This document shows, one piece after another, positions 1 through 64,000 of a stretch of DNA of 64,000 bases. Below the pieces are notes generated by a model. That model had not been told where the DNA came from. It worked only from the letters and a program-made list of their open reading frames with translations, and did no database searches. Positions within the stretch are counted from its first letter, which is position 1, and each line of letters opens with the position of its first letter. Source of the stretch: Planctomycetota bacterium. GTDB lineage: Bacteria > Planctomycetota > Planctomycetia > Pirellulales > Pirellulaceae. Position numbers and translations under genes: made by a program. The stretch spans positions 1-64,000 of the forward strand of contig VGZA01000007.1 in NCBI GenBank assembly GCA_016872775.1. Direction: 5' to 3'.

Positions 1-1203
1 TCCGGCGGTATGGGCGGTGGTGCAATGGGCGGTGGCGCTCTCGGTGGCGGTGGCATGGGAGGTGTAGGCGGTCTCGGCGGTGGCGCCATGGGAGGCAAAG
101 GCGGTGCGATGGGCGGCGCCAGCGGGCCTGGAGGAGGTATGGGTGGTATGGGAGGCATGGGTGGAAAAGGTGGTGCCATGGGCGGAGCCAGTGGCCCTGG
201 TGGCGGCATGGGAGGAATGGGTGGCATGGGTGGAATGGGTGGTATGGGTGGAATGGGTGGCGTTGGCGGCCCAGGCGGAGGCATGGGCGGCATGGGAGGA
301 GCTGGAGGGATCGGTGGCCAAGGCGGGATGAACGCCGGATTGGTTAAGCCTCCCAAATACAAGCTCGTTCGCTTCTTCGACTTTGATGCCTCCCCCGACA
401 AGAAGTACAAATACCGCGTGCGGGTGCGAGCGGAGGATCCCAACAATCCGTATCCGAGTTGGAACACGCCGGTGCCGGCCGACCGCTTTCTGGAACCCGC
501 GGTAGCGGCGCGCGTCAAGGAGGATCGGAAAAAGAAGGTGACGTGGCTCGAATCCGAATGGAGCAATGAAAGTTCCGAAGTGCAGTTGCCGAGCAAGGTG
601 CGGTACGTCGCCGGTTCCGTGGAATTAATGAACCACATGGGAATGGTGGAACCGGCGGCCAAGTTGCTGGCCGTGGTCTGGAACGACGCACGCGCGGCAA
701 AAATCGCGGGTGAGCCTCTGCTTTCCGATCAGGCGCGGGACGCGGATCGGCCTGCGGTCTTCCGCGGTTCGGTACTGAACTTCCAGTCCAAAGAATCCAA
801 AGTCCTGCGCCCCGATACGCTCGAAGTGAAAGCGGTCAAAGACAACGTGACCCAGACCAATGCGATTGTGCTGGACCTTCGCCCCAGCCAGTTAATCGAC
901 GCCGTCGAAAAACGTTCGGTAAAGGATCGCGCGGAACGCAAGCCGCTGAGATCGGGAGCGGAAGTGCTGCTGATGGATCCTCAAGGGAATTTCATTGTGC
1001 GAAACGAGTTGGACGACATCGATGATTACCGCAGGTATGCGTTTGAGGGCGAAGAGTTAGTCGCCTCCGGATCGATGGGTGGCATGGGTGGCATGGGTGG
1101 CATGGGTGGTGGTGCGCCTGGCGGCGGCGCTGGCGGGGATCCTGGTGGAATCGGGCCGGCCGGTGGCGGCGGCATCCTGGGCGGTGGCGGGAAAAAGAAG
1201 TAG
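1..1203 (+). CDS. Gly/Met-repeat protein, 5' end outside window
   Basis: The frame is open to the left edge, so the N-terminus is missing. Three parts are visible. Bases 10-330 encode about 107 residues of almost pure GGM/GGA repeats. Bases 345-1070 encode an ordinary mixed-composition, charge-rich domain of about 240 residues, with 'FFDFD' near its start and 'MDPQGNFIVRNELDD' near its end. The last 45 residues return to MGG repeats and end in a lysine tail. I do not recognise the central domain. Flanking flexible Gly/Met arms suggest a surface, envelope or assembly role, but this is inference. The stop lies about 70 bp before thiG. No signal peptide can be judged because the start is absent. 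Confidence 0.7.
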   Translation, partial: SGGMGGGAMGGGALGGGGMGGVGGLGGGAMGGKGGAMGGASGPGGGMGGMGGMGGKGGAMGGASGPGGGMGGMGGMGGMGGMGGMGGVGGPGGGMGGMGGAGGIGGQGGMNAGLVKPPKYKLVRFFDFDASPDKKYKYRVRVRAEDPNNPYPSWNTPVPADRFLEPAVAARVKEDRKKKVTWLESEWSNESSEVQLPSKVRYVAGSVELMNHMGMVEPAAKLLAVVWNDARAAKIAGEPLLSDQARDADRPAVFRGSVLNFQSKESKVLRPDTLEVKAVKDNVTQTNAIVLDLRPSQLIDAVEKRSVKDRAERKPLRSGAEVLLMDPQGNFIVRNELDDIDDYRRYAFEGEELVASGSMGGMGGMGGMGGGAPGGGAGGDPGGIGPAGGGGILGGGGKKK

Positions 1204-1272
1204 CGAACGCGCCGGTGTTTGTCAGGGGAGTGGAAGGTGCCGGCTTGCCGGCGTGGACCGATTTGCGTAGAC

Positions 1273-2169
1273 ATGGAGTATATGTCGGTCGCAAATCCTC
1301 CATTCCCGTCGATCGGTTACGATTCGAGTTCGGATCCGCTTCAAATTGGCAGCCATCGATTTGCCGGCCGGCTGATTGTCGGAACCGGCAAATACGAGAC
1401 CTTTGAAATCATGAGCCGGGCTCTGGATGCCGCGGCGGCCGATTGTGTGACGGTGGCGGTTCGCCGCGAGCGACTTTATGATGGCGGCGGGCGGAACATA
1501 CTCGATGCCGTCGACCCTTCGCGACATATCCTGCTCCCCAACACCGCGGGCTGTTATACCGCAGCCGACGCCGTTCGCTGTGCTCGATTGGGGCGTGAAA
1601 TTCTCCGCGGCCTGGAAAACCCCGGCGCCGACTGGGTGAAACTTGAAGTTCTCGGCGACAGTCGTTCTTTGTTGCCCGACCCGGTGGAGACGCTGGCAGC
1701 GACCGAGCAGTTAGTGCGCGACGGTTTTCAGGTTCTTTGTTATACCTCCGACGATCCCGTAGTCGCGCGGCGATTGAAAGCTGCCGGGGCGACGGCCGTG
1801 ATGCCGGCGGGCAGTCCGATTGGCAGCGGCCAGGGAATCTTGAATCCGAACAATATCCGCATCTGCCTCGAGTATCTCAAGGAAGGCGACCCCGGCTATC
1901 CGGTGATTGTCGACGCGGGTGTTGGTACGGCAAGCGACGTCGCGTTCGCGATGGAGCTTGGGGTCGACGGCGTGTTGCTGAATACCGCAATCGCGCATGC
2001 CCGCAATCCCGTGTTGATGGCAGCGGCGATGCGCGACGCCTGCCGTGCCGGCCGCGCGGCGTTTCTGGCGGGCCGTATTCCACGGCAGCTTTACGCCAGC
2101 GCCAGCAGTCCCGAGGAGGGCAACATTGCCACCCGTCCGCATTTCGCGAATGGATCGCACTCGTTTTGA
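1273..2169 (+). CDS. thiG: Thiazole synthase ThiG
   Basis: ThiG condenses 1-deoxy-D-xylulose 5-phosphate, dehydroglycine and ThiS-thiocarboxylate into the thiazole phosphate of thiamine; it is a cytoplasmic TIM barrel. Family signatures visible are 'GTGKYETFE' near residue 45, the Schiff-base lysine in 'WVKLEV' (K123 from this start), '[11 protein letters not shown]' and '[10 protein letters not shown]'. An upstream in-frame ATG at 1219 would add 18 residues that do not look like ThiG, so I prefer ATG 1273 or ATG 1282. At 298 residues it is somewhat longer than the usual 255-260, with extra residues at both ends. No thiS, thiH or thiO lies beside it, so the thiazole genes are scattered. The downstream helicase starts 57 bp later and is functionally unrelated. 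Confidence 0.93.
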
Positions 2170-2226
2170 GTTCCGAACCCTGCGGCGCGATGGGAGCGAT
2201 CGCGGGCCGGGGGACAGGTGGACGGG

Positions 2227-4245
2227 ATGACGAATTCGCTTGACATACTCGGTCCTGGCGGTCGCATCGCGAAGCGTCTTCCCCGCTACGAACACCGCGA
2301 GCCGCAGTTGCGGATGGCGCAGGCGGTGGAAGCCGCCCTGGCCGATGGCAGGCATCTGATCGTCGAGGCCGGGACGGGCGTCGGCAAGAGTTTTGGATAT
2401 CTGGTCCCGGCGATCCTTCACGTGTTGGGCAAGCTGGCGCAGCGACAGGAATCCGAAAAAGTTCCCAAAATCATCATCTCAACGCATACCATCAACCTCC
2501 AGGAACAGCTGATCGGGAACGACCTGCCGTTCCTGCGCAGCGTGATGCCGGACGAGTTTACCGCGGTACTTGTCAAGGGTCGAAGAAACTACCTGAGTCG
2601 CCGGCGGCTGGGGCTTGCCGTAAACCGTAGTGGCCAGCTGTTCGGTTACGACAACGAGTTGCTCGAACTGCAGCAGATCGATCACTGGGCGGCGCGCACC
2701 ACCGATGGCACGACGGCCGATCTCTCGTTCCGCCCGCAGGCGGCCGTCTGGGAGGAGGTGGCCAGCGACAGCGCCAATTGCCTGGGCCGCAAATGTGCGT
2801 TTTACGACCGTTGTTTCTATTTCCAGGACCGGCGACGGATGCAGAACGCCCAGCTGCTGATCGTCAATCACGCGTTATTTTTCAGCGATCTGGCGCTGCG
2901 GCGGCAGAAGTCCGGATTGTTTCCCAACTACGACGCCGTGATTTTCGACGAGGCCCATTCGCTCGAATCGGTCGCCGCCGAGCATCTCGGCTTGTCGATT
3001 ACGTCCGGGCAGGTGCATTTCGCGTTGACGCGGCTGTTCAATCCCCGCACGGGACGCGGCCTGCTGGCGACACATGACCTGCGTCAATTGCGCCAGGCAA
3101 CGACAGACTGCCTGACGGCCGCGGACCGGTTCTTCGCGGAATTGATCGACTGCGCCGCGCCGGCGGCGAACCGTCCCCGGCGCACGCGAGACGTCCTCCC
3201 GCTTCGAAACCGATTATCGCCGGCCTTGGGAGCGATCGCCGATACCCTGGGAGATTACGCGGAGCGGTTGACGGGCGCTGACGACGAGCACGACTTCACT
3301 GCGGCTCACCAGCGCATCGGCCAGCTCGGCCTTGCGGTCGAATCCTGGCACTCGCAAGCGATCCCGGACTCGGTCTATTGGCTGGAGGCGAACCGCACGA
3401 AATCGGATCAAACGCGCACCTCCTTGTTCGCCGCGCCGATCGATGTAGGGCCGATCCTGGCATCCAGTCTCTTCGCCGCCACGCGCAGCGTCATCCTGAC
3501 CAGTGCCACTTTGAGCACAGGTCGTCCGCCGTCCTTTGACTTTTTTCAGAAACGGATAGGTCTGGAAAGTGCGACAGCGATCCAGCTTGGCAGTCCCTTT
3601 GATTATCGCCGACAGGCGAAACTGATCCTGCTGGACGGCATGCCGGACCCGGGCAACGAACGCGACGAATTCGAACGGCAGGTCATCGGCATTCTTCCCC
3701 GTTTCCTGGCCCGTTCGGACGGTCACGCCTTTGTACTGTTCACAAGTTTTGATCTGCTGCGGCGGGCCGTCGACTCCCTGTCGCCCTGGCTTTCGGAGCG
3801 GCGGATGACCTGCTTCAGCCAGGCAAGCGGGCAATCCCGCAAGCAGTTGCTCGATCAATTCCGCGCCACGCCGCGAGCGGTACTCTTCGGCACGGACAGC
3901 TTCTGGCAAGGAGTCGATGTGCCTGGCGATGCGTTACGCAATGTGATCATCACCAAGTTGCCGTTCAGCGTCCCCGATCATCCGTTGCTCGAGGCGCGGT
4001 TGGAGTCGATTCGCGACCGGGGCGGAAGTCCCTTCTTCGAATACCAGCTCCCCGAGGCGATCATCAAGCTTCGGCAGGGATTCGGGCGTTTGATCCGTTC
4101 CACAACGGACACCGGCATCGTCGTGATTCTCGACCCGCGGATCCGCACCAAAGCCTACGGTCGGACCTGCCTCGACTCGCTGCCGAACTGTGAAATTGAA
4201 GTGGAGCCGGCGCAGGGCGAGATTTTCGACGGTACGGGGCGTTGA
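2227..4245 (+). CDS. dinG: DinG/XPD-family ATP-dependent DNA helicase
   Basis: Superfamily 2 helicase of the DinG/YoaA type, which unwinds DNA structures during repair. Walker A is 'EAGTGVGKS' (K54), Walker B is the DEAH box 'IFDEAHSLE' (241-244), and the C-terminal half carries 'FGTDSFWQGVDVPG' and 'QGFGRLIR'. The Fe-S region has three cysteines, C185, C190 and C196, with the same 5- and 6-residue spacing as in E. coli DinG. The fourth position is serine: 'KGRRNYLS' (S124) where the family has KGRxNYLC. ATG 2227 is preferred over GTG 2218 because AGGTGG lies 5 bases before it. The protein is 672 residues. The Fe-S change is discussed in the findings. Confidence 0.9.
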   Translation: MTNSLDILGPGGRIAKRLPRYEHREPQLRMAQAVEAALADGRHLIVEAGTGVGKSFGYLVPAILHVLGKLAQRQESEKVPKIIISTHTINLQEQLIGNDLPFLRSVMPDEFTAVLVKGRRNYLSRRRLGLAVNRSGQLFGYDNELLELQQIDHWAARTTDGTTADLSFRPQAAVWEEVASDSANCLGRKCAFYDRCFYFQDRRRMQNAQLLIVNHALFFSDLALRRQKSGLFPNYDAVIFDEAHSLESVAAEHLGLSITSGQVHFALTRLFNPRTGRGLLATHDLRQLRQATTDCLTAADRFFAELIDCAAPAANRPRRTRDVLPLRNRLSPALGAIADTLGDYAERLTGADDEHDFTAAHQRIGQLGLAVESWHSQAIPDSVYWLEANRTKSDQTRTSLFAAPIDVGPILASSLFAATRSVILTSATLSTGRPPSFDFFQKRIGLESATAIQLGSPFDYRRQAKLILLDGMPDPGNERDEFERQVIGILPRFLARSDGHAFVLFTSFDLLRRAVDSLSPWLSERRMTCFSQASGQSRKQLLDQFRATPRAVLFGTDSFWQGVDVPGDALRNVIITKLPFSVPDHPLLEARLESIRDRGGSPFFEYQLPEAIIKLRQGFGRLIRSTTDTGIVVILDPRIRTKAYGRTCLDSLPNCEIEVEPAQGEIFDGTGR

Positions 4246-4332
4246 ACGCGATTGCGGCAGGGACCGCAAGCGGTCGGTGCGTAATTGCGGTGAAAAACCG
4301 CTTTGCTGCTCCAATTCCCTCGCCATTTCCTC

Positions 4333-4338
4333 TATAAT
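4333..4338 (+). promoter_or_regulatory. Candidate -10 element (TATAAT) for the sugar isomerase-like gene
   Basis: A perfect TATAAT lies in the 188-bp gap between the helicase and the next gene, about 95 bases before the ATG at 4434. No convincing -35 hexamer sits 16-18 bases upstream, so this is a half-supported promoter. It is close to the distal edge of the gap, as expected for a gene not cotranscribed with dinG. Confidence 0.35.
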
Positions 4339-4433
4339 GCCTGGCGCATGTTACCAGATCGGCAGCGAGGGATCGTTGAAGTAATGTTGCTCGCCGATGC
4401 CGGGCCTATCGTTGACGAAAAGGGGATCATCAT

Positions 4434-5276
4434 ATGCAGACTCGAGTCGGTACGCGCCGTCACTTTCTGGCCGCAGGCACTGCGGCAGTCGCTTATAGTT
4501 ATCTGGTCGATTCCCGCGCGGTGGCGGCCGATCCGTTCCGCGGTTGGCCGGTAGGCGTGCAGAGCTATTCGCTGCGAGAATTCTCGGCGGAAGACGCAAT
4601 CCGGCATATCCAGGGGATGGGAATCCATTACGTCGAATTGTTCAGTAAGCACCTGGCGGTCGATGCGAATGACGAACAGATCTCCGCGTTGAAGAAGATT
4701 CTGACGACCGCCAAGATCAAGATCAGCGCTCATGGCGTGAGCGGCTTCACCAGCGATCACGCGGCCAATCAGAAGTTGTTCGAGTTCGCCCGGCGGGCGG
4801 GATTCAACACGATCACGGCCGATCCCGCCCCCGACTCCTTTTCCAGTCTGGAGAAACTGGTCGACCAATACAAGATTCGCATCGCGATCCACAACCACGG
4901 CCCGAATCATCGCTATGACAAGCTCGATCAGGTCGCCAAGGCGCTGGAAGGGAAACATCCTCTTATCGGCGCCTGCGTCGATACCGGGCATGTAATCCGC
5001 ACCAAACAGGACCCGGTGCAATGGGTACGGACCCTCAAGTCGCGGGTCTGGGCCCTGCATATCAAGGACGATGTCAAACAGGACGGCGGTTCGCAAAACG
5101 TGGTGTTGGGAAAAGGGCACTTGGACGTCGTGGGTGTGTTCCTGGCACTCAAGGAGATCCAGTTTCCTCGGGACGGGTCGATCTCCCTGGAGTACGAAGC
5201 CAACCCGCAGAATCCCCTGGAAGATATGCGTGCCTGCCTGGAGGTCACTCGGGAAGCGATCGGCAAGGTCGCCTAG
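4434..5276 (+). CDS. TAT-exported sugar phosphate isomerase/epimerase-like protein
   Basis: The protein has 280 residues. The N-terminus 'RRHFLAAGTAAVAYSYLV' is a twin-arginine-type leader, so export is likely. The body is a xylose-isomerase-like TIM barrel: 'GVQSYSLREF' (strand 1), 'HYVELFS', 'KISAHGVSG', 'RIAIHNHGPNHRYD', 'ACVDTGHVI', 'WALHIKDD' and 'SLEYEAN' supply the conserved Glu, His and Asp residues that bind the metal in this fold. Such proteins are greatly expanded in planctomycetes. They isomerise, epimerise or dehydrate sugars, but the substrate cannot be read from sequence. A ribosome-binding stretch (AAAGGGGA) precedes the ATG. It is probably a single-gene unit. Confidence 0.85.
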   Translation: MQTRVGTRRHFLAAGTAAVAYSYLVDSRAVAADPFRGWPVGVQSYSLREFSAEDAIRHIQGMGIHYVELFSKHLAVDANDEQISALKKILTTAKIKISAHGVSGFTSDHAANQKLFEFARRAGFNTITADPAPDSFSSLEKLVDQYKIRIAIHNHGPNHRYDKLDQVAKALEGKHPLIGACVDTGHVIRTKQDPVQWVRTLKSRVWALHIKDDVKQDGGSQNVVLGKGHLDVVGVFLALKEIQFPRDGSISLEYEANPQNPLEDMRACLEVTREAIGKVA

Positions 5277-5344
5277 GCGTTCGTCGACACCTGTTTTTTT
5301 GCGGGCGGACCGGCTCCTACGGACCGAGCGTATCGAACGGCAAC

Positions 5345-5362
5345 TCCGCCCTGAAGGGCGGA
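5345..5362. repeat. Short inverted repeat, 8-bp arms
   Basis: TCCGCCCT-GA-AGGGCGGA, a perfect 8-bp stem with a 2-base centre, lies in the 183-bp gap between the sugar isomerase-like gene and hisF. The centre is too tight for a classical hairpin loop, and no T-run follows. It may be a terminator-like structure or one of the small palindromes common in planctomycete intergenic DNA. The rest of the gap holds nothing recognisable. Confidence 0.4.
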
Positions 5363-5459
5363 ATGCACCGGGAAATTCGCTCGCACTTCCCGAACCGTTG
5401 ACCCTGCGATGGGCGGGACTTAGAGTAGAGGTTTGGGTGCTGTGGGGAGCGCGTCGTCG

Positions 5460-6227
5460 ATGTTGGCAAAACGGGTAATACCATGTCTCGACGTCGATCG
5501 CGGGCGGGTCGTGAAAGGGACGAATTTTCTGCATCTCCGCGATGCGGGTGATCCGGTCGCCGTGGCCAAGCGTTACGAGGAGGAAGGCGCTGACGAACTG
5601 GTTTTTCTCGATATCACGGCCAGTCACGAAGCCCGCTCGATCATGATCGACGTCGTTGCGCGGACCGCGGAACAGGTCTTCATGCCGCTGACGGTTGGCG
5701 GAGGGATCCGCACTGTAGAAGACATTCGGGCTCTGCTGAATGCCGGTTGCGACAAAATCTCGATCAACTCCGCGGCGGTGCGGAACCCCGATTTTGTTCG
5801 CGAAGCGGCGCGACGTTTTGGCAGCCAATGTATCGTGGTCAACATCGATCCCAAACGTGTGAGACGGGATGACCGTACCGTCTTCGAGGTGCATATCAAC
5901 GGCGGGCGCGTCGGGACCGGACTGGAGGCGGTGAACTGGGCTCAGCGCGTCGAACAGTTGGGAGCAGGCGAAATCGTATTGACGAGCATGGATTGTGACG
6001 GCACCAAGGACGGTTACGACCTGGAGATCACGCGCGCGGTCTGCGACAGCGTGTCGATCCCCGTTATTGCCAGCGGGGGAGCCGGCCGCCCGGAGCATCT
6101 CGCCGACGCGATTGCCCTGGGTCACGCCGACGCGGCGCTGGCGGCGAGTATTTTTCATTTTGGCGAATTCACGATCCGTGAAGCGAAGCAGTGCATGGCG
6201 GACCGGGGGATCGCAGTGAGATTTTGA
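5460..6227 (+). CDS. hisF: Imidazole glycerol phosphate synthase cyclase subunit HisF
   Basis: HisF uses ammonia from the HisH glutaminase to close the imidazole ring, giving imidazole glycerol phosphate and AICAR in histidine synthesis. The start at ATG 5460 gives the canonical '[13 protein letters not shown]', with catalytic Asp11 in register. The second catalytic aspartate is D130 in 'VVNIDPKRV'. Other signatures are '[12 protein letters not shown]', 'KISINSAA', '[13 protein letters not shown]' and 'IASGGAG'. Length is 255 residues, normal for the family. A longer in-frame extension to TTG 5433 is possible but would displace the conserved N-terminus. hisH and the other his genes are not in the window. 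Confidence 0.97.
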
Positions 6228-6239
6228 ACAAGTTACCTC

Positions 6240-6260
6240 AGTCAGGGGCTGCCCCTGACT
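6240..6260. repeat. Perfect palindromic element AGTCAGGGGC-T-GCCCCTGACT
   Basis: Two 10-bp arms with a single central base, 12 bp after the hisF stop and 21 bp before the pilT start. No T-run follows. It may act as a weak terminator, an RNA processing site, or simply be a dispersed palindrome. No second exact copy was noticed in the window. Confidence 0.5.
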
Positions 6261-6281
6261 CGAATTCCAAGGGAGTTTTAG

Positions 6282-7466
6282 ATGGCGACAGCGCAATCCA
6301 ACGAGAACCGCAGTGCGGCACCGGACGACGACGGTTTTGATATCTCCAAGTATTTTCACAAGAAGAAAGAACTGGAAGTCGACAAATTGTTTCGCGCCTT
6401 GGTGAAACTCGAGGGCAGTGACCTGCATATGAAAGTCGGTCGACCGCCGATGGTGCGCGTGCGGAACGAGCTGCGACCGCTCAACCGCGGCCCCGTCGAC
6501 GCCGAGGAAATGGTGCGCCTGCTGGTGCCGATGATGAACGAACGCAGCCGCAAGTATTTTGACGAGGAAGGTGGCGCGGACTTCGCCTACACCTGCGAGG
6601 TGGACGGAATCATCTGGCGATTCCGCGTTAACCTGCTGCAGCAGATGGGAAACATGGGTCTGGTGGCGCGGCGTGTCAATAACAAGATCCCGGACTTCGC
6701 CGGCCTGTTCCTGCCGCCCTCCATTGAACGGCTCTGTAATTACGATCAGGGAATGATCCTGCTCGCGGGTGTCACCGGTTCTGGCAAGAGCACGACGATC
6801 GCGTCGATGCTGAACTATGTCAACCAGCGCGAGCGGGTCCATATCCTGACCTTGGAGGATCCGATCGAATTCGTGTTCACCGAAGACAAAGCGCTGATCA
6901 ACCAGCGGGAAATCGGGATCGACGTCAAGGATTTCAAGATCGGCATGAAACACGCTGTGCGCGAGGATCCCGACATCATGTTGGTGGGTGAAATGCGTGA
7001 CGAAGAGACGTTCATGACGGCGATTCACGCCGCCGAGACCGGCCACCTTGTGTTCGGAACGATCCACGCTTCCAGCGCTTCCTCGACCATCGGCCGAATT
7101 CTCGATCTGTTTCCCGAGGAGTTGCACGGGGCCATTCGCAGCGCGATCGCCTTTAACATGAAAGGCATCGTCGCCCAGAAACTGCTTCGCTCGATCCGCC
7201 CCGGTGTCGCCCGCGTTCCGACGGTCGAGATTATGATGTTCACTCCGATGATCAAGAAACTCGTGCTCGAGCTACAGGATCACAAGCTGCCCGACGCGAT
7301 CCGTATCGGCGCGGAGGACGGAATGCAGGACTTTACCATGAGCCTAAAACATCTGATCGACGATCAGTTGATCGACCGTCCCACGGCGTTTGAAGTGGCG
7401 CCCAACCCCGACGCGCTGAAGATGGCGCTCAAGGGGATCAATGTCTCCCAGCCCGGCATCCTCTAA
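6282..7466 (+). CDS. pilT: PilT-type pilus retraction ATPase
   Basis: Hexameric secretion ATPase of the type IV pilus/type II secretion superfamily, 394 residues, cytoplasmic. Walker A is 'GVTGSGKST' (K169). The Asp box is represented by 'LTLEDPIEFVF'. Walker B is 'IMLVGEMRDEET' with catalytic E237, and the His box is 'AETGHLVFGTIHASS'. The C-terminal 'AIRSAIAFNMKGIVAQKLL' resembles the PilT AIRNLI-type segment. The N-terminal PAS-like region carries 'GSDLHMKVGRPPMVR', typical of PilT. AGGGAG precedes the ATG. The degenerate second ATPase starts 16 bp downstream, so the two are likely cotranscribed. No other pilus gene is adjacent. Confidence 0.92.
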   Translation: MATAQSNENRSAAPDDDGFDISKYFHKKKELEVDKLFRALVKLEGSDLHMKVGRPPMVRVRNELRPLNRGPVDAEEMVRLLVPMMNERSRKYFDEEGGADFAYTCEVDGIIWRFRVNLLQQMGNMGLVARRVNNKIPDFAGLFLPPSIERLCNYDQGMILLAGVTGSGKSTTIASMLNYVNQRERVHILTLEDPIEFVFTEDKALINQREIGIDVKDFKIGMKHAVREDPDIMLVGEMRDEETFMTAIHAAETGHLVFGTIHASSASSTIGRILDLFPEELHGAIRSAIAFNMKGIVAQKLLRSIRPGVARVPTVEIMMFTPMIKKLVLELQDHKLPDAIRIGAEDGMQDFTMSLKHLIDDQLIDRPTAFEVAPNPDALKMALKGINVSQPGIL

Positions 7467-7481
7467 GAGTAGTTCCCTGTC

Positions 7482-8801
7482 ATGGCGAAGAAGCAAGAAG
7501 TCGTCAAACTTCCGCACGAGTATTTTCCGCCGATTTCCTTTCAAGCGGCCGGTCCGGACAATCAAACGCAACAATCGAACATGATCCAGGCCCGGCAGAA
7601 TCCGGCCTTCACGTTCGCCATGGCGTTGATCGCCGAGGGTCTGTGCAAGCGCGCGGACCAGATCGTCCTCGATTACACGCAGTCGGCGGTCGCTGTGCAA
7701 TTCGCCGTCGACGGATTGCCCCAGAATGCGCCGCCGCGCGATCGGCAATCCGGAGATGGCATGCTGGTCTGCTTGAAAGTGCTGGCGAATCTCAAGCCCG
7801 GGGAACGTCGGGCGCGGCAGGAAGGAAAGATCACCGCGGACTTCCGCGGGCAGAAGTTTATCCTGCTGCTGTTCAGCCAGGGCGTCAAAACGGGCGAACG
7901 CGTGAGTATCAAGTTGCAGCCCAAAAAGAACCCCTTCGGCAGCCTGGAAGATCTGGGGATGCGCGACAAAATGCGCGAACAGTACAAGGAGACCGTCAAC
8001 AGCGGTAAGGGCCTGACGATCCTCTCCGCGCCGCCCGGATTGGGGCTGTCCACGACCTGGAAATTCGCGATGGAAGCGGCCGACCGCTTCGTCCGTGACT
8101 TTGTCTCCGTGGAGCCCAAAGAAGGGAACGAAGAAGAGATCATCAACGTCAATCCTTATCGCTACAGCGTCGCCGCCGGAGAATCGCCGGACAAGATCCT
8201 GCCCACGGTGCTGCTCAAACAGCCGGACGCCATCGTTCTACCAGAGATCGTCAACAAAGAGACGATGCGCATTATTCTCCGGCACGTAGTCGAGGATGAA
8301 AAACTGGCGATTACTCGTATCCAGGCCCGCGACTGTTGCGAGGCCCTGCTGCGCGTGCGGCAATTCTGTGAAGACCCCGCCGCGTTCGCTCAGGCAGTGA
8401 CCTTGGTGCTAAACCAGCGGTTGATTCGCAAGTTATGCGACTGCAAACAGGCCGTCCCCGCGCCGCCCCAGCTGCTGCAGCAGCTGGGCATCCCGCCGGG
8501 GCGAGTCCAGGTACTTTATCGCGAATGGCAGCCGCCGCCCCCCGATCCCAAGGCCAAGGAGCCGCCGCCGGTCTGTTCCAAGTGCCAGGGCGTCGGTTAT
8601 TTCGGTCGTACCGCCATTTTCGAACTGATGATCGTCAACGATGCGATCCGTGAGGCACTGGTCAAGACACCTCAGCTGGAGGCACTTCGACAGGTGGCAC
8701 GCAAGTCGGGTGTCAAATCGATCCGCGAGGAGGGCACCCTGCTGCTGGTCAAGGGGGTGACCTCGCTTCCGGAATTGCAGAGGATTATTCAGTTGGGCTA
8801 G
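7482..8801 (+). CDS. PilB/GspE-like secretion ATPase with degenerate active site
   Basis: The protein has 439 residues and the overall fold of a type II secretion/type IV pilus ATPase. Walker A reads 'SAPPGLGLSTT': the invariant lysine is leucine (L189). The Walker B region reads 'AIVLPEIVNKETM': a glutamate remains (E255), but the usual G-E-x-R-D is P-E-I-V-N. A zinc-type four-cysteine module typical of GspE/PilB is intact: C319, C321, C365 and C368, followed by 'GVGYFGRTAIFELM'. ATP hydrolysis is therefore doubtful, while the zinc and assembly parts are kept. It follows pilT by 16 bp and may form mixed rings with it or act as an inactive regulator. That role is inference. Confidence 0.85.
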   Translation: MAKKQEVVKLPHEYFPPISFQAAGPDNQTQQSNMIQARQNPAFTFAMALIAEGLCKRADQIVLDYTQSAVAVQFAVDGLPQNAPPRDRQSGDGMLVCLKVLANLKPGERRARQEGKITADFRGQKFILLLFSQGVKTGERVSIKLQPKKNPFGSLEDLGMRDKMREQYKETVNSGKGLTILSAPPGLGLSTTWKFAMEAADRFVRDFVSVEPKEGNEEEIINVNPYRYSVAAGESPDKILPTVLLKQPDAIVLPEIVNKETMRIILRHVVEDEKLAITRIQARDCCEALLRVRQFCEDPAAFAQAVTLVLNQRLIRKLCDCKQAVPAPPQLLQQLGIPPGRVQVLYREWQPPPPDPKAKEPPPVCSKCQGVGYFGRTAIFELMIVNDAIREALVKTPQLEALRQVARKSGVKSIREEGTLLLVKGVTSLPELQRIIQLG

Positions 8802-8830
8802 GACGCCACGGTTCGCCCGAACCGGCGGCG

Positions 8831-8849
8831 GTCGGATTTCGTATCCGAC
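8831..8849. repeat. Inverted repeat GTCGGAT-TTCGT-ATCCGAC
   Basis: A 7-bp stem with a 5-base loop, 30 bp after the PilB-like stop and about 70 bp before the next start. It may serve as a terminator or RNA-stabilising hairpin at the end of the pilT pair. No T-run follows. Confidence 0.45.
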
Positions 8850-8921
8850 TACACGACCGATACCGCGGTGATATCAACCATCCTGGATTGGAACAGCGAG
8901 GACTAAGCCATCGGAACCGCA

Positions 8922-9629
8922 ATGCAGGAATCGATTGAAACGGAAAGCGACTCCCCCCAACTGGAACAGATGCGGTGGTCTGCCATCCTCGGACTGGCAC
9001 TGGCCGCGTTCTCGTTCCTGGTATTGATTGGGCCGGCCTGGTGGTTTCTCCCGGTTCTGGCGACCGCCTGCTGCGGTCTAGCCCTGTGGGGACTCGACCC
9101 CGAATTACGAGCGCGTCGCCACCGCGTCGTGCCGTTGCTCGGATTATGCCTGTCGCTGTTTATCATCGGTCTGGCCCCGACGGCCCATTTTTCGCGATCC
9201 CGACACCTGGAGAGCCTCTGCAAGAAGTACGGGCGCGAGTGGATCGAAATGGTGATGCGAAAGCAGCTCCACGAGGCGCACCAAATGAGCTTGCCGATGA
9301 ACGGCCGGGCGATTGATCACGACTCGATGTTGGAGCTGTACCGCAGCACGCAACGCATCGACCAGAATTTCATGTCGTTCGAGCAGAACACTGTAGTGCG
9401 ACATCTGGTACTGCTCGGCGAAACCGCGGCCATCGAGTACGAAGGTATGACGGAAGCGCAGAGCAACGACGAATACGATGCGGTAACCCTGCATTATTCG
9501 GTTGTCGGCACCGCCGACGGCGCCGAACGGTCGGTCCCGCTGTCGCTGGTCTTGCGTAGAATGCGGCCGGTTGCCGGGCGCAGCAGCCACTGGGAAGTTC
9601 CCAACTTTGAGATCCGCGAACAGCCCTAG
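8922..9629 (+). CDS. Hypothetical membrane protein
   Basis: The protein has 235 residues and I do not recognise a family. After a short acidic N-terminus there are hydrophobic stretches at about residues 20-42, 45-58 and 72-88 (for example 'SAILGLALAAFSFLVLIG' and 'VVPLLGLCLSLFIIGLA'). A soluble region of about 145 residues rich in charged residues follows. The first two stretches resemble a DUF4190-like hairpin, but the soluble part could be a small alpha/beta domain. It lies between the pilT pair and the MoxR operon, with 156 bp before moxR. It could belong to either unit or neither. Confidence 0.7.
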   Translation: MQESIETESDSPQLEQMRWSAILGLALAAFSFLVLIGPAWWFLPVLATACCGLALWGLDPELRARRHRVVPLLGLCLSLFIIGLAPTAHFSRSRHLESLCKKYGREWIEMVMRKQLHEAHQMSLPMNGRAIDHDSMLELYRSTQRIDQNFMSFEQNTVVRHLVLLGETAAIEYEGMTEAQSNDEYDAVTLHYSVVGTADGAERSVPLSLVLRRMRPVAGRSSHWEVPNFEIREQP

Positions 9630-9785
9630 TTTTGGGTCGGGATCGCACGTGCGTCCCGCACACGATACCGAACCGTCCCCAATCTTTTTCCGCGGGCCGC
9701 GACCTGGCCAACCATCCTTTGCGCACGGGCCTCGTCTGGCGTGCGAACGCCGCAACAAGAGAAGAAAAATCGAGGGACATTCTGG

Positions 9786-10772
9786 ATGACGACCAAACAA
9801 ATCGACGAACAGATCGCGCGCTACTCGCAGGTCTGCACCAGCCTGGTCAGCGAAGTCGGTCGGGCGCTGGTGGGCCAGGAAATGATGGTTTCCCGCCTGC
9901 TGATCGGACTGTTGACGGGCGGGCATGTCCTGTTGGAAGGCGTGCCCGGACTGGCGAAAACGCTGGCGGTGCGCAGCCTGGCTCAGGCGATACAGACGGG
10001 CTTCTCCCGGATTCAGTTTACTCCCGACATGCTGCCGGCGGATGTCATCGGCACCGAAGTATTCAATCCCAAGGAGGCAACTTACAGCGTGAAGCGGGGG
10101 CCTGTATTCTCCAACCTGGTCCTGGCCGACGAGATCAACAGGGCTCCGGCCAAAGTTCAAGCGGCGCTGCTCGAGGCGATGCAGGAGCGGCAAGTGACGA
10201 TCGGAAATCAGACCTTTGCCCTGGTGGAGCCGTTTCTGGTGCTGGCCACGCAGAATCCGATCGAACAAGAGGGTACCTATCCGCTTCCGGAAGCACAGGT
10301 CGATCGGTTCATGCTGAAGATTCTGGTCGGCTATCCAACGCGCGACGAGGAACGAAAAATCGTTGACCGGATGGGGGGCGGCCGGCCGCCGGCAACGCTG
10401 CAGCATGTTTCGACGCCAGAACAGATCCTGGAAGCTCGCGAGGTCGTCGAAAAGATCTGGGCCGACGAAAAAGTCCGCGATTACGTGGTCGATCTGGTGC
10501 GCACTACACGTTCGCCGTCGCAGTGCGGCATCTCCGGACTGGAAGGGATGATCGAAACGGGCGCGAGTCCGCGAGCCTCGATCTACTTGATGAAAGGAGC
10601 CCGGGCGCATGCGTTTCTGCAGGGACGAAGCTACGTCACGCCCCACGATGTCAAGGTGATCGCTCCCGACATCCTGCGGCATCGCGTGGTTCTGACCTAC
10701 GAGGCGGAGGCCGAGGGGAAGACTGCGGATGACATCATTCGCAAGATACTCGACAACGTACCTGTACCTTGA
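9786..10772 (+). CDS. moxR: MoxR-family AAA+ ATPase
   Basis: First gene of a Bat-type operon. MoxR proteins are cytoplasmic AAA+ chaperone-like ATPases that act on von Willebrand A domain partners encoded beside them. Walker A is 'GVPGLAKT' (K58) and Walker B is 'LADEINRAP' (D115, E116); sensor and arginine motifs appear in 'LATQNPIEQEGTYPLPEAQ' and 'DRFMLK'. Start at ATG 9786 gives 328 residues, a normal MoxR size. An in-frame ATG at 9741 would add 15 residues of no similarity. The DUF58 gene follows after 33 bp. Confidence 0.94.
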   Translation: MTTKQIDEQIARYSQVCTSLVSEVGRALVGQEMMVSRLLIGLLTGGHVLLEGVPGLAKTLAVRSLAQAIQTGFSRIQFTPDMLPADVIGTEVFNPKEATYSVKRGPVFSNLVLADEINRAPAKVQAALLEAMQERQVTIGNQTFALVEPFLVLATQNPIEQEGTYPLPEAQVDRFMLKILVGYPTRDEERKIVDRMGGGRPPATLQHVSTPEQILEAREVVEKIWADEKVRDYVVDLVRTTRSPSQCGISGLEGMIETGASPRASIYLMKGARAHAFLQGRSYVTPHDVKVIAPDILRHRVVLTYEAEAEGKTADDIIRKILDNVPVP

Positions 10773-10805
10773 CCATTTCACCTTTCGTTTTGTGACGATG
10801 GCTCG

Positions 10806-11771
10806 ATGCTCGCTCGAGACTTGATCCAGCGTGTTCGCGAAATTCAGATCCATACGGGACGGCAGGTGGCCGACGTCCTGGCTGGTCAGTATGTCTCCGT
10901 GTTTCGCGGTCGCGGCGTGGAATTCGAGGAAGTTCGACCTTACGTGCCTGGCGACGATGTGCGGACGATCGACTGGAATGTGACGGCGCGCATGGGAGAA
11001 CCGTTCGTAAAGCGTTACGTCGAAGAGCGGCAGCTTTCCTTGATGCTGATGGCCGATATTTCGGCTTCCCAGGATTTTGGATCCGGGGGGCGGTCCAAGC
11101 GGGAGGCGGCGGCCGAACTTTGCGCATTGCTGGCCTTTTCCGCGACGCGCAACGACGATAAGGTCGGGCTGACGCTTTTCCACGGCGGAATCGAAAAGTA
11201 CATTCCTGCCCGAAAGGGCCAGCGCCATTCGCTTCGCGTGGTGCGCGAAGTATTGGCGCATGGGACAGACGACCTGGCGACGAACGCGACGAACGTGGGT
11301 CGCCGGGCACGCTGGCTGCCCTGGGGCCGCCGGCGCGCTTGGGCACCGTCCGGGAGACAGGCGACGCATATCGCCGGCGCCATGGAATTCCTGATGTCCG
11401 TGACGACGCGCAAATCCGTCTGCTTCGTGGTCAGCGATTTCCTGGACGATGATTACCTGCCGGCCATGCGGATGGCCAACCGCAAGCACGATGTGATCGC
11501 CGTCCTGATTACGGATCCTCGAGAACTCGAATTTCCGGCCGTCGGTCTGATGCGATTGCAGGATGCCGAGACCGGTCGAAATGTCGCGGTCGACACCGGC
11601 TCCCGACAATTTCGCGATCAGGTGCGCACCTTGGGCAACCAGCGCGTCGAATCGCTGCGACGGGCGTTGGGAGCTTCCAGCATCGACTTCATTCATATCG
11701 ATGCAGCCGGTTCGATTGTGGATCCCCTGGTGAAGTTCTTTCGCATGCGGGAACGGAGAATGCACCGATGA
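10806..11771 (+). CDS. DUF58 domain protein of the MoxR/Bat operon
   Basis: The protein has 321 residues. The conserved DUF58 core is visible at about residues 38-75: 'GVEFEEVRPYVPGDDVRTI', then 'DWNVTARMGEPFVKR', and then a VWA-like segment 'LMLMADISASQDFG' that carries the D-x-S-x-S pattern. DUF58 proteins accompany MoxR ATPases throughout bacteria and are thought to be their VWA-type partners. No membrane segment is visible, so it is cytoplasmic or peripheral. Its stop overlaps the next start by 4 bases (ATGA), which implies translational coupling. Confidence 0.92.
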   Translation: MLARDLIQRVREIQIHTGRQVADVLAGQYVSVFRGRGVEFEEVRPYVPGDDVRTIDWNVTARMGEPFVKRYVEERQLSLMLMADISASQDFGSGGRSKREAAAELCALLAFSATRNDDKVGLTLFHGGIEKYIPARKGQRHSLRVVREVLAHGTDDLATNATNVGRRARWLPWGRRRAWAPSGRQATHIAGAMEFLMSVTTRKSVCFVVSDFLDDDYLPAMRMANRKHDVIAVLITDPRELEFPAVGLMRLQDAETGRNVAVDTGSRQFRDQVRTLGNQRVESLRRALGASSIDFIHIDAAGSIVDPLVKFFRMRERRMHR

Positions 11772-12865
11772 GCCTTCTCCACTTCGTTCGGCGCGCGCCG
11801 TCAAGCGCACGCGCCGCCCCGATCGCCTTCGGCTCGATCACCGCCCTCGCCCTGCTCGTGCCGACCAGCCTGGTGGCTTCATCGGCGAACGACGAGCCCT
11901 TGATTCGCTCGACCGAATCGGGACCGGTGAAGGTCGAATTGCGTCTGGAACCGGCCCGACCAACAATCGGCGACACACTGCTGTTAACGCTTACCGTGAC
12001 GGCCGAGCAAGGGGTGGAACTCCTGATGCCGGAATTCGGAGAGGCACTGGAGCGGTTTACGATTGTTGACTTCGTGCCACGCGAACGCGTGGACGACGCG
12101 CGGCGCACCGTTTCGACCCAGAGGTATCGTCTGCAGCCGCCATCTTCCGGCCGGCAGCTCATTCCACCGATCATGGTCGAATATGTCGATCGTCGACCGG
12201 GCCAGCGATCGGCACCGGAGGGATTGGACGCCTACGAGGTTTTGACGGACCGATTGGAGTTTGAAGTCGGATCGGTACTGCCCGGCGACGGTGAGCTGGA
12301 GTTGCGACCGGCGCTGGGGGAACTCGGCCCACGCGCGGTGCCTTCCGAATCCAAGGGCCGCTTGCTGACAATGATCGTGGCTCTGGTGGCGATCATCGTG
12401 CCGCTGGCGATCTGGGGCGCATTGCGATGGCGTCGTCGTGCGCAGCGGCTGACCGCCTACCAGTTGGCCCGTGCCCGGCTGGATCGGTTACTTGCCAAGC
12501 CATTCCCGGGCCCACAGCAGGTCGATCCGTTCTTTGTCGAACTGTCGGCGATCGTGCGGCGGTACCTGGAGGATCGCTTTGAACTTCGAGCCCCCGAATT
12601 GACGACCGAGGAATTCCTGGTTGCCGTCGGCCAGGCGGGAGCATTTTGCCGGGAAAGTTTCTCGGCGATCTCACCGGAGCACCAGGCGTTGCTCCGCGAA
12701 TTTCTGCGACTGGCAGATCTGGTGAAGTTCGCCGGGATTCAGCCCTCCAACGACGACATTCGGCAATCGATCGATGCCGCGGGAAGGTTCCTCGACGAAA
12801 CCCAACAGAACGCACCGATGGTCGCCGGGATTTCCTTCGATCGTGCACCGGCGAAGGCAGGTTAG
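11768..12865 (+). CDS. DUF4381/BatD-like membrane protein
   Basis: The protein has 365 residues. A hydrophobic N-terminal segment (about 18-40) probably acts as a signal peptide or anchor. A beta-rich extracytoplasmic region ('VKVELRLEPARPTIGDTLL' begins it) resembles the BatD N-terminal repeats. One clear transmembrane helix lies at about residues 202-222 ('MIVALVAIIVPLAIWGALRW'), and a cytoplasmic helical domain follows ('FFVELSAIVRRYLEDRF'), as in DUF4381 proteins. It sits between DUF58 and BatA, overlapping the DUF58 stop by 4 bases and leaving 9 bp before batA. Likely role: membrane scaffold for the MoxR-VWA complex. Confidence 0.75.
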   Translation: MSLLHFVRRAPSSARAAPIAFGSITALALLVPTSLVASSANDEPLIRSTESGPVKVELRLEPARPTIGDTLLLTLTVTAEQGVELLMPEFGEALERFTIVDFVPRERVDDARRTVSTQRYRLQPPSSGRQLIPPIMVEYVDRRPGQRSAPEGLDAYEVLTDRLEFEVGSVLPGDGELELRPALGELGPRAVPSESKGRLLTMIVALVAIIVPLAIWGALRWRRRAQRLTAYQLARARLDRLLAKPFPGPQQVDPFFVELSAIVRRYLEDRFELRAPELTTEEFLVAVGQAGAFCRESFSAISPEHQALLREFLRLADLVKFAGIQPSNDDIRQSIDAAGRFLDETQQNAPMVAGISFDRAPAKAG

Positions 12866-12874
12866 GAGCGCCGC

Positions 12875-13891
12875 ATGGAGTTTCGCGACCCGCTGTTCAT
12901 GATTCTGTTAGTTCTCATTCCGTGGTTGTTCCTGCGCGGCCTGCGGTCACCTAACCTGATTCGCTATTCGTCGTTGGACTTGCTTCGCGGGACGCCTCGA
13001 TCGTTGCGTGCCCGTTTGACATTCCTGCCTTCGCTGCTGAATGCAATGGCGATGGCGTGTATGGTGGTGGCGGTCGCCGGACCGAGAACTCCGAACGCCG
13101 AAACGAAGATCAGCCGTGAGGGCATCGCCATCATGGCGGTTGTTGATCGATCGGGATCGATGCATGCACGCGATCTGGTGAAGAATGACTTGAGTGTCGA
13201 TCGGCTGGCGGTGGTCAAAGACGTCTTTCGGCAGTTTGTGTTGGGCGGGCAGGCCGGTACCGGGCGTCCCGACGACATGATCGGACTGATCGCCTTCGCC
13301 GGCTACGCGGACAGCCTTTGTCCGCTCACATTGGATCATGGGAATCTGATCACGATTGCCGACGATCTGCAGATCGCGCGGCAGAGGGACGAGGACGGAA
13401 CAGCGATCGGTGACGGGCTGGCGCTGGCGGTGGAGCGGATCCGGCAAAGTACGGCGAAATCGAAAGTGATTGTGTTGCTCACCGACGGCGTCAACAACAC
13501 CGGGGTTGTGACTCCCGAACAGGCGGCTGATCTTGCCGCCGCGGAGCAGATTCGGGTCTACTGTATCGGAGCGGGCACGAACGGACTTGCTCCGTATCCC
13601 GTGATCGACCCGTTCAGTGGCCGGGAGAGGCTCGAACCGATCCGCGTGGAAATCGACGACGAGTCGTTGCGCAAACTGGCGGAGAAAACCGGCGGACGAT
13701 TTTTCCGCGCCACCGACAAGGAAGGGCTGGCCCGCGTTTACGCCGAGATCGACCAATTGGAAAAAACGAAAGTTACGGAACAACGTTTTCTGCAGTACAC
13801 GGAACATTATGCCGGCCTGTTGATGGCCGCACTGGGAATGCTTGTTGCCGCGATCGTCGGAGGCGGTACCTGGCTGCGCGCGCTGCCTTGA
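12875..13891 (+). CDS. batA: BatA-like von Willebrand factor A membrane protein
   Basis: The protein has 338 residues. Two hydrophobic segments near the N-terminus ('PLFMILLVLIPWLFLRG' and 'LNAMAMACMVVAVAG') are followed by a VWA domain. Its metal-ion-dependent adhesion site is 'VVDRSGSMHARD' (D91, S93, S95), with the downstream T/D motif in 'VIVLLTDGVNNTG'. A C-terminal helix 'YAGLLMAALGMLVAAIVGG' anchors it again. BatA proteins occur in operons once linked to aerotolerance in Bacteroides; the molecular role remains unclear. 31 bp separate it from the BatB-BatC fusion gene. Confidence 0.92.
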   Translation: MEFRDPLFMILLVLIPWLFLRGLRSPNLIRYSSLDLLRGTPRSLRARLTFLPSLLNAMAMACMVVAVAGPRTPNAETKISREGIAIMAVVDRSGSMHARDLVKNDLSVDRLAVVKDVFRQFVLGGQAGTGRPDDMIGLIAFAGYADSLCPLTLDHGNLITIADDLQIARQRDEDGTAIGDGLALAVERIRQSTAKSKVIVLLTDGVNNTGVVTPEQAADLAAAEQIRVYCIGAGTNGLAPYPVIDPFSGRERLEPIRVEIDDESLRKLAEKTGGRFFRATDKEGLARVYAEIDQLEKTKVTEQRFLQYTEHYAGLLMAALGMLVAAIVGGGTWLRALP

Positions 13892-13922
13892 CCGAGTCGA
13901 CGTGTTCGTAGGGAACGTGATG

Positions 13923-17627
<3,705 letters not shown>

Positions 17628-17630
17628 ACG

Positions 17631-19547
17631 ATGTGGCGGTACGGAAAATCATGGTGGGTCATTTTGATATTATTGTGGGCGATCGGCCTCCGCGGGCGCC
17701 TGCTTCACGGACAGGATGTGCGGCTGCGGGTTGCGGTGCAGGAGCCGCCCTATTATGTGGGCGAGCCCGCGGTAATTCAGTTTACGGTCGACGGTTTCGA
17801 GGAAGGCCCGGAGCCCAGCGTCGCCATCGACAACGGCAGCGGCGAGTTACCGTCGGGACTGCGAGCGAACATCGCGGCAATTAATCCTAGCGTGGTGTCC
17901 CAAGTGATTCAACGCAACGGACAGATCTTCCAAAGCCGGCGCGTTACCTATCAGATCCAGTACGTTGTCACCGCCGATGAACCGGGTGAATACCAGGTCG
18001 GACCGTTTCTTCTATCGCAAGGCACGCTGGAGGGCCGGGCAAAGGCGGTTTCACTCCGCTTCGGAACCGTGCCGATCGATCCGCGAATGCGCATCCGGCT
18101 GACGTTGCCCGAGCGACCGATTTACCCGGATCAACGAGTGCCTGTCGGAGTCGAGTGGTGGTTTGACGGCGAAGTCGAGAACATCCTGAAGCTGGCGATC
18201 TATTCGCCGCTGTTCGACCAATTCCACTTTGCCCCCGATCCTCCCGCGGACCGCAGAAGCTCGCAGTTGCCGATTGACACGAAGGCCGGCCGCCTGGCTT
18301 TGGCGGCCTCGGTGCGTCAGGAGCAGGACGACGACCAGCGATTTGTCGTCTTGTCCGCTCGGCGGACGTTGATCCCGGACAAACCGGGCGAGTATCTTCT
18401 GGGGCCGATCCGGGCCACGGCTCGTCGCGCGACGGAATGGGCTCGGCCTCGATCGCCGTTCGACGATATTGACGATCGCGGTTTCGGAGGCTCGCTGTTG
18501 CGCGGCTTCCTGGACGAACGCCGCCGGCCGTCGCGCACGGAATTAGGTCGAGTCGAAGGCGAACCGTTGCGCGTCACGGTCAAGCCGTTTCCGCAGGAGG
18601 GCCGCCCAGCCAGTTTTGCCGGCGCCGTGGGCAGCGGATTTTCCGTCGATGTGGCGGCCGATCGCACCGTCGTCCGGGTCGGCGATCCGATCGGCCTGCG
18701 GGTTTCCCTTCGTGGCGACGGCAACCTGGAAAACGCCGGATTGCCGAATCTGACCGCCGATGGGGGTATGGACCCGCAGCGTTTTCGCCTGCCGGATGGG
18801 GAACCTCCCGGCGCATTTGCCGACGACACCAAGACGTTTCAGATTTCGGTGCGGGTAACCGACGAAGCGGTTGACGAGATACCCGCACTGTCCTTTTCCT
18901 GGTTCGATCCGCTGACCGAAAGCTACCAGACGGCGCATTCCAAGCCGATTGCGCTGCGAGTGATGCCGGCCCGAGTTGTCTCGGCCAGCGACGTGGTGCG
19001 TTCGAGCGCCGCCGCTTCGACTCCCCATGACGAGTCCAGCGACCAACGTTCCGCATCGGGAAGTCAGGTCGCGAAAGCGGACTCGGCGAGCGACCGCAGC
19101 GCGCTGTTTCTTTTCGGCGCCGAGCTTTCCGTGGAATCCGATCCCGGCATTGTTCTGGGTTCGACGGATGGTTGGCATGAATCGATCGTTTCGCGCCTGC
19201 CGTTGACCCTGTATTTCCTGGGAGCCGTGGCCGTGGCGATCGCCGTCTGGGACCGTCGGCGGACTTCGGTCGATCCGAGGATCACGCATCAACGCAGAGT
19301 CTTGTGCGAACAACGAGCCCGAATCGAACGTGCGCGGGGCCTCGACGCCCGCGCTGCCGCACGCGAGGTCTCAGCCGCGCTGCGTCTGGTCCTGGCGGAA
19401 TCGTCCGACCTGGACCGCGACGCGGCCTCCGAGCTGATTGCCCGTTGCGAATCGATCGAGTACGCGCCTCAGTCAAACGGTGATCGGCCGTTCGACGAAG
19501 CGCTCCTTACTTCCGCGCTGCGTATCACGAATGGTGGTCCAAAGTGA
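17631..19547 (+). CDS. batD: BatD-like protein (oxygen-tolerance family)
   Basis: The protein has 638 residues. The N-terminal hydrophobic segment 'SWWVILILLWAIGLRG' is a signal peptide or anchor, followed by beta-sandwich repeats starting 'VRLRVAVQEPPYYVGEPAV', the BatD pattern of extracytoplasmic domains. A transmembrane helix near 520-542 ('LPLTLYFLGAVAVAIAVWD') leads to a short cytoplasmic helical tail. It starts 3 bp after the BatB-BatC stop and overlaps the next gene by 4 bases. In the known layout BatD faces the periplasm and holds VWA proteins together; here this is inferred from family and position. Confidence 0.87.
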   Translation: MWRYGKSWWVILILLWAIGLRGRLLHGQDVRLRVAVQEPPYYVGEPAVIQFTVDGFEEGPEPSVAIDNGSGELPSGLRANIAAINPSVVSQVIQRNGQIFQSRRVTYQIQYVVTADEPGEYQVGPFLLSQGTLEGRAKAVSLRFGTVPIDPRMRIRLTLPERPIYPDQRVPVGVEWWFDGEVENILKLAIYSPLFDQFHFAPDPPADRRSSQLPIDTKAGRLALAASVRQEQDDDQRFVVLSARRTLIPDKPGEYLLGPIRATARRATEWARPRSPFDDIDDRGFGGSLLRGFLDERRRPSRTELGRVEGEPLRVTVKPFPQEGRPASFAGAVGSGFSVDVAADRTVVRVGDPIGLRVSLRGDGNLENAGLPNLTADGGMDPQRFRLPDGEPPGAFADDTKTFQISVRVTDEAVDEIPALSFSWFDPLTESYQTAHSKPIALRVMPARVVSASDVVRSSAAASTPHDESSDQRSASGSQVAKADSASDRSALFLFGAELSVESDPGIVLGSTDGWHESIVSRLPLTLYFLGAVAVAIAVWDRRRTSVDPRITHQRRVLCEQRARIERARGLDARAAAREVSAALRLVLAESSDLDRDAASELIARCESIEYAPQSNGDRPFDEALLTSALRITNGGPK

Positions 19548-20368
19548 AGCAGTCCGCAGCAATCGCGTTGTTGGCCGTCTGGATGCTTGCCCGCCCCTTG
19601 CCGGTTCGCTCGACGACCGAAGCGGCCGACAGCAGCGCCGAACAACTTCGGAAAGCGGTATGCGAGTACCGCGCGGCCCTCGACGCGCACGAGCGTGACG
19701 AGCGTCTGGCGCGCTTTCGCACCGCCGAGAACCTCTTCCAGCGTCTGATTTCCGGCGACGCGGATCTTCGCGGAGCACGAAGTCCCGCATTGTTCGTCAA
19801 CCTGGGCAACGCGGCGCTGGGAGCGGAGCGGATCGGTGCCGCGATCCTGGCCTACCGACGCGCTCTGCGACTCGACCCACAGCATGTTCGAGCCCAGCAG
19901 AATCTGCAGCATGCGCGGACGCTGCTGCCGGATTGGGTGCCGCTGCCCCGCGAAGACAACTGGGTCGATTCATTGCTCGCGGGCGCGCCGCTCGCACCTC
20001 GTCAATTTTCGATCGCATTGGCCTTCGAGTTCCTGGCGGCCGCACTATGCCTGTCGATCGCCATCCGTTGGAGGATCGGTTGGTTGCGTTCCATCGCCGT
20101 ACTGTTGGCCATCGCCTGGGCTCTTTGCGGTAGCTGGTACCTTTACAAGAACGCAAGACCAGCCTACGAAGGAGCCGTCGTCAACACCGACGATCTGCTC
20201 GCGCGAAGCGCCGATTCGTCACGAGCCCCCGCCCGATTCCCCCAACCCGTGCCGGCCGGAACCGAGGTGGAACTGATGGAAACCCGCGAGGATTGGGCGC
20301 ATGTTCGATTCGCCGACGGGCGGGACGGATGGCTCCCCCGCGGCGCATTGGAAACAATCGACCAATGA
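19544..20368 (+). CDS. batE: BatE-like TPR and SH3 domain protein
   Basis: The protein has 274 residues, starting at GTG 19544, which overlaps the batD stop (GTGA). A signal-like N-terminus is followed by TPR helices ('LFVNLGNAALGAERIGAAIL' and neighbours, residues about 70-130). Two transmembrane segments follow at about 155-177 and 182-202. A C-terminal bacterial SH3 domain closes the protein ('VPAGTEVELMETREDWAHVR' and 'DGRDGWLPRGALE'). This order is the standard BatE layout. It is the last gene of the moxR operon. A long hairpin element follows directly, before a convergent glycosyltransferase gene. Confidence 0.88.
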   Translation: MKQSAAIALLAVWMLARPLPVRSTTEAADSSAEQLRKAVCEYRAALDAHERDERLARFRTAENLFQRLISGDADLRGARSPALFVNLGNAALGAERIGAAILAYRRALRLDPQHVRAQQNLQHARTLLPDWVPLPREDNWVDSLLAGAPLAPRQFSIALAFEFLAAALCLSIAIRWRIGWLRSIAVLLAIAWALCGSWYLYKNARPAYEGAVVNTDDLLARSADSSRAPARFPQPVPAGTEVELMETREDWAHVRFADGRDGWLPRGALETIDQ

Positions 20369-20371
20369 TCA

Positions 20372-20441
20372 GGGGGCGGGAGTCTTTGGCGGCGACGACG
20401 TTTCTGATAGTAAGCTGTTGGCGCCAAAGACTCCCGACCCC
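20372..20441 (-). repeat. Oriented palindromic element, copy A (about 70 bp)
   Basis: Arms 20372-20391 and 20422-20441 pair over 20 bp with one mismatch; the 14 innermost pairs are perfect (GGGAGTCTTTGGCG). The 30-base loop is asymmetric. The element reads on the minus strand when compared with the second copy at 39075-39145, whose loop is nearly identical. It fills the gap between the convergent batE and glycosyltransferase genes. A bidirectional terminator is the simplest reading. Confidence 0.8.
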
Positions 20442-20445
20442 TGCG

Positions 20446-21618
20446 TTATCGCTGCTTCGCGCTTTCCAGCACACGGCGGTAGATGGTGAGCGTGCCTTCG
20501 ACCATGGCCTCGGCCGTAAAATGCTGCCAGGCCCGGTCGTTGGCTCGCAGCGGATCGACTCCTGGAATCGGTAATCCCTCAGCAAGCGCCTGCAGGGCGT
20601 CGCTGACCGCCTCGGCCAACGCAGATGGATTTTGAGGAGGTACCATACGCGCTACCGCCGCGCCGTCGCCGCATGGCCCCACAAGATCGGGAATTCCGCC
20701 GGCGGTGGTCGTGATGATGGGCGTTCCGGCGAACATCGCATCAATCAGTGTGGAACAGAGTCCTTCCTGGACCGACGGCATTACCATCAAGTCAGCCGCT
20801 CGGAGCAGGTCGGGCACGTCCGATCGATAACCCAGAAAGCGAAAAAACGGCTGTAGTTCGAGTCGTGCAACTTCCGTTTCCAATGGGCCTCGCAGTTCGC
20901 CATCGCCCGCACAAACCGCGATGACCTGAGGGAACCGCTTGACGACCGTTTTCAAAGCCGCCAACAGGTCGCGATGGCCCTTGGCCTCGGTGAGTGTCGC
21001 CACCGTGACCAGAAGCAATTTGTCGTCGGCGATTCCCAGGCTGGCCCGACCGCGCCGACGGTCTCCCGAGCTGGCCCGATCCGGATCGACGCCGTCGTGG
21101 ACGATGGTGATCCGGGACCGATCGATACCTGACGCGCAGCAGGCCTCGGCGACGGTAGTGGACACCGGGACGACATGATTGGAAAACCATCGGTAGCGCC
21201 AAGCGGAACGGATTGGAAAATCAACGCGCCGCGCGGCGATACGGGCCGGAATGTTGAGTCCCACGCAGGCCAGGCCACCGCCGGTGAGTGCGTGGGAGTC
21301 GTGCAGGTGAATCACGTCGGGCAACCGCCGCCGCAACGCTGCGCGCATCCGGACGATCGCGGCTGGTCCGCGTCCGCCGCCCGGCAGCTCCTGGACGGAA
21401 AACTCCGCCGACTTCATGCGGATTGAGAATTCCCCTCCCGCGCGAGCGAAAATCAGATTTTCATGTCCCCGAGCGCGCAGGCCTTCACACAACAACCTCG
21501 CCTGCTCTTCTCCGCCATGCCAGCCGCGCTGCGTGCTGACGTGGGCGACGGTCAGTCGACCCGTGGCAGCCGCTCCCGCCGGCAGGTTGCGGGAGTCACC
21601 TTCGTCCATGATGGCCAT
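20446..21618 (-). CDS. Family 4 glycosyltransferase
   Basis: GT-B retaining glycosyltransferase of the GT4 type, about 390 residues and cytoplasmic. The N-terminal acceptor domain starts 'LTVAHVSTQRGWHGGEEQAR'. The C-terminal nucleotide-sugar domain carries 'LLLVTVATLTEAKGHRDLL', 'AVCAGDGELRGPLE' and the E-x7-E motif in 'PSVQEGLCSTLIDAMFAGTP', where the glutamates contact the donor. The frame is open further upstream, but similarity begins near 'RLTVAHVS'. I chose ATG 21618 because AGGA precedes it; ATG 21609 is possible. The sugar and acceptor are unknown. It converges with batE. Confidence 0.87.
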   Translation of the reverse strand: MAIMDEGDSRNLPAGAAATGRLTVAHVSTQRGWHGGEEQARLLCEGLRARGHENLIFARAGGEFSIRMKSAEFSVQELPGGGRGPAAIVRMRAALRRRLPDVIHLHDSHALTGGGLACVGLNIPARIAARRVDFPIRSAWRYRWFSNHVVPVSTTVAEACCASGIDRSRITIVHDGVDPDRASSGDRRRGRASLGIADDKLLLVTVATLTEAKGHRDLLAALKTVVKRFPQVIAVCAGDGELRGPLETEVARLELQPFFRFLGYRSDVPDLLRAADLMVMPSVQEGLCSTLIDAMFAGTPIITTTAGGIPDLVGPCGDGAAVARMVPPQNPSALAEAVSDALQALAEGLPIPGVDPLRANDRAWQHFTAEAMVEGTLTIYRRVLESAKQR

Positions 21619-21841
21619 TCCGATCCTGTTGCTGCTCCGCGGTTCCATGCTCGTTTGCGCGCTCCGTCCCCGGCCAATCTTAGCAAACTTTGCCCGCCGC
21701 GTCTGTTTCGCTTGCCGCGAGACGAGCCGCTGCATCCTCTCGTCATGGCACGTCATCCCGCTTGTCGTCGATTTTGGCCTGCCCGATCGTCGAAGTCCCA
21801 TTGCCGTTCTCGCGCGGACCCGCCGCGCAGGAACCACTCCC

Positions 21842-21931
21842 TCACGTCTTCACACCCATCGACGGCAGTACGTAACGATTCGCCAGAAACCAGGCCACAA
21901 GCACACCGATCAGAATTCCAATGTCTCGCAT
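21842..21931 (-). CDS. 29-residue single-pass membrane peptide
   Basis: A short frame starts at ATG 21931 with a strong ribosome-binding site, GAGGAG at 21939-21944, seven bases upstream. The peptide begins 'MRDIGILIGVLVAWFLANRY' and ends 'VLPSMGVKT'. It has a charged N-terminus, one continuous hydrophobic helix (about residues 4-17), a basic step and a short tail. That is the typical build of a small bacterial membrane protein. It lies upstream of the glycosyltransferase gene on the same strand and downstream of the lactonase gene. I do not recognise the family, and its length makes it easy to miss. Confidence 0.6.
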   Translation of the reverse strand: MRDIGILIGVLVAWFLANRYVLPSMGVKT

Positions 21932-22149
21932 GATTCAACTCCTCACTACCTCGCGTATCGTCGCAAGGCCCTTCCTGGCCGGCGACTTGCCAACACGAAC
22001 ATCTCCATCGACACCGCTCACGACGACCGACATGAAACTGGCGACGTACCCTCGGGTGTCGTGGGGTTCGCTTCACGATTCGACGCGCCGGACCGCAAAT
22101 GCTCGTTCATTTTCTCGACGCCGGTTCACACTTCTAGACGGGCCAGGAG

Positions 22150-22191
22150 GCCCTTCCTACCGGGCCCTTCCTACCGGCCCCCTCCTACCTT
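22150..22191. repeat. Short tandem repeat, 14-bp unit
   Basis: Two perfect copies of GCCCTTCCTACCGG (22150-22163 and 22164-22177) are followed by a degenerate third copy up to about 22191. They lie in the roughly 270-bp gap between the small peptide and the lactonase stop. No protein-coding frame is convincing in the rest of this gap. Confidence 0.7.
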
Positions 22192-22207
22192 GCGGTTCGG
22201 AAGCTTG

Positions 22208-23317
22208 TTATTTCAAAGCCACAAACCGCACGCAAACCGGATTGGGAACCGGGATGCTCGATTCGGTCGGGTTCAATTCGCCGGTTTTCTGATCGATGCG
22301 GAAAACGATCAAATTGCCCCCGGATTGGTTCGCCACCAGCATGTACTTGCCGGTTGGCTCAATAGCGAAGTTGCGCGGGGTCTTGATGCCGCGACTCTGG
22401 TGGCCGACCGCGGCCAGTTCCCGCGTTTTCGAGTCAATCGAAAAAATCGCGATCGAGTTATACGGATCGCGGTTGGAAACGTAGACAAATCGGCCCGACG
22501 GGTGAACGACGGTCTCGGCGGTACTGCCACCGTTACGCGTCGCGTCTTTGGGCAGCGTCGAAAGCACTTGCTTGCGAGTCATGGAGCCCTTGGCCGCATC
22601 GTAATCGCAGGCGATGATCGTCAGGTCGGTTTCGCCGTTGACGTAAGCGCTCTTGCCATCGGGGTGCCAGGCAAAGTGCCGCGGACCGGCACCTTGAGGC
22701 GTGTCGAATGCCCCGTGCCGCTTCAGCGTGCCCTGGGAAGCGTCAAAGGCGTAGATCAACACTTGATCCAATCCCAGATCGCAACAGAAAGCGAACTTAT
22801 TTGCTTTGTCCAGATGAATCGAATGACCATGCTTGCGTTTCCCCTCGTGCTGCTGAAACGACGTCGCCTTACCGAGTCGGCCGTCCGCGTCGATTGGCAG
22901 GCAGATGCAGCTTCCTCCCGTATAGTTAGCAGCCAACACGAATTTTCCCGTTGGGTCGACGACCAGGTGGCACGGCGCGCCACCCTGCGATGGCTGTGAG
23001 TTAAGCACCGCCAGCTTCCCGGAGGCGCCATCGATCGACAGCGCACTGATCGTTGCAGCGCCTTCGTTCACCGCGTACATGAACTTGCCGTTAGGATGAA
23101 ATGCCAGAAACGACGGGTCGTTGGTCTCGCCTGCCACTGTTGCGGGCGTCAACGCTCCCGTCCGCAAATCGAATTCGCACTGGTAGATCCCCTTGCTCTC
23201 ACCACTGGTATAGGTACCAAGATAAACGCGGTACTTTTCCTGACCGTTCGACGGCGTGGCGGACACGAGCGACAAAGAAAACAGCAGGACGATCGTTGAC
23301 AGTATTCTGGACGTCAT
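22208..23317 (-). CDS. Exported lactonase-family seven-bladed beta-propeller
   Basis: The protein has 369 residues. ATG 23317 gives a clear signal peptide ('ILSTIVLLFSLSLVSATPS', then 'NGQEKYRVYLGTYTSGE'). The repeats match the Pgl/lactonase (PF10282) propeller: 'DPSFLAFHPNGKFMYAVNEG', 'PCHLVVDPTGKFVLAANYTG', 'GPRHFAWHPDGKSAYVNGE', 'ETVVHPSGRFVYVSNRD' and 'PRNFAIEPTGKYMLVANQSG'. Family members include 6-phosphogluconolactonase, but exported planctomycete paralogs are numerous and their substrates unknown. It is transcribed divergently from DUF1501 no. 1, with two inverted repeats between them. An in-frame extension to 23410 lacks a signal peptide and is less likely. Confidence 0.88.
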   Translation of the reverse strand: MTSRILSTIVLLFSLSLVSATPSNGQEKYRVYLGTYTSGESKGIYQCEFDLRTGALTPATVAGETNDPSFLAFHPNGKFMYAVNEGAATISALSIDGASGKLAVLNSQPSQGGAPCHLVVDPTGKFVLAANYTGGSCICLPIDADGRLGKATSFQQHEGKRKHGHSIHLDKANKFAFCCDLGLDQVLIYAFDASQGTLKRHGAFDTPQGAGPRHFAWHPDGKSAYVNGETDLTIIACDYDAAKGSMTRKQVLSTLPKDATRNGGSTAETVVHPSGRFVYVSNRDPYNSIAIFSIDSKTRELAAVGHQSRGIKTPRNFAIEPTGKYMLVANQSGGNLIVFRIDQKTGELNPTESSIPVPNPVCVRFVALK

Positions 23318-23402
23318 GGATGCGATCTCCGAGTATTTCCGGGCGACGTGGAATGCAAATGTGACTGAGGATTGTCGCCGAATCCAGTTGACCGGTCTAC
23401 CG

Positions 23403-23423
23403 TGGGTCACCGTTTTTGACCCA
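23403..23423. promoter_or_regulatory. Inverted repeat TGGGTCA-n7-TGACCCA in a divergent intergenic region
   Basis: Perfect 7-bp arms spaced by 7 bases, 86 bp upstream of the lactonase start and 92 bp upstream of the DUF1501 start. Arm length and spacing would suit a dimeric regulator. No regulator gene is adjacent. Confidence 0.35.
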
Positions 23424-23445
23424 AACCGGGTGGCCGGACTTATCC

Positions 23446-23469
23446 GCCATCATCCGCGAGGATGATGGC
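23446..23469. repeat. Hairpin GCCATCATCC-GCGA-GGATGATGGC
   Basis: A perfect 10-bp stem with a GCGA tetraloop, about 45 bp before the DUF1501 start. GCGA is a GNRA loop and would be stable in RNA. It lies in the leader of the DUF1501 transcript if the promoter is upstream. Confidence 0.5.
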
Positions 23470-23514
23470 CACAAGTGGGTCGATTTCCTACCATGGAGTC
23501 TCGGAGAGACGGGC

Positions 23515-24954
23515 ATGTTTTCAATTCAGGGACCGCGCGGACGGCTTTGCGATCGGAGTTCGCGTCGCGAGCTGCTGACGATCGGTGGCTCAACATTGCT
23601 CGGACTCAGTTTGACCGATCTTTTGCGGTTGGAAGCGGCAGGCGAAACATCGCGTGCCCAGCCGGTTGGCTTCGGGCGAGCCGACTCCGTCGTCCTGGTC
23701 TATTTACAAGGTTCCCCTAGCCATATCGACCTATGGGACCCGAAACCCGATGCGCCGCTGGAGATTCGCGGCGAATTCAAGCCGATCGCGACCAACACTC
23801 CGGGTCTGTTCCTGGGCGAGGTCCTGCCAAAGCTAGCGCAGCAATCCCAGCATTTCACGGTCGTGCGTTCGATCGGAGTCGACCCGAAAGGACTGCGCAA
23901 CCATGGCGCGGCGATCTACATGATGCTTACCGGCCATGACCCGACGAATTTCTCGCCCACAGGACTGGCCCAGCCACCATCGCGCAACGATCTCCCTTCC
24001 CTGGGAGCGAACATCGCCCGCTATCGGCCAGCCGAGCGGGACAGTTTCAGCAACGTGGCGCTGTGTGGGCCTGTGTTGGAAGGCAAGGAGAGCGGCGTAG
24101 CGCAATCGGCCGGACTGCTTGGACCGGCCTATGACCCGTACCGCGTTTACGACGATCCGACGCGGCCAATCCAACTCACAGGATTCTCGCTCCCCGCCGA
24201 CATGCCGCTGGAGCGACTCGTTTCCCGCGTCGACTTGAGGAGAAAGTTAGATGAGTCGTTCGCCGAACTGCGACAGCGTCACACATCCTTCGATGCGCAC
24301 TATGACTGCGCGTTGGCGCTGGTTCAATCGTCGCGAGCGATCGGCGCATTTCACCTGGAGTCGGAAAAGCCGGAATTGCGAGAACGGTACGGCATGACGA
24401 AATTCGGGCAAAGTTTGCTGCTAGCGCGACGACTAATCGAAGCCGGCACGCGATTTGTCCAGGTCACCTGGCCCGCTCGATCCGACGACGAACCGATGCC
24501 TGGTCCGGACGGATCATGGGACACGCACCGCAACAATTTCCCGATGTTGCGCGAGCATCGTTGCCCGATTTTCGACCATTCGTTGTCGGGCTTTCTCGAG
24601 GACATGGCCGCGCGCGGCTTATTGCAACGCACACTGGTCGTGGCGGTGGGAGAGTTTGGTCGCTCGCCGAAAATCGGCGCGCCCACCACCGACAACGTCG
24701 GACCTGGCGGGCGGGATCATTGGCCGGAGTGCTACAGTTTTCTGATTGCCGGAGGCGGCACACAGCCGGGCCAGATTTACGGGCAATCCGATCGCCACGG
24801 CGGCTGGCCGAAGCTGGACCCCGTCCATCCGTACGATCTGGTGGCCACGATCTTCCATAGCCTGGGCATCGATCCACGCACGGAATATTACGACACGTTG
24901 CGGCGTCCCCGACAGCTCGTGCAGCGCGGCAAGCCACTGCTGGGCCTTTTCTAG
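23515..24954 (+). CDS. DUF1501 protein no. 1, twin-arginine leader
   Basis: The protein has 479 residues. The leader 'SSRRELLTIGGSTLLGLSL' is twin-arginine-like. The body matches DUF1501, a family with the alkaline-phosphatase-like fold that is hugely expanded in planctomycetes and has no settled activity. Landmarks are 'VVLVYLQGSPSHIDLWDPKP', 'FTVVRSIGVDPKGLRNHGAA', 'SLLLARRLIEAGTRFVQVTW', 'VVAVGEFGRSPKIG' and 'GGRDHWPECYSFLIAGGG'. GGAGA sits seven bases before ATG 23515, so upstream in-frame starts are not needed. The FHA gene follows after 10 bp and may be cotranscribed. Confidence 0.9.
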   Translation: MFSIQGPRGRLCDRSSRRELLTIGGSTLLGLSLTDLLRLEAAGETSRAQPVGFGRADSVVLVYLQGSPSHIDLWDPKPDAPLEIRGEFKPIATNTPGLFLGEVLPKLAQQSQHFTVVRSIGVDPKGLRNHGAAIYMMLTGHDPTNFSPTGLAQPPSRNDLPSLGANIARYRPAERDSFSNVALCGPVLEGKESGVAQSAGLLGPAYDPYRVYDDPTRPIQLTGFSLPADMPLERLVSRVDLRRKLDESFAELRQRHTSFDAHYDCALALVQSSRAIGAFHLESEKPELRERYGMTKFGQSLLLARRLIEAGTRFVQVTWPARSDDEPMPGPDGSWDTHRNNFPMLREHRCPIFDHSLSGFLEDMAARGLLQRTLVVAVGEFGRSPKIGAPTTDNVGPGGRDHWPECYSFLIAGGGTQPGQIYGQSDRHGGWPKLDPVHPYDLVATIFHSLGIDPRTEYYDTLRRPRQLVQRGKPLLGLF

Positions 24955-24964
24955 TTGAATCACC

Positions 24965-25354
24965 ATGCGACTGCTGCTGGAATATACCCCCGATTCCGGT
25001 TCGACCGCATCGATCTGGCTCTCGGTCGATCAGGCAGTCACCATCGGACGCACCGCCAAGGCCGATAACGTCATCGCTCACGACGCGCAGATGTCGTCGC
25101 TCCATTTTCGCGTCGAATGCGGGCAAGCGGGGGGCCGCGTCCGCGACCTCGCCAGTACCAACCGTACCTTCCTCAACGGTCAAAAAATCGTCGACGCCGT
25201 TATCCGCGACGGTGACTGCCTTTTGGCCGGATCGACGAAGTTGGCTGTGAGAATTGAATCGATGCGGGGGACGGATCCCGTCGAATCTCCGCGCGAAAGT
25301 TGCGCCGCCCTTGTTCCTCGTCACCCGCCGAAAAACGGCTCGCAAAACCGTTGA
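24965..25354 (+). CDS. Short FHA-domain protein
   Basis: The protein has 129 residues. A single forkhead-associated domain covers about residues 3-98, with the phosphothreonine-binding signature parts 'TIGRTAKADNVI', 'MSSLHFRVE' and 'ASTNRTFLNGQKI'. FHA domains bind phosphothreonine peptides and often serve Ser/Thr kinase signalling or type VI secretion. The last 30 residues lie on the antisense side of a vgrG remnant and look unrelated to FHA, so the original C-terminus may have been replaced when the remnant was formed. It follows DUF1501 no. 1 by 10 bp. Confidence 0.8.
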   Translation: MRLLLEYTPDSGSTASIWLSVDQAVTIGRTAKADNVIAHDAQMSSLHFRVECGQAGGRVRDLASTNRTFLNGQKIVDAVIRDGDCLLAGSTKLAVRIESMRGTDPVESPRESCAALVPRHPPKNGSQNR

Positions 25355-25571
25355 AGTAGCGGATCGATCCGTCCGATCGCTCGATGCTCACCGTCACATT
25401 CTTGCCGACGATCTCGTTGTGTTTTATGTCCGGCTGCTCGGAGATCATGTCCAGGGTGAAATGAAACAACTTTGATATTTCCTCACGACCGGAAAAAGCG
25501 GTGACGAGCAGCGCGTTGGGGCCCAGCGGCGTTCCCAGCTTGATCTGGCGGTTTTCTTGCGTCAGTGGCAT
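25284..25571 (-). pseudogene. Truncated VgrG (type VI secretion spike) remnant
   Basis: About 96 codons from ATG 25571 read 'MPLTQENRQIKLGTPLGPN', 'VTAFSGREEISKLFHFTLDM', 'VGKNVTVSIERSDGSIRYFN' and 'GFASRFSAGDE', which is the N-terminal gp27-like start of VgrG/Rhs-associated Vgr proteins. Full VgrG is 600 residues or more. Here similarity ends near 25284, and the frame runs on as junk to 25200 inside the FHA gene on the opposite strand. No Hcp, sheath, baseplate or ClpV gene is in the window. This is best read as a decayed fragment left by a rearrangement. Confidence 0.75.
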
Positions 25572-25883
25572 CGGAACCCCTCTCCAATCGTATCGTCGAT
25601 TCGATGGTGGCGGCCCGCTACGGAATCGGTGCAAGCCGGGCAAAGTACCGCAAAGCGCTGGAAAAGGTAACGGTCAGGCTGGCCGATTCCACACGGCGCC
25701 GCAATGCTCCCGTTATCGTCAGAGGGGGATGATGGTTGCGACAAATCCGTCCATAATCTTCAATTTGCCGCTCGACGTAGGCTGGCCGATCAGCCGGCTG
25801 CGGCAAGGTCGAGATCGAATGTGACCGGTTCGAGTGTGCCGACCTGATCGGTGTCCGGGCAGCTCGCCGAGTAGGAATCCGAC
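25572..25883. other. Intergenic stretch without a convincing gene
   Basis: 312 bp between the VgrG remnant and the sulfatase. Two tiny plus-strand frames (about 43 and 31 codons) abut near 25732, but neither has recognisable similarity. No inverted repeat or strong promoter was noticed. Confidence 0.5.
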
Positions 25884-27416
25884 ATGCCAACATCGTTCTT
25901 CAGGCCTGATCAAAGCTTGCGGCTCGTGTTTGCCGGAATCGCCGGCATGACACTTACGCTCGTCCTCGCCGTAACGCAGTCAACAGCCGCCGAATCGACG
26001 CGGAAATTCAACGTCGTTTTCATCGCGATCGATGACCAGAACGACTGGATCGGACATTTGGACGGGCATCCTCTGGCGCGGACGCCGCATCTCGATCGGC
26101 TGGCCGAACGTGGAACGACGTTTCTCAACGCACATTGCCAGGCGCCGCTTTGCAACCCGTCGCGCACCAGCCTGTTACTCGGCCTGCGTCCCAGCACCAC
26201 GGGAATCTATGGCCTTGCCCCCTGGTTTCGAACCGTCGACGGATTGCGGCATCGCGTTACCTTGCCGCAACATTTTCACGCTCACGGTTATCGCACGCTG
26301 ACCGCGGGAAAGATCTTTCATGGCGGCGCGGGAAACGCCGCGGCCAGGGCGGAGGAGTTTGACGTTTGGGGACCGGCGGGAGGCATCGGCGCCGTCCCAC
26401 CCCAGAAACTGGTCGGTGAGACCCCGATGGGCAACCACCCGTTGATGGACTGGGGGTGTTTTCCGCACCGCGACGAGGATAAAGGTGACTACCAGGTCGC
26501 GAGCTGGGCTGTGGAACAGATTCGTGGCGCGGACCCGCAGCAGCCATTCTTCCTCGCCGCGGGCTTTTTCCTGCCGCACGTCCCCTGCTACGCGACGCAG
26601 CGCTGGTTTGACCTTTTTCCCGACGATGACCGTTTGCTCCCACCGATCAAGCACGACGATCGCCTCGACGTACCGCGGTTCGCATGGTACCTGCACTGGC
26701 GGCTGCCGGAACCGAGGTTGGGATGGATCAGGGAAAATCAGCAGTGGCGGCAGTTGACGCGCAGTTATCTGGCGTGCACCAGCTTTGTCGATGCTCAGAT
26801 CGGGCGCATTATCGACGCGGTGGACGAATCCGGTTTTGCCGACCGAACCATCATCCTGGTCTGGAGCGATCATGGCTGGCATCTCGGTGAAAAGGAAATT
26901 ACCGGCAAGAATTCGCTCTGGGAGCGCAGCACGCGCGTGCCGCTGATTTTTGCCGGGCCCGGGGTGAGTCGCGGTGGTCGTTGCACGCGACCGGTCGAGT
27001 TGCTTGACATCTATCCCACACTTCTCGAGCTGTGTGGAATTGCTTCGCGGGATGATCTGGAGGGAATCAGTCTTGGCCCCCTATTGCGGAACGCGAGCGC
27101 CGCGCGCGAACGGCCCGCAGTGACCAGCCACAATCCGGGCAATCATTCCGTACGCAGCGAACGGTGGCGCTACATTCGCTACGCCGACGCCAGCGAAGAA
27201 TTGTACGACCATGATTCGGATCCCCACGAATGGTCCAATCGGGCCTCCGACGTCGGTTTTGCGGACCTGAAAATCGATCTGCGCCGCTGGCTGCCGGCGA
27301 TCGACGCACGGCCGGCCCCGGGAAGTGCCCAGCGGGTTCTGGTTTACGATCGGTCCAGCGACGAAGCGAACTGGGAAGGCGAGCCGATTCATCGGACCGA
27401 CCCCATTCCAAAGTGA
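25884..27416 (+). CDS. Secreted sulfatase (iduronate-2-sulfatase-like)
   Basis: The protein has 510 residues. A long N-terminal hydrophobic segment ('LVFAGIAGMTLTLVLAVTQS', then 'TAAES') is a signal peptide. The formylglycine motif C-x-P-S-R is 'CNPSRTS' with C90, which a maturase must oxidise. Metal ligands appear in 'VVFIAIDDQNDW' and 'ILVWSDHGWHLGEKEITGKN'. The order and spacing fit the iduronate-2-sulfatase-like subfamily common in planctomycetes that degrade sulfated algal or animal polysaccharides. The exact substrate cannot be read. No maturase or glycoside hydrolase is adjacent. It appears to be a single gene. Confidence 0.94.
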   Translation: MPTSFFRPDQSLRLVFAGIAGMTLTLVLAVTQSTAAESTRKFNVVFIAIDDQNDWIGHLDGHPLARTPHLDRLAERGTTFLNAHCQAPLCNPSRTSLLLGLRPSTTGIYGLAPWFRTVDGLRHRVTLPQHFHAHGYRTLTAGKIFHGGAGNAAARAEEFDVWGPAGGIGAVPPQKLVGETPMGNHPLMDWGCFPHRDEDKGDYQVASWAVEQIRGADPQQPFFLAAGFFLPHVPCYATQRWFDLFPDDDRLLPPIKHDDRLDVPRFAWYLHWRLPEPRLGWIRENQQWRQLTRSYLACTSFVDAQIGRIIDAVDESGFADRTIILVWSDHGWHLGEKEITGKNSLWERSTRVPLIFAGPGVSRGGRCTRPVELLDIYPTLLELCGIASRDDLEGISLGPLLRNASAARERPAVTSHNPGNHSVRSERWRYIRYADASEELYDHDSDPHEWSNRASDVGFADLKIDLRRWLPAIDARPAPGSAQRVLVYDRSSDEANWEGEPIHRTDPIPK

Positions 27417-27621
27417 GTTGGCCTGCCGATAAAGTCGCCCTGACTTACTTATTTTCTCTGGATCTGGCATTGTGTAGCGACCGGGACTGTTCCGATAAAC
27501 TCGCGCCGTGTCCCGCGTCGAAACAAGCGGACATGGAGGCTGCGACGGGCGTCCTGCCGCCCCTTAAGTTGCCTCTGGAGTTGCCCCCGTCTTTCCCGCC
27601 GGCGCGTCAAGGAAGTACATC

Positions 27622-28623
27622 GTGACTCGGCTTACCATCATTGTTCCTTACTCGGTAGACCGCTCGCAGCAACAACGCGGAGTGGAACTGCTGGAAGATA
27701 CTTTGGTGTCGGTGCTGGAGCATCGGCCCCCGAGTTGCCAGTTGATTGTGGCCCACGACGGCAGTTATGCCGACCCGTACGCACTCCAGGGGGAGGTTGA
27801 GTACCTGGTCGATCGCGGATCAAGAAGCCGCGTCGATCTCATCAATCACGCGCTCCCTCAATCCACTTCCGAGATTGCACACATTCTCGCTCCCGGCGTC
27901 TTGGTCAAAGACGATTGGAGCGACGGAGTCGAGCAGCTGTTCCGCGACAGTCGAGTGGCATCCGCCAGCCCGTGCATCGTTCGCAAAGACGCACCCGACC
28001 GGCTGGTGCATCTCGGTCTGGAATACGGCGGGGGCGGAGCACGCCTGCTGGTTGCTGCCGGTCGCACGGTGAGCGACAAGCGATGCCAGACAGCGGTTGC
28101 GTTGGGTCCAAGTCTGACGGCCGGATTCTACCGCGTGGATTCGGTGCTGGCGGCGGGAGGATTCGCAGGCTGCGTAGGCGATGAGTTGGCCGATCTTGAC
28201 ATGGCGTTAACACTCCATGCGCGCGGTTTCCGCAGCGTGGTGGCCGGCAGTTGCCGAGTGGTTGCGGACGGTGAATCGGATCGGGCTGCCGGCTTTCATG
28301 GCGGACGCTGCCTGGAACGGTTGTTCTGGCGACACTTGAATCACCACGGCTTGGTCCGGTCGTTCGTCGCTCATCCACTTTCCGTGTTGGGGCGCGCGGT
28401 CGGAGACATTCCGCATCCTGGATCGGTGCTGCAGCTGTTTGGCCGCACGCTGGCTTGGTTGGAATGGTCGACACACCGGCAATTCCGGCTTTCGCTGCAG
28501 GCAGCGGAAACGCGAAAGGAACTCGAAGAGCCCGCCGCGACTCTCTCGATCCGAGACCATCAGGCAGGCCTTTCCCGCACTCATTTGTCCGATGCGCCAC
28601 GTGACAGCCGCCGCGCTGCTTAA
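27622..28623 (+). CDS. Family 2-like glycosyltransferase
   Basis: The protein has 333 residues, starting at GTG 27622. The N-terminal GT-A pattern 'RLTIIVPYSVD', 'LEDTLVSVLEHRPPSCQLIV' and 'AHDGSYADPY' matches the nucleotide-binding half of GT2 enzymes. The later acidic segment 'CVGDELADLDMALTLHARGF' resembles the ED region. A typical DxD is not obvious, so activity is uncertain. No transmembrane segment is visible. It is preceded by about 205 bp with no gene and followed by a perfect hairpin before the convergent ketosynthase operon. Confidence 0.75.
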   Translation: MTRLTIIVPYSVDRSQQQRGVELLEDTLVSVLEHRPPSCQLIVAHDGSYADPYALQGEVEYLVDRGSRSRVDLINHALPQSTSEIAHILAPGVLVKDDWSDGVEQLFRDSRVASASPCIVRKDAPDRLVHLGLEYGGGGARLLVAAGRTVSDKRCQTAVALGPSLTAGFYRVDSVLAAGGFAGCVGDELADLDMALTLHARGFRSVVAGSCRVVADGESDRAAGFHGGRCLERLFWRHLNHHGLVRSFVAHPLSVLGRAVGDIPHPGSVLQLFGRTLAWLEWSTHRQFRLSLQAAETRKELEEPAATLSIRDHQAGLSRTHLSDAPRDSRRAA

Positions 28624-28651
28624 GTACTCGTCCAGAAACAAAACCGCAAAG

Positions 28652-28680
28652 TGTAGGACGGACATCCTGTCCGTCCTACA
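28652..28680. terminator. Perfect 13-bp hairpin at a convergent junction
   Basis: TGTAGGACGGACA - TCC - TGTCCGTCCTACA, a fully paired 13-bp stem with a 3-base loop, midway between the glycosyltransferase stop and the ketosynthase stop. The symmetry suits termination from both sides, though no long T-run follows on either strand. Confidence 0.6.
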
Positions 28681-28731
28681 GTCTTGATTTCGGAGCGGCC
28701 CTAAGAACGGAAATTGAGGCGCTACGCAGCA

Positions 28732-30027
28732 CTAGCCGCGGAAGCGTCCAGCAACCAGGGTTATGTTCTGCCCGCCGAAGCCAAAGCTGTTCTTGAGCGT
28801 CACGTCGCAGCGGGTTTCACGGGCCACGTTGGGGACGTAGTCCAGGTCGCAGAGTGGATCCGGATTTTCGTAGTTGATTGTCGGCGGCAGGACATTGTCG
28901 CGAATCGCCAACAGGCAGACGATCAATTCGGTCACTCCGGCGGCCGCGATCAGATGCCCCATCATGCTTTTCGTGCTGGAAACCGGCGTCTGCATCGCCC
29001 GTTCACCGAACACTTCCTTGCAGGCGACCGTTTCCACCCTGTCGTTGACTGTGGTGCTGGTGCCGTGAGCGTTGACGTAGTCGACGGCCGACGGGTCGAG
29101 CCTGGCGTCGCGCAATGCCATCCGCATGCAGGCGATCGCCCCGCGCCCTTCCGGATGTATATCGGTGATCCGGTAGGCGTCGGCCGTCGAGCCGTACCCC
29201 AGGATCTCGCCGTAGATTCGAGCGCCCCGCCGTTTCGCCCTTTCCATTTCCTCGAGGACGACCGTTCCCGCGCCTTCGCCGAGCACAAATCCGTCGCGCA
29301 GGCGATCGAACGGCCGGGAGGCTTTGGTGGGATTTTCATTATTGGTCGACAAGGCGGTCAGCAGATTGAATCCGGTCACGCCGAACGGATGAATCATGCT
29401 GTGTGTGCCGCCGGAGAGCATCACATCGGCATCACCGCGCCGGATCATCTCGGTGGCTTCTCCCACCGCCTGGCAACTCGCCGCGCAGGCCGTAAGGCAG
29501 TTCAGGTTCGGGCCCTGGGCGTTGAACAAACCGGCCAGATGGCCTGCGGGCATGTTCGGTTCCTGTTCCAGTTCCGTTTCCGCAACCAGCGTCGCCAGCC
29601 CTTCCCGGGTAAACTTCGCCAGGTCCAGTCCCTTGCCGTCCGGGGCGCCATCCAGGGCAGCAGTCATCATGCGCGCGAACGAAATGAAATCCTGGTTTCC
29701 TTCACCGCTACCGAGATAAATACCGAATCGCGTGGGGTCGAGCGAGCCGTCCAGAACTCCAGATTCGTCGATGGCCTGGCGCGCGGCACCCGCGGCAAAA
29801 CGAGTATGTCGACCACGGCGCTGCCATAGCACGGGGTCCTCGCCAACCTGCGAAATGTCCCAGTTCTTGATTTCCGCTGAGATTTTCGTGGGAAAGTTGC
29901 TGGCGTCGAAGATGGTCGTGTAACGGACGCCCGATTGACCTTCCTTGAGCGCATTCCACATCGTTTCGACATCATTGCCGAGCGGATTGATACAGCCGAT
30001 GCCTGTGATCACAACTCGACGTCGCAT
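28732..30027 (-). CDS. Beta-ketoacyl-ACP synthase (FabF-like)
   Basis: The protein has 431 residues. ATG 30027 gives 'MRRRVVITGIGCINPLGND', the usual KAS II opening. The catalytic Cys-His-His triad is complete: C181 in 'LTACAASCQ', H321 in 'VNAHGTSTTVND' and H358 in 'SMMGHLIAAAG'. The enzyme condenses an acyl-ACP primer with malonyl-ACP. It is the last gene of a four-gene minus-strand operon with two hotdog proteins and a carrier protein, and no reductase or transacylase gene is included. It therefore probably serves a dedicated acyl product. The open frame continues upstream into the next gene but without similarity. Confidence 0.93.
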   Translation of the reverse strand: MRRRVVITGIGCINPLGNDVETMWNALKEGQSGVRYTTIFDASNFPTKISAEIKNWDISQVGEDPVLWQRRGRHTRFAAGAARQAIDESGVLDGSLDPTRFGIYLGSGEGNQDFISFARMMTAALDGAPDGKGLDLAKFTREGLATLVAETELEQEPNMPAGHLAGLFNAQGPNLNCLTACAASCQAVGEATEMIRRGDADVMLSGGTHSMIHPFGVTGFNLLTALSTNNENPTKASRPFDRLRDGFVLGEGAGTVVLEEMERAKRRGARIYGEILGYGSTADAYRITDIHPEGRGAIACMRMALRDARLDPSAVDYVNAHGTSTTVNDRVETVACKEVFGERAMQTPVSSTKSMMGHLIAAAGVTELIVCLLAIRDNVLPPTINYENPDPLCDLDYVPNVARETRCDVTLKNSFGFGGQNITLVAGRFRG

Positions 30028-30061
30028 TCGCCTACCCCCTCCTCTCCGACTTCCGCGCCGC

Positions 30062-30580
30062 TCAAGTCGTCGCTTCCAACAGGTGGACCGGAATATCCAG
30101 CGGCGATCCATCCTCTTTCCGTCCGACCGAATACAGTCCCAGCAACCGCAGCATACCGAGAAACGTTGCCGGCTCAAACAGGTCGACACCTTCAAAACGG
30201 TCGTCCAGGTAGGCAAACATCAGTTCGACTTCCGCCTGCAGTTCCGTGCCACGTCGGGATTCACCCCGGCAGATGGCACCGTCGCTTTTCAGGTCGACGA
30301 TCGCAGCATCGTACGTCAACGTGTCTCCGGGCTGCGCCAGAAAGTGAAACGTGGCCCGCGAAACTTTCGCCAGCACGACTCGTTCGCGAAACCCGCTATG
30401 TTCCGCGACCAACAATCCGCCAGTCTGCGCAATCCCCTCGACGACCAGGGACTGGGGGTAAATCGGCATTCCCGGAAGGTAGTCGGTCAGGTAGTCCTCT
30501 GCCAGCGAAAAGTTCTTTGTCGCGACAGCTCGACGCCCCCGTTCAAAGCTCACAAACCGGTCAATCCAGAACCAGCGCAT
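30062..30580 (-). CDS. FabZ/FabA-like hotdog protein lacking the catalytic histidine
   Basis: The protein has 172 residues with a single hotdog domain. The segment 'DYLPGMPIYPQSLVVEGIAQ' aligns with the active-site helix of FabZ (H-F-P-G-x-P-x-x-P-G-V-L-x-x-E), but the histidine is tyrosine (Y34) while the glutamate (E48) is kept. The companion protein two genes upstream has H34 and E48 at identical numbering. It may be an inactive partner, a thioesterase-like or isomerase-like variant, or a substrate-binding subunit. It lies 34 bp before the ketosynthase gene and 9 bp after the ACP gene. Confidence 0.82.
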   Translation of the reverse strand: MRWFWIDRFVSFERGRRAVATKNFSLAEDYLTDYLPGMPIYPQSLVVEGIAQTGGLLVAEHSGFRERVVLAKVSRATFHFLAQPGDTLTYDAAIVDLKSDGAICRGESRRGTELQAEVELMFAYLDDRFEGVDLFEPATFLGMLRLLGLYSVGRKEDGSPLDIPVHLLEATT

Positions 30581-30589
30581 CGCCCCCTC

Positions 30590-30982
30590 TCAACCGCTTA
30601 CGCCGACTTTGCGCTCAATGTAACGGCACATATCGTTGACGGTCAGCAAGTTGGGGAATTCCTGAACCACAGGATTGGCCTCAAACTTGCGCAAATCAGC
30701 GAATGGCATGCGCGATTTCAGCTCGGCGACACCCGCTTCCGTGACCCGCCCATCCTTCACGTACTGGGCATTGGTGAGAATATCCTCGGGAAAAAGCTCG
30801 GAACGGGGTATCTCGATGCCGAAGGCCTTCTCCAGTCGGAAGACGATATCCAGAAAATCAATCGACTCGGCCCCCAAATCACCGACCATGGTGGCCTCGG
30901 CAGTTACCTCGTCTTCATCCACGGCAAGGGCTTCCACCAGCGCGGTCTGAACCTTTTGGAAAACTTCTTCTTTCGTAGGCAT
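30590..30982 (-). CDS. Acyl carrier protein, long form
   Basis: The protein has 130 residues. The phosphopantetheine attachment site is S40 in 'DLGAESIDFLDIVFRLEKAF', a D-S-L variant (E-S-I). The N-terminal 75 residues form the usual four-helix acidic ACP. The rest ('VNDMCRYIERKVG' at its end) repeats the helix-4-like ending after an insertion around residues 72-110, so the protein is about 50 residues longer than a housekeeping ACP (about 78). This points to a specialised carrier for the neighbouring ketosynthase and hotdog proteins. Confidence 0.88.
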   Translation of the reverse strand: MPTKEEVFQKVQTALVEALAVDEDEVTAEATMVGDLGAESIDFLDIVFRLEKAFGIEIPRSELFPEDILTNAQYVKDGRVTEAGVAELKSRMPFADLRKFEANPVVQEFPNLLTVNDMCRYIERKVGVSG

Positions 30983-31023
30983 CTCTGGACTCGACCTCCG
31001 GTAATTCGAATAGAAAAGAGTTG

Positions 31024-31524
31024 CTAGGAATCGGCGTGCCGATTCCGCAACGACGTGGGCTGAAACAACAGTCGGTAGATTTCACGCAGGCGACGCGTCA
31101 GCTGTGCATCCGTGACCGCGGACTCCACTCCACGGTCGGCCAGGTTGTATCGTTCGAGGATCAATCGACCCCCGACGGCAACGGCATCGCCGAGCATTCC
31201 TTGAGTTTTCAATGTGGTCGTTGTTTCGTCTTGTTTGATGATCTCGCTGGAGATCGCCAGGGTCTGTCCCGGCTGCACAAATCCGCCGTAACGCACATTG
31301 CGGGCTTCTTTGAGGACGACCATCGAATGTCGAAAATCCTCGCTGGCGCGAATCAGCCAGGCGCTGGCCTGGTACATCGATTCCAGCATCAGTACCCCCG
31401 GCATTACCGGAAAACGGGGAAAATGGTCCTGCAAGTACTCTTCCGCCAAGCTCAAGCATTTAAGGGCCTGGATCGACTTTCCAGGGTCCAGGCTCGTAAT
31501 TCGGTCAATCAACGAAAAATGCAT
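31024..31524 (-). CDS. 3-hydroxyacyl-ACP dehydratase (FabZ-like)
   Basis: The protein has 166 residues from ATG 31524, the first gene of the acyl operon. The hotdog active site is intact: 'QDHFPRFPVMPGVLMLESMY' with H34 and E48. FabZ enzymes dehydrate 3-hydroxyacyl-ACP to trans-2-enoyl-ACP. A promoter with a good -10 is visible about 70 bp upstream. The frame extends to 31773 with no similarity. Partners are the ACP gene 41 bp downstream and the His-less homologue beyond it. Confidence 0.88.
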   Translation of the reverse strand: MHFSLIDRITSLDPGKSIQALKCLSLAEEYLQDHFPRFPVMPGVLMLESMYQASAWLIRASEDFRHSMVVLKEARNVRYGGFVQPGQTLAISSEIIKQDETTTTLKTQGMLGDAVAVGGRLILERYNLADRGVESAVTDAQLTRRLREIYRLLFQPTSLRNRHADS

Positions 31525-31595
31525 GGAACAGCTATCAACGGGCAATTCGGTAGCAAGGCCTGGACGGCCGTCTTGTCGGGAATTCAAAGGAAAAC

Positions 31596-31624
31596 AATAT
31601 ACAGTGCGCGATGGCGGCCCACAA
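31596..31624 (-). promoter_or_regulatory. Candidate sigma-70 promoter of the acyl operon
   Basis: Reading on the minus strand, TTGTGG (31619-31624) and TATATT (31596-31601) are spaced by 17 bases. The -10 matches consensus at five of six positions, the -35 at three. Transcription would begin near 31589, leaving a leader of about 65 bases before ATG 31524. Confidence 0.45.
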
Positions 31625-31763
31625 CCGATCTTGCGGAGGCCGGCCAGTCGCCAGCCGGGGCGCACTTTGCGCGGTAGCGTGTTTCGTGTTAACAAAAGGG
31701 GGGGGTAAATTTGGTCCGTCGGATTCGGTCCGCTGATAAATTGTGCAAAGCAGGGTGCCAGGG

Positions 31764-32950
31764 ATGGCAACAAGCAAGGAATTTCAGGATCGTTTGCGGC
31801 AGGCGGTGCGTGAGGTGGTACGAAAAATTTTTGGCAGAGGGGGATTTGCCAGACGGTGATCCAAATGAGGCTCTGTTCACCAAAATTGAGACCTTATCGC
31901 TGACTGCTGGCGATGCTGTTAGCCTAGAAGTATTCGAGCAGCAATTGGCGAAGTGCGGCATAGGAAACCCACACTGTCCCCACTGCGGCTCTGAGGGATG
32001 GCGAGTCAAACAGCGAGACCGTACGGTCCAAACGCGGCGCGGATTAGACGTGCCGCTGGACGAGCAGGAGTACTACTGCCCCGGTTGTCGCCGGGCTTTT
32101 TTTCCCTCGGTCCAAAGTTCTGGGCCTGGACGTGGACTATGACTACCGTCCAACGGCCTGGAAGAAGATAGCGTATGCGGGCACTCAGTCGGCAAGTTTT
32201 CCGCAAGGCTCGCAAGATCTGAAAGAGTCGTCGAATTAGACGCTTCGCCGGAGCGCGTGCGTCGCGCGTGCGTCGCGCGACGGAGCGGGTTGGCGATGAA
32301 CGAGTGGCGGAGCGTGATGCCCCGGCGGCTGCGTTCGAAGCACTGCCGATCCCCGAACGACGAACGGTGCCCACCGATCAACCGACGCCTGTCGTGGCCT
32401 GCGTGCAGATGGATGGGGGGCGGCTGCAATTCTTCGACAGAGCGGAACCCCAACGGAATGAAGACGACACATTCCGGCGCGAAATGAAAGTGAGTTGTTT
32501 GTGGAGCATGACCAGTACCGTCTCGACGGAAGACCCTTGTCCGCAATTGCCGAAGTCGTTTGTCGATCCGGAGCGGATGCGCAAAATGGTGCGGGAAATC
32601 AAGGGGTTTTCGGGGCCAGACTCCTTGGCTGAGGACCAGACCGAGGACTCGACGGAAGAGCCACGCATCGACGATCGTCCAGGACGTCCCAAGCCATTGG
32701 CTCGCAGTGTCGTTGCATCGCGTCGCACGGTCGAAGCGTTCGGCCCACTCCTGGCGAGTGAGGCGCACCAGCGACGCTTCGCGGCTGCAGAACGCCAAGC
32801 GTTTGTCGCGGACGGCTCCGACACCAATTGGGGTGTGTGGCGCAAGCACTTCTTCGACTATGCGCCAATCCTCGACTTCATTCACGCGTTGACGCATGTC
32901 GACGCCGCAGGCATGGCCGGTCGAAGACTGAAAGAAGGATGGGGAGCATG
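31764..32950 (+). pseudogene. Frameshifted, 3'-truncated ISKra4-family transposase
   Basis: Pieces of one transposase lie in order but in different frames. The first is 'MATSKEFQDRLRQAVREVVR' (from ATG 31764). After a shift near 31840 come 'CPHCGSEGWRVKQRDR' and 'YYCPGCRRAFFPS', the paired zinc-finger cysteines. After another shift near 32110 comes 'LGLDVDYDYRPTAWKKIAYA'. After a third come 'RATERVGDERVAERDAPAAA', 'VQMDGGRLQFFDR', 'DPCPQLPKSFVDPERM' and 'VADGSDTNWGVWRKHFFDYA', then 'PILDFIHALTHV'. These match ISKra4 transposases of about 500 residues. The last third is missing; the sequence breaks off after 'MAGRRLKEGW' and an RHS fragment follows. No terminal inverted repeats were recognised. 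Confidence 0.8.
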
Positions 32951-32952
32951 CC

Positions 32953-33617
32953 GGGCTTAACGTTTCGCAGATGAACGGCGATGCGGCCAGTTTGACTTCG
33001 GGTAGTATGGTGGAGACGCTCGAATATGCCTACGACTTGGGCAAGCAGTTGACGAGCGCATCCGATTCCGACAGCGACTACGCGGTTACCTTCGACAACC
33101 TGGGACGCGTGTTGACGGTCAACAATTCCGGGACGTCGGGCGTTCCGACCGTCGTGTTGACCTCGGCATACGACACATCGGGGAACCGCACCAGTCTTTC
33201 GTCGACCATCAACAGCACGGCCGACCTGAAGAACACCTACACCTTCGACGGCTTGAACTGCATAACGCGCGTCGACCAGCAAGGTCAGACGGGCGGCAAC
33301 ACGGTGGCCGAGAAGCGGGTCGACTTCAGTTACAACGCGCTGGGCCAATTCACAACCATCGCGCGGTACAAGGCGGTGGCGGGCGGGACGAGCAACGAAG
33401 TGGCGACCAGCAGTTTTAACTACGACACATTGGAGCGGCTCACGGAACTCGCGCACAAGAAGGGCGCCTCGACAAACCTGTTCACGCCTTACTCCTGGAC
33501 GTTCGACGCCTTGAGCCGCGTGACCGGCGTGACGTCGCAGGGCGGCACGACGTCGTACAGTTACGATGTGACCAGCCAACTCACGGCGGCCGATCACCGC
33601 TACCAGACCGATGAGTC
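32953..33617 (+). pseudogene. RHS/YD-repeat protein fragment
   Basis: An internal piece of a YD-repeat protein with no own start: 'YAYDLGKQLTSASDSDSDYA', 'VTFDNLGRVLTV', 'TSAYDTSGNRTSL', 'NTYTFDGLNCITRVDQQG', 'FSYNALGQFTTIARYK', 'FNYDTLERLTELAHKKG', 'WTFDALSRVTGVTSQGG' and 'YSYDVTSQLTAADHRYQTDE'. The spacing of the repeats is the usual 20-30 residues. Similarity stops near 33617; the frame then runs on for about 45 unrelated codons. Full RHS proteins are 1,000 residues or more. The left junction is directly with the transposase remnant, so one rearrangement probably joined the two. Confidence 0.8.
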
Positions 33618-33809
33618 ATTCTGTTCATGCTACAGCCCTTTTCCAGTCGTTAACAAATATACTGCTGTACACGTTGCAAGTAGCTTTCGGGACATCCTGG
33701 CGAGGTTAGGTGACGGGATATGGACGGTGGCTTCCGAAGCGGCGCGGCGTGTTTTTTAGCCGCGTAATCGCATCGCGATGCATCGGTCACGTTCGTTGGG
33801 AACCGTCAA

Positions 33810-33838
33810 TAAACACCGCATTGGAAACAGGTTATACT
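33810..33838 (+). promoter_or_regulatory. Candidate sigma-70 promoter of the PSCyt1 operon
   Basis: TAAACA (33810-33815) and TATACT (33833-33838) with a 17-base spacer match consensus at four and five of six positions. The start point would be near 33845, about 23 bases before ATG 33868. GGGAGG at 33851-33856 would serve as ribosome-binding site. Confidence 0.5.
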
Positions 33839-33867
33839 TGAAGCCGAGTAGGGAGGACCGAAAACCG

Positions 33868-36800
33868 ATGCAATCTCGATCGCTGTTGCCGATATGGTTC
33901 GTTTGGGTGTCCGCGTTTCTTGCTAGCGGGTGGGCAGGACGAAGTGATTTCGTGGCGGGCGCAGAAATTGATTACCAGCGCGAGATTGCGCCGATTCTGA
34001 ACGAGCATTGCACGCATTGTCACGGAGCCGATGCGGCCCAGCGTCAAAATGGTCTGCGGTTGGATCGACGCGACGAGGCGCTGCGGGGGGGAGATTCGGG
34101 CAAGGCGGCGATTGTGCCAGGCAAGCCGGATCAGAGCGAGCTGATACGGCGGATCACAACCGCGGATCAGGACGAAATGATGCCACCGGCGTCGGAGAAG
34201 AAGCGGTTGACGGCGGCGCAGATCGATTTGTTGACGGGCTGGATCGCGGCGGGCGCCGCCTTTGCTGATCACTGGGCCTTCATCGCGCCGCACCAATCCC
34301 CCATGCCCGACAACGGGCCACGGCACCCCGTGGACGCGCTGGTGGAAAAGAACCTCCGAGCGCAGGGGCTGACGCCGACCGGAAGGGCCCCCGCGGCGAC
34401 CCTCTGCCGCCGTCTCTATCTCGACTTGATCGGTTTGCCACCAACCCCGGCCGAATTGGCGGAATTCGAACGCGTGGGTATCGCTGCCACGATCGAGCAA
34501 TTGCTGCGGAGCGAACGCTACGGCGAGAAGTGGGCGCGGCACTGGCTGGATGTCGCGCGTTACTCGGATACCAACGGCTATGAAAAGGACATGCCGCGCG
34601 AGCAATGGAGCTGGCGGGACTGGGTAATCGATGCGCTCAATCGCGACCTGCCGTACGATCAATTCCTGATCGAGCAGATTGCCGGAGACCTGCTGCCCAA
34701 CGCCACCCAGGAACAGCGAATCGCCACGGGGTTCCTGCGGAACAGCATGATCAACGAGGAAGGGGCGATCGTGCCCGAGCAGTTCCGGATGGTCGAGATG
34801 TTCGACCGGATGGACTGTATCGGCAAGGCGGTACTCGGACTGACCACGCAATGTGCCCAATGCCACTCCCACAAGTTCGATCCGATCACTCAGTCCGAAT
34901 ACTACGGAATGTTCGCGTTCCTCAACAATTCCTACGAAGCGCGCTCCTGGGTCTACGCGCCAGACCAGCGGCAGCAACTGGCAAAAATTGAGGCGGAACT
35001 GCGGGACCTGGAACAGCAGGTTAAGGCCAAGCACCCCGATTGGGAACAGAAGCTGGCTGCCTGGGAGCGCGCGATGACGGCACAGCGTACCGAATGGACG
35101 CCGATCGAAGCGACCCTGCTGGAGAGTATCAGTGGCTTGAATCATCCGACTCAGGAGTCGGACAAGTCGATCCTCATGCTCGGCCACACCAGCGCGGATG
35201 TATTTTTCGTTTCCGCTCCGGAACTGAGCGGGGTGACCGGACTGCGATTGGAAGCGTTGAACCATGGCGATCTTCCGCACCGTGGGCCGGGCCGGAGCAA
35301 TCTCGGCACTTGGGCGATCTTGGAAATGGACGTCCTTGTCCGGCCTCCCGATTCGCAGAATTGGGAGAAGTTGAAACTGCAGAATGCGACGACCGATTTT
35401 TCCGAACCGGATCAGAAGTCAGCGGATGGAAAAAAGAGCAGCGGGCCGGTCGCCTACTTGATTGACGGCACGGACGATACGAGTTGGCGGGCCGATCGCG
35501 GGAACGGGCATCGCAACCAGCCTTCGGTTGCGGTGGTCCAATTCGAAAAGCCGCTGGAATTTCCCGCCGGCACACAATTGAAGGTTGTGCTGCGGATGGG
35601 CGACATGCTGGGTTGTTGCCGCGTCAGTTTGACCAAGGCGCCGAACCCCTCCGCGCCGCCGGTCGCGCACGCGGCGAACCTGGCGCTGGAATCGCCGTCG
35701 GAGCGGCGTACAGAGACCGAGCGCAAAGCGATCTTCTCGGCCTGGCGCAAGTCGATGGATGACCTGCAGGCGTTGAATGAGCAGATCGATGGCAAGTTAC
35801 GCGAACTGCCGGCCGCTCGCACCTCGGTCCTGCATCTGGCGGAGCGAGAACCGTGGAATTTGCGCCGCACGCATTCCCTGGAACGAGGCAACTGGGACCA
35901 GCCTCGCCAGGAGATCGCGCCGCACGTCCCGACCGCGTTCCATCCGTTGCCGACCACGGGCCCGCACAGCACCGACTCCACGCCCGGCCGCTTGCGCTTC
36001 GCGCGCTGGCTGGCCGACGCGGAGTCGCCGTTGACGGCGCGGGTGGCCGTGAATCGCGTCTGGCAGGCAATTTTCGGCACCGGACTGGTCGAGACGGCCG
36101 AGGATTTCGGCACGCGCGCCGCCGTGCCCGAGCATCGTGAATTGCTCGACTGGCTGGCGGTCGATTTCATGCGGCATGGTTGGAGCCAGAAGCATTTGAT
36201 TGCCACGATCTTGAGCAGCGCGACCTATCAACGCGACTCGCGGCTCACCCCGCAGCTTGCCGAACGCGATCCCCGTAATCGCTGGCTTGCGCGTGGGCCC
36301 CGTTTCCGAGCCGACGGGGAAGTGGTTCGGGATATCGCGCTCTCCGTTTCCGGTCTGATCGCGCATCGCATCGGGGGCCCGGGCGTCATCCCGCCAGTAC
36401 CGCAGAATGTGCTCGATTACAACTACACCTATCCAAGCTACTGGAAGCCCACGGAAGGACCCGATCGCTATCGCCGCGCCGTCTACCTGTTTCGCAAACG
36501 GTCGATGCCCGACCCGGTGATGAACAGCTTCGATGCGCCCAACGGCGATTTTTCCTGCGCGAGACGCATTCGCTCGAACACGCCCCTGGCGGCGCTCACC
36601 GGGTTGAACGAGCCGATTTTCGTCGAGGCGGCGCAGGCATTGGCACTGCGCGTACTGCGGGAGGCGGGCAAAGACGACGGGCCGCGCATTGACTACGCCT
36701 ACCTGCTCTGCACCGCTCGAAAGCCCCACGACGCGGAACGATCGGAACTGCTGGCGCTTTTGAAGGAACAGCGGCAGCGAATCGCCGACGGCTGGCTGAA

Positions 36801-36936
36801 CGCCCGTGAAATCGCGACCGGGGACGCGACGCGGCTTCCGCAGTTGCCGGAGGGCTGCACGCCGCAGGACGCGGCGGCCTGGACCATCGCGGCGCGTGTG
36901 ATGTTGAATCTGGACGAGACAATTTCCAAGAACTGA
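33868..36936 (+). CDS. PSCyt1-PSCyt2/DUF1549-DUF1553 planctomycete cytochrome protein
   Basis: The protein has 1,022 residues. After a signal peptide ('SLLPIWFVWVSAFLASGWAG') comes a small c-type cytochrome domain with heme motif 'CTHCH' (C48, C51, H52) and a downstream 'DEMMPP' methionine that may be the sixth ligand. DUF1549 spans about 152-365 ('RRLYLDLIGLPPTPAELAEF' and 'HWLDVARYSDTNGYEKD'). An internal acidic and helical region follows, then DUF1553 at about 704-940 ('RFARWLADAESPLTARVAVN' and 'VWQAIFGTGLVETAEDFG'). The family is characteristic of planctomycetes and usually sits beside a DUF1501 gene, as here (18 bp downstream). Its activity is not established. Confidence 0.94.
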   Translation: MQSRSLLPIWFVWVSAFLASGWAGRSDFVAGAEIDYQREIAPILNEHCTHCHGADAAQRQNGLRLDRRDEALRGGDSGKAAIVPGKPDQSELIRRITTADQDEMMPPASEKKRLTAAQIDLLTGWIAAGAAFADHWAFIAPHQSPMPDNGPRHPVDALVEKNLRAQGLTPTGRAPAATLCRRLYLDLIGLPPTPAELAEFERVGIAATIEQLLRSERYGEKWARHWLDVARYSDTNGYEKDMPREQWSWRDWVIDALNRDLPYDQFLIEQIAGDLLPNATQEQRIATGFLRNSMINEEGAIVPEQFRMVEMFDRMDCIGKAVLGLTTQCAQCHSHKFDPITQSEYYGMFAFLNNSYEARSWVYAPDQRQQLAKIEAELRDLEQQVKAKHPDWEQKLAAWERAMTAQRTEWTPIEATLLESISGLNHPTQESDKSILMLGHTSADVFFVSAPELSGVTGLRLEALNHGDLPHRGPGRSNLGTWAILEMDVLVRPPDSQNWEKLKLQNATTDFSEPDQKSADGKKSSGPVAYLIDGTDDTSWRADRGNGHRNQPSVAVVQFEKPLEFPAGTQLKVVLRMGDMLGCCRVSLTKAPNPSAPPVAHAANLALESPSERRTETERKAIFSAWRKSMDDLQALNEQIDGKLRELPAARTSVLHLAEREPWNLRRTHSLERGNWDQPRQEIAPHVPTAFHPLPTTGPHSTDSTPGRLRFARWLADAESPLTARVAVNRVWQAIFGTGLVETAEDFGTRAAVPEHRELLDWLAVDFMRHGWSQKHLIATILSSATYQRDSRLTPQLAERDPRNRWLARGPRFRADGEVVRDIALSVSGLIAHRIGGPGVIPPVPQNVLDYNYTYPSYWKPTEGPDRYRRAVYLFRKRSMPDPVMNSFDAPNGDFSCARRIRSNTPLAALTGLNEPIFVEAAQALALRVLREAGKDDGPRIDYAYLLCTARKPHDAERSELLALLKEQRQRIADGWLNAREIATGDATRLPQLPEGCTPQDAAAWTIAARVMLNLDETISKN

Positions 36937-36954
36937 TCGGCAGCGAGGTACGGT

Positions 36955-38418
36955 ATGGGATCGTCGACTCTCTCCCGGGAACTGCATGAATTGCGCGGGT
37001 CCCTGCTGCGCCGGCGCTGGTTCCTGCGCGAGTGCGGCGTCGGCCTGGCGGGAATCGCCGCGCATTGCTTGTTGTCTGAATCGGCCCGCGCGGATGCTCG
37101 CGATGCATCGAACGACCCGCGCGATGCAACGCGCGTCCTCGCCCCACGCCCGCCCCATTTTGCGGCGAAGGCCCGACGCGTTATCTACATGTTTAATGCA
37201 GGTGGTCCTAGTCAATTGGAGCTCTATGATCATAAACCGGAACTGACAAAACGGAACGGCCAATTGCCGCCGGCGGAACTGCTCCATGGCTACCGCGCCG
37301 CTTTCATCAACCCCAATTCGGCTCTGCTCGGACCGAAGTACAAATTCCAGCCGCACGGTAAATGTGGCATGGAACTCAGCGAACTCCTGCCGCACACCGC
37401 CGAGATCGCCGACCGGATCTGCCTGGTCCGGTCGCTGCAGACCGACGCGGTCAACCATGCCCCGGCCCAGATCCTGATGAACACCGGTTCCTCGCAGTTC
37501 GGGCGGCCGAGTTTCGGCGCATGGACGCTTTATGGCCTGGGCAGCGAATCCGCCGACCTGCCAGGATTCGTCGTCCTGACCAGCGCCAAAGGCACCAGCG
37601 GCGGCGCGAGCAACTATGGCGCCGGGTTTCTGCCGACCGCCTACGGCGGCATTCCTTTCCGCGGCGCGGGCGATCCCGTGCTCTACCTTTCCAACCCGCG
37701 TGGCATCGATGAGCAAGCCCAGCGCGCTTCACTCGAAACACTGCGACGATTGAACGAGCAGACGCTGCGTGAACTGGCCGATCCGGAAACGGCCGCCCGG
37801 ATCCAGAACTACGAAATGGCTTACCGGCTGCAGACCAGCGCGCCGGAATTAATGGACCTCTCCCAGGAGTCGCGCGAAACGCTCGATCTGTACGGTGTCA
37901 AGGATCCCAAGGAGGCAAGCTACGCCCGCAACTGCCTGCTCGCCCGACGGTTGATCGAACGAGGCGTACGGTTTGTGCAGCTGTTCCACGAGGCGTGGGA
38001 CCAGCACGGCAACCTCGCCGCCGACGTCAAGAAAAACGCCGGGGACACCGACCGAGCCAGCGCCGCACTGGTGAAAGATCTGCAGCAGCGCGGGCTGCTG
38101 AACGACACGCTGGTGATCTGGAGCGGGGAGTTCGGCCGCACCCCGATGGTCCAAGGCGGGAACGACGGCCGCGACCATCACAACCGCTGCTACAGCATCT
38201 GGCTGGCCGGCGGCGGCATCCGCGCCGGCCATGTGCACGGCGAGACCGATGAACTCGGCTTCAACGTCGCAGCGGGACTTGTCCATGTTCATGACTTGAA
38301 CGCGACGTTGCTGCATGCGTTGGGGCTGGACCACACACGGTTAACGTTCCGCTTCCAGGGCCGCGACTATCGCCTGACCGATGTGCATGGAAAGATCGTG
38401 CAAGAGATCCTGGCTTGA
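36955..38418 (+). CDS. DUF1501 protein no. 2, cytochrome-operon partner
   Basis: The protein has 487 residues. The leader carries an arginine cluster, 'LRRRWFLRECGVGLAGIAAH', of twin-arginine type. DUF1501 landmarks are 'VIYMFNAGGPSQLELYDHKP', 'RICLVRSLQTDAVNHAPAQ', 'CLLARRLIERGVRFVQLFHE', 'LVIWSGEFGRTPMVQGG' and 'DGRDHHNRCYSIWLAGGG'. This DUF1501 type is the standard companion of PSCyt1 proteins, and the two are assumed to work on the same exported substrate. It lies 18 bp after the PSCyt1 gene and 16 bp before the P460-like gene, so three genes form one operon. Confidence 0.93.
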   Translation: MGSSTLSRELHELRGSLLRRRWFLRECGVGLAGIAAHCLLSESARADARDASNDPRDATRVLAPRPPHFAAKARRVIYMFNAGGPSQLELYDHKPELTKRNGQLPPAELLHGYRAAFINPNSALLGPKYKFQPHGKCGMELSELLPHTAEIADRICLVRSLQTDAVNHAPAQILMNTGSSQFGRPSFGAWTLYGLGSESADLPGFVVLTSAKGTSGGASNYGAGFLPTAYGGIPFRGAGDPVLYLSNPRGIDEQAQRASLETLRRLNEQTLRELADPETAARIQNYEMAYRLQTSAPELMDLSQESRETLDLYGVKDPKEASYARNCLLARRLIERGVRFVQLFHEAWDQHGNLAADVKKNAGDTDRASAALVKDLQQRGLLNDTLVIWSGEFGRTPMVQGGNDGRDHHNRCYSIWLAGGGIRAGHVHGETDELGFNVAAGLVHVHDLNATLLHALGLDHTRLTFRFQGRDYRLTDVHGKIVQEILA

Positions 38419-38434
38419 TATCAAGGAGTTGTCG

Positions 38435-39070
38435 ATGCGTCGTCCATTTATCTTGGTTGCGTTGATTCCGGCCTGCTTGCTCGCCATCGCCGTCGTCGAT
38501 CGTTTTTCGGCGGCCGATCCGAAACCGCATCTGGCGGGAATGCCGTTGCCCGAATACAGCGCGGATGGTGCGTTGCTGCGTCCCACAGGATTCGACCGTT
38601 GGGTGGTCGTCGGCACTTCGATCGGCTTGAGTTATTCCGATGATGCACCGCGGGATCCCGCCAACCCGGGGCTGTTTCACAATGTCTACCTGCAGCCGCA
38701 GGCGTTCGAGTATTATGTGCGCACCGGCGAGTTTCCCGAGCAGTCGGTGTTTATTGTGACCAATTGCCCGTCCCGTCCCGCGAAGGGGAACGGCGACGTC
38801 AATCGCCGCGGGTTCTTTGCCGACGCGACGCACGGGCTGGAAGTCTCCGTCAAGGACTCACAGCGATTCGAAGGTGGCTGGGGCTATTTCATGTTCCACG
38901 ACGCCGAAGCGGCACCGCGGTCCCCGGCCGAATCCAAAAAACGAGAAGCGGTCCCGGCATTGCCGCAGCGCGACTGTTTCGACTGCCACGCCGAACATGC
39001 GCGACAAGACAACGTCTTCACCCAGTTCTATTCGGTGCTGAACAGCGCCCGCGCCAACCGCGGTGAGTAA
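38435..39070 (+). CDS. P460-like c-type cytochrome
   Basis: The protein has 211 residues. ATG 38435 follows AAGGAG (38423-38428) and begins a signal peptide ('FILVALIPACLLAIAVVDRF'). A P460-type domain is suggested by 'RWVVVGTSIGLSYSDD', 'NVYLQPQAFEYYVRTGEFPE' and 'GWGYFMFHDAE'. The C-terminal heme c attachment site is 'CFDCHAEHA' (C181, C184, H185). P460 cytochromes carry a heme cross-linked to lysine or tyrosine and oxidise hydroxylamine or detoxify nitrogen oxides. That function is only suggestive here. It ends the PSCyt1 operon, and an oriented palindrome follows. Confidence 0.8.
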   Translation: MRRPFILVALIPACLLAIAVVDRFSAADPKPHLAGMPLPEYSADGALLRPTGFDRWVVVGTSIGLSYSDDAPRDPANPGLFHNVYLQPQAFEYYVRTGEFPEQSVFIVTNCPSRPAKGNGDVNRRGFFADATHGLEVSVKDSQRFEGGWGYFMFHDAEAAPRSPAESKKREAVPALPQRDCFDCHAEHARQDNVFTQFYSVLNSARANRGE

Positions 39071-39074
39071 GTCC

Positions 39075-39145
39075 GGGGTCGGGAGTCTTTGGCGCCAACA
39101 ACCTCACCATCAGAAAAGTCGTCGCCGCCAAAGACTCCCGACCCC
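39075..39145 (+). repeat. Oriented palindromic element, copy B (71 bp)
   Basis: Arms 39075-39094 and 39126-39145 pair perfectly over 20 bp (GGGGTCGGGAGTCTTTGGCG and its complement) around a 31-base loop. The loop contains CCAACA at its start and GTCGTCGC at its end, as in copy A read in reverse. It lies between the convergent P460-like and oxidoreductase genes. Confidence 0.85.
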
Positions 39146-39183
39146 TTCGCACTCCGCGTCTCACCGCGTCCTCCGCGGTAGTA

Positions 39184-40482
39184 TTACACCTTATCCGGAA
39201 TCTGGAATGCTCCGCGACCGGATCGTTTCATCAGCGCGGTGGCTTCTGCGTCGCCGGTGATCGCGAGATTCTCGGCGTCAAAGTTCAGCGTCCGGCCGAC
39301 GCGGTACGAGAGGTTGCCCAGGTGCGCGAGCAACGTGGAGCGATGTCCTTCGGCGATGTCGCATTGCGGCGTGCTGCCGGACTTGATGCAGCTCAGGAAA
39401 TTCTCGATGTGCGGAATGTCGCTGAACGCGACCTGCTTGTCGAACAGGACTTCGTTCTTGCGACCCACAACGCGCCAGCCTCGACGCCCGATCACCATGT
39501 ATCCCTCCGTGCCGTAGAACGCGACACCGTTTTCGAATCCCTCCTGCACATAGTTGGACCAGAGTCGTTGCTCGTAGACCAGAATCGCTTGCTGCTTCGG
39601 GAAGCGAAAAGTGACGATCTGGGTGTCGGGCGTCTCCTGGATGTCGCCGGCGAAATGCAGCTTGTCCGCCATCGCGTGGACCTCGGTCGGATAATCGACG
39701 CCGAGTCCCCAACGCGCGATATCCAGATCGTGGACGCCGTCATTGCCCATGTCCCCCGTGCCGTAGTCCCACATCCAGCGCCAACCGTAAGTGTAGCGAT
39801 TCGCGTTGAAGGGTCGTTCCGGCGCGGGTCCTTGCCAGATGTCCCAGTCGAGTCCCGTTGGGACGGGCGAGTCGGGGACTTCGGGCACGCGTCGGCGGAG
39901 CTGGCTGTTCCAGGCTTTCGCCATATGCAGTTTGCCGAGTTTCCCCGCGCGAAGAAGTTCCATCGCCTCGAGGTAATGCGGTACGCTGCGGCTCTGTGTA
40001 CCGACCTGAACAACCCGATTGTACTTGCGGGCGGCGGCCACCATCTGCTGGCCTTCGAATGGGTTGTGGCTGATCGGCTTTTCGACATAAACATGTTTGC
40101 CGGCCTGGCACCCCCAGATCGTTGCCAGGGCATGCCAGTGGTCAGGCGTGGCGACCACGATGGCGTCGACCGACTTGTCGTCGAGTACTCTTCGCAGGTC
40201 GGTTACGGCCTTGGGTTCCGACTTCTGCACGTCGCTGATCTGCTTTGCATAGCCGCCCAGCAGAGGCTCATTGACGTCACAGATATGAGTGACTTGCGCC
40301 TCGGGCCGTCCGGCGAAATCGGTACCGAGGCCTCGACCTCGTCCGCGCACGCCGATGACGCAGACCGAAATTCGGTCGTTGGCGGCGGCCTTGGCCGGTG
40401 TCGGCGCGACCGAAAGAGTTGCGGCGGCAACAGCGCCGGCCGCGGTATGGACAAGAGCGTCACGACGATTGACGGTCAACAT
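39184..40482 (-). CDS. TAT-exported Gfo/Idh/MocA oxidoreductase
   Basis: The protein has 432 residues. The leader 'NRRDALVHTAAGAVAAATLS' is twin-arginine type. The Rossmann domain begins 'RISVCVIGVRGRGRGLG' and continues 'VTHICDVNEPLLGGYAKQIS' and 'DAIVVATPDHWHALATI'. The family E-K-P motif is 'YVEKPISHNPFEG', and the C-terminal alpha/beta domain carries 'DYGTGDMGNDGVHDLDIARW'. The enzyme would oxidise or reduce a sugar or inositol with bound NAD(P). Exported members are expanded in planctomycetes. A good promoter lies about 45 bp upstream. It converges with the P460-like gene. Confidence 0.92.
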   Translation of the reverse strand: MLTVNRRDALVHTAAGAVAAATLSVAPTPAKAAANDRISVCVIGVRGRGRGLGTDFAGRPEAQVTHICDVNEPLLGGYAKQISDVQKSEPKAVTDLRRVLDDKSVDAIVVATPDHWHALATIWGCQAGKHVYVEKPISHNPFEGQQMVAAARKYNRVVQVGTQSRSVPHYLEAMELLRAGKLGKLHMAKAWNSQLRRRVPEVPDSPVPTGLDWDIWQGPAPERPFNANRYTYGWRWMWDYGTGDMGNDGVHDLDIARWGLGVDYPTEVHAMADKLHFAGDIQETPDTQIVTFRFPKQQAILVYEQRLWSNYVQEGFENGVAFYGTEGYMVIGRRGWRVVGRKNEVLFDKQVAFSDIPHIENFLSCIKSGSTPQCDIAEGHRSTLLAHLGNLSYRVGRTLNFDAENLAITGDAEATALMKRSGRGAFQIPDKV

Positions 40483-40527
40483 GGCAAAGTCTCCACAGGG
40501 AACCCTTAGAACTCTTTAAGGGAGGCC

Positions 40528-40556
40528 AGCCTATCACACACTCTGCCAAGTGTCAA
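40528..40556 (-). promoter_or_regulatory. Candidate sigma-70 promoter of the oxidoreductase gene
   Basis: On the minus strand, a perfect TTGACA (40551-40556) stands 17 bases before TAGGCT (40528-40533). The -10 is weak (three of six), but spacing and -35 are ideal. Transcription would start near 40520, some 38 bases before ATG 40482. CCCTTA and TAAGGG between them could form a small leader hairpin. Confidence 0.5.
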
Positions 40557-41189
40557 AATCGTGCCAATTGCACGTAGCGGGTCGTTTCCGGGCGACCGAA
40601 TCCGTGGCGGTTACAGCGGCCCCTACGAGGGTCTGCCACGGTCGGTCAACCTGGATCTGGCTCGCACTTCGCTACTAAATACCCGGGCGAGGCCCGAACC
40701 TTGCGCGCATCGAGAATTATCTCGGCAAATATCCGGCCGGGTTGGCATGCGAACCAGCTTGCCGCCTAATATGCGTGTGGTTTTTCACGAATCCAATTAC
40801 ACTCGAAACAATCGCGAGCTTTCTACAGCGGCAGCGCGCGGTCCTCCAATGGCGTCGTCACGCGCCAAGTGGCGGGGCAGTCTGGCTGCCCTCCAGACGT
40901 CGGCGTCGATTCGATGTTCGGGACAGGAATAGGCTGTCGCAGTGGCTGACATCGGTTGCTCCCCTGGAAGAGTTTGAGTTCTTGCTGCCTAGTTCGCCGC
41001 GAATCGGAAGATCTCGGAAAGTGCACGCGACTTTTTTGGGGCAGGGCAGGGGGATGTTCATTTCAACCGGCATACCGCAGAATGGTCAGCGAGCATGCTT
41101 CAGGCGAGAACTCAGGGGATGCATGCGGCCGCTGCCGATCGGCCGCACCGGTGGGTCGAGTGAACCGATTGCGAAGAGGAGTGACGGCT
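40557..41189. other. 633-bp stretch without a convincing gene
   Basis: Several short frames cross this stretch on both strands (the longest about 165 codons, plus strand, from 40742), but none shows a recognisable motif, leader or ribosome-binding site. No tRNA-like clover sequence, long hairpin or tandem repeat was seen. It may hold decayed coding sequence or an unrecognised RNA. Confidence 0.5.
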
Positions 41190-41702
41190 TTGGCGAGTGG
41201 CAATCCCGAATCGAATCCGTTTGCCGATCCCAGGTTTTCCTCAGCCGCTAATCCGTACCAGACCCCAGCCTTCGGTCCAAGCGGTCGGCAGCAGCTTGTG
41301 GCAATGGTTGCGACCAAGGTTCGTGCGCCGGCCATCGCTCTGATCGCCGTCTCGTTGCTGGGGCTCGCGGCCTCCTCTTTCAATGCAATTTACGCCGTTA
41401 CCGTCCAACCGCCTCAACTTGATCCGAACGCTCCGGAGTTTGTCAAAGCGATGCAACAGGGATCGGTCGGGACGGTGGCTGCGGTCGTGCAGGGGCTGAT
41501 GATCCTGTTGAACCTGGTGATTCTGGTCGGAGGAATTCAGATCTTTCGCTTTCAGTCGCGAGTATTCGGCATTGTCGCATCGATCCTGGCGATGCTGAAC
41601 ATCGGTACTTTCTGTTGTCTGCTGGGGTTACCGGTCGGAGTCTGGAGTTTAGTGATCCTGTTCCAGGGTGATGTGGCCCGGGCTTTTGATGCCGTCGATT
41701 GA
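41190..41702 (+). CDS. Hypothetical small membrane protein
   Basis: The protein has 170 residues from TTG 41190, chosen because AGGAG (41177-41181) stands eight bases upstream and the following residues begin a sensible protein ('ASGNPESNPFADP'). A Pro/Asn-rich soluble N-terminus of about 45 residues precedes hydrophobic segments at about 48-70, 92-115, 120-135 and 140-160 ('VQGLMILLNLVILVGGIQIF' and 'LGLPVGVWSLVILFQ'). Planctomycete proteins with this Asn/Pro head and four-helix tail are common, but I know no function. The next gene begins 6 bp after the stop. Confidence 0.7.
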   Translation: MASGNPESNPFADPRFSSAANPYQTPAFGPSGRQQLVAMVATKVRAPAIALIAVSLLGLAASSFNAIYAVTVQPPQLDPNAPEFVKAMQQGSVGTVAAVVQGLMILLNLVILVGGIQIFRFQSRVFGIVASILAMLNIGTFCCLLGLPVGVWSLVILFQGDVARAFDAVD

Positions 41703-41707
41703 TCCTT

Positions 41708-42640
41708 ATGGCGCTATTTTATTACGATCCGCAGGTATTGAAGCATGACACGGGCAATCACCCCGAGCGTGCGGAACGCATTATCCTGGCCGCACGACGG
41801 GCGACCGCACTCGCATCGGAAAAGCAGTGCCAGCGACCGGCCTGGAAACCGATCGGGCTGGACGATCTCCGATTGGTCCATCGTGCGGAGTATATCGACG
41901 CGGTGCGCGAAGCGTGCCGCCAGCCGGGCGCGCAGCTTGACCCGGATACCGTCGTCTGCCCCGAGTCGTTCGAGGTTGGCCGGATTGCGGCCGGCGCTGT
42001 CGTTGATGCCGTCGCGCGGCTTGCCAAGGGGGAGCAGCGGCGGGCTTTTTGTCTGATTCGGCCGCCCGGACACCATGCGCTGGTCGAACGGGCAATGGGG
42101 TTCTGTCTGTTCAACAACGTGGCGGTCGCTGCGCGCGTCGCGATCGAACGGTTCCAGCTGAACCGGGTGCTGATCGTGGACTGGGATGTGCACCACGGCA
42201 ATGGAACGCAGGATATCTTCTGGAACGAACCGCGCGTCGGTTTTTTCTCCATCCATCGGCACCCTTTTTATCCCGGCACGGGACTGGAAGACGAGACGGG
42301 AGGCGACCGGGCCAAAGGCACCAAGAAGAATGTACCGGTCGCTTTCGGCACTCGCCGCGAGGACTACCAGCGGATGTTCCGGCACGCGCTCGACCAGATC
42401 GCCGAGCGCATACGTCCGGAGCTGGTCATCGTCTCGGCAGGTTTTGACGCCCATCGGCTCGACCCAATCGGCTCGCTGGAACTCGAGGCGGACGATTTTG
42501 GACCACTGACCCAGCAGGTGCTGGAGGTCGCTCGAACGCACGCACAAGGACGCATTCTCAGTGTAATGGAAGGGGGATACCATCCCGAAGCGGTCGCCGA
42601 TTGTATCGACGTGCACCTGAAGGAATTCTGGAACGATTAG
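41708..42640 (+). CDS. Histone deacetylase family (class II-like) amidohydrolase
   Basis: The protein has 310 residues. The zinc site is complete: D160 and H162 in 'LIVDWDVHHGNGTQ' and D247 in 'SAGFDAHRLD'. The catalytic histidine pair H122-H123 is in 'RPPGHHALVERAMGF'. Near the end are 'EGGYHPEAVADCI' and the usual glycine-rich substrate loop. Bacterial members deacetylate acetylpolyamines, acetylated enzymes such as acetyl-CoA synthetase, or other small amides; they are not tied to histones. The start at ATG 41708 is preferred over TTG 41699. The gene lies 6 bp after the membrane protein and 57 bp before the aldo/keto reductase. Confidence 0.93.
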   Translation: MALFYYDPQVLKHDTGNHPERAERIILAARRATALASEKQCQRPAWKPIGLDDLRLVHRAEYIDAVREACRQPGAQLDPDTVVCPESFEVGRIAAGAVVDAVARLAKGEQRRAFCLIRPPGHHALVERAMGFCLFNNVAVAARVAIERFQLNRVLIVDWDVHHGNGTQDIFWNEPRVGFFSIHRHPFYPGTGLEDETGGDRAKGTKKNVPVAFGTRREDYQRMFRHALDQIAERIRPELVIVSAGFDAHRLDPIGSLELEADDFGPLTQQVLEVARTHAQGRILSVMEGGYHPEAVADCIDVHLKEFWND

Positions 42641-42696
42641 GCGATTATGGCATCGCGGCAAGGTGCCGCCGGTGCGAAACGGGAGGAACGCAGACT

Positions 42697-43560
42697 TTGG
42701 ATACTCAAATTGCGGGAGGCTGTGACGGGCGCTACGAGGGGCCTGAATTGCCGCTGTTCCTCTACGGCACGGCCTGGAAGGAGGAACGAACTCGCGCGGC
42801 GACACTGCAGGCGCTGGCGGTTGGATTCCGGGGGATCGATACAGCCAATCAGCGACGTCATTACCATGAGGCGGAGGTCGGGGCCGCGATCGGAGAAGCG
42901 ATTCAAGCCGGCCGGCTGCGTCGTTCCGACTTGTTCCTGCAGACGAAGTTCACCTTCCGAGCCGGGCAGGACCATCGCTTGCCGTACGACCCCGCGGTCC
43001 CTATAGCGGACCAGGTGCGGCAGTCGTTCGGCAGTTCACTCCAGCACCTTGGCGTCACGACTCTGGACTCGTATGTTCTGCACGGCCCGAGCCAACGCTT
43101 CGGACTGGGCGCCAGCGACTGGGAGGCATGGCATGCCATGGAACGGCTCCATGGGGAAGGACGGGTCGGGCAACTGGGCGTCAGCAATGTGACGTTCGAT
43201 CAGCTTCGTCAATTGTCGACTTCGGCGAAAATCCAACCTCGCTTTGTCCAGAATCGTTGCTTTGCCGTGCAGCGCTGGGACGCCGACGTCCGGCGTTTGT
43301 GTAAGGAACGAGGGATCATCTACCAGGGTTTTTCGCTGCTGACGGCGAATCAGGAGTATTTGTCGTCGGCGCCGATCGCGAGCCTGGCCAGCAAATACCA
43401 GCGTACGCCGGCGCAAATCTTTTTTCGATTCGCGCTCGACGCCGGCATCTGGCCGCTGACCGGATCGACCAGCCGTGAGCATCTGCGCGAGGACCTGTCG
43501 ATCGCCGACTTTCGCTTGTCCGAGTCGGAGTTCGAACTGGTCGAACGGATCGCGGTCTAG
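42697..43560 (+). CDS. Aldo/keto reductase
   Basis: The protein is about 287 residues from TTG 42697, chosen because GGGAGG stands about 11 bases upstream and similarity starts soon after. Catalytic elements of the AKR barrel are visible: 'GIDTANQRRHYHE' (Asp and Tyr), 'LFLQTKF' (Lys) and 'SYVLHGP' (His). 'GRVGQLGVSNVTFDQLRQ' and 'WPLTGSTSREHLREDL' are the usual cofactor-binding parts. It uses NADPH to reduce an aldehyde or ketone; the substrate is unknown. The frame extends upstream to 42601 inside the deacetylase gene, but that part is not AKR-like. Confidence 0.88.
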   Translation: MDTQIAGGCDGRYEGPELPLFLYGTAWKEERTRAATLQALAVGFRGIDTANQRRHYHEAEVGAAIGEAIQAGRLRRSDLFLQTKFTFRAGQDHRLPYDPAVPIADQVRQSFGSSLQHLGVTTLDSYVLHGPSQRFGLGASDWEAWHAMERLHGEGRVGQLGVSNVTFDQLRQLSTSAKIQPRFVQNRCFAVQRWDADVRRLCKERGIIYQGFSLLTANQEYLSSAPIASLASKYQRTPAQIFFRFALDAGIWPLTGSTSREHLREDLSIADFRLSESEFELVERIAV

Positions 43561-43568
43561 CAACTGTC

Positions 43569-43850
43569 CTCCCTTCTCCACCGGTATTTCTTGCTAGTAA
43601 CCCATGCTCCCCTCTCCCTGTACTCTGGAAGAGGGGCCGGGGGTGAGGGAATGGAACGGGCATGCGCTACGCTACCGGCTCTTGTGCGGAACGTCGACGA
43701 GTCCCCGGGAACGTCGTCGGTATGTGGACGTTCGCGAAAGTGCGCGGCTCCACTAGGTTGTCGCGAAAAGACCGGTAGCATTGCACCACGTCTTTCCTGG
43801 CCCCCTCATCCCCGGCCCTTCTCCCCCGGAAATACCGGTGGAGAAGGGAG
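43569..43850. repeat. CTCCC/GAGGG repeat cluster flanked by a perfect 22-bp inverted repeat
   Basis: The 22-mer beginning CTCCCTTCTCCACCGG at 43569-43590 recurs in inverse orientation at 43829-43850. Two further relatives lie between: CTCCCCTCTCCC..AAGAGGGGCCGGGGGTGAGGG at 43608-43650 and, on the minus strand, the extension of the second copy to about 43799 (GGGGGAGAAGGGCCGGGGATGAGGG). Three units of one GC-skewed family thus fill much of the 425-bp gap between the aldo/keto reductase and DUF1501 no. 3. No coding frame is plausible here. Confidence 0.75.
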
Positions 43851-43935
43851 AACTGTAGTTTGCAGTCGGTTGAATCCGCCCTGGGGCATAGGTTACGAGC
43901 GTCTGCCGCAAGCTATGGCAATCCGCGATTCGTGG

Positions 43936-43941
43936 TATACT
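43936..43941 (+). promoter_or_regulatory. Candidate -10 element (TATACT) for DUF1501 no. 3
   Basis: TATACT lies 45 bases before ATG 43986. The context GGTATACTTG resembles GGTTATACTTG before the PSCyt1 gene. No matching -35 is visible at 16-18 bases. Confidence 0.3.
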
Positions 43942-43985
43942 TGCGGCAGCGAGCGACTGAAGGCATCCTGCGAGGACATCGCACC

Positions 43986-45482
43986 ATGATCCAACTTCTC
44001 GGCAATCGCAAACAGCTGTGCGATGGCATGACGCGCCGGGATCTCTTGCAGGTGGGTGGCATCGGGATGTGGGGATTGTCGCTCGGGACGGCTTCGCGCG
44101 CCGATGCCGCGACCTCCCCGTCGATCGCGCAGTTCGGAAAGGCAAAACGCTGTATATTGCTCTACCTGTTTGGAGCCGCGCCGCAGCACGAGACGTTCGA
44201 TCCGAAACCAGACGCGGCGGCGGAGATTCAGGGCGAGATGAAAGCGATCGCCACGTCGCTGCCGGGGGTCCAGTTCGGCGAAGGACTGCCGCAAACCGCG
44301 GCGGTTGCCGATCGGCTGGCGATCGTCCGTTCGATGACCCACCCCTACCCGTTGCACGGCGTCGCGTACGCGCTGAGCGGCCTGCCGGTGTACACCACCG
44401 ATCTGGAGACGCGGCCGCACGATGCGCAGCATTGGCCCTACATCGGTTCGATGGCGGACTACTGCTGGACGCGGCAGGCGGGTCGCAAGTCGGACGAGGT
44501 GCTGCAGCATGTCGGCCTGCCCTGGGTGCTCAATTCGCAAGTCGACGATCTGGGATTGATCGCCGGGCCCTACGCGACATTCCTTGGCCCGCGTTTCGAC
44601 CCGGTCTGGACCCAGTTTCAGGGTGCGGGGGAGCGCGTGGCCCCTAAGTGTCGCCACGAGCAGCCGAAGGAATACAAGGATCCGTATGCTACCTGCGCGC
44701 GCGATTCCCGTTTTGAGTTCCGCGGTTCGGGAGCGAGGTCCGCGGAACTATCGGATGCTCGATTCGGGCTGCAGCGAGGCCTGCTGCGACAGTTTGACTC
44801 GGCGCTGCGTGACATGGAGCGATCGGTCGCGGTGCGCAATCTCGACACACAAAAGGAACTCGCGGCGAATATCCTCTCCAGCCCGTCGCTGCGCGATGCT
44901 CTGGATATTCAGCGCGAAGCGCTTTCATTGCGCGAACGGTACGGCTATACGCTGTTCGGCCAATCGTGCCTCGCCGCGCGGCGGCTGATCGAGGCCGGCA
45001 GTCGATTTGTCACCGTTTTCTGGGATGCTTACGGAACCTATTTCAGCGGCGGCTGGGACACGCACCAGAACCATTATCCTCGGTTGCGCGAATACCTGCT
45101 GCCCGGATTTGATCCCGCCTTCGCGACGCTGATCCTGGACCTCGAACAGCGCGGCCTCTTGGACGATACGCTGGTCATCTGCACGACCGAACATGGCCGC
45201 ACACCCCAGATCGACTCGAAGCCGGCGGGGGCCGCTCGCCATCACTGGTCCCGCGCCTATAGTACCGTACTGGCGGGTGGCGGTGCCGCGCGTGGCGCCG
45301 TGATCGGACGCACCGACCGGCAGGGAGGCGATGTCGTGGATAGTCCGATTTCGCCGAAGGACATTCAGGCGACCGCATTGGCATTGCTTGGCATCTCTCC
45401 CGACGAGGAGGTACTCGACCGCCAGAAGCGACCGCATCGCGTCGCCGGGGATGGTCAGTTACGCGTGGAACTGCTGGGGTAG
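43986..45482 (+). CDS. DUF1501 protein no. 3, twin-arginine leader
   Basis: The protein has 498 residues. The leader 'MTRRDLLQVGGIGMWGLSLG' follows an initial 14 residues and is twin-arginine type. The body has DUF1501 landmarks 'CILLYLFGAAPQHETFDPKP', 'RLAIVRSMTHPYPLHGVAYA', 'CLAARRLIEAGSRFVTVFWD', 'TLVICTTEHGRTPQIDSKP' and 'RHHWSRAYSTVLAGGGAARG'. Sequence details such as 'TYFSGGWDTHQNHYPRLREY' place it nearer to no. 1 than to no. 2. It stands alone between a repeat cluster and putA, without a PSCyt1 partner. Confidence 0.9.
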   Translation: MIQLLGNRKQLCDGMTRRDLLQVGGIGMWGLSLGTASRADAATSPSIAQFGKAKRCILLYLFGAAPQHETFDPKPDAAAEIQGEMKAIATSLPGVQFGEGLPQTAAVADRLAIVRSMTHPYPLHGVAYALSGLPVYTTDLETRPHDAQHWPYIGSMADYCWTRQAGRKSDEVLQHVGLPWVLNSQVDDLGLIAGPYATFLGPRFDPVWTQFQGAGERVAPKCRHEQPKEYKDPYATCARDSRFEFRGSGARSAELSDARFGLQRGLLRQFDSALRDMERSVAVRNLDTQKELAANILSSPSLRDALDIQREALSLRERYGYTLFGQSCLAARRLIEAGSRFVTVFWDAYGTYFSGGWDTHQNHYPRLREYLLPGFDPAFATLILDLEQRGLLDDTLVICTTEHGRTPQIDSKPAGAARHHWSRAYSTVLAGGGAARGAVIGRTDRQGGDVVDSPISPKDIQATALALLGISPDEEVLDRQKRPHRVAGDGQLRVELLG

Positions 45483-45565
45483 ACTCGACCCAAGTCCCGG
45501 CAGTCGAAGAGGGTCCGTGCCCGTTCGCGGCGCGTCATGCACCAGGAAACTCGAAACCGACTTCC

Positions 45566-48500
45566 ATGGACGATCTGCAACTTGTCGACGAGGCAGTCCG
45601 AGTTGCGGGTGAGTTGCAGACCAGGGCGACCGCGCTGCAGACTCCATCCGAACGGCGCCAGCAAGCGGAGCTCGACCGCATGCTGCGTAATCCGGCCGAC
45701 AAGGCGACGCTGGTCCAGTTGACCGACCAGGCATTTCGTTCCCGGGTGGCCGCCAGGACCGCCGAGCAGTTCACGCACATTCTGGACGTGCAGGGAATCC
45801 CGCGCTTCTTCAGCCCGATCGACCAGGCGCTGCTGCGCGGCTTCCAGACTTTCGGCGGCCTGCTGCCGACGGTCACGGTGCCGCTGGTCAAAGCCCATCT
45901 GCAACACGAGACATCGAATGTCGTGCTGCCGGCCGAACCGGAGTTGTTGCGGGAACACCTGGCGGCGCGTCGCGCGCAAGGCGTACGGATGAATCTGAAC
46001 TTCCTGGGCGAGTCGCTGATGGGCGAAGAGGAGGCCCAGCAACGTCTGAACAAGTACCTGCAGGCGTTACAGTCGCCGGAGGTCGAAGTGTTGTCGGTGA
46101 AGATTTCGACGATCTATTCGCAGATCCTGCCGATTGCCCGCGAGTTCACCCTGCGGCACCTTTGCGATCGCCTCGAGTTGCTCTACCGCGAAGCCCAACA
46201 CTTGAATTATGAACGGCCCGATGGCACGCGCGTTCCCAAGTTCATCTACCTGGACATGGAGGAGTACCGCGATCTGCACCTGACGGCCGAGGCGTTCATC
46301 CGGACGTTGAGTCGGCCTGGTCTGGAGCGATGCGGCGGAGGAATCGCACTTCAGGCCTACATTCCTGATTCTTTTCTGATGCATCAGCGCATCACGACCT
46401 GGGCACAGGAACGCGTGGCGCGCGGCGGCGCTCCGATCACCATCCGCATCGTCAAGGGAGCGAATATGGAAATGGAGAGGATCGACGCCGCGCTCCACGA
46501 CTGGCCCCAGACGCCCTACACCAGCAAGCGCGAAACCGACGCGAACTACAAGCGGATGCTGCATTTCGCGATGCGGCCCGACCGCCTGCGGGCAGTGCAG
46601 ATCGGCATCGCATCGCACAATCTGTTTGACGTCGCGTACGGACTGGCATTGTCCGAAACGATTTCGGCGGGGGAGAGCGTCCAGTTTGAAATGCTTGAGG
46701 GCATGGCGAACCACCAACGGCGGGCATTGCTGGAAAAGTCTTCCCGCCTTTTGCTCTACGCGCCGGCCTGCCGCAAACAGGAATTCCTGAATGCGATCGG
46801 TTACCTGATCCGGCGGCTGGACGAAAACACCGGGGAAGAAAACTTCCTGCGGCATGCATTTCGACTGACGGTCGGAAGCGACGAGTGGGTTTCCCTGGAG
46901 CGGGGTTTTCGCGAGTCGTCCGGTCTGGAGATCGACAATCAGCCGCGGCGCAGGCAGAATCGGCTGACCGAAGCATTTCCGACGGCGGAACCCGAGTTCG
47001 CCTGGCGACAGTTTCACAATGAACCGGACACCGACTGGTCGCTGCCCGCGAATTCGGAATGGGCGCGGCGGATCGCCGAACGGGATGCATCCCGCTTCCA
47101 TGGCCTGGTGATTCCCGCCGTGGTCGCCGCCACCGAAATCTACGACCTGCCGACCAAGGCTTGTCGCGATCCGTCGCGTCCCGGAACCGAACTCTGCCGC
47201 TATTCGCTTGCCGACTCCGCCGTGGTTGACGAGGCGGTCCAATGCGCGCGGCGCGATCCCGATGGCTGGCGATCCGGAACCGTCGACGAGCGCAGCCGGC
47301 TGCTCGGCAATGTCGCGGTCGAAATGAGGCGGCATCGCGCCGAACTGCTCTGGGCCGCGATGGTCAACGGCGGAAAACTCCTGAGTGAAGGCGATCCGGA
47401 AGTCTCCGAAGCGATCGACTTCGTCGAATTCTACCGAGCGACCGCCAGACATTTTCAGAGCCTGCGCGGGGCCAGGGCAAACGGTTGTGGCGTCGTCGTC
47501 GTCGTTCCACCCTGGAATTTTCCGATCGCCATCCCGTGTGGCGGGATCGCTGCCGCATTGGCCGCCGGCAATACCGTCATCCTCAAACCGGCATCGGACG
47601 CGGTCCTGGTAGCCTGGGAACTCTGCCAGTGTTTCTGGCGCGCGGGAGTCTCGCGGAATGTGTTGCAGTTCTTGCCCTGTGACGGCGCGGGAGCCGGCAG
47701 CCACCTGGTCAGTCACATCGACGTCGATGCCGTCATCTTGACGGGTGGAACCGATACCGCCTTGAGGATGCTGGCGTTGCGGCCGGGCCTGCGGCTCAGC
47801 GCGGAGACAGGCGGCAAGAACGCGACGATCGTCACGGCACTGGCCGACCGGGAATTGGCGATCAAACATGCCGTGCATTCCGCATTCAGCCACTCCGGTC
47901 AGAAATGTTCGGCGACTTCGCTGCTGTTGCTCGATTCCGAAATCTACGACGACCCGGAATTCAAACGGATGCTGTGCGACGCCGTACGCAGTCTGCGCGT
48001 CGGTTCGGCGCACGATTTGGCGACGCGTATCGGTCCACTGATCCGACCTCCCAGTGGCGCCTTGGAGGGCGCGTTGAAGACACTCGAACCAGGTGAGAGC
48101 TGGGCCGTGATGCCCCAGCAGATCGGCGACAATCCGTGTCTCTGGTCGCCCGGAGTCAAGTACGGAGTTTCCGCCGGCAGCCTCACCCATTGCACGGAGC
48201 TCTTTGGGCCCGTGCTGGGAGTGATGCGCTACGAGCGTCTCGCCGACGCGATCGATCGGGTGAATGCCACGGGGTATGGGTTGACCTCGGCCATTCACAG
48301 CCTCGACGAACGCGAAATTGCGACCTGGCGCGACGGCATTCGCGCCGGCAATCTCTACGTGAATCGGGGTACGACGGGCGCCGTCGTGCTGCGTCAACCG
48401 TTCGGTGGTTGGGGAAGCTCCGCGGTCGGCCCCGGCCTGAAGGCGGGCGGCTCGAACTACGTGGCGGCATTCATGAACTTTGTCGATACCCCGTTTCCCG

Positions 48501-49147
48501 GCAGTGGATCGGAGAACGGCATCGCGTCCGCCGATCTGGAAGTGCTCGCGAGACAGCTTGACTTGACGATCGACGAGCATGCGCGCATCGACCGCGCTAT
48601 AGCAAGTTATGACTTAGCCTGGCAGGAAGAGTTTTCCTCCGAGGAAGACGTGATGTGTCTGCTGGGGCAGGATAACATCCGCCGCTACCTGCCGTTCTCG
48701 GAAATATGCGTCCGGATCGAACCTGGCGATTCACTGTTCGAAATTGTTGCCCGGGTCGCGGCGGCACGAGTCACCGGGGCCCGCGTGCTCGCCTCCTTCG
48801 CGCCCGCGGTGAGCCAGGAAGTTCGATCGCGCCTGGACCTCTGGACGGAAGCCTGGGCGGGCGGAATCGAGTTACTCGAGGAAACCGTCGATACCCTGAT
48901 CGAACATCTCCACCAGCCACAACTGATACGCATTCGCTTTGCAGCTCGCGACCGCGTTGCCAGGTCGATGCGGCAGGCAGCCGCGGCCACCGGCGTCTAC
49001 ATCGCGGATACACCGGTCAGCAGCGAAGGCCGCGTCGAATTGCTCTGGTATCTGCGTGAACAGAGCATTTCACACGATTACCATCGCTACGGCAATCTCG
49101 GCGTGCGAGCGACCGAGGTGCGCCGGCCTTTAGTCGATCCCGTTTAG
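45566..49147 (+). CDS. putA: Bifunctional proline dehydrogenase / P5C dehydrogenase PutA
   Basis: The protein has 1,193 residues and oxidises proline to glutamate. The FAD-dependent proline dehydrogenase barrel covers about 1-480 ('ISTIYSQILPIAREFTLRHL', 'TIRIVKGANMEMERIDAALH' and 'IASHNLFDVAYGLALSE'). The NAD-dependent aldehyde dehydrogenase half covers about 500-990, with E747 in 'LSAETGGKNATIV' and nucleophile C781 in 'HSGQKCSATSLLLL'. About 200 residues remain, starting near 'LARQLDLTIDEHARIDRA', the C-terminal domain of longer PutA types. No ribbon-helix-helix DNA-binding domain is present, so it is not self-regulating as in enteric bacteria. It stands alone and converges with the BON gene. 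Confidence 0.95.
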   Translation: MDDLQLVDEAVRVAGELQTRATALQTPSERRQQAELDRMLRNPADKATLVQLTDQAFRSRVAARTAEQFTHILDVQGIPRFFSPIDQALLRGFQTFGGLLPTVTVPLVKAHLQHETSNVVLPAEPELLREHLAARRAQGVRMNLNFLGESLMGEEEAQQRLNKYLQALQSPEVEVLSVKISTIYSQILPIAREFTLRHLCDRLELLYREAQHLNYERPDGTRVPKFIYLDMEEYRDLHLTAEAFIRTLSRPGLERCGGGIALQAYIPDSFLMHQRITTWAQERVARGGAPITIRIVKGANMEMERIDAALHDWPQTPYTSKRETDANYKRMLHFAMRPDRLRAVQIGIASHNLFDVAYGLALSETISAGESVQFEMLEGMANHQRRALLEKSSRLLLYAPACRKQEFLNAIGYLIRRLDENTGEENFLRHAFRLTVGSDEWVSLERGFRESSGLEIDNQPRRRQNRLTEAFPTAEPEFAWRQFHNEPDTDWSLPANSEWARRIAERDASRFHGLVIPAVVAATEIYDLPTKACRDPSRPGTELCRYSLADSAVVDEAVQCARRDPDGWRSGTVDERSRLLGNVAVEMRRHRAELLWAAMVNGGKLLSEGDPEVSEAIDFVEFYRATARHFQSLRGARANGCGVVVVVPPWNFPIAIPCGGIAAALAAGNTVILKPASDAVLVAWELCQCFWRAGVSRNVLQFLPCDGAGAGSHLVSHIDVDAVILTGGTDTALRMLALRPGLRLSAETGGKNATIVTALADRELAIKHAVHSAFSHSGQKCSATSLLLLDSEIYDDPEFKRMLCDAVRSLRVGSAHDLATRIGPLIRPPSGALEGALKTLEPGESWAVMPQQIGDNPCLWSPGVKYGVSAGSLTHCTELFGPVLGVMRYERLADAIDRVNATGYGLTSAIHSLDEREIATWRDGIRAGNLYVNRGTTGAVVLRQPFGGWGSSAVGPGLKAGGSNYVAAFMNFVDTPFPGSGSENGIASADLEVLARQLDLTIDEHARIDRAIASYDLAWQEEFSSEEDVMCLLGQDNIRRYLPFSEICVRIEPGDSLFEIVARVAAARVTGARVLASFAPAVSQEVRSRLDLWTEAWAGGIELLEETVDTLIEHLHQPQLIRIRFAARDRVARSMRQAAAATGVYIADTPVSSEGRVELLWYLREQSISHDYHRYGNLGVRATEVRRPLVDPV

Positions 49148-49211
49148 TGGCTCCAGCTCCGTGCGTCCCCTTCTGGTGGATCCCGGTTCGTGGGCGGAGG
49201 CGCCTCTGCGG

Positions 49212-49922
49212 TCAGTCTGGCTTCGATACCGTCAATTCCGTCCGCACCTGATCGACGCCCGGCTGGAATCCGGCAATCACCGCAAGTCGGTCGGCCTCGG
49301 ACTTGCTAGAGACGCTACCCGTGAGAATCGCCGTGCGCCCTTCGACTCGGGCGATCACTTCGCTTCCGGCAAGTTCACTCAATCGCTCCGACAACTGGCG
49401 CGCCGCAGTCGCTTCCAGCTCGACGGCGACCTGGGATACGACTTCCGCATCCAACTCCAGACGAGGATAGTACATCGCGTTCTTAGCCAGGGGTGGGATC
49501 CGGGGATTGCGTGCGCCGGCTCGCGCATTCGACGCAGTTCCTCGGGCGCCCACCGCAGCGTCTGCCGTCGCAGTTCCGCCCCCCGACACCGACGGCGCAA
49601 CACGCCCCACGCCCAACGACTGTTGGCTACCGACGAACCCGGCCAGGTCGGAACGGCTGGTTCCGACAAAGTCGCGTCGCGAGCGGTTGCCGCGCACAAA
49701 CCGGGCCGCGCCGAGCGTGGCGTTTCCGCCAGACGACTGCGACGGCCCTGGCTGAACCTGCAACGGCTGTCCGAGTCCTCGCTGCGGTGGACGTTGCGCC
49801 GCAACCGGTTCGGCGACTGCTATTCCCAGAACGGCCGTGGCGATCGCCAACCCCGGTCGAACTTGGGCGAGTACGCTCGCGCCGCGACACACTTGTCGAA
49901 GCCTGTTTATCGAGTTCCACAT
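49212..49922 (-). CDS. BON-domain exported protein at the end of the gsp operon
   Basis: The protein has 236 residues. A basic start and hydrophobic segment ('PGLAIATAVLGIAVAEPVAA') form a signal peptide. A low-complexity Gly/Ser/Arg region covers about 45-140, followed by a BON-type alpha/beta domain: 'LEATAARQLSERLSELAGSE', 'VIARVEGRTAILTGSVSSKS' and 'EADRLAVIAGFQPGVDQVRT'. BON domains bind phospholipid or act in outer-membrane and secretin-linked proteins. It starts 16 bp after the gspM-like stop, so it is probably the last gene of the secretion operon and may help anchor or assemble it. Confidence 0.8.
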   Translation of the reverse strand: MWNSINRLRQVCRGASVLAQVRPGLAIATAVLGIAVAEPVAAQRPPQRGLGQPLQVQPGPSQSSGGNATLGAARFVRGNRSRRDFVGTSRSDLAGFVGSQQSLGVGRVAPSVSGGGTATADAAVGARGTASNARAGARNPRIPPLAKNAMYYPRLELDAEVVSQVAVELEATAARQLSERLSELAGSEVIARVEGRTAILTGSVSSKSEADRLAVIAGFQPGVDQVRTELTVSKPD

Positions 49923-49937
49923 GGCCGTACCCTCCAT

Positions 49938-50879
49938 TTATTCCTGTTTGTCCGCCGACGCGAGGTTCTTCGATTCGCTCGCCGTCAGCACATCGCCGAG
50001 CGTCTGCCCCAGCGCGATCCAGTAAGGCGATTGATTCACCAGCAATTGAACTCCATCCTGTTCAATACGGTCGATGGAGACCTCGTGCGTTACCAGATCC
50101 AGCGATTCTCCCACCGTGACAATCTGGGTGGTCGCCGGAGTTCCTGCGAGAAACCAGGCCTCGACGCGGCCGCGTTTATCGGTAGTGACCGCCTGTAATC
50201 GGATTTGAGCCAACGCTTTGGAGATGCCGCGCGCAAAAAAGTTGCGGCGAACAAGATCCTGGTACGTAACTTGAGGATCCGCCTCATCGTCGGCACGTAT
50301 CAGATCGCTCAGCGCGTCGGTTCGATCGGCACCGCGCAAGCTGATCGCTTCGATCGCCAGGCTGACGTCCAATTCATTGCCGGCTCCCAGCGGCACCAGG
50401 GCCAGATTGCGGATCTTGTGCAGATGTCCGGCACTCTCCAGATCGTGGATCAGGTTGACCAGTTGCGGCAACGTGGTTTTTGCCCGCAGCGAAACCGCAA
50501 TCGAGTGTCCGATCAATCGCCGCTTGCGGGAACCGCCGCGGGACTTGATTTCGATGGCGGTGGGTACACCGGCGTCAATCGCCGCCGATCCCCAACGGTG
50601 CGATTCGACAAGCCCGAGCAGCCAGTCCAGGTACTGGGAGCGGGCCAGTTCGGGATCGCTTGGCAATGATCGCGTTTCAAACTGGGTCAGTCGTCGCCCC
50701 AACTTGCGGGCCGCTGCCTGCGCGTCGTGAATACTCCTCAGTTCGGCGTCCAAGTGGTCAATCTGCGCCTGGGTCTGCTGGCTCGGAAGTTCCACCCAAT
50801 TCTGATAGATGCGGTCGGCGGCAATCAGCAGCAGAACCGCGGCCCCAACGCCTATCAGCAGCTTTGTTCGTGGAGTCAT
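49938..50879 (-). CDS. GspM/PilO-like type II secretion protein
   Basis: The protein has 313 residues. A single N-terminal transmembrane helix ('KLLIGVGAAVLLLIAADRIY') is followed by a coiled coil ('QTQAQIDHLDAELRSIHDAQ') and a ferredoxin-like region ('TTLPQLVNLIHDLESAGHLH'), as in GspM/PilO. About 130 extra C-terminal residues ('VTVGESLDLVTHEVSIDRIE') resemble a small beta domain as in PilP. The protein may therefore combine two alignment-complex functions. The call rests on topology and position more than on sequence. Its start overlaps the gspL stop by 4 bases. Confidence 0.72.
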   Translation of the reverse strand: MTPRTKLLIGVGAAVLLLIAADRIYQNWVELPSQQTQAQIDHLDAELRSIHDAQAAARKLGRRLTQFETRSLPSDPELARSQYLDWLLGLVESHRWGSAAIDAGVPTAIEIKSRGGSRKRRLIGHSIAVSLRAKTTLPQLVNLIHDLESAGHLHKIRNLALVPLGAGNELDVSLAIEAISLRGADRTDALSDLIRADDEADPQVTYQDLVRRNFFARGISKALAQIRLQAVTTDKRGRVEAWFLAGTPATTQIVTVGESLDLVTHEVSIDRIEQDGVQLLVNQSPYWIALGQTLGDVLTASESKNLASADKQE

Positions 50880-52696
50880 GGGGAGTCTCCCTTTGGCGTT
50901 ACTCCCGTTTGCCCGCCCGTCTCGGGTTCTGGCCCGAGGTCGTTCACGGACGCCTTCCGCACCGTCGCTTCGGCTGCAGCCGGCCGATACGTTCGCGAAC
51001 CAGGCGAACGGGGACTGAACGTCGCCCTGGTCTCGAATTGCCACGGGTAGTCATCGGCCTCTTCGTGCTGGCTCACGCGTTTGCTTGTGACCGAGTACTC
51101 GGCCGACCGCAGCGCGCCTTCCAGCTGCGCCAGCTGCTCGGGATCGCTGACATGCACGGCGATGTCGACCAGCCCGAGTTCACGGTTCGCCGATGCGGTC
51201 AGACGGCGGACGGTTGCGAACCGGCCCTCGGGCAGGCCGCGCGAAATGGTTTGCAACTGCCCCAACCAGTCGACCTGGTCCTCCAGCCATTGGTCGACCC
51301 ACTTCGCCTCATCGGACTTTTCCAGGTACTTGTTGGCGACCTTCTGGTGCTCGGCGACTGCCGCCTGCTTACCCTCCAATTCCTCGCGCAAATCGGCCAG
51401 GTCGCTGGCCAGCGCATAGATTGCCAGGCAGAGCAGCGCGGCGATTCCCGCGCCGATCGCCATCCATCGTCGCCGAGTATTGGGCGGCGCGGGCGGCTGC
51501 TTGGGATGGATCATATCGATCAGCATCGAAGCATGTGCGTAGTCCCATGCGGTCCCCGCCAGCGCCGCATCCACGCGCCACGGCGGTGTGGCTTTTGGCA
51601 CTTGCACGTTTTCCACGGAATCCTGCAGTCCGCCACGCTCGGAAACAGTTGCAGAATCTGTTGCAGAAACAGTTGTGGAATCTGTTGTGGAATCCGTTGT
51701 GGAATCGGCATTGCTGGCCGGTTCCGGCGTTATCGCCACTGCGCCAGGACTCGGCTCCGTGGCCGCATCCTGCTCCGCGTGGGTAAACCGCTGTGCCGCA
51801 TCCGGTTCGCGTTCCGCTTCCGGCCAGTCGGACAGCGGGTGCACGCGTCGCAAGGCCGCGAACGGGTGCTCGTGCAACGCCTGCCATAACGCCTCATGTT
51901 CGTCCTCGCGCCCGAACAGAAACAGGTCGGGAGCGCCGACGCGTTCCAATCCGGTCGTCAGCGCCACGCAACGCTGAATTTCCAGCACAATCTGTTCCGC
52001 CACCGCCCGTGGATCATCGGCGGTCGCCCGTATTGTTCTGAGGAAAAGCGGCGTATCGCGGCGGCAGAGGATCAATTCCACCTCGCTGCCGTAGACGCTG
52101 ATCGCGACCGACAACGAGCCGAGCAATTGACCGGTCCGTCGCAAGATTCCCAAGGGAGCCAATTGGCGCGACCCGATCGTCGCCAGGTCGAACCCGAACG
52201 GGTCGAGCAGACGGCGCCATCTTGTCAGAAGCTCGACGGGCAGCGTGAACGCCAATCCCTCCACGCCTGCTCCCGGCGTCTGGCGCGTCAGCAGAAAGTC
52301 AACGATCGGCGTCAACGTGGCGTCGCCCAGCTGCTGCTCCATCTCGCTCTGCACCAGCGCCGGGATTTCGGCGGGTTCCGCCGGCGGCAGCGAGATCGTC
52401 GTCAATTCCAACTCCGATCGGCCCAGCAGAGCGACCACACGCCCGCAATCGATCTTCTGCTCGCTCAAGTGGCTGGCGAGCTGCGCAAGCGGTTCCTCCT
52501 CCGCCAGGCGCTGCAGACTGCCACAAGCAAGCCGCCGAAGCCGATCCGCATTGCCGTCGACAACGAAATAGCGAATGGCCGAACGATCCCAATGGGCGAC
52601 CACCACCGGGCGACGTCGCGTCCGCAAACGCCGCAGCGACGATCCCCAATCGCGCCGAAGTGCATCCCATCGCTGCGTGATGCCGTCGTTTGTCAT
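50876..52696 (-). CDS. GspL-like (PilM-PilN-type) type II secretion protein
   Basis: The protein has 606 residues. An actin-like cytoplasmic domain at about 25-300 ('RPVVVAHWDRSAIRYFVVDG' and 'IPALVQSEMEQQLGD') resembles PilM/GspL. A low-complexity Thr/Ser/Asp segment near residues 330-350 is made of a 12-bp DNA repeat. A transmembrane helix at about 409-432 ('MAIGAGIAALLCLAIYALAS') and a coiled coil plus ferredoxin-like periplasmic part resemble PilN. GspL links the GspE ATPase to the membrane platform. Both ends overlap neighbouring genes by 4 bases. ATG 52696 is fixed by the overlap. Confidence 0.8.
   Translation of the reverse strand: MTNDGITQRWDALRRDWGSSLRRLRTRRRPVVVAHWDRSAIRYFVVDGNADRLRRLACGSLQRLAEEEPLAQLASHLSEQKIDCGRVVALLGRSELELTTISLPPAEPAEIPALVQSEMEQQLGDATLTPIVDFLLTRQTPGAGVEGLAFTLPVELLTRWRRLLDPFGFDLATIGSRQLAPLGILRRTGQLLGSLSVAISVYGSEVELILCRRDTPLFLRTIRATADDPRAVAEQIVLEIQRCVALTTGLERVGAPDLFLFGREDEHEALWQALHEHPFAALRRVHPLSDWPEAEREPDAAQRFTHAEQDAATEPSPGAVAITPEPASNADSTTDSTTDSTTVSATDSATVSERGGLQDSVENVQVPKATPPWRVDAALAGTAWDYAHASMLIDMIHPKQPPAPPNTRRRWMAIGAGIAALLCLAIYALASDLADLREELEGKQAAVAEHQKVANKYLEKSDEAKWVDQWLEDQVDWLGQLQTISRGLPEGRFATVRRLTASANRELGLVDIAVHVSDPEQLAQLEGALRSAEYSVTSKRVSQHEEADDYPWQFETRATFSPRSPGSRTYRPAAAEATVRKASVNDLGPEPETGGQTGVTPKGDSP
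51648..51707 (-). repeat. 12-bp tandem repeat inside the gspL-like gene
   Basis: Five consecutive units of the pattern GTTGYRGAAWCN (plus-strand reading) encode four-residue repeats such as TDST and TVSA on the minus strand. The tract is a candidate for length variation between strains. Confidence 0.75.
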
Positions 52697-54438
52697 CGCC
52701 TTTTCTCCCGCATCGGGCGATCCCGTTCGACTCCCTCCAACTCGGAAATCGCAAAACCGCTGTCCCATCCGTTCCAGCGCTGAAAATCTCTTACCTGAAC
52801 GGGTCCTCGTTTGCCGTCCAAAGTCACCGTGCAACGAAACAGAGGACTCCGTGGATCGCGAAAGCCCACGCATTGGGCGGTGTAGACGTCGCTTCGCGAG
52901 CCGCACCAGGCATGCAAACGGGCGAACGTCGCCCGATCAACAATCCCTTCCAGCAGCAGCCAGGCCGCCGACTGTCGGCCCTCGCGCGACGCGCCCTCGC
53001 CCTGCCGCGCAGTCAAGATTCGATCGACGGTCCCCGGTTCCATTCCCGGAATCGCCAGCAGAACCTCTCGTGGAGCGTGCAGGATGTCGACCTTGCCGGT
53101 GACGCACGGACCTGAAATCACGGTGGCTTCGTCCAAGAGCCGTGCCAGGTATTCGCCGTAGCCGCCGTTGTCATCCGCAAACGGCGAATTCAGCCTGCCG
53201 CGACCTCCGTCGCGGTGAACGACTTCGACGCCGCGCCCCACGAGTTCCATCGGGTTGCGGATCGAAAATTTTGGCGCGACGCTCAGGTCAGGAGTCCATT
53301 CACTGAGCGGTATCACCGGCACAGACTTCGCGCTGCTCGCATTCGATGCGGGCGATGTTGACGCGCGGGCGGCTTGTGATACCAGGTTCGGCGCGGAAGT
53401 TGAAGCGGCCGGTCCATATTGGCGGTAGGCTATCACGTAGTTGGCCCACTCTACCGGCCAACGCTCACTGAGCTGGCGATGCAGGTCGGACAGCTCTGGA
53501 TTGTTCAGATAGATGCAGGGTCGCCCGTCCCAGGTTTCGTTACGCTGACCCTGGCAGCAGGTCAACAACTGTCGCCACGGTCTCAACCCCTGCTCCGCCG
53601 AACCCGACAACGACTTCTCCAACGGATCGAGTCGATAGTTCTGGTTCAAGTCGCTACCTTGCCAGACTTCCCGCAATTGCGAACCGCCACCGGTAGCTTG
53701 CGCGCGTGCGGAAGCGACCGAGTCCAGCAGACTTGGACGGCCGAGGCTTCCGATTTGCTTTGTGCCCGCCAATCCGGCCGGCCCGTTACTGAACGTCGTG
53801 CCGATCGACGTCTGGCCCGGCGTCGACGCCATGAACAACGGAGCTGAACAATCGAGATCCGATTGGAAGGCAGCGAGCCGCGTTTCCTGCATGGCGATCA
53901 AGGCGTCGACCATCGCTTCCGTCGCGCCAGGCAGATTCATCAATGCGACTTTCGCGGCGCCAGGCTGAATTCGATTCCAGGCCAACAGCGTTGGTAAATG
54001 GAGCTTGGCGGATTCATTCTCCATCCCCAGGCGAAACGATTCGGCCTCCATTTGCGAGTTACCGGCCACCGCCTCGGCGGGCGCGAGTATACTGAACCTC
54101 CAGGTCGGCGACCGATCGTCGCCGGCATCGTCCGCAGCCACGCTGCGCCCCGCGAACAGCGCGGCGTTCGATTCGACGCCCCCGGCGGCGGATCGCTGCT
54201 GTGGCGAAACTTTTAGCACCGCTGCGGCAAACTCCACTCCACTCCAAGCCGCGAGCCGCGACTCCGCTTGCTCCCGCGCCAACCGACTCTCCACATACGC
54301 CGTGCGCATCTGATACGAAAAGCCGTAGCCCGCCAGTGCGATCAGCAGCACAATGATCATGACGACCAATAGCACCATCCCGCGCCGCTCGGGCCACGCC
54401 CGCCGCTCGGACCGCACACATTGCTCGGGCCGATTCAT
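52693..54438 (-). CDS. gspK: Minor pseudopilin GspK
   Basis: The protein has 581 residues, at the long end for GspK. The N-terminal type III leader ends 'RRG' followed by 'MVLLVVMIIVLLIALAGYGF', with no glutamate at position 5, as is characteristic of GspK. Helix-hairpin-helix-like segments ('AKVALMNLPGATEAMVDALI' and 'VLLAIPGMEPGTVDRIL') are the GspK signature. GspK caps the pseudopilus tip with GspI and GspJ. It overlaps both gspJ and gspL by 4 bases. Confidence 0.88.
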   Translation of the reverse strand: MNRPEQCVRSERRAWPERRGMVLLVVMIIVLLIALAGYGFSYQMRTAYVESRLAREQAESRLAAWSGVEFAAAVLKVSPQQRSAAGGVESNAALFAGRSVAADDAGDDRSPTWRFSILAPAEAVAGNSQMEAESFRLGMENESAKLHLPTLLAWNRIQPGAAKVALMNLPGATEAMVDALIAMQETRLAAFQSDLDCSAPLFMASTPGQTSIGTTFSNGPAGLAGTKQIGSLGRPSLLDSVASARAQATGGGSQLREVWQGSDLNQNYRLDPLEKSLSGSAEQGLRPWRQLLTCCQGQRNETWDGRPCIYLNNPELSDLHRQLSERWPVEWANYVIAYRQYGPAASTSAPNLVSQAARASTSPASNASSAKSVPVIPLSEWTPDLSVAPKFSIRNPMELVGRGVEVVHRDGGRGRLNSPFADDNGGYGEYLARLLDEATVISGPCVTGKVDILHAPREVLLAIPGMEPGTVDRILTARQGEGASREGRQSAAWLLLEGIVDRATFARLHAWCGSRSDVYTAQCVGFRDPRSPLFRCTVTLDGKRGPVQVRDFQRWNGWDSGFAISELEGVERDRPMREKRR

Positions 54439-55553
54439 AGCGCACCTCGCTTCCGTCGCAACGCGGCCGACGAGGTCGGTCGTGACAGGCGGGAAGTTCG
54501 ATCCGCCGCATCGCTTCCGGCCGATGATCGCGAACCGCTTGTGATCGGATGCGACGACCGGCCGCCGATCGTTGTCGCCTGGTCCAGACGGACTACGAGC
54601 GATCGCTGGAAAGACTCCTCCGCTCCGGGAAAGGCGAGTCGCGATGGATCATCGCCGATCGCACTGGACGAGCGACGGAGATCAGCCTGTGGTTCCAGCG
54701 CCGGCTCACGCGAACTGCGTTGACCATTCGTCCCCTCGCCGCCCGGCGCGATCGTACGCGACGCCGAATTCCAGTCGATGGCGACGGCGAGAGGCAGTGC
54801 TTGGCGCTGTCCGCTATCCCAATTCGCATACCAGGACCGGCCATCGCTGTAGCGAAACCGCAAGCGGGACAGTTTCGACAGGACGCGACTGTCACGCGCA
54901 GGGGCCAGGCCCTTGGGAACGGACGACTCGTCCCGCGCGCGATACAAATCGGCACTGCTTAAAGTGCGTTCTTCGACCGTCCGGTTTTCCTGCTCGCCAA
55001 CGCTGGGCAAATCCAATTCCTGGACGGTGCGCCATAGTTCGCCGTGCGTCGGCGGCAACGTCGATTCCATCCCCGGCGACGGTTCGTTCGAGCGCAACCT
55101 GTATTCGGCGCGCGTCCGCCTCGGGAACGGCAGCATCGGTTTCGATCTCTCGTCGGATGCCGCAACGGTGCGAGAAATGAACTCCAGCGGATCCGAGGAG
55201 TTTACGAATTCAATCCGGAATCCGTTTTCGTCACCTTGCAAGGTTGATAATGGTTGGACGCCGAACCCAGCCAGCGATTCTCCCGCAGCGGCCGTCGAGG
55301 AAAACAGCAGGACACCGTCGGCCGGCGACCCAGAGAGATGCTGCAAGTCGTCCTGCAATTGCTCTTGAAGCAGTTGCAATTCCCGTACCCTGCGCGCCAA
55401 CCCTTCGGCGCGACGTTCCGCCTGGTGAACCGAATCGAGCAACGACCAGCAGACCGCCATCAGCCCCCCAAGAAGCGCCAGCGAAATCATCAATTCCAAG
55501 AGCGTGTAACCTCGGCAGCAGCGGTTCGATGGTCGCGCGATTTGGGGATTCAT
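54435..55553 (-). CDS. gspJ: Minor pseudopilin GspJ-like
   Basis: The protein has 372 residues, longer than the usual 200. The prepilin leader ends in glycine before 'YTLLELMISLALLGGLMAV', with Glu at position 5. A coiled-coil-like stretch ('VRELQLLQEQLQDDLQHLSG') follows, then a beta-rich C-terminal domain with Ser/Arg-rich insertions. Family assignment among J-type pseudopilins rests on position between gspI and gspK. It overlaps both neighbours by 4 bases. Confidence 0.82.
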   Translation of the reverse strand: MNPQIARPSNRCCRGYTLLELMISLALLGGLMAVCWSLLDSVHQAERRAEGLARRVRELQLLQEQLQDDLQHLSGSPADGVLLFSSTAAAGESLAGFGVQPLSTLQGDENGFRIEFVNSSDPLEFISRTVAASDERSKPMLPFPRRTRAEYRLRSNEPSPGMESTLPPTHGELWRTVQELDLPSVGEQENRTVEERTLSSADLYRARDESSVPKGLAPARDSRVLSKLSRLRFRYSDGRSWYANWDSGQRQALPLAVAIDWNSASRTIAPGGEGTNGQRSSREPALEPQADLRRSSSAIGDDPSRLAFPGAEESFQRSLVVRLDQATTIGGRSSHPITSGSRSSAGSDAADRTSRLSRPTSSAALRRKRGAL

Positions 55554-56119
55554 GGCGCGCCCCCTAGTCCATTAGCGAACGGGGAACCTTCGGCCGAACC
55601 GCCTGCAGCGTCCGCATGGCCTGCCGTCGCAGCGGACGGATCGCTCACCCGCGCCGAAGCCGATCGACGAACCCATCGCGTCAACCGGCAACCACGCGCT
55701 GACTTGACAGTGGCTGCCTCCCGCGCGGCATGCAACGAACGGGACCCTGCTGGAAAGACTTCCACGGTCAGTACCGCGATCCCCCAGTTCTCGAGCGACT
55801 CGGAACGTGCAAGATGCGCGCGAAATTCCCATGCCGGTTGCTGCGGAAAGACTCCGTTCCGCTCGCCATCCATCTGCGACGCATCCATCGCCAGTTCATC
55901 AAGCAGTGACTGGGCCAAAAACAGGGCTTCCGCTCCCTGCTCGGCGCGCATCCCCGCGCGACTGCCATCGGCGATCAAGGCCTGAATCGCCAGCCCGCTT
56001 CCCGCGAGTACCGCCAGGGCCAGGATCACTTCCAAGAGGGAATACCCACCCGCGATCTTCAGCTTCGCCCGGCGGTGATCGTGGCCGGCGCGGCAGCACG
56101 CATCGAACAACCGTTTCAT
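55550..56119 (-). CDS. gspI: Minor pseudopilin GspI-like
   Basis: The protein has 189 residues. A long basic leader of 25 residues ends in glycine before 'YSLLEVILALAVLAGSGLAI', with Glu at position 5, and 'LLDELAMDASQ' follows as in other GspI proteins. The C-terminal third is low-complexity Ala/Gly/Ser. It overlaps gspH by 4 bases and gspJ by 4 bases. The leader, about 25 residues, is longer than the 6-10 usual for gsp pseudopilins. Confidence 0.82.
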   Translation of the reverse strand: MKRLFDACCRAGHDHRRAKLKIAGGYSLLEVILALAVLAGSGLAIQALIADGSRAGMRAEQGAEALFLAQSLLDELAMDASQMDGERNGVFPQQPAWEFRAHLARSESLENWGIAVLTVEVFPAGSRSLHAAREAATVKSARGCRLTRWVRRSASARVSDPSAATAGHADAAGGSAEGSPFANGLGGAP

Positions 56120-56790
56120 CGCGTTCCCTCCAACCCAGTCGCCTCATCGGTCAAGGGCGACGCCACGCGCCCGACCCGTCCCAGTTCGGCGAGACCGGCA
56201 ACAGCATCGTAGCGCAATTCGAGTTGCCGTCCGCGGTCCCGGTCGATCAGAACTATTGAACGGCTCGTCGATCGGCCATCCGGAAGAAATACCAGCCAGG
56301 CCGACCCGCTGGCGATCTCCGGTTCCGGTAGGAGTTGGTTGCTTTCCGAAAGCAGATCGGTGACGGCAACTACCTCCACCGATTCCGGCAGGTCAAAATG
56401 GCGCATGCGTTCGGACTCAACGGCGGCGGGGTGATCCGCGTCGCGTGAGTTCGACCCACCACTCCGGGTCGATGCTCGACGCGGGGCCAAATCGGTCCGT
56501 TCCGAAATCAATTGCTGCCAGGCAGCGACCGAACCGCGTCCGGTCCGCAGCTCCAACCGCATCACGATCGGTTGGCCGCGCTGCATCGCTTCCTTCCGGG
56601 CCAGACCGATCTCCTCACGAAGGACTCCGGCGGCCCTCCTCAAACCGTCATCGGCAAGCGGGCGGCTCAAACTCGGCCAGGCGATCGCCAGCAATCCGAC
56701 CATCACGATCAGAACGATGAGTAACTCCAGCAGAGTCATAGCCGCCCGGGACGCGGGCAGCGATACCGGCCTTACGGCGCCCGAATTCAT
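56116..56790 (-). CDS. gspH: Minor pseudopilin GspH-like
   Basis: The protein has 224 residues. The leader ends 'SRAA' before 'MTLLELLIVLIVMVGLLAIA'; the residue before the cleavage point is alanine rather than the conserved glycine. 'RAAGVLREEIGLARKEAMQR' is the typical GspH second helix. The C-terminal beta domain carries 'AWLVFLPDGRSTSRS'. It starts 2 bp after the gspG stop and overlaps gspI by 4 bases. Confidence 0.85.
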   Translation of the reverse strand: MNSGAVRPVSLPASRAAMTLLELLIVLIVMVGLLAIAWPSLSRPLADDGLRRAAGVLREEIGLARKEAMQRGQPIVMRLELRTGRGSVAAWQQLISERTDLAPRRASTRSGGSNSRDADHPAAVESERMRHFDLPESVEVVAVTDLLSESNQLLPEPEIASGSAWLVFLPDGRSTSRSIVLIDRDRGRQLELRYDAVAGLAELGRVGRVASPLTDEATGLEGTR

Positions 56791-56792
56791 GG

Positions 56793-57299
56793 TCAGGATT
56801 TGTTCGATCCGCGGCGCGACGGATTGCCGGACGTATTGGCGGCGTCGGCAGTGTCATCGGCGCTGCGATTCGCAATGTCATCGCTGGTGCCGACCTGCTT
56901 GTCGGGACCAGGAGAATTGATGCGCGGAAAGTCCGCTCCGTCCTCCGCCGAGTACTCGTACTGAAACTCGCTGCCCCAGGGATCAAGCGGCAACGATTTT
57001 CCCTCCAGGTACGGCCCGTCCCAGATGCTCGCCAGCCGCTCATCCTCCGGAGCGCGCATCAGCAGTTCCAATCCCTCGTCGGTCGACGGATAGGTCTTCA
57101 TGTCCACCGCGTACATCTTCAGCGCGGAAGTCAGGTTTCCGATCTGGGCTTGGGCCGTCTTGATGTCAGCTTTCTTCTGCGATCCAAGCAGACGCGGCCC
57201 GACCAACGCGATAATGCCGACCAGGATGATCAACACGATCATCAGTTCCAGCAACGTCAAACCTGTTCGCCGTCCGTTGCGTTTGCGATTCGTTTTCAT
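56793..57299 (-). CDS. gspG: Major pseudopilin GspG
   Basis: The protein has 168 residues. The leader 'KRNGRRTG' precedes 'LTLLELMIVLIILVGIIALV', the classic GspG sequence with Glu at position 5. The calcium-binding C-terminal region is represented by 'SIWDGPYLEGKSLPLDPWGS' and 'SPGPDKQVGTSDDIA'. GspG polymerises into the pseudopilus that pushes substrates through the secretin. A tail of about 25 residues rich in Asp, Ala and Ser follows the usual end. The upstream extension to 57338 is not pseudopilin-like. Confidence 0.95.
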   Translation of the reverse strand: MKTNRKRNGRRTGLTLLELMIVLIILVGIIALVGPRLLGSQKKADIKTAQAQIGNLTSALKMYAVDMKTYPSTDEGLELLMRAPEDERLASIWDGPYLEGKSLPLDPWGSEFQYEYSAEDGADFPRINSPGPDKQVGTSDDIANRSADDTADAANTSGNPSRRGSNKS

Positions 57300-57363
57300 T
57301 GCGATTCTCCTTTTCTTGTTTGGCTCCGCACAAATCACGATCCGCTCCCTGGTCGGCGCGCGA

Positions 57364-58584
57364 TCAGTCGACGGCCGAATTCAGGTCGAAGACCGGGAGC
57401 AATACACCTACAATTACGAACATCACCATTCCGCCGATCAGCACCAGCATCAGCGGTTCAATCATCCGTACCATGACTTCCAGTCGTCGCTCGATCTTCT
57501 GATCGATGCGATCGGCGATCTTGACCAAAACCTGATCCATCGTATTCGCTTCCTCCGCGATGCGTATCATCGCCATCACGGGTGGAGGTATCAGACCGCT
57601 TGCAGCCAGCGGTTTCGAAAGCGAATCCCCCGAAGTGATATTGTCCGCCGATTTCAGCATCACCTTTTCCAGGAGTCGGTTACCGGTCGACTCGCTGCTG
57701 ATGCGCAGCGACTTCAGGATCGGCACTCCATTGTGGAGCAGTGTCCCCAACACGCGGCAGGCGCGTGAAACGGCAGCGTCGTGGAAGATGGCACCCAACC
57801 CGGGAATACGCAGCTTCCAGCGATCGATCCATTCGCGGCCCCAAGGAGTCGCGTTAAAGCGCCGCGCTCCCGCGAACAAAAGTGCCAGCATGATCGGCAA
57901 TAACCAGCCGTAACGCATCAGGCCGTGGCTCACCGACAGCAGAATCACCGTGATCATCGGCAGGCCCGATCCGGTCTGTTCCAAGCGATCAAAAAACGGC
58001 TGGAATTTCGGAACCAGAAATGTCACCATCAGACCGGTGATCAACGACCCGACGGTTCCCAGAATGATTGGGTACGTGAGCGCGCCGACCACTTTGGCCC
58101 GCATCTCGTCCTGTTTCCTCAAGAATCCCGACGTCCGCTGCAGGGCATCCTCCAGGAAGGCACCTTCCAACCCCGCCCGCACCATGCTCAGAGTCAGCTC
58201 ACTGAAAATTGTCGATTCCGTGGCCATCGCCTGGTCGAGATTTCTGCCGTCGGCAACCGCATCGCGTATCCGTAACACCGCGTCGCGCAGGCGATCATGG
58301 GGCGTCGCCTCCGCCAGGACCTGCAGCGATTCCAGCAGCGGCACCCCATTCGCGAGCAGGTCGGCAAGTTGCGTGCAGAGATCAGCGACATACTCCTTCC
58401 TGACGCGCCCCGCCCAGGGCCAACCGAACGATCGGCCTTGCGCGGCGTGGGGTTCCGCGACCGTCAGCGGATACAGCGACTGTTGTCGCAACCGTTGCAG
58501 CGCATCGCGACGCGAGAGTGCAGAGACCAATCCTTCGATCCGCCGCCCCTCCGCATTCTTCGCGATGTAGGCAAAATTTTGCAT
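57364..58584 (-). CDS. gspF: Inner-membrane platform protein GspF
   Basis: The protein has 406 residues, the standard length. It has two T2SSF repeats: 'VADLCTQLADLLANGVPLLE' with 'FSELTLSMVRAGLEGAFLED' in the first, and 'ACRVLGTLLHNGVPILKSLR' with 'PVMAMIRIAEEANTMDQVLV' in the second. Transmembrane helices lie near residues 170-190, 220-240 and 375-398. GspF is the membrane rotor or platform around which the ATPase drives pseudopilus assembly. It starts 32 bp after the gspE stop. Confidence 0.95.
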   Translation of the reverse strand: MQNFAYIAKNAEGRRIEGLVSALSRRDALQRLRQQSLYPLTVAEPHAAQGRSFGWPWAGRVRKEYVADLCTQLADLLANGVPLLESLQVLAEATPHDRLRDAVLRIRDAVADGRNLDQAMATESTIFSELTLSMVRAGLEGAFLEDALQRTSGFLRKQDEMRAKVVGALTYPIILGTVGSLITGLMVTFLVPKFQPFFDRLEQTGSGLPMITVILLSVSHGLMRYGWLLPIMLALLFAGARRFNATPWGREWIDRWKLRIPGLGAIFHDAAVSRACRVLGTLLHNGVPILKSLRISSESTGNRLLEKVMLKSADNITSGDSLSKPLAASGLIPPPVMAMIRIAEEANTMDQVLVKIADRIDQKIERRLEVMVRMIEPLMLVLIGGMVMFVIVGVLLPVFDLNSAVD

Positions 58585-58616
58585 CGATTTCCGCCGTCAC
58601 TCGCGGTCACCGGCCG

Positions 58617-60311
58617 TCAATCGGCTTTTGTGACCCGCAGGACTTCCTCGATCGTCGTGATCCCCTCGACCACCTTCCGCCAGCCGTCCACGCGCAGTGT
58701 CTGCATGCCCGACTGCATGGCAGCCTGCTTCAGAACCTGCGATGCCACGCGCTGCGTGGCAAGCTGGCGAATTTCGTCCGTCGCACGCAACAGTTCGTAG
58801 ATCCCGATCCGGCCGCGGTACCCTGTGCCGCGGCACTTTTCGCAGCCGCCCGGCTGATAAATCGTCACCAGTTTCACATCGCGGAATTCGGCCGGAAAAT
58901 CGTCCGGCACGTCGGCAGGCGCCATCTCCGCAGGACGCCGGCAATCGGGACAGAGCCGCCGCACCAAACGCTGGGCCATGACTCCTTCCACCGTGCTGGA
59001 AACCAGAAACGGCTCGACCCCCATATCGCATAATCGCATGAACGCACCCGCCGCGTCGTTCGTATGCAGGGTGCTGAAGACCAGGTGCCCTGTGAGCGAT
59101 GCCTGAACGGCATTCTCCGCCGTCTCCAGATCGCGGATCTCTCCCACCAGCACCACGTCCGGGTCGTGCCGCAAGATCGCCCGCAGGCAGGCGGCAAACG
59201 TCAATCCAACCTTGTGATGCACCTGGATCTGGTTGATTCCCTCCAACTGATACTCAATCGGGTCCTCCGTGGTAACAATCTTCGTGTCCTCGGACTTGAT
59301 CTCGCTGAGCGCACTGTACAGCGTCGTTGTTTTTCCCGAACCGGTCGGCCCCGTTACCAGCACGATTCCGTGCGGCAGTCGAATCAACTTCTGAAATTCC
59401 GCATACACTTCCTCGGGCATCCCGATCCCACGCAGCGAAAAAGAGAGGCTGCTCTTGTCAAGAATGCGCATCACGACGCCTTCGCCATGCAGCATCGGGA
59501 TAATCGACACGCGGATGTCCACTTCGCGCCCCGCCACCCGCAACTTGATCCGGCCGTCCTGCGGTACCCGCTTCTCCGCGATATTCAACTTCGCCATGAT
59601 CTTCAAGCGACTGACAATCGCCGCGCGAAATTGATTCATCTCCGGCGGAGCCGGCTGCGCCTGCAGGATCCCGTCAATCCGATAACGAATCTTGATGCCC
59701 GACTCCTGCGCCTCGATATGAATGTCGCTGGCACGCGCCTCAATCGCCTCGCTGAGGATTTCGTTTACCAGCCGCACCACCGACGCCTGCTGAGCCTGTT
59801 CCGCGTCCTCCGAGCCGTCGACATCCAATTCCTCCAGCATCTCCACGTCGCCCGACTGCGCCTTCTGCATCGCAATCAGCCCGTCAATCGTCTCCGCGCC
59901 GACTCCCAGAAACCGCTTGATATACTTGCGGACCACTTCCCCCGAGGCCACGACGGGCCGCACTTCAATTTCAAGCGACGATGAAACCGCGTCAAAAGCG
60001 TTCAGGTCAAACGGATTGCTTACGACCAGCCGCAACCACTGCTCTGATCTTTCCAGCGGAAAAACCTCGTAACGATGGATCAACTTCAGCGGGAAGCCCT
60101 CCAGCGCCTTCGACTCCACCGCCACCTCGTCCGATTCGAGGCACTCCAGGCCGAAGGCCCGCGCCGCTTCCGCCAGTAAGGCTCGCTCGTCTGGGAATTC
60201 CCACTGCTCGGCCAATCCCGCGAGCGAAGCGCGCTCCTTGAGCACCTCCGCAACCATGCGCAGCTGGTCCGCGTCCAACGTCGATTTCATCGTGATTGAA
60301 TTGGAAATCAT
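58617..60311 (-). CDS. gspE: Type II secretion ATPase GspE
   Basis: The protein has 564 residues from ATG 60311; TAGGG precedes it, while the alternative ATG 60290 has no ribosome-binding site. All motifs are intact: Walker A 'VTGPTGSGKTTTLYSA' (K327), 'IVTTEDPIEYQLEGINQI' (Asp box), Walker B 'VVLVGEIRDLETAENA' and His box 'LTGHLVFSTLHTNDA'. The zinc module is 'LCPDCRRPAE' and 'CEKCRGTGYRGRIGIYELLR'. The N1 domain that binds GspL is present. This is the working ATPase of the operon, in contrast to the degenerate homologue at 7482-8801. Confidence 0.96.
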   Translation of the reverse strand: MISNSITMKSTLDADQLRMVAEVLKERASLAGLAEQWEFPDERALLAEAARAFGLECLESDEVAVESKALEGFPLKLIHRYEVFPLERSEQWLRLVVSNPFDLNAFDAVSSSLEIEVRPVVASGEVVRKYIKRFLGVGAETIDGLIAMQKAQSGDVEMLEELDVDGSEDAEQAQQASVVRLVNEILSEAIEARASDIHIEAQESGIKIRYRIDGILQAQPAPPEMNQFRAAIVSRLKIMAKLNIAEKRVPQDGRIKLRVAGREVDIRVSIIPMLHGEGVVMRILDKSSLSFSLRGIGMPEEVYAEFQKLIRLPHGIVLVTGPTGSGKTTTLYSALSEIKSEDTKIVTTEDPIEYQLEGINQIQVHHKVGLTFAACLRAILRHDPDVVLVGEIRDLETAENAVQASLTGHLVFSTLHTNDAAGAFMRLCDMGVEPFLVSSTVEGVMAQRLVRRLCPDCRRPAEMAPADVPDDFPAEFRDVKLVTIYQPGGCEKCRGTGYRGRIGIYELLRATDEIRQLATQRVASQVLKQAAMQSGMQTLRVDGWRKVVEGITTIEEVLRVTKAD

Positions 60312-60957
60312 GGAATCCCTACCGTGAGTCCTTTCCAGATCATCCGACACGAGTTTCCTTCCCCCGGTCCGACCCCGTTGCCAGTAATTTTCGCCGGTTC
60401 GACAATCCGTCTTCCGTAATCCCTTCCAGGCACTAATACCTTCAGCAACCGAACGCCGGAACCGCCGCAAGCGACTCTAGCGCAGTGCGATACAGACAAA
60501 AACGGCTGCTTGAAATCCGTGCCCGATCAACAGGGCCCCAATTTATGGGGCCCGAAGTAACGGACGGCCGCGAAACCAAAACGACGCTTGCCCCATCAAG
60601 ACAAGGCGATCGCTTTTGGATTCGCATTACCTCGCATCACGCACCAGGGTGCTCCTCACCCTCGACCTCGTGAAACGTCACACTCTTCCAGCAAAATTGC
60701 AGGTGGGTAAATTCAGGCGGGTCATTCACGTTAGCAAGTGTCAGGTAATCAAATCGGTCCTGTGCTTCCTGCGGAACCAAATCGGACAACACGGAATCCG
60801 ATGGCAGCAGCCAACGTATCAATGACATCCGATGGAATAGACTGTACTTCCGATCGACGACTGCGTCAAGGTGGAGAACAGGCCACGGGGCAAGCCAGGC
60901 AACCTGGGCAAGGCACAAACTTCTCGCCAACGGCTCGGCCAAATCGGTAGATCCAAG
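60312..60957. other. Long intergenic stretch inside the secretion region
   Basis: 646 bp separate gspE from the secretin-N repeat gene on the same strand. The only frame with a protein-like look is a minus-strand one at 60637-60942, listed separately. No strong hairpin or promoter was identified, although the gap is long enough for gspE to have its own promoter. Confidence 0.5.
60637..60942 (-). CDS. Doubtful hypothetical protein
   Basis: 101 codons of mixed composition ('MAEPLARSLCLAQVAWLAPW' opens it, 'FDYLTLANVNDPPEFTHLQF' lies inside). The composition is less GC-driven than the surrounding shadows, which is the reason for listing it. No family, leader or ribosome-binding site is recognised. 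It could be a recent import, a decayed gene or chance. Confidence 0.2.
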   Translation of the reverse strand: MAEPLARSLCLAQVAWLAPWPVLHLDAVVDRKYSLFHRMSLIRWLLPSDSVLSDLVPQEAQDRFDYLTLANVNDPPEFTHLQFCWKSVTFHEVEGEEHPGA

Positions 60958-63900
60958 TTACTTTTTCTTCGCGGGCGACGAGAGGAGTCCCGGCAGAGAC
61001 TGCTTCAGGCGCGTCGTGTTCAGTTCTCGCAATTTGATCACCTCGATCCGCGTCGCCGGTTGTAGATTCGCCCGGCTGTCGAGCTGTTGCACGAACTCGG
61101 TGATTTCCCTCGCGAGTTCAGGCGGCGCCTTCAACACCAGGGCATTCGTGGTTACATCGACGCCAACGGTCAGAATCGGTCCGGCAGACGAGGCATTGAT
61201 CTGCTGGATCATCGCTTTGACGTCGGAAGAGATGCCTTCGGGAATCGTCAGCGGTTTACGGCCTCCGCCCGTCGACAATTGGGATCGATAAACGTCGCGG
61301 ATCACTTCCTGAACGCGACGGGCATCGGTAAATCGGAGCGGGACCAATTTGGGAGTCGAACTTTGCAAAGTGTCGGTCATATCCGATGAGTCCAGAACGC
61401 TCAAGAGCTCTTCAATGACGACGCGATCCGCGCGGTTACCATGGACGATGATCGCATTGATCCGCGGATCGGCGATGACAGTGACTCGGCCAAAGCGTGT
61501 GGTCCCCGCAACGGTCGTCTCCGAATCTCCTCGCTTGAAAAGCGCGGAAAAAAGCTGTTCCAACTGTTCTGCTCCCGCGTGTCGTAACAGGTAGATCGCG
61601 TAGTTGCCCGTGGACGCGACGGGGGCGATTTGTGGCGAAAGCGCATGTTGCAGCAGCGATTCAAACTGATCGAGTGCCTCGCGATCGTCGCTGGCCAGCG
61701 TCCAGTGTGACGCACCGCGAACGACGATGATCGGCGCCGCGTCGCGGGGCTCGCGAACGGGTGTCGGCGGTTCGGCTGTCGGCGGAACGTCGGCTTCCGC
61801 CGGTTTTGGCGTTTCGGGCGTTCGTTCTGGGTTTCGTTCGGGACCTTTTTCGGCCCCCCGGTCGCCAGCTATCGGTGCGACGACAGGGGCGGGGCCGGCG
61901 CCGGCCGGTGGATCGAACTGCGAGCCAGGCGCCGGGGCCGGCGACGGCTCTCCGAGCACGCGGATCGGATTGGGCCGGATTTGGGGCCAGACGCGGCGCA
62001 AGTCGTCCAGCGCGCGATCCAGTTGCGGATTCGCCGGAATGCTGCGGATCCGTCGCGAGGCGCCAGGACCGCTCGCCGCCGCGCCGGGGAGATTGGCTTC
62101 CCCGAGCCGGCCGAGCAGTTCGCGGACGGCGGCCAGCTGTTCGGTTGTTCCCCGCACCAGCAACTGTTGCGTGGCGTCATCGGTCGATACGGACGGTGCG
62201 TGGGCGATGGGCAGATCGGCGAACAGCGCGGAGATCGCCGATCGGACCGCGGCAGGTTCGAGCGTCTTCAGCACGAACACTTCCAGATGCCGCGGTGGCG
62301 GTTCGGACTCCTTCAGGATTTTCTCGATGGCGACGATCTGTTCGGTTCCGCCAATCACGACCAGTTGGTCCTGAAGCGCATCAAAACGCAGGTCGAGCTG
62401 CGGATGCGAATCGCGGAAAAGAGTCCGCAGCGACTCCATCAAGGCGCGTCCATCCGTACCGCGGACCTGAAACGTTCGCAATTGGCGCTCTGCCGCGGGC
62501 GCCTGCGGCTGATCGATCTGCTCGATAATCTGCCGCGCCAAGGCGTGGTCTTCCGGCATGCCGACAATAAAAACAGCGCGAACCGCATCATCGAAACTCA
62601 CGCCGACCCCCGTGCGTTTCGCCAGCGCCTGCTGCAACGCCGCGGCGATCGCACGCGGTTCGACAAACCGTGCCCGTACCGTCTCCAACATCGGCGTCTT
62701 CCCCGGCGCCTGGTTCATCTTGTTGACGATCGCCGCAATCTGATCATGATCGGACGCCTTCGCCGCAACAATGATCTCACCGTTCACACTGTCGGCGCTG
62801 ATCGTGGCATTCGGGAAACTGGTTGCCAACGCACGCTGCAGCGCCACCACATCCCGGTTCGACAGGCTATAGGAGCGCGATTCCTTTGCCGGCGCGGCGG
62901 GCAGCTGCGCGTTCAGGTTCCGCAGCAATTCATCGAGTTGCTTGAGCGATTCGCTCGGCCCAACCGCGATCAGCGTGTTCGTGGCCAGGTGAGGCTGCAG
63001 CACGACATTCGGCGGAAGATTGCCGCGCAGCGCCGCAACGATCGACGCCGCATCCGCCGACGATTGTTCCAGCGGGAAGACACGCATTTCCCCCCCGGCC
63101 TCCGGCGTATCGATCGCCTCAAGCTCCTCGATCACGCCGGCAATTCGATTCTGAATGTCACGGGGAGCCACGACGATCAACGTGCCGGTGGCGCTATCGA
63201 TCGAGGTGGCCGCGGAGGGAAACAACGTCGCCAGCGAACTCTTCAGGCTGGCGGCCCGCGCCGGCGAAAGCGAGTACGTCTTCAATTCGGTGCGGGCCTC
63301 CGCCGCCTCCCCGAGCTGGGCAAGAGCGGCCGCGATGCGCTCATGCTGCTGCTTCGTCCCCCAGACGATCACCGTCCGCGATACCGGATCCGTACTGATC
63401 ACCGCCTGGGGCGCGATCTGGGCCAGGACCGCAGGCAAGCTGACCATATCTCCCGCCGGGACAGCGAACGTCCGCACCTCGACCGACTCGCCGCCTGGAG
63501 GCCCGTTTAACCGCTCCAATGCCAGTTGCAGCTGCTGGTGATCGGGCTGACTGCCCGTGGCGATCACCCGACCCGAAGCCGCGTCGGCCGTGAACGTCAT
63601 CTTCGGCCACATTGCCTGTAACGTGGGCAGCAGTGCGGCTGGCTGCACTCCCTTGAGTGGATACGCGCGCAGTTCGTCCTTGGCGACCACCAAGGCCGGC
63701 TGATCCAATTGGACCAGAGTGGCTTTCAGCTGCGCGTGATCGCGCAGTGTTCCCGTCGCCAGGATCTGCCCACGTTTGCCGTCCGCCACCAGCGTCACGT
63801 CCTTGTAGACCTGGTCCAGGAGTGTCTTGATTGCCGCGGCGTCGCCGTGCTGCAGCGTATACGCCACCACCACCCGCTGCCGCTCGACAGGAGGCGCCGT

Positions 63901-64000
63901 GCGCAACTGTTCCAACGCCTGCTCAAGCTCCTTTTGCCGCTCCGCCGGTCCCCACGACCAGGCGACACCGTTGGTCGAATCCAATGTCAATTGCAGCGGC
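60958..64000 (-). CDS. Giant secretin-N-domain repeat protein, 5' end outside window
   Basis: At least 1,013 codons; the frame is open to the right edge. About eleven units of a beta-alpha-beta-beta-alpha-beta pattern follow one another, each with a 'Y/F-x-L' start, an 'I-x-x-D-x-x-x-G-x-I-I-V' core and a helix ending 'L-x-x-L'. Examples are 'TYSLSPARAASLKSSLATLF', 'SYSLSNRDVVALQRALATSF' and 'VFVLKTLEPAAVRSAISALF'. These resemble the N1/N2 (NolW-like) domains of GspD secretins. A Pro/Glu-rich linker (bases 61725-61960) splits nine from two units. No secretin beta-barrel is seen; the C-terminus is 'LPGLLSSPAKKK'. It precedes gspE, where gspD would be expected. Confidence 0.85.
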   Translation of the reverse strand, partial: PLQLTLDSTNGVAWSWGPAERQKELEQALEQLRTAPPVERQRVVVAYTLQHGDAAAIKTLLDQVYKDVTLVADGKRGQILATGTLRDHAQLKATLVQLDQPALVVAKDELRAYPLKGVQPAALLPTLQAMWPKMTFTADAASGRVIATGSQPDHQQLQLALERLNGPPGGESVEVRTFAVPAGDMVSLPAVLAQIAPQAVISTDPVSRTVIVWGTKQQHERIAAALAQLGEAAEARTELKTYSLSPARAASLKSSLATLFPSAATSIDSATGTLIVVAPRDIQNRIAGVIEELEAIDTPEAGGEMRVFPLEQSSADAASIVAALRGNLPPNVVLQPHLATNTLIAVGPSESLKQLDELLRNLNAQLPAAPAKESRSYSLSNRDVVALQRALATSFPNATISADSVNGEIIVAAKASDHDQIAAIVNKMNQAPGKTPMLETVRARFVEPRAIAAALQQALAKRTGVGVSFDDAVRAVFIVGMPEDHALARQIIEQIDQPQAPAAERQLRTFQVRGTDGRALMESLRTLFRDSHPQLDLRFDALQDQLVVIGGTEQIVAIEKILKESEPPPRHLEVFVLKTLEPAAVRSAISALFADLPIAHAPSVSTDDATQQLLVRGTTEQLAAVRELLGRLGEANLPGAAASGPGASRRIRSIPANPQLDRALDDLRRVWPQIRPNPIRVLGEPSPAPAPGSQFDPPAGAGPAPVVAPIAGDRGAEKGPERNPERTPETPKPAEADVPPTAEPPTPVREPRDAAPIIVVRGASHWTLASDDREALDQFESLLQHALSPQIAPVASTGNYAIYLLRHAGAEQLEQLFSALFKRGDSETTVAGTTRFGRVTVIADPRINAIIVHGNRADRVVIEELLSVLDSSDMTDTLQSSTPKLVPLRFTDARRVQEVIRDVYRSQLSTGGGRKPLTIPEGISSDVKAMIQQINASSAGPILTVGVDVTTNALVLKAPPELAREITEFVQQLDSRANLQPATRIEVIKLRELNTTRLKQSLPGLLSSPAKKK

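Follow-up and report, generated by a model that had tools for sequence, protein, structure and literature searches.

Palindromic elements with conserved arms and turned-over loops dispersed in planctomycete genomes: probable REPIN-like doublets that look orphaned of a RAYT-type transposase

The stretch of planctomycete DNA analysed here (64,000 nucleotides, referred to as the window) belongs to a genome, probably of the order Pirellulales, of 5.85 Mb in 141 contigs that is 99.9% complete (referred to as G000), and contains two copies of a palindromic element, A and B, in opposite orientations. The elements, their parts and the neighbouring genes are as follows.

19544-20368, plus strand: gene left of copy A, with weak TPR and SH3 matches under the Pfam cut-offs; 3 bp to the element
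20372-20441, minus strand: copy A, 70-bp element; arms 20372-20391 and 20422-20441, loop 20392-20421
20446-21837, minus strand: gene right of copy A, glycosyltransferase group 1; 4 bp to the element
38381-39070, plus strand: gene left of copy B, cytochrome P460; 4 bp to the element
39075-39145, plus strand: copy B, 71-bp element; arms 39075-39094 and 39126-39145, loop 39095-39125
39184-40482, minus strand: gene right of copy B, Gfo/Idh/MocA oxidoreductase; 38 bp to the element

Both palindromes lie where an earlier note on this DNA had placed them, with arms of 20 bp (GGGGTCGGGAGTCTTTGGCG / CGCCAAAGACTCCCGACCCC) that contain one mismatch in copy A (GGGGGCGGG... versus ...CCCGACCCC), as had been described, and none in copy B. 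The loops, of 30 bases in A and 31 in B, are similar only when A is reversed, and the asymmetric loop that the note had proposed for both copies is borne out by two inverted pairs between them (I1 and I2, of 44 and 33 nt, 91% complementary). The 14-mer GGGAGTCTTTGGCG, allowing up to two mismatches, has 5 matches in the window versus 0.80 expected, a count reached in 0 of 100 shuffles, whilst with up to one mismatch it is found genome-wide 17 times forward and 15 times in reverse (0 and 2 for a reversed-letter control); together these counts exclude chance. Each copy sits between convergent genes in a gap that it nearly fills, again as described.

The window holds two further repeats. A 28-nt inverted repeat (43563-43590 / 43829-43856, 93% complementary, 238 bases apart) lies between genes, in a gap of some 370 bp, and could mark the two termini of a MITE-like element of 294 bp; a 22-mer taken from it has no exact match among the 175 loci examined. 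A 9-bp tandem repeat (115-330 and 1060-1122) lies in the first called gene and, judged by its letters, would encode a stretch rich in Gly and Met.

The earlier note had taken A and B for members of an oriented, dispersed family, an idea it would have abandoned had the genome held only these two copies or many copies inside genes. The genome search that it called for, in which a full copy was required to have at most 5 mismatches in 20 between each arm and one of two arm consensuses and 15-60 bases in between, found 13 full copies in G000, together with one degraded copy (C7:107417, outside the window and judged by eye) and three single arms (C42:48588, C9:115707 and C18:83781); four short, one-piece near-matches (C75:13494, C48:9104, C42:16091 and C3:140155) were left out of the count. 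All 13 loops give higher alignment scores in one orientation than in the other (means 18.4-36.4 versus -0.8 to 10.2), with ACCATCAGAA or a variant of it in mid-loop, so that the family and its orientation are upheld. A short repeat, AATCGCGAATCGTG, was seen close to two of the copies (L013 and L015).

Three further planctomycete genomes share the arms of the element and differ in loop sequence: G258, from the same family as G000 and another genus; G210 (Pirellulales bacterium SJ197), from another family; and the metagenome-assembled genome (MAG) Planctomycetaceae F1-120-MAGs210 (F1-120, also G676). The exact 16-mer GTCGGGAGTCTTTGGC occurs in 3 of 296 genomes of the order, namely G000, G258 and G210. 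The genome_contigs collection (described as covering 84,980 species; G000 itself may be left out) was scanned for palindromes in which both 16-nt arms are exact, and yielded 15 stretches, 14 of them in F1-120 and one in G210. In total 79 full copies were collected (13 from G000, 17 from G258, 35 from G210 and 14 from F1-120), leaving out L032, an isolated 16-mer that by eye appears to be coding sequence, and L076 (G258:C1:793100-797200), which contains no doublet under the rule. A covariance model searched against 392 genomes of the phylum (E <= 0.001) matched in G000, G015, G615 and G617 only; since at most 12 candidates were scored per genome under strict filters, this search undercounts diverged copies, and G258 and G210 were evidently outside its sample. 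The matches in G615 and G617 were discounted as members, being shorter palindromes of 47 and 51 bp. Among viral contigs, one carries a single exact match to the 16-mer with no partner arm, and as a text string the 16-mer appears in no paper of the open-licence PMC.

The copies occupy mixed positions relative to genes. None of the 13 in G000 lies inside a gene as called by a home-made codon-based caller with scored starts; six are between convergent genes, five between tandem genes, one between divergent genes and one at a contig end, and the five tandem copies have no bias in orientation (two the same as their genes, three opposite). The settings in G258 are 4 convergent, 11 tandem and 2 divergent; those in G210 are 21 tandem, 3 convergent and 3 divergent, with 7 copies inside a call and 1 at a contig end; and those in F1-120 are 6 tandem, 2 convergent and 3 divergent, with 2 inside a call and 1 at a contig end. 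These calls are rough: a cruder version of the caller, which over-extended starts, put 1/13, 10/35 and 9/14 copies of G000, G210 and F1-120 'inside' genes and made the sole divergent copy of G000 (L009) a tandem one. Because the settings are mixed in G000 and likewise in the other genomes, the convergent placement that the earlier note saw in A and B stands for these two copies and is no general rule for the family.

Arms and loops differ sharply in how well they are kept. Mean pairwise identity in arm and loop respectively is 0.938 and 0.646 in G000, 0.942 and 0.484 in G258, 0.863 and 0.522 in G210 and 0.989 and 0.417 in F1-120, a contrast that is an upper estimate because the copies were gathered by arm similarity (by exact arms in F1-120). 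The loop sequence is particular to each genome and its length is nearly fixed, with elements of 71 bp in 10 of the 13 copies of G000, 73 bp in 15 of 17 in G258, 75 bp in 29 of 35 in G210 and either 71 bp (nine) or 72 bp (five) in all 14 of F1-120. Arm changes are paired: 53 cells are altered on both sides versus 14.9 in shuffles (0 of 500 reach 53), a statistic in which related rows can exceed shuffles without structure; seven pairs have double-sided changes versus 1-4 in slid controls; and 95.1% of arm cells are paired, a percentage inflated by the same manner of collection. Quasi-palindrome correction during replication could also yield paired changes. The clearest sub-families were seen in G210, which also has clusters of the element (L078, that is G210:C107, L077 and L089); its arm changes are paired, and the same G.A stem mismatch recurs in a number of copies. 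The predicted hairpins are strong (z from -6 to -10). Neither arm of copy B folds alone, and no consistent GTAG tag was found in the 8 bases flanking the copies. A preference of folding for one strand is seen in 12 of the 13 copies of G000, several by only about 0.1 kcal/mol, and is weak in F1-120.

Comparison with a congener of G258, G216, which lacks the exact 16-mer, reveals sites without the element. Ten G258 sites were tried, and G216 has no element at any of the three that are comparable, with both flanking genes recognisable. At the L035 site two genes lie about 30 bp apart by eye (left flank matched, right gene recognised); at the L072 site both flanks match side by side around a shorter, unrelated spacer; and at the dihydropyrimidinase site, covered by a single alignment and with gene names read from the translations, the gap holds a different palindrome, GTAGCCCGACGCGT...ACGCGTCGGGCTAC. 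The other seven sites were uninformative, either because the flanks matched far apart (L029, L031 and L073) or because one flank or a fragment was found (L028, L071, L074 and L075). The aminotransferase-dihydropyrimidinase slot (L160 / L161) thus contains a GGGGTC element in G258 and an unrelated palindrome of GTAG type in G216, as if different REP-like families reused the same safe sites. Abutting direct repeats of at least 3 nt are at chance level (0/13 copies in G000, 1/17 in G258, 0/35 in G210 and 0/14 in F1-120). Y1 elements of the IS200/IS605 kind are not expected to duplicate their target, and the copy sets, with no excess of direct repeats, agree with such an element in this trait.

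A search for the enzyme found no Y1_Tnp domain (PF01797) in G000 (0 candidates) and no homologue there, at E <= 1e-15, of the REP-associated tyrosine transposase (RAYT) of G015 (6 of 9 candidates scored). Y1_Tnp loci are present in the other carriers, seven in G258, two in G210 (a genome 68% complete) and 11 in F1-120; no full arm lies beside any of them in the roughly 1.5 kb searched on either side (less where a contig ends), and several of these genes have different long inverted repeats instead. Between two close copies in G258 lies a gene that was considered as a transposase and ruled out, its translation reading as a YchF-like GTPase.

The connection to a transposase comes from relatives. 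In G015, a Y1_Tnp gene whose reading frame is 251 aa long is bracketed by diverged palindromes (GAAAAAGGGGTC[A/T]GGTCTCTTTTTCG), and homologues of the encoded protein at E <= 1e-15 are found in 160 of 396 genomes of the order; G258 has one, unlinked to element arms, and G210 is absent among the matches listed. In G144, a family-mate of G000, all five matches (at most one mismatch) to GGGGTCGGGAGTCTTT, the first 16 bases of the arm, fall within C722:5397-6421 around a RAYT-type gene for a protein of 220 aa. This locus (L148) carries AGGGGGTCGGGAGTCTTTTC: upstream of the gene lie an inverted pair 105 bp long and, beyond it, a further single arm; downstream lies a second inverted pair, which spans about 110 bp by eye. 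In G144 the 16-nt core thus occurs in inverted copies around a Y1 transposase gene, whilst the full 20-nt arm is so placed in no genome examined. Other RAYT loci carry GGGGACGGGAGTCTTT (L142) and GGGGACGGGAGTCATT (L143), and of 30 related loci 23 have spanning inverted repeats of at least 12 nt and seven have none, with the core GGG[AT]C[AG] present by eye in 19 of the 23. Pfam on one scanned RAYT protein returned Y1_Tnp only. 'RAYT kind' is our reading of these proteins, because the NCBIfam model for REP-associated tyrosine transposases, which has a cut-off of 80 bits, gives those of L148 and L113 only 68.6 and 57.1 bits; the G144 protein has no match in the PDB at E <= 0.001. The RAYT-like group to which they belong (L113 and L131-L159), marked by HWH and Y-[VT]-E-R-N-[A/P] motifs, is common in the order. 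The link to a REP-type transposase suggested by the earlier note therefore survives through the RAYT-type genes of relatives, by the core in G144 and the diverged arm in G015, and not through G000 itself, where none was found.

These elements are probably non-autonomous REPIN-like doublets, in which two inverted terminal repeats of the RAYT/TIRYT type enclose a short spacer. On this reading the arms, folded into a hairpin in single-stranded DNA, would be recognised by a RAYT-kind Y1 (HUH) transposase, whose tyrosine would cut at or near them, and the element would be copied or moved elsewhere without target duplication; the core around the G144 gene and the chance level of direct repeats point to such an enzyme. 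If only doublets with good arms were copied, the arms would be held fixed whilst the loop drifted in sequence and hardly in length, giving each lineage a loop of its own. We infer that the enzyme was lost in G000, whose copies look like stranded leftovers, orphaned of their transposase and decaying between genes. The main gap in this reading is that no RAYT with the full GGCG-ended arm was found in the genomes examined. Gain and loss of RAYTs are left out of the main model of PMC8049555, which, in the portion drawn on here, gives them an elementary analysis only, in an appendix.

The conservation of the arms invites another reading, that of a host-maintained site, in which the arms, even if mobile in origin, are a selected protein-binding or RNA-stabilising palindrome, such as an mRNA 3'-end protector or a nucleoid or gyrase site. 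The arms are far more alike than the loops though no Y1 transposase was found in G000, none of the 13 copies is inside a gene call and the arm changes are paired; but copying would itself be expected to select for conserved arms, whose likeness the way of collecting the copies inflates, the exact 16-mer is patchy (three genomes of the order, G000 included), the G216 sites are without the element and the positions relative to genes are mixed, and we consider a host site unlikely. A related possibility, to which we likewise give little probability, is that the doublets were co-opted by the host after the transposase was lost, the arms being maintained as a site for binding in trans or for RNA processing; this would explain why, in the same G000 copies, arms are about 94% and loops about 65% alike without a Y1 transposase being found, and would make intergenic slots near gene ends reusable docking places, as the orthologous site of G258 and G216 hints.

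Terminal inverted repeats and dispersed copies would equally suit a classical MITE mobilised by a DDE transposase, but such an element should leave target duplications, and direct repeats are at chance in all four sets of copies (old copies may have lost theirs); moreover the core is found around a gene for a Y1 transposase, which leaves this origin very unlikely. Intrinsic or bidirectional terminators that share sequence by accident would account for the strong hairpins and for the placing of A and B between convergent genes, yet no terminator-like site was called at either copy by the criterion of a short-loop stem and a T run, the loops are 30-35 bases long, fewer than half of the placed copies lie between convergent genes and the arm sequence is common to several families and genera, so that terminators are highly improbable. 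A structured RNA family, finally, is suggested by the paired stem changes and scarcely by anything else: the window has no Rfam match, the loops differ between genomes and the strand preference of folding is not beyond controls in G258 and G210, making this reading hardly credible.

Taken as REPIN-like doublets, the elements form a dispersed palindrome family with turned-over loops that is tied to a RAYT-type enzyme by a 16-nt core common to genera. G000, in which the search for such an enzyme came up empty, offers a natural example of a doublet population of this sort. Setting orphan genomes beside those that keep the enzyme could tell upkeep of the arms by copying from use by the host.

REPINs, as Bertels and Rainey (2011; PMC3116915) describe them in the passages drawn on here, are REP doublets that form hairpins, with conserved inverted ends, an emphasis on spacer length and paired changes. 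The planctomycete elements resemble them in having a pair of inverted ends that are at least 16 nt long and highly conserved (among copies gathered by arm similarity), a less conserved spacer that drifts in sequence and keeps its length, a predicted single-stranded hairpin with paired changes and a dispersed, mostly intergenic distribution. Unlike the REPINs of those passages, they lack ends that are each a REP with its own small palindrome and a GTAG-type tag, the arms of copy B not folding alone and no consistent GTAG being present, and a cognate RAYT was neither found in G000 nor seen beside the full arm in G258, G210 and F1-120. For these reasons we call them REPIN-like, TIR-type and orphan rather than REPINs.

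The terminal repeats can also be compared with those of TIRtrons. Within the part of Di Nocera et al. (2013; PMC3733652) considered here, TIRYT genes are Y1 transposase genes enclosed by long TIRs, many of which contain the core GGGGWSAS, and some TIR types form dispersed dimers or clusters. TnpA-Y1 subclass 2.1 includes 20 of 26 TIRYT examples, and class 2 has the signature Y---NP (PMC6006769, from the sections used); the 30 RAYT relatives have N/T-H-W-H and Y-[VT]-E-R-N-[A or P], the final P being missing in 18 of them. The genome carrying the copies differs from the TIRtron arrangement of Di Nocera et al. in that no transposase was found in it; in G144 the 16-nt core, but in no genome examined the full 20-nt arm, stands as inverted repeats around a Y1 transposase gene. 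Against the GGGGWSAS core, GGGGTCGG of the G000 elements fits at seven of eight positions, with G for A at position 7, and its relative in G015, GGGGTCAG, fits at all eight.
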